A stretch of DNA of 11,089 nt, taken from a bacterium. GTDB lineage: Bacteria > Armatimonadota > Zipacnadia > Zipacnadales > Zipacnadaceae. Where the stretch lies: positions 1 through 11,089 of the forward strand of contig JAUVXR010000048.1 of the NCBI GenBank assembly GCA_030603495.1, in the 5' to 3' direction. Below are positions 1-11,089 of this stretch, piece by piece; position 1 is the first letter of the stretch, and each line of letters begins with the position of its first letter. The notes under the pieces were generated by a model that searched no databases, was not told where the DNA came from, and saw only the letters and a program-made list of their open reading frames with translations. The position numbers and the translations under genes are program-made.

Positions 1-655
1 CCAAGTCAGGATGTGTCTCTCCTCGCTCGCGCGCCTGCCTCCACGGTGAACCTGAATTGATCTCTCGCAATTCGTCCTCGTATTCGTAATCTGTGACGCT
101 GCAACCACCCAGCTCCACCACCGGCCAGCCCATCTCCCACAATCGCAATCCCAGCCGTGTATCGCCGCCATAGGTGTGCATGCCATCATCGCCCCACCAG
201 CCAGCCAGGTCGCCCAGCCAGCGGCGCAGCAGGCAACACTGGCCGTAATGATAGCCGAATGCGCCACTGACCCGTGGCGTATTGGGCTGTCCGCGCCGCT
301 GGAACTTTTGCCCGAAGGCGATCATTCCCACGCCCGGATTGGCCTGCATGTGCCTGTAAGCACGAGCAAGCGTGTCGCCATCCACGGTGATGTCGTCGTT
401 GAGAAGCGCCACGTACTGCCCCGTCGCTGCCTCTGCGCCAGCATTGAACGCCACAATAGCGCCCATGAGCTTGCCTTGCTCAATTAGCATGATATCCTCT
501 TGCTCCTGGCACCACGCTATCGTGCCATCGGTGCTGCCGCCGTCCACGAGGATAATCTCGTGATCCAGGCCGCCGATGGATTGGCGCACGCTGCCTACCA
601 TGCGCTTGAGTAGCGAAAGGCGGTTGTATGTGCCAGAAACTATGCTCACTTGCAT
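1..655 (-). CDS. Family 2 (GT-A) glycosyltransferase, 3' end beyond window
   Basis: This open frame starts at the ATG at 655 and runs off the left edge without a stop, giving 218 visible residues. It resembles GT2 glycosyltransferases, which transfer a sugar from a nucleotide-sugar donor to an acceptor. The N-terminus has the GT-A start SIVSGTYNR (4-12), then the nucleotide-binding strand EIILVDGGSTDGT (33-45), and the metal-binding DxD-like LLNDD (84-88). A later segment, GGDTRLGLRLWEMGWP (163-178), fits the region that usually carries the catalytic acid and acceptor contacts. GAGG lies 7 nt before the ATG, and the upstream gene stops at 665, so the start is well supported. There is no signal peptide or membrane span in the visible part, so a cytoplasmic enzyme is likely. 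Donor and acceptor are unknown. The family is secure; a role in modifying virion or host glycans is inferred from the neighbouring methyltransferase and sulfotransferase. Confidence 0.88.
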   Translation of the reverse strand, partial: MQVSIVSGTYNRLSLLKRMVGSVRQSIGGLDHEIILVDGGSTDGTIAWCQEQEDIMLIEQGKLMGAIVAFNAGAEAATGQYVALLNDDITVDGDTLARAYRHMQANPGVGMIAFGQKFQRRGQPNTPRVSGAFGYHYGQCCLLRRWLGDLAGWWGDDGMHTYGGDTRLGLRLWEMGWPVVELGGCSVTDYEYEDELREINSGSPWRQARERGETHPDL

Positions 656-664
656 AAGTACGCC

Positions 665-865
665 TCAATCATTCCACGTGTCAAATATCGTTGCCAATGT
701 AGCGTTACACGCCTCAGTAATCATCGGTGTAAGGTCATGTGCTGGCCCTTCCAAGGTTGTAACCTCTTCTGGCGATGGGTCACGCCACTTAGGTATTGCT
801 GCATGTATATCGTCACACACATGCACTTCACCGCGCCCGTTTATGACTGCTATCATCATTTGCAT
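665..865 (-). CDS. Small protein of unknown function in the glycan cassette
   Basis: A 66-aa protein I do not recognise. It begins with a short hydrophobic strand (MIAVINGRGEV) that could be a small beta hairpin, followed by a polar, acidic C-terminal half ending in DTWND. It lacks membrane spans and obvious catalytic motifs. The start is ambiguous. ATG at 865 has GGAGG only 4 nt upstream. ATG at 859 has the same GGAGG 10 nt away and forms an ATGA overlap with the stop of the preceding zinc-finger-like gene, which is the coupling geometry used elsewhere in this window; it would give 64 aa. The gene ends 9 nt before the glycosyltransferase start, so the two are very probably co-translated. Its reality rests on this tight packing and on a good ribosome site, not on homology. 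Confidence 0.6.
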   Translation of the reverse strand: MQMMIAVINGRGEVHVCDDIHAAIPKWRDPSPEEVTTLEGPAHDLTPMITEACNATLATIFDTWND

Positions 866-1068
866 GTTGCCTCCACGCCTGGCAGCCTGGTAGCCGCGAT
901 ATAAATGCAGTCCTTGGTATGGCCCGTGCTCTCACGCCGACCACAGAAGAAACACAATTTATCGACGTGACACCCCGTATCGACAGAGTCCATATCCATC
1001 ACATACGGATCACCGGAAGCCTCGAACCAGCCCCACCACAATTCCAATGCGCCGCTCTCGCTATCCAT
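856..1068 (-). CDS. Small putative zinc-binding protein (CxxC/HxxxC)
   Basis: A 70-aa protein whose C-terminal half holds CFFCGRRESTGHTKDC (39-54), a C-x2-C-x7-H-x3-C arrangement typical of a small zinc knuckle. Small proteins with a CxxC and a downstream HxxxC recur in phage genomes, generally without assigned function. The N-terminal half is acidic and tryptophan-rich (ELWWGWFEASGD). The start at 1068 overlaps the end of the methyltransferase gene by 8 nt, and the stop overlaps the start of the next small gene. No convincing Shine-Dalgarno precedes it, so translation may depend on coupling to the methyltransferase. A nucleic-acid or protein-binding role is possible, but only the metal-site pattern is seen directly. 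It is too short for an enzyme and probably acts as an accessory factor. Confidence 0.65.
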   Translation of the reverse strand: MDSESGALELWWGWFEASGDPYVMDMDSVDTGCHVDKLCFFCGRRESTGHTKDCIYIAATRLPGVEATCK

Positions 1069-1594
1069 TCCACGTCGCTCTCACGTTCAGGCTGATGTCG
1101 TAGCCTGCAATCGTCGTGATCTCGTCCACCGACCAATCGGAATATCCGCCTGGCAGCCAGGCCCGCGCATCGTAGCGTGCCACATCCGTATAGCCCGCCA
1201 TCTCCAGCGCTATCTTGAGCGTATCCAGGTCCCAGGTGGAGTAGTGGAAATTCTCCTCGTAGCCCTGCCCGCCCATCAATACCCAACGCAATGGGCGCAA
1301 GTTCACGCCGTCGTTGTATGCCTTGGCGACTGTCTCAAAGTCAGGCATCGCCAACCGCAGCTCACCGCCCGGCCTGAGCACACGGCCCCACTCTTTGAAC
1401 GCACCACCGACGGCGCGGAAGGAAAGATGCTCCAGGCCATGACAGAAATAGATCAGGTCGGCGCTGTCGTCGTCGAAGCACGTCAGGTCGCGTACATCGG
1501 CCACATAGTCGGGCTTGACCTCTGCCCGCGCGTCTACGTGCACGAGGCCAGCCAGGCGCTTGGTTCCACAGCCCAGGTGAATCCTAATGGGCAT
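1061..1594 (-). CDS. Class I SAM-dependent methyltransferase
   Basis: A 177-aa Rossmann-fold methyltransferase. Motif I is IHLGCGTKRLAG (5-16), the acidic residue after strand 2 is D21, ADLIYFCHGLEHL (45-57) matches the motif that follows strand 4, and RVLRPGGELRLAMPD (71-85) is the usual strand-5 block. The C-terminus DWSVDEIT...ISLNVRA resembles small bacterial methyltransferases found in polysaccharide gene clusters. It lacks the DPPY/NPPY motif of DNA adenine methyltransferases and the PC motif of cytosine-5 enzymes, so DNA modification is unlikely; a sugar or other small acceptor is more plausible. Its length is short but complete for this class. The start ATG at 1594 overlaps the sulfotransferase stop by 11 nt, indicating one transcript and probable coupling. 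The substrate is unknown. I infer O-methylation of a glycan from the flanking sulfotransferase and GT2 genes. Confidence 0.87.
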   Translation of the reverse strand: MPIRIHLGCGTKRLAGLVHVDARAEVKPDYVADVRDLTCFDDDSADLIYFCHGLEHLSFRAVGGAFKEWGRVLRPGGELRLAMPDFETVAKAYNDGVNLRPLRWVLMGGQGYEENFHYSTWDLDTLKIALEMAGYTDVARYDARAWLPGGYSDWSVDEITTIAGYDISLNVRATWNG

Positions 1595-2327
1595 AGATCA
1601 ACTCCAGTGCATAATCGTACAACTCCTGATCGAGTTGCACATACTTTAACACCCAGTCCCAATCAGATTGACACGGCACATAGTGTTCGACGGCATTGAT
1701 TCTCCCGTATGTCGTCGGTTCAGGGACCGGTTTCAATTCCAGGCGCCGGTGCAGCCGTCGTACAAAGTCGTCGAACCGCTCCATCACGCCCACGACCGCG
1801 CACTGGCGCAGATTGGCCTTGGCTCGTTCCAGGTGCTGCCGCGTCACGCCGCCGTAGGGGATAATCATATCCCTGAATGCCCCGCTATCGGTCTTATGTA
1901 AGAAGCGGTCGGCTCCGCAGAGTTGACGTACCATCCCGTTGTCGATAGTGAGAGAGACGCCTTTCTTTATAAATTGATCTAGCCTATAGTCCGGGCTCGC
2001 CGTGAACTCGTGTAGATAATGTCTATCCCGCCGCTTTGCATAGCTATACAGCGAGATCACCCGCACGGCCGGATCGCGTAGTATGGTCACGAGTTGGCAT
2101 TTCTGCGGCAATTCGTGATGCCAGCCCCAGCACAGATGCCCGAACAGCAGCCGTATCTTACGCTTCTGTGCATCAGTTATCGTCACCAGTTTTGTCAGAT
2201 CATCTTGTATCTCGTGGCTGACGATGAACCTCTCCTCCACCGGGAAATGGCGATATAGAATTCCGCTCAGCGTCGTGCCGCCGGTGCGCGGGATGTGCAC
2301 AAATACCAGTGTTTCGTCTTGGTTCAT
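1584..2327 (-). CDS. PAPS-dependent sulfotransferase (carbohydrate type, family 2-like)
   Basis: A 247-aa protein expected to move a sulfuryl group from PAPS to a hydroxyl, usually on a carbohydrate. The 5'-phosphosulfate loop is HIPRTGGTTL (11-20), including the catalytic-type basic residue region. FGHLCWGWH (62-70) corresponds to the GH-containing segment of the Sulfotransfer_2 family. TILRDPAVRVISLYSYAK (81-98) is the 3'-phosphate-binding motif with R84 and S92. DNGMVRQLCG (129-138) and VVGVMERFDDF (178-188) are further family signatures. There is no signal peptide or membrane anchor, unlike the Golgi enzymes of animals, so it should be cytosolic. It is the first gene after the major capsid protein, separated by a strong hairpin, and overlaps the methyltransferase by 11 nt. 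Its ribosome site (AAGAGAA) is weak. The fold is confident; the acceptor is unknown. Sulfotransferases are uncommon in phage genomes. Confidence 0.88.
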   Translation of the reverse strand: MNQDETLVFVHIPRTGGTTLSGILYRHFPVEERFIVSHEIQDDLTKLVTITDAQKRKIRLLFGHLCWGWHHELPQKCQLVTILRDPAVRVISLYSYAKRRDRHYLHEFTASPDYRLDQFIKKGVSLTIDNGMVRQLCGADRFLHKTDSGAFRDMIIPYGGVTRQHLERAKANLRQCAVVGVMERFDDFVRRLHRRLELKPVPEPTTYGRINAVEHYVPCQSDWDWVLKYVQLDQELYDYALELIYAH

Positions 2328-2337
2328 AAGTTCTCTT

Positions 2338-2371
2338 GGAGGGGGGCGGAAGACTTTCTCCGCCCCCCTCC
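2338..2371 (-). terminator. 13-bp perfect hairpin between capsid gene and sulfotransferase
   Basis: The arms 2338-2350 and 2359-2371 are perfect reverse complements of 13 bp, almost all G-C pairs, around an 8-nt loop. The hairpin lies 30 nt after the capsid stop and ends 11 nt before the sulfotransferase ATG. There is no run of T after the stem on either strand, so it is not a textbook intrinsic terminator. It may act as a partial terminator or as a 3' stabiliser of abundant capsid mRNA, and it would hold back ribosome access to the sulfotransferase. The structure is seen directly; its role is inferred. Confidence 0.6.
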
Positions 2372-2400
2372 CTCATTGCCAAGGGTTCGGCTGATTGATT

Positions 2401-3519
2401 CTATGTCCCTACGTGCGTGGGCCAGCAGTCACCGTAGAGGTAGTTAGGCGGTGTGAAGCTCGGGCCACCGTCCACCTCGTAGATGCCACCACTACCGGTC
2501 ACGTCAGGATACGTCCCCAGCGGCACGCAGCAAACGTTCGTCACGCGCCCGGCCAGCTGCGGCATCGTCATTCTGACGCGCGGCTTGGTCAAGATGCGCA
2601 CGTCGAAGCAGAAACCGCCGCTGTGATCCGGCGCGATTGCAAACCGTCCGCCATCGGTCACATCCACGATGGATGCACCGAAGGTCTTGCGGAACCAGGA
2701 AATCACCGAGCCGCCAGATGCCTGCATGTCCTGGTACTCACCCCAGGTGATGATCCCACCACCGGGCGAGTCCGTCACCTGCGGTGCTCCGGGCAGCACG
2801 CGGGTGATGACGTAGATGGACGAACAACGCTTGGTCACGCTGCCGGAGGGCAGGTTGGTGACGGTGATGCCGTTGTCCAGTGTCACTGGATAGTTCTTGC
2901 CGTCGATGCGCAGGAAGAAGCCATTCTTGAACTCATCCCGCAACTGGGCGATGGCCAGCGAGTCGTTGTTCATCGTCGTGGTCGTGCTGGTGCTCTGGCA
3001 CGTCAGCCCATATTCACAGGCCCAGGCGTCGGCCACGCAGTCCCACAGCGTCGGGTGCATGATGATGTCGATCAGCGCCGTCGAACTGTCGAAGCCCGCC
3101 GTCTGGATGCGGTACAAGATCGACCGCACGATGGCCGACACCTGGGCGACGATGCTCGGACTACCCGCCGCGCCCACGATGGCGTTGCCATAGTTGGCGA
3201 TGATGCTGTCCAGCGCAGCGCAGGCAAAGCCGGTCAGCGCATCCACCTTGCCCGTGTTGATGAGCAAGTCGAATCCAGTCATGAACCAACGCCCACCCGC
3301 GTTGCCGGTCGGGTTACCGGTCCAGATGTCCACACCGACCTGGCGGCGCAGGTTGTACGCTGCTGCTGCCGCCTGGAGAGTGAACATGTTGGTGACCGGT
3401 TCGCCCTGCCGGATCAGGATGTTACCAGATGGATCGGTCAGATTGCCGTAGAACGCCAGGGTGGGAACATTGCGATTGGCGCGCACGCCAATCTCGTCGA
3501 ACACCATCTCGTCGGTCAT
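2401..3519 (-). CDS. Major capsid protein, main C-terminal part
   Basis: A 372-aa product beginning at ATG 3519 (MTDEMVFDEIG). It lies where tailed phages carry the HK97-fold major capsid protein, directly after protease-scaffold. The C-terminal segment with KPRVRMTMPQLAGRV and a closing proline/glycine-rich tail (YEVDGGPSF) resembles the P/A-domain ends of phage capsid proteins, and a central helix-rich portion (about 95-190) is followed by beta-rich sequence. The start forms an ATGA overlap with the stop of the upstream 114-aa frame, and no Shine-Dalgarno precedes it, unlike most structural genes here. This frame stays open upstream to 3669, but that extension looks like out-of-frame sequence. 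It therefore appears to be the larger part of one capsid protein whose N-terminus is encoded in the other frame. Nine cysteines are present. The capsid identity comes from context plus sequence feel, not from a database search. Confidence 0.8.
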   Translation of the reverse strand: MTDEMVFDEIGVRANRNVPTLAFYGNLTDPSGNILIRQGEPVTNMFTLQAAAAAYNLRRQVGVDIWTGNPTGNAGGRWFMTGFDLLINTGKVDALTGFACAALDSIIANYGNAIVGAAGSPSIVAQVSAIVRSILYRIQTAGFDSSTALIDIIMHPTLWDCVADAWACEYGLTCQSTSTTTTMNNDSLAIAQLRDEFKNGFFLRIDGKNYPVTLDNGITVTNLPSGSVTKRCSSIYVITRVLPGAPQVTDSPGGGIITWGEYQDMQASGGSVISWFRKTFGASIVDVTDGGRFAIAPDHSGGFCFDVRILTKPRVRMTMPQLAGRVTNVCCVPLGTYPDVTGSGGIYEVDGGPSFTPPNYLYGDCWPTHVGT

Positions 3520-3860
3520 TGGCAGATGCGCCCGAAGCAGGTCGTCTGGGCACAGCGCTTGATACACGGCTTTCCACAGTCGTAACACATGGAAGCCTGG
3601 GCATAGGTACTCGAAGAGATGCTGGTCAGTGATTCGGTGATGGGATTCTCGTGAATCGTGCCCGTCCACTGCATCTTGCCCATGTAGCCGTGGAGTCCCA
3701 CCAGCGCGTTGATCAGCACCGGGTCATTCTTACACGAACCGAACAAGCCACCTTCCTCGTAGGCATAGGTGGTGATCGGGGTGCCCGACGCCTTCACTAC
3801 AGCGCCGAGGTGCGGCGCGATTGCTTGGGCGAGGGCTGCCATAACTGCGTCTTGCTGCAT
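3516..3860 (-). CDS. Major capsid protein, N-terminal part in a separate frame
   Basis: A 114-aa frame with a strong GGAGG site 9 nt before the ATG at 3860, 42 nt after the protease-scaffold stop. It opens with a hydrophobic amphipathic helix (DAVMAALAQAIAPHL), continues with beta-prone sequence, and ends in a cysteine cluster with C92, C95, C99, C103, C108 and C113. The frame stops at 3516 in TGA overlapping the ATG of the main capsid frame. The end of this frame (CFGRICQ) followed by MTDEMVFDEIG reads like one continuous N-arm/E-loop region, so I think both frames encode one capsid polypeptide of about 485 residues. The break may be a base missing from the assembly, a -1 frameshift, or a genuine two-gene split with re-initiation. 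I see no canonical X-XXY-YYZ slippery site. It could also be an independent small head protein. Confidence 0.72.
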   Translation of the reverse strand: MQQDAVMAALAQAIAPHLGAVVKASGTPITTYAYEEGGLFGSCKNDPVLINALVGLHGYMGKMQWTGTIHENPITESLTSISSSTYAQASMCYDCGKPCIKRCAQTTCFGRICQ

Positions 3861-3902
3861 TTTATGTGCCTCCTCTACTACTGGTGCTATGACGGGAGAA
3901 TA

Positions 3903-5156
3903 CTACTGATTGCCATAGCGGGCCGCGTAGTCACTCGCTGGCGCTTCCGCTGGCCCTTTCGTTTCACCTTCGCCCTTAACCGCGCTTTCGCTGCGCTGGA
4001 CTGAATTTCCCCACATCCGACTGAACCAGTCACCGTCGGAATCCAGGGCCGCCTTGACCTTGGCGGCCTCCGTGGTCGCCAGTGCTTTGATCTGCGCATC
4101 GAGCTCGTCTGACTTGGCGGTGAGTGCTTCCACCGCACTGGTCAACGGCTCGAAACGCTGGTCGATGGCCGTGGCGATGCCGGGCAGGATTTTATCGAGT
4201 GCGCCGGTCAGGGCGCTCATGGTCAGTGCGTCCTCGGTCGGTTCCTGCTCCAGCTTCGGTTCCTCTGTGGTGGCTTCCGGTTCAGTCGTTTCCACTTGCT
4301 CTCGTTCCACTTCTTGCTCTTCGAGGTTCTTTCCCTCGTCCATGTCTGTCTCTCCTTTGGCCTTGATCAGCGCCCCGTCCGGCAATCCCTTCGCCGTCCG
4401 GGCCCCTTCCAATTCGGCCACGATTTCCTCGCCTTCTTCGCCCAAGACATTCTTGGCGTCCTCTGCGATTGTAGTCATAGATTTGACCTCCATCACAGCG
4501 CCAGGATCACAGGGTGTCGCGGTCATGGCGATGCTGTCCAGCCACGGATAGCCGCTGCCACCCCGGTATACCCGGCGCTCGTGTTCTGTTTCTACGCACG
4601 AATAGTCCGGGTATACGACTACGCTCACCCGCCTATCCTCTGGTTTACGTTCGATAGCAGCTTTCGCCGCCAGTTGGCCTAGCCGGGTGTCATCGAAATA
4701 GCCTTGTGCGAACAGTGCCCGACCGTCACGCCACATTTTATCGAGCCAACCCGCACGGGCCAGGTTGCGCCTTGCTTCTGGCAAATAAATGCTGTAATGA
4801 GAGATGTCTAAGATCGGTTCCGTCATCCCATCGGGGGGAGGATTCCCCTTGCTTAGCGCCTCTTTGACGCGGTAGAAATTGGCTATCACGTCATCGAAGA
4901 ACGCCTGGTCAAAGCGCTCCTGGAGCAAGTCAAACTCGCCGGTGTTGGCCCGTGCCTGCCAGCGGATACGCCCGTTCTGGAGCTTTTGCACCTTGGTGAT
5001 CTTCATCACCAGCGTTTTGGCCTTGTCCTCGCGCCACATGCTGAAACAGATGGCGATGGCCTGCTGCTGGTCCTCTGCCGTGCCTTCCTTCAGCACAATG
5101 GGGATGCAGCGGCTCACGAAGTCCTTTCTCGATTCATCCTCTCTCGGTGTTGGCAT
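3903..5156 (-). CDS. Prohead serine protease fused to scaffold domain
   Basis: A 417-aa protein with three regions. Residues 1-48 form a small helical module (SRKDFVSRCIPIV...AIAICFSMW), common at the N-terminus of XkdF-like phage proteins. Residues 50-225 look like a capsid-maturation protease: H120 in DISHYSIYLP and S178 in RRVSVVV are candidate catalytic residues about 58 apart, and ATPCDPGA (213-220) matches the strand that closes the protease fold. Residues 227-417 are acidic, with a Glu/Thr/Pro-rich linker (about 272-310) and a predicted coiled coil (about 315-370), as expected of a scaffold that fills the prohead and is later cleaved. GAGGTGA lies just before the ATG. It precedes the capsid gene, as in many phages. 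Two strong internal ribosome sites (listed separately) suggest that free scaffold is also made. The catalytic residues are my assignment from motif position. Confidence 0.8.
   Translation of the reverse strand: MPTPREDESRKDFVSRCIPIVLKEGTAEDQQQAIAICFSMWREDKAKTLVMKITKVQKLQNGRIRWQARANTGEFDLLQERFDQAFFDDVIANFYRVKEALSKGNPPPDGMTEPILDISHYSIYLPEARRNLARAGWLDKMWRDGRALFAQGYFDDTRLGQLAAKAAIERKPEDRRVSVVVYPDYSCVETEHERRVYRGGSGYPWLDSIAMTATPCDPGAVMEVKSMTTIAEDAKNVLGEEGEEIVAELEGARTAKGLPDGALIKAKGETDMDEGKNLEEQEVEREQVETTEPEATTEEPKLEQEPTEDALTMSALTGALDKILPGIATAIDQRFEPLTSAVEALTAKSDELDAQIKALATTEAAKVKAALDSDGDWFSRMWGNSVQRSESAVKGEGETKGPAEAPASDYAARYGNQ
4341..4358 (-). promoter_or_regulatory. Internal ribosome site and ATG for a shorter scaffold (146 aa)
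   Basis: AAAGGAG at 4352-4358 is followed 8 nt later by an in-frame ATG at 4343, which is codon 272 of the protease-scaffold gene. The product would begin MDEGKNLEEQ and contain only the acidic linker and the coiled coil. The spacing is near ideal. Use of this site is inferred; the sequence match is direct. Confidence 0.45.
4476..4491 (-). promoter_or_regulatory. Internal ribosome site and ATG at the protease/scaffold boundary
   Basis: GGAGGT at 4486-4491 precedes an in-frame ATG at 4478 by 7 nt. This is codon 227 (MTTIAEDAKN), immediately after the last protease-like strand, and would give a 191-aa free scaffold. A nested scaffold start inside a protease gene is known in phage lambda (Nu3 within C). 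The placement at the domain boundary makes this the better of the two internal start candidates. Confidence 0.5.
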
Positions 5157-5165
5157 AGTTCACCT

Positions 5166-5633
5166 CTATTCCTGTTCCCACCAGCCGCCCCACTCGCAGG
5201 AAATCGTGCAGCCTGCATCGTTGGGGTTCACTCGGAACGTCACCGAGCGTGCGCCCATGCTGTAGGCCGCATGTTGCGGCGGTTGTAATTCATCGTTATG
5301 ATCTGCACGCCCGGTGACCGACGCGCCGGTGAAAACGTGCCGGTGTCCCGTCAGCGGATGGAATGTGCCCGCGCCATTCGGCCCGGTCGTCCAACCGAGT
5401 TCAAAATGGCAATTGTCGGACACGGTATTGACGCCGAAGTGGACGTCGACGAGCATTATGTGCTGGCCCACTGCAAGATTATAGACGATGGACGCTTGTG
5501 TCAGTACCGATACACCGGCCCCTGGCACAAGGTCGTTGACCCACTTGCGGAGCATGCGCCCTTCGCGGCACGCCTGCACTTGTTCGGCCCCGCTCGCCAC
5601 ACCCTTACCCAGTCTCGGATCTCTGCTACTCAC
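5166..5633 (-). CDS. Unknown beta-rich protein in the head gene block
   Basis: A 155-aa protein that starts with GTG at 5633. The start is supported by GGGAGG 6 nt upstream and by a GTGA overlap with the preceding gene's stop. I do not recognise the family. The first 40 residues are basic and helical. The rest looks beta-rich with many glycines and aromatics (FHPLTGHRHVFTG), two cysteines near the end (TISCEW, DAGCT), and a tail of WGGWWEQE. No signal peptide or membrane span is visible. It sits between the gp10-like gene and the protease-scaffold gene, so a small virion component such as a head decoration or neck protein is plausible, but that is positional inference only. Confidence 0.72.
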   Translation of the reverse strand: MSSRDPRLGKGVASGAEQVQACREGRMLRKWVNDLVPGAGVSVLTQASIVYNLAVGQHIMLVDVHFGVNTVSDNCHFELGWTTGPNGAGTFHPLTGHRHVFTGASVTGRADHNDELQPPQHAAYSMGARSVTFRVNPNDAGCTISCEWGGWWEQE

Positions 5634-6175
5634 CTCGGCCTCCCCTCTCTCCTGGCCCGGCGGATGCCGCGCCTGAATGCGTTCTCCATGTCGCGGGCAA
5701 ATATTGGCCTGTACGCCCGCGCTATGATCTTCTCGAAACGCCTGGGCGCGTTGCCCGGGTGTCGCACACTCATAAACCTCACTGTCTTGCCGCCGACGAC
5801 CTTGCCCGGCCCTTTGTACTGGCCCGCCGTGTTCGTCGTTGGTTTATAGCTCCCTGGCCCCCCCCACTTGAATCTCAGCGGATAGCCTGGCCCACGTGGC
5901 CTGATGATGTGCGGGCGCGTGCCACCGCTGACATAAATCCAGATCATCTTGTGTTCACCGGCTGGAAATACATAGATTCTCAATCCCTTGCGCCGGATGA
6001 ACTTACGCGCCCGGAACTCCGGCTTGCTCCGCCAGTCGGCCACGATGCGCTCGTGTGCCGCTATGAGTTCAGGCTTGCTCTTGCGGTCCATCGTCGCCGC
6101 CGGTTCCTTGATGACCGCATCCCAGTTGGGATGCAGGCCCCGGCTGCGGACTTCGCGGAAGGCTACTTTTGGCAT
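5630..6175 (-). CDS. Possible HK97 gp10-like head-tail/neck protein
   Basis: A 181-aa, strongly basic protein. ATG at 6175 is chosen over an upstream ATG at 6271 because AAGGTGAG lies directly before it and it forms a TAATG overlap with the MuF stop. The visible features are a basic helix region (31-66), beta-prone sequence with PGYPLRFKW (96-104), and VRHPGNAPRRF (137-147), which recalls the HPG...RPF block of HK97 gp10-like tail-completion proteins. The end is a long arginine-rich helix (RRGIRRARREGR). HK97 gp10-like genes normally follow the capsid gene; here it precedes the protease, which weakens the call. It is safe to call a virion assembly protein; the family is tentative. The arginine-rich tail may contact DNA or acidic partners. 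Confidence 0.62.
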   Translation of the reverse strand: MPKVAFREVRSRGLHPNWDAVIKEPAATMDRKSKPELIAAHERIVADWRSKPEFRARKFIRRKGLRIYVFPAGEHKMIWIYVSGGTRPHIIRPRGPGYPLRFKWGGPGSYKPTTNTAGQYKGPGKVVGGKTVRFMSVRHPGNAPRRFEKIIARAYRPIFARDMENAFRRGIRRARREGRPR

Positions 6176-6813
6176 TATCTCACCTTGATAAACAACGGGT
6201 TCCACTTGCCAGAGTTTGCCACACAGTCCGGGCAATGCTCCGCCTCTCCGAGTTCCCAATAGCAATTCCAACCCAATAAATTGCCGTCATCGTCGTAAAC
6301 TTCCTCAATCCTCCAATTGCAGGCGCAGTTCGTCAGGCATACCGTTTTCCCATCGCCAGGATAGGCAGGCAATTCAGGCAATCCGTGTGCTCGTGCGCTT
6401 GCCCGCTCGAACGCCTCACGTCCACTATGGATGTACATCCGCGACCGCGCTGCCACCTGCGCCTCGCTCAGCGTGCCCGCCGCGACCTCCCTGGTGAAGC
6501 CGTCCAAATAGCGGTACTGGTCAGCTATCATCCCGCCGATGCTGCCCCAATCGGCTTGCGTCATCTGGCTCAGACCACCTCTACCGAGCAGGTATTGCTG
6601 GATGTACTCGTCCTTGATGGCCTCGCGCATACCGGTCTCCCAGTCGCGGGTGTTGAGTTGCCCACCCCGCAACAGTTCGGCCAAGCCATCGGATCCGCTG
6701 CCGGTGATGCGCTGGCGCTGATCTACCAGGTCGCGCACGCTCGCGGAGCTAATGAAGCGGCCCGTGTCGGCATCGCGGTATCTGTTAAGGTTCTCTTCCC
6801 ATTGCCAGGGCAT
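6175..6813 (-). CDS. MuF / SPP1 gp7-type minor head morphogenesis protein
   Basis: A 212-aa protein located near the portal, as expected for MuF/gp7 proteins, which associate with the portal and enter the capsid. The N-terminus has RYRDADTGRFIS (11-22), a common start for these proteins. The middle is helical. The C-terminus carries the diagnostic block YPGDGKTVCLTNCACNW (151-167), then C184, and EHCPDC (192-197), a likely metal-binding knuckle made of cysteines and a histidine. It is shorter than some MuF proteins, which are fused to toxin or ADP-ribosyltransferase domains; none is present here. A GGTGA ribosome site lies about 5 nt before the ATG, and the upstream gene stops 5 nt away. The C-terminal motif makes this call reasonably firm. 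Confidence 0.8.
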   Translation of the reverse strand: MPWQWEENLNRYRDADTGRFISSASVRDLVDQRQRITGSGSDGLAELLRGGQLNTRDWETGMREAIKDEYIQQYLLGRGGLSQMTQADWGSIGGMIADQYRYLDGFTREVAAGTLSEAQVAARSRMYIHSGREAFERASARAHGLPELPAYPGDGKTVCLTNCACNWRIEEVYDDDGNLLGWNCYWELGEAEHCPDCVANSGKWNPLFIKVR

Positions 6814-6818
6814 CTATA

Positions 6819-7094
6819 TCACCAGAACTTCATCGTCTCTGCCAAGAACGCGATCTCCACGGCCTCGATGGGATCCGAACAACAGCCGCATCCCTCATTG
6901 TATGCATTGCCAGAGGCGTTGCCGACGAGCCACATATTCCCGTCAGCATCTCTCAGGATAGCGCCCAATGGGAGTTGATTTCCATATCCGCTGTTTCGGT
7001 GTAAGCGCCCGAACTCCTCACAGTCAAACTCGTGCCACGTCAGGAGGGGGGCGATTTCCTCCAGGTTAAGCTCTTTGAATTCAGGTAGGCTCAT
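6819..7094 (-). CDS. Unknown small protein between portal and MuF genes
   Basis: A 91-aa acidic protein I cannot assign. The ATG at 7094 forms an ATGA overlap with the portal stop and has a strong AAGGAG site 5 nt upstream, so it is certainly translated with the portal. It contains a beta-prone centre (LGAILRDADGNMWLVGNASG) and a CGCC cluster at 69-72 followed by SDPIEAVEIAFL. No membrane span or catalytic signature is seen. The CGCC pair could bind metal or form disulfides. Its position within the head gene block suggests a role in head assembly, without direct evidence. Confidence 0.7.
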   Translation of the reverse strand: MSLPEFKELNLEEIAPLLTWHEFDCEEFGRLHRNSGYGNQLPLGAILRDADGNMWLVGNASGNAYNEGCGCCSDPIEAVEIAFLAETMKFW

Positions 7095-8686
7095 TGTACT
7101 CCTTCCGTCACTGGTTCAGCGTTCAACAGCCCCCGCATTTCCACTGGCATATCCCGGTCCCACTTGCGCATCGCGCGCGCTACGTCGTCCGCTGTGATGG
7201 CCACAGCCTTGCCCTCGGGCCACGCTGCCAGTGGTCGCCCGCGCGGGTGCAGCTTGCCGTCGTCAGCTTCTACAGCGGCCTTGGCCGTCCAGCCGGTCCA
7301 CTGCTGCGGCGCACGCTCCAGTCTCACCACGCGCCCATCGCTGTGCGCCCGCACCCGTGGCCCCATATCCACCCGGGCCAACGCCTTGGCCTGTTCCACG
7401 TCCTCCGCCCGCTCCTCCGGCGCGAAGGTCAATAGCTCCTCCTCGTCGAACAGCCCTTGCCGCACCAGCCAGGCGCGGCCTTCTTCGCGTTCCAGCAGTG
7501 CCTCACCGCCCAATGGCGGCTCAGTCAACCGGCGGATAAAGTCGGCCTTGAGTAGCGCTATCTCCGCCGCTTGCTTATCCTCGTCGGTATCCTGGAAGTC
7601 GAAATGGAATGTCAGCGAAGGAGGAATGCTCAGGCCGTCATTGAGCGCTCGCTCTAGGTCGGTGAGAATCAGCCCCGCGCCCTTGGCCTTCGCCTTGATG
7701 TGCATGATGGCGGTCTCTGTGGCCGTGCCCATCGTGCCAGCACTCACCGGCCACAGCTCGCGCGGGTCCACGCGGAAGGCCAGGGCGAAGCTGTAGATGG
7801 CGATCTCCGTCGTCGTGCGCTTGTCGAAGTGCTCAGGGAGTTGGGAGAAGCTGAACAATTCAGCGCTCAGGGGCAGCGCAGGATCGAGCCCAAAGGCCAC
7901 CAGGATGTCACGCCACACCTTGTTGCCCTGTTGGCGCTGCCGCACATCATACTGTTTCTCCAGGTCCTCCCATTGGATGCGGGACAGGTTGTTCAGCAAT
8001 AGCAACCCCGCCGGCGGAAGATCACTCAGGCGCTCGCGCTCGTAGCGGGCGATGTCCATCAATATCCGCGCGGTCGTCAGCGCCCGCGAGACGGCGCAAT
8101 AGCCGACGCCGTACAGGGCCTCATCTGGTGCAGGACTGTCCACGATGCGGATGAATTGCGAGCGATGTAGCAGCACCTCCTCACCATCTGCCGGGATGTA
8201 GCGGGCTGGATTCTCTGGGTCACCGGTGAGATGCATCTTGGCGTTATCGAGGTGAGCGAAGCCGATGGCCGCACCCTGGCGGTCGGCCTTTCCCTGGCGG
8301 ATGCGCTCCAGCCACCCACCCGGGTCCTGCGTCAGATAGTCCCACACCGCCGGCTGCAGCATCTTGGACCACCCCGCGCCGAAATCGGAGCGCTGCAGCA
8401 AGATGCGCCGGTATATGTTGGCCGTGCGTTCTGGGCCTTCCAGATACCAGCCCGTGGTCGCCACCTTGGCGGTGACGGTCGCTATGGTGCCCGCCAGCAG
8501 ATCGTTGCCTGGACGCTTGACGAACTCGCGCAGCCAGGAGTCACGATAGCGCGACCAGTACGGCGGTACGCCATCCTCCTCGGCCATCAGGCGTAGCAGC
8601 CACGTGGGAGCGCCGACGACGGTCGCGCCCGTCTCGGCGTCGGGTAGTACCTGAACTGATTTGCGTTCCTCTGTCGTTTTAGCCAT
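7091..8686 (-). CDS. Portal protein
   Basis: A 531-aa protein, the usual size for a portal: the dodecameric ring at the capsid vertex through which DNA is packaged and to which the tail attaches. Portal-type segments include WLLRLMAEEDGVPPYWSRY near the N-terminus, DEALYGVGYCAVSRAL with a following long helix (wing and stem), and FRVDPRELWPVSAGTMGTA then HIKAKAKGAG, the region that typically forms the stem and crown. The C-terminus is charged and less ordered. I start it at ATG 8686 (MAKTTEERKS). A GTG at 8722 is in frame but would run through the terminator-like hairpin at 8692-8714. Neither start has a clear Shine-Dalgarno, which is odd for this window. It is followed by a gene coupled through ATGA. 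Confidence 0.85.
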   Translation of the reverse strand: MAKTTEERKSVQVLPDAETGATVVGAPTWLLRLMAEEDGVPPYWSRYRDSWLREFVKRPGNDLLAGTIATVTAKVATTGWYLEGPERTANIYRRILLQRSDFGAGWSKMLQPAVWDYLTQDPGGWLERIRQGKADRQGAAIGFAHLDNAKMHLTGDPENPARYIPADGEEVLLHRSQFIRIVDSPAPDEALYGVGYCAVSRALTTARILMDIARYERERLSDLPPAGLLLLNNLSRIQWEDLEKQYDVRQRQQGNKVWRDILVAFGLDPALPLSAELFSFSQLPEHFDKRTTTEIAIYSFALAFRVDPRELWPVSAGTMGTATETAIMHIKAKAKGAGLILTDLERALNDGLSIPPSLTFHFDFQDTDEDKQAAEIALLKADFIRRLTEPPLGGEALLEREEGRAWLVRQGLFDEEELLTFAPEERAEDVEQAKALARVDMGPRVRAHSDGRVVRLERAPQQWTGWTAKAAVEADDGKLHPRGRPLAAWPEGKAVAITADDVARAMRKWDRDMPVEMRGLLNAEPVTEGVQ

Positions 8687-8690
8687 AATG

Positions 8691-8740
8691 CAAAAAGGCC
8701 GCCAATCTGGCGGCGTCGTCACAAAACCGCAAGTCGGCGG
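8691..8740 (-). terminator. Tandem terminator-like hairpins directly upstream of the portal gene
   Basis: Read on the minus strand, GCCGCCA (8714-8708), loop GAT, TGGCGGC (8704-8698), then CTTTTT (8697-8692) form a compact 7-bp GC-rich stem with a T tract: a good intrinsic terminator. A weaker copy sits upstream: CCGC (8740-8737), a 6-nt loop, GCGG (8730-8727), then TTTT (8726-8723). Both copies share ACGCCGCC about 27 bp apart, suggesting duplication. The stronger one ends 5 nt before the portal ATG. It may end transcripts of the terminase block or attenuate portal expression. Confidence 0.6.
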
Positions 8741-8772
8741 CGTTCCCTGTCGGGGATGCCTGTTATTTGGTT

Positions 8773-8801
8773 GTTTTACTCAGATACTAGCGCCCAATCA
8801 A
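8773..8801 (-). promoter_or_regulatory. Weak candidate sigma70 promoter for the portal block
   Basis: TTGATT (8801-8796) and TAAAAC (8778-8773) are spaced by exactly 17 nt on the minus strand, each matching four of six consensus bases. Transcription from here would give a leader of roughly 80 nt containing both hairpins before the portal gene. The match is weak in a tightly packed region and could be chance. Confidence 0.2.
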
Positions 8802-8918
8802 CTCTGCTATGATAAGCGCCAAGCCTAGCACCAAAGCAAAAGCGGCAAGGAATACCGTCACTTCGTCCTCAAATTCCTCTGCCCACTGTTTTATGGCTCG
8901 GATGTCCCACTTGTTCAC
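8787..8918 (-). CDS. Small single-span membrane protein
   Basis: A 43-aa protein starting at GTG 8918 (VNKWDIRAIKQWAEEFEDE), followed by a single hydrophobic segment (VTVFLAAFALVLGLALIIAEL) and a short GR tail. I choose this start because GTGA overlaps the stop of the preceding gene, as elsewhere in the window. An in-frame ATG at 8984 would add 22 polar residues (65 aa) but would overlap the upstream gene by 70 nt; neither start has a strong ribosome site. The C-terminal membrane span with a charged cytoplasmic N-terminus suggests a tail-anchored inner-membrane protein. Phage proteins of this form include holin- and spanin-like components and membrane-associated factors, but one span and a location between terminase and portal do not identify it. 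Confidence 0.55.
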   Translation of the reverse strand: MNKWDIRAIKQWAEEFEDEVTVFLAAFALVLGLALIIAELIGR

Positions 8919-9169
8919 GCGAACAACACCCCCCACCGCGTCCTGATGAGCTTCGGCCTGAGGTTGAGCGTTGGATTCAGGCATAGCGGGCACTTGCTTT
9001 GTAGATCGAAGAGATAGGCCATATTCAAGTCATTGACCCAGCGCCGGTATTGCGCCACGATGGCACGCTTATGTACTCGATTCACACGCAACGCCTCATC
9101 ACGCCTGTGTTGTAGTTGCGCATATCGTGCGTTAAAGACTTGCTTCACCAACTCTTGCTTGTCAATCAT
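8915..9169 (-). CDS. Small basic helical protein with CxxC, unknown function
   Basis: An 84-aa protein starting at ATG 9169 (MIDKQELVKQ). AGGAGG lies about 5 nt upstream; a GTG at 9172 just before is in frame but too close to the ribosome site. The first two thirds are arginine-rich amphipathic helix (NARYAQLQHRRDEALRVNR), followed by KCPLC and a basic C-terminus. The single CxxC could bind metal only with a partner or in a dimer. It begins 9 nt after the preceding gene and is linked to the membrane protein gene by GTGA. Its size and position next to the terminase recall small DNA-packaging accessory proteins, but no family is recognised. Confidence 0.65.
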   Translation of the reverse strand: MIDKQELVKQVFNARYAQLQHRRDEALRVNRVHKRAIVAQYRRWVNDLNMAYLFDLQSKCPLCLNPTLNLRPKLIRTRWGVLFA

Positions 9170-9178
9170 CACTCCTCC

Positions 9179-9403
9179 TCACCTGTTTATCGCCTCAAGC
9201 TCCTGGACGAGACCATCGAAGGTCATGACTTTCTGGCATTCATACCACCGGTTTAGCGCACTCAATCGCCTCTGATACTCTTTGCGCACATACGCCACCC
9301 TCTCCTGGTGCTTGGCGTATATCGCCTGTTCTTTCTCGTCCAGGGGATGCTTGAGCCTAAAACCTTCGTCGGCAGGATGCCAGGGTCGTTCCTCGCTCAT
9401 CAT
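9179..9403 (-). CDS. Small charged helical protein, unknown function
   Basis: A 74-aa protein, rich in charged residues and predicted to be nearly all helix after residue 20 (EKEQAIYAKHQERVAYVRKE). ATG 9403 forms ATGA with the stop of the preceding gene; the next codon is also ATG (9400) and is better spaced from a purine-rich GGGGGGGAGGG tract. The helix with Y...RR...LN...Y spacing faintly resembles that of the following 84-aa protein. No cysteine pair, membrane span or enzyme motif is present. It may be a coiled-coil oligomer, in keeping with a DNA-binding or assembly accessory role. Confidence 0.62.
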   Translation of the reverse strand: MMSEERPWHPADEGFRLKHPLDEKEQAIYAKHQERVAYVRKEYQRRLSALNRWYECQKVMTFDGLVQELEAINR

Positions 9404-9564
9404 CCCTCCCCCCTCGCTGTCTTCCGCAACTCCGCCGTCCTCGGCTCAAACTTCGGCGGCTTCCTCTGTGCCCTGAGCCCGGCGTTGACCAGGCGCTCCA
9501 CTGCATCTACAGCGGTTAGCAGCGCCTGGCGGATGGATACCCAGAAGTCGAGAGTTGGTATCAT
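9400..9564 (-). CDS. Very small protein of unknown function (54 aa)
   Basis: Starts at ATG 9564 (MIPTLDFWVS), which overlaps the preceding stop as ATGA; the gene's own stop overlaps the next start as ATGA. A longer reading from ATG 9648 exists but would overlap the upstream gene by 88 nt and has no ribosome site, so the short form is preferred. The protein has an amphipathic helix (IRQALLTAVDAVERLVNAG) and a basic, proline-containing C-terminus (RKPPKFEPR). No Shine-Dalgarno is evident, so re-initiation after the upstream gene is likely. Support is the double overlap geometry; the function is unknown. Confidence 0.55.
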   Translation of the reverse strand: MIPTLDFWVSIRQALLTAVDAVERLVNAGLRAQRKPPKFEPRTAELRKTARGEG

Positions 9565-9836
9565 CGGTGGTATGGGTGAATCTTCTTTATACGCAGCCAC
9601 AGGCAGCCAAGCCGGTGCCTTACTACCATCACCGTCCCGTACCGGCATCCACAGAACTTACAGAGCAAGTTAGCTGGATCATTCAGGTACAGCGGAGTAG
9701 CATCACACTCTATGATGTCAAACCACGGTTGATGCAGTGTCAGCACGATGTCGTGATATTCGCGCCAGTGAAACAGCACGAACAGGAAATCGGATAGGAC
9801 TTGTCTCAAGCGCCTGTATAGACTTGGTTTTCTCAT
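9561..9836 (-). CDS. Small protein with CxxCxC, unknown function
   Basis: A 91-aa protein whose ATG at 9836 overlaps the terminase stop as ATGA, with GAGG 9 nt upstream. The N-terminal third is basic with an aromatic patch (LSDFLFVLFHWREYH); this is not long enough for a clear membrane span. The middle contains LLCKFCGCRYGT, a CxxCxC motif resembling half of a zinc ribbon, without an obvious second pair; a later cysteine lies in RLGCLW. The C-terminus is basic. Position immediately after the large terminase and metal-like cysteines would fit a nucleic-acid-associated accessory such as a packaging or HNH-like remnant, but the HNH histidines and asparagine are not seen. Confidence 0.62.
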   Translation of the reverse strand: MRKPSLYRRLRQVLSDFLFVLFHWREYHDIVLTLHQPWFDIIECDATPLYLNDPANLLCKFCGCRYGTVMVVRHRLGCLWLRIKKIHPYHR

Positions 9837-11089
9837 AAGTTCAGCCTCAACGCTTCATAAGAACACATCGACAACGCCACAGCCAAGTCCACCTTTAGCC
9901 CTTCCTCCCGCTTGACGATGCGCAGCCGCTTGCCGTCGTTGTTTAGCTTCCGGTTGGCATTATCCATATGCTTGCGCAACATGGCATTGCCATCGTGTGC
10001 TATCCGGCGCTGCATGATCAAATCGAGCAGTTGCCGGTCAGCCTCCAGCCGTTGGTTGCCCTGTGAGAACTTCTTCAGCCAGGCCACGCCGCCTTTGCGC
10101 AGCCGCCCCGCCATATCGTGCAACTCGGTCGGATCATAGCATATTTGCACTACGTTGTAATTCGTGCACAGCCAGCGTACTACCCGCTCTGGCCCTGGTC
10201 GCTCTTCCGTGCCCTGGAAGTCTATCTCGCCTCCGGGCCTGGCTTGCCACGTCTGGACGAATCTCACCGCCAGGTCATCGGTACGCCGTTTCGGATGACG
10301 GCTCACGGCCACGATGCCAAAGCAATCGCTCACCGCATCAGTGCGCCCCGTCGCTGCATCCATCGCCACCACTATCGGCTCTTTCAGCCCCAACGTCGGG
10401 AGCGCTTCCTTGCACTTGTCCCACAAAATCATATTCGGCAAGAACCGCTCCGTGTCCTCTATGTCCTCCCACTCAGCCTCCAGCAGCACCCGCGCCTCGG
10501 CCGCCGTCAGCGTCAGCGCCCGCTTGTCCACGAAGCCCGGCTCCAGGTTGGCCGCGTTGTCGGCGGTGAGCAATGTCACCACCAGGCTCTGCGCCTTGAA
10601 ACCGGCGTGCGGGTCGTCGTCCACCGGCGGGCCGAAGTACTCGAACAGCCAGTGCTTGCGCGGCGTCGTGGTGATCCAGATTTGCGGCGACTCCCCGCCC
10701 GGGCCGGGGATGCGCACTCGACCATCGAGCACCTTGAGCGCGTCGGCCTTCTTGCGCCGGCGGGCTTCGTCGAAGTGGGCGAAGTTGACGTTCGGCCCCT
10801 CCCACGCTCCGGGGTCATCTATCCCCCCACAATAGAGCGTCGCGCCGTTCTTGAATACGATGCTGAATGGCCTGTACGGCTCCCACGTCTGGTGCCGCAT
10901 GCGCCGGTGCTTCTCCACCACCTGCGACCAGGGACACCAGCGGCGGAACTCGGGCCACAGACTGACGCGGAAGTGCGGGAGATCAGGGCTGACCATGATG
11001 CCACTCATGCCACGCTTGAGACGATTCAGCGTCTTGATGATTCCCGCGACGCTCTTGCCGCCACCCTCACCGCCTTTCAGGAGGGTGTA
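9833..11089 (-). CDS. Terminase large subunit, N-terminus beyond window
   Basis: The frame is open to the right edge, giving 418 residues; the ATG at 11008 is internal because the upstream 27 codons in frame hold GGEGGGKS, a Walker A P-loop. Walker B is NFAHFDEA, and WITTTPR is the coupling motif of the ATPase. The nuclease half starts at IVVAMDAATGRTDA (first acidic residue of the RNase H-like fold), has a second acidic site in VQICYDPTELHDM, and a third near KVDLAVALSMCSYEA at the end. It is the DNA translocase and endonuclease that packages and cuts the genome at the portal vertex. It leads the operon; its stop overlaps the next start as ATGA. The order terminase, portal, protease and capsid supports the call, which is firm. 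Confidence 0.93.
   Translation of the reverse strand, partial: YTLLKGGEGGGKSVAGIIKTLNRLKRGMSGIMVSPDLPHFRVSLWPEFRRWCPWSQVVEKHRRMRHQTWEPYRPFSIVFKNGATLYCGGIDDPGAWEGPNVNFAHFDEARRRKKADALKVLDGRVRIPGPGGESPQIWITTTPRKHWLFEYFGPPVDDDPHAGFKAQSLVVTLLTADNAANLEPGFVDKRALTLTAAEARVLLEAEWEDIEDTERFLPNMILWDKCKEALPTLGLKEPIVVAMDAATGRTDAVSDCFGIVAVSRHPKRRTDDLAVRFVQTWQARPGGEIDFQGTEERPGPERVVRWLCTNYNVVQICYDPTELHDMAGRLRKGGVAWLKKFSQGNQRLEADRQLLDLIMQRRIAHDGNAMLRKHMDNANRKLNNDGKRLRIVKREEGLKVDLAVALSMCSYEALRLNL

Follow-up and report, generated by a model that had tools for sequence, protein, structure and literature searches.

The question raised by this locus is what an uncultivated tailed phage would modify with a sulfotransferase (ST), a methyltransferase (MT), and a glycosyltransferase (GT2) encoded in one run of genes behind its probable capsid gene. 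The window, by which we mean the whole stretch of DNA that was analyzed, is the entire contig C57 (11,089 bp) of bin G000 (2.67 Mb, 62 contigs). Its recognized genes all lie on the minus strand and run from a terminase gene truncated by one contig end, through a portal candidate, small head genes, a protease/scaffold candidate, and the capsid candidate, to the cassette, whose GT2 gene is truncated by the other end. We suggest, with a probability of about 0.5, that the operon decorates the virion with a sulfated, and probably sulfonated and methylated, glycan. The features on which the argument turns are as follows.

9833 to 11089, minus strand: terminase large subunit (TerL), family match, cut by the contig end.
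7091 to 8722, minus strand: portal candidate, from position and size, with no family match.
3903 to 5156, minus strand: protease/scaffold candidate upstream of the capsid gene, from position, with no significant family match.
2401 to 3860, minus strand: probable HK97-fold major capsid gene, whose reading frame is in two parts (3516 to 3860 and 2401 to 3669) in the assembly.
2335 to 2375 (approximate), minus strand: GC-rich 14-bp hairpin between the capsid stop and the ST start, from folding (z -5.2).
1584 to 2327, minus strand: ST of the Sulfotransfer_2 type, 247 amino acids, from Pfam, motifs, alignment, and model.
1061 to 1594, minus strand: class I SAM MT (Methyltransf_11), 177 amino acids, from Pfam, motif, and alignment.
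856 to 1068, minus strand: small open reading frame (ORF) of 70 amino acids overlapping the MT end, with no family match.
665 to 865, minus strand: small ORF of 66 amino acids, with no family match.
2 to 655, minus strand: GT2, first 218 amino acids, cut by the contig end, from Pfam and motifs; completed on contig C53.
1 to 83, no strand: exact overlap, as reverse complement, with bases 1 to 83 of C53, a contig of this bin.
C53 4438 to 5622, outside the window: SQD1-like relative of UDP-sulfoquinovose synthase, from matches to Arabidopsis SQD1 and NCBIfam.

The ST and MT frames overlap by 11 nt, the ST, MT, and both small ORFs overlap end to start, and GT2 begins 9 nt past the second small ORF. 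The first-pass annotation listed neither of these small ORFs between MT and GT2. It had placed the start of the gene set 73 nt past the capsid stop, and the gap is exactly 73 nt, the identity of the capsid itself being probable. That identity is based on the position of the gene 5' of ST and on a low-confidence model (pLDDT 40) whose best PDB match had a Z score of 8.6 (VIA-align); nearly all of the 50 PDB matches listed for it were HK97-fold capsids or encapsulins. A comparison with BFVD gave one strong but unnamed match, and PHROGs and Pfam returned no capsid call for the candidate. A match of the capsid profile to a bL32 zinc ribbon was weak (E value of 0.25) and was set aside. The capsid reading frame is broken in this assembly around window position 3516.

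The three enzyme types claimed at first reading are upheld by Pfam matches above the curated cutoffs and by the motifs found in each. ST matched Sulfotransfer_2 (PF03567) with an E value of 2.6e-5 and 24.9 bits, above the curated cutoff of 22; the STs of the relatives described below scored under that cutoff in a whole-record search. Both PAPS loops are kept, the 5'-PSB loop as HIPRTGGTT from residue 11 and the 3'-PB loop as LRDPAVRVIS at residue 83, with FGHLCWGWH at residue 62. R84 and S92 are invariant across five aligned STs, as is H64, which aligns with the Gly-His motif of HS2ST and may be the catalytic base. The 5' loop has an arginine in place of the usual lysine; both residues are given for this site in a review (PMC11625862). 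A profile of the five STs matched HS6ST3 (7.6e-11) and HS2ST (2e-7) in the PDB, and an AlphaFold2 model of ST (pLDDT 72) aligned with HS2ST at a Z score of 14.5 (3.7 A, 225 residues) and HS6ST at 13.0, against values below 8 for cytosolic SULTs. The predicted fold is thus of the carbohydrate-sulfotransferase type, closest to the heparan-sulfate 2-O- and 6-O-sulfotransferases, and the structural check proposed at first reading, retention of the PAPS pocket, came out in favor of a sulfotransferase. HS2ST and HS6ST3 share with the phage protein both PAPS loops and the aligned Gly-His motif, whereas the phage ST is only 17 to 18% identical to them, has no membrane anchor, and carries the arginine in its 5' loop. 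An APS kinase gene is present in the bin, so PAPS could come from the host. In a search of 101 genomes (G000 and 100 of its kin) with the ST profile, the window was the sole match, and a recent host origin of ST is therefore not supported.

MT matched Methyltransf_11 (1.7e-8, 35.4 bits; cutoff, 21.2) and has the glycine-rich motif I, LGCG, at residue 7. GT2 matched Glycos_transf_2 (1.2e-21, 77.8 bits; cutoff, 23.3), with a DxD-type NDD motif at residue 86 that is invariant in five aligned sequences and GGD at residue 163. Its frame runs unbroken through the junction formed by the 83 bases shared with C53, on which it is completed (L034 1-1177) as a two-domain protein of 582 amino acids, the second domain being Glyco_trans_1_2 (1.5e-22). 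The join of C57 to C53 is likely, given the overlap, the unbroken frame, and the agreement of GT2 length and gene content with those of related phages. C53 would then extend the operon beyond the genes noted at first reading, with an SQD1-like gene and further genes for glycan synthesis. GT2 is followed there by a second GT2, the SQD1-like gene, an FkbM methyltransferase, a DUF1360-like gene, a connector-like gene, and BNR-repeat tail genes, which places the glycan operon inside the head-tail block.

The SQD1-like protein matched Arabidopsis SQD1 along its whole length (1.3e-123 over 382 residues) and keeps LGTMGEYG and YxxxK, the catalytic threonine and YxxxK of the short-chain dehydrogenase/reductase (SDR) type being aligned with those of the plant enzyme. 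Against the NCBIfam UDP-sulfoquinovose synthase model (NF041015), it scored 544.8 bits (1e-163), under the curated equivalog cutoff of 575, and we therefore name it SQD1-like only. It differs from SQD1 in that 30-bit shortfall, in having no sulfolipid context, and in lying in a phage glycan operon. Relatives are encoded by 62 IMG/VR loci, and all eight that were tested matched the UDP-sulfoquinovose synthase family below its cutoff. The rest of bin G000 held no SQD1-like gene at an E value of 1e-30, and 1 of 60 related genomes had one, at 44% identity.

Whether such genes belong together can be judged from other phages. The first-pass annotation had set beforehand, as a test, the co-occurrence of the three genes beside capsid genes, and IMG/VR was searched with the capsid protein and, separately, with GT2 as bait. 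The capsid search gave L002 (66% identity), L003 (49%), L005 (44%), L006 (41%), and L007 (36%), and the GT2 search added L009 and more-distant loci. Most of the nearest relatives found have the trio: the order capsid-ST-MT-GT2 is present in the window and in three distant phages, L002, L005, and L006 (the L005 contig stops 50 residues into GT2), and ST-MT-GT2 is kept in L009, whose contig begins within ST, leaving the capsid gene outside it. Identity to the window proteins in these four ranges from 35 to 42% for ST, from 42 to 48% for MT, and from about 57 to 67% for GT2. The GT2s of L002, L003, L006, and L009 equal the 582-residue protein in length and can be aligned with it throughout, and the C53 gene content (second GT2, FkbM methyltransferase, DUF1360-like, connector-like, and BNR-repeat proteins) agrees with that of L002, L006, and L009, with a second sulfotransferase at the place of the FkbM methyltransferase in L006. 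L002, L005, and L006 also have hairpins of differing sequence in the gap between capsid and ST, that of L006 being followed by a T run; in the window, the strong hairpin fills this gap and may act as a leaky terminator that reduces cassette expression relative to that of the capsid. Among 50,697 phage records, none matched the ST, capsid, or SQD1-like protein, and the L005 ST likewise had no match at E values of up to 1.

Not every relative carries the sulfotransferase. L003 lacks ST, and its GT2 of 53% identity is preceded by a nucleotide-sugar transferase-like gene and a weakly matching methyltransferase; L007 has a differing gene set behind the capsid without such an ST; and Sulfotransfer_2 had no match in L003, L007, or L011 to L017. 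This absence from capsid relatives and from more-distant GT2 relatives goes beyond the first-pass annotation. Sulfation is thus not essential to the clade, and the trio is a lineage feature in which ST looks like a dispensable tailoring gene. The sugar chemistry itself appears to be swapped among sister phages, since the window's phage alone, among the clade members seen, has the SQD1-like gene, L002 has an epimerase whose best match is a GDP-fucose synthase (5.6e-50), and the additional sulfotransferase of L006 belongs to the Sulfotransfer_1 type (5.5e-20). The nucleotide-sugar enzyme follows the second GT2 on C53, precedes it in L002 and L009, and is missing from L006.

Such variable content behind the capsid gene (the epimerase of L002 and L009, the second sulfotransferase of L006, the nucleotide-sugar transferase-like gene of L003, and the other set of L007) is what would be expected if the genes were independent, moron-like enzymes with separate substrates that share only a tolerant insertion site. 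We consider this improbable, as the ST-MT-GT2 order and the touching or overlapping ST/MT frames are kept in five contigs at 35 to 67% identity, and the genes that vary are mostly glycan enzymes as well.

From the enzyme types and their adjacency to the capsid gene, which support the earlier idea of a sulfated, methylated glycan, we infer the activities, their order, the target protein, the structure of the glycan, and its benefit as follows. The two-domain GT2/GT1-like enzyme and the second GT2 would attach and extend sugars in the cytoplasm on a virion protein, most simply the capsid protein encoded by the neighboring gene. The SQD1-like enzyme would be the source of the sulfonated sugar nucleotide UDP-sulfoquinovose, ST would add sulfate with PAPS made by the host as donor, and hydroxyls would be capped by the two methyltransferases. 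The particle would in this way acquire an acidic glycan that contains sulfur and that may serve in shielding, stability, or altered adsorption.

The first-pass annotation had named either the capsid or the host surface as the target. The evidence leans, short of proof, to the virion, and modification of the host surface is the main rival. The virion is favored by the location of the cassette between capsid and connector/tail genes, which is kept in the relatives, and by glycosyltransferase genes that adjoin a connector-like gene even in the distant phages L011 to L014 and L016. In the unrelated phage L042, SQD1-like, GT2, and methyltransferase genes and a weakly matching sulfotransferase-like ORF are likewise flanked by a capsid gene on one side and an HK97-gp10-like gene on the other. 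Alteration of a host surface polysaccharide during infection, for receptor masking or superinfection exclusion in the manner of phage O-antigen conversion, seems to us fairly unlikely. It would fit the carbohydrate type of the ST fold, a weak match of GT2 to PHROG 841, "GtrB-like O-antigen conversion" (5.8e-8), and the existence of phage glycan islands away from head genes, such as that of S-SRM01 (below). However, a gtr system has a GtrA-type flippase and a membrane-anchored GtrB, neither of which was matched in the part of the operon sequenced; the glycosyltransferases, ST, and methyltransferases of the cassette have no transmembrane segments, the sole membrane protein is the DUF1360-like protein of 101 amino acids with two such segments, and in several lineages the genes are located within the head-tail block. 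For the virion reading itself, gene position may mirror convenient insertion rather than the target, and a tail protein, not the capsid, could be the substrate.

Hypermodification of phage DNA bases by glycosylation and sulfation is less likely than decoration of the virion and, in our estimate, very improbable. QueC, a marker of the DNA 7-deazaguanine pathway, is encoded in the records of L005 and L006, but more than 20 kb from the cassette, which itself lies in the head-tail block and not with replication genes, and ST has a carbohydrate-type fold. TET/JBP oxygenases had no match in the phage, and control genomes likewise gave none. Nucleotide modification based on glycosyltransferases and sulfotransferases has been proposed for some phages (Iyer 2013, as cited in PMC10829341).

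The host assignment rests on binning and composition only. Tetranucleotide distances between the window and sampled bin contigs (0.17 to 0.25) equal or slightly exceed those among the sampled contigs themselves (0.09 to 0.23); the phage of L002 is similarly close to the bin contigs (0.18 to 0.28), and those of L005, L006, and L009 are far from them (0.30 to 0.43). When the DNA of 61 genomes was searched, no CRISPR spacer matched the window convincingly; apart from the overlap with C53, there were just short, partial matches. A scan of genome contigs with the capsid alignment found only two relatives, at 29% identity.

Precedent for decoration of the virion comes from the mycobacteriophages Che8 and Rita, whose capsids bear glycans and whose glycosyltransferases are thought to decorate the capsid protein (Freeman 2023, as cited in PMC11256854), as we propose here. 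In contrast to the window's phage, the F1 phage described in PMC11256854 has its glycosyltransferase genes near the 3' end of the genome and not behind the capsid gene, and that account is silent on sulfotransferases and sulfo-sugar enzymes. Synechococcus phage S-SRM01 (MW015081), an isolated phage, likewise groups GT2s, nucleotide-sugar enzymes, and an FkbM methyltransferase and is reported to have a Sulfotransfer_3 protein (PMC10580990), but its set is fucose based, the 30 kb examined contain no gene annotated as head or tail, and its identity to the GT2 of L002 is only 38% over 92 residues. A putative UDP-sulfoquinovose synthase has also been reported from a Mu-like virus (PMC7785012). Viral sulfotransferases, one viral SQD1, and phage capsid glycans are thus each on record (PMC10580990, PMC8290583, PMC10829341, PMC7785012, PMC11256854). 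In the literature searched, we found no report tying a phage sulfotransferase to capsid or virion glycans, and none of a conserved capsid-adjacent operon joining a sulfotransferase, SQD1, and capsid glycosylation. More tentatively, and with clearly less confidence than in decoration as such, we suggest that a capsid-attached glycan with sulfoquinovose and sulfate esters forms a strongly acidic coat of a kind undescribed on bacteriophages and that similar operons have arisen in unrelated phages.

The function of phage sulfotransferases has been called unclear in a published paper, and a conserved operon of sulfotransferase and glycosyltransferase genes in the head-tail block gives them a testable role in particle decoration. 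If this reading is correct, phage capsids can bear charged sulfo-glycans, with a bearing on adsorption, stability, and recognition, and such operons would be a source of new sulfotransferases and sulfo-sugar enzymes. It would also suggest that some viral SQD1 genes function in the synthesis of glycans and not in sulfur metabolism.

Genes for SQD1-like UDP-sulfoquinovose synthases were identified in the likely continuation of the window's cassette, on a contig of the same bin (L034:4438-5622), and in at least 62 viral loci of IMG/VR (L037-L098); none was found among 50,697 phage records. The L042 locus belongs to an unrelated phage, in which SQD1-like, GT2, and methyltransferase genes are flanked by a capsid gene and an HK97-gp10-like gene (L042:248-12460), and this stretch also holds a weakly matching sulfotransferase-like open reading frame; sulfotransferase-like frames likewise lie close to SQD1 in L041 and L059. 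Farther along the cassette of L006, a phage contig related to the window by its capsid protein, a second sulfotransferase of the Sulfotransfer_1 type is encoded (L006:8598-9350; 5.5e-20).

The gap between the capsid stop and the sulfotransferase start contains a strong GC-rich hairpin (window 2335-2375; z -5.2), and hairpins of differing sequence occupy the equivalent position in the capsid-related contigs L002, L005, and L006. The probable capsid gene itself is a single frame in relatives but is split in the window, where the N-terminal frame meets a stop near 3516, the region 3516-3669 is shared by two frames, and homology to L002 carries on past that stop in a different frame; an assembly error, a real lesion, or a frameshift may account for the split. 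The N-terminal part (3516-3860) carries a Cys-rich CxxC...C...C stretch, kept in several relatives, whose sole match, to the bL32 zinc ribbon, was nonsignificant.

The product of L034:8306-9817, with BNR/YCF48-like repeats (2.1e-8) and a counterpart kept in L006 and in the GT2-related contig L009, is likely a tail protein. QueC genes are present in the records holding L005 and L006 (G103 and G104), among whose scanned proteins are also FolE-, QueD-, and QueE-like families, a set that likely constitutes a 7-deazaguanine DNA modification pathway.
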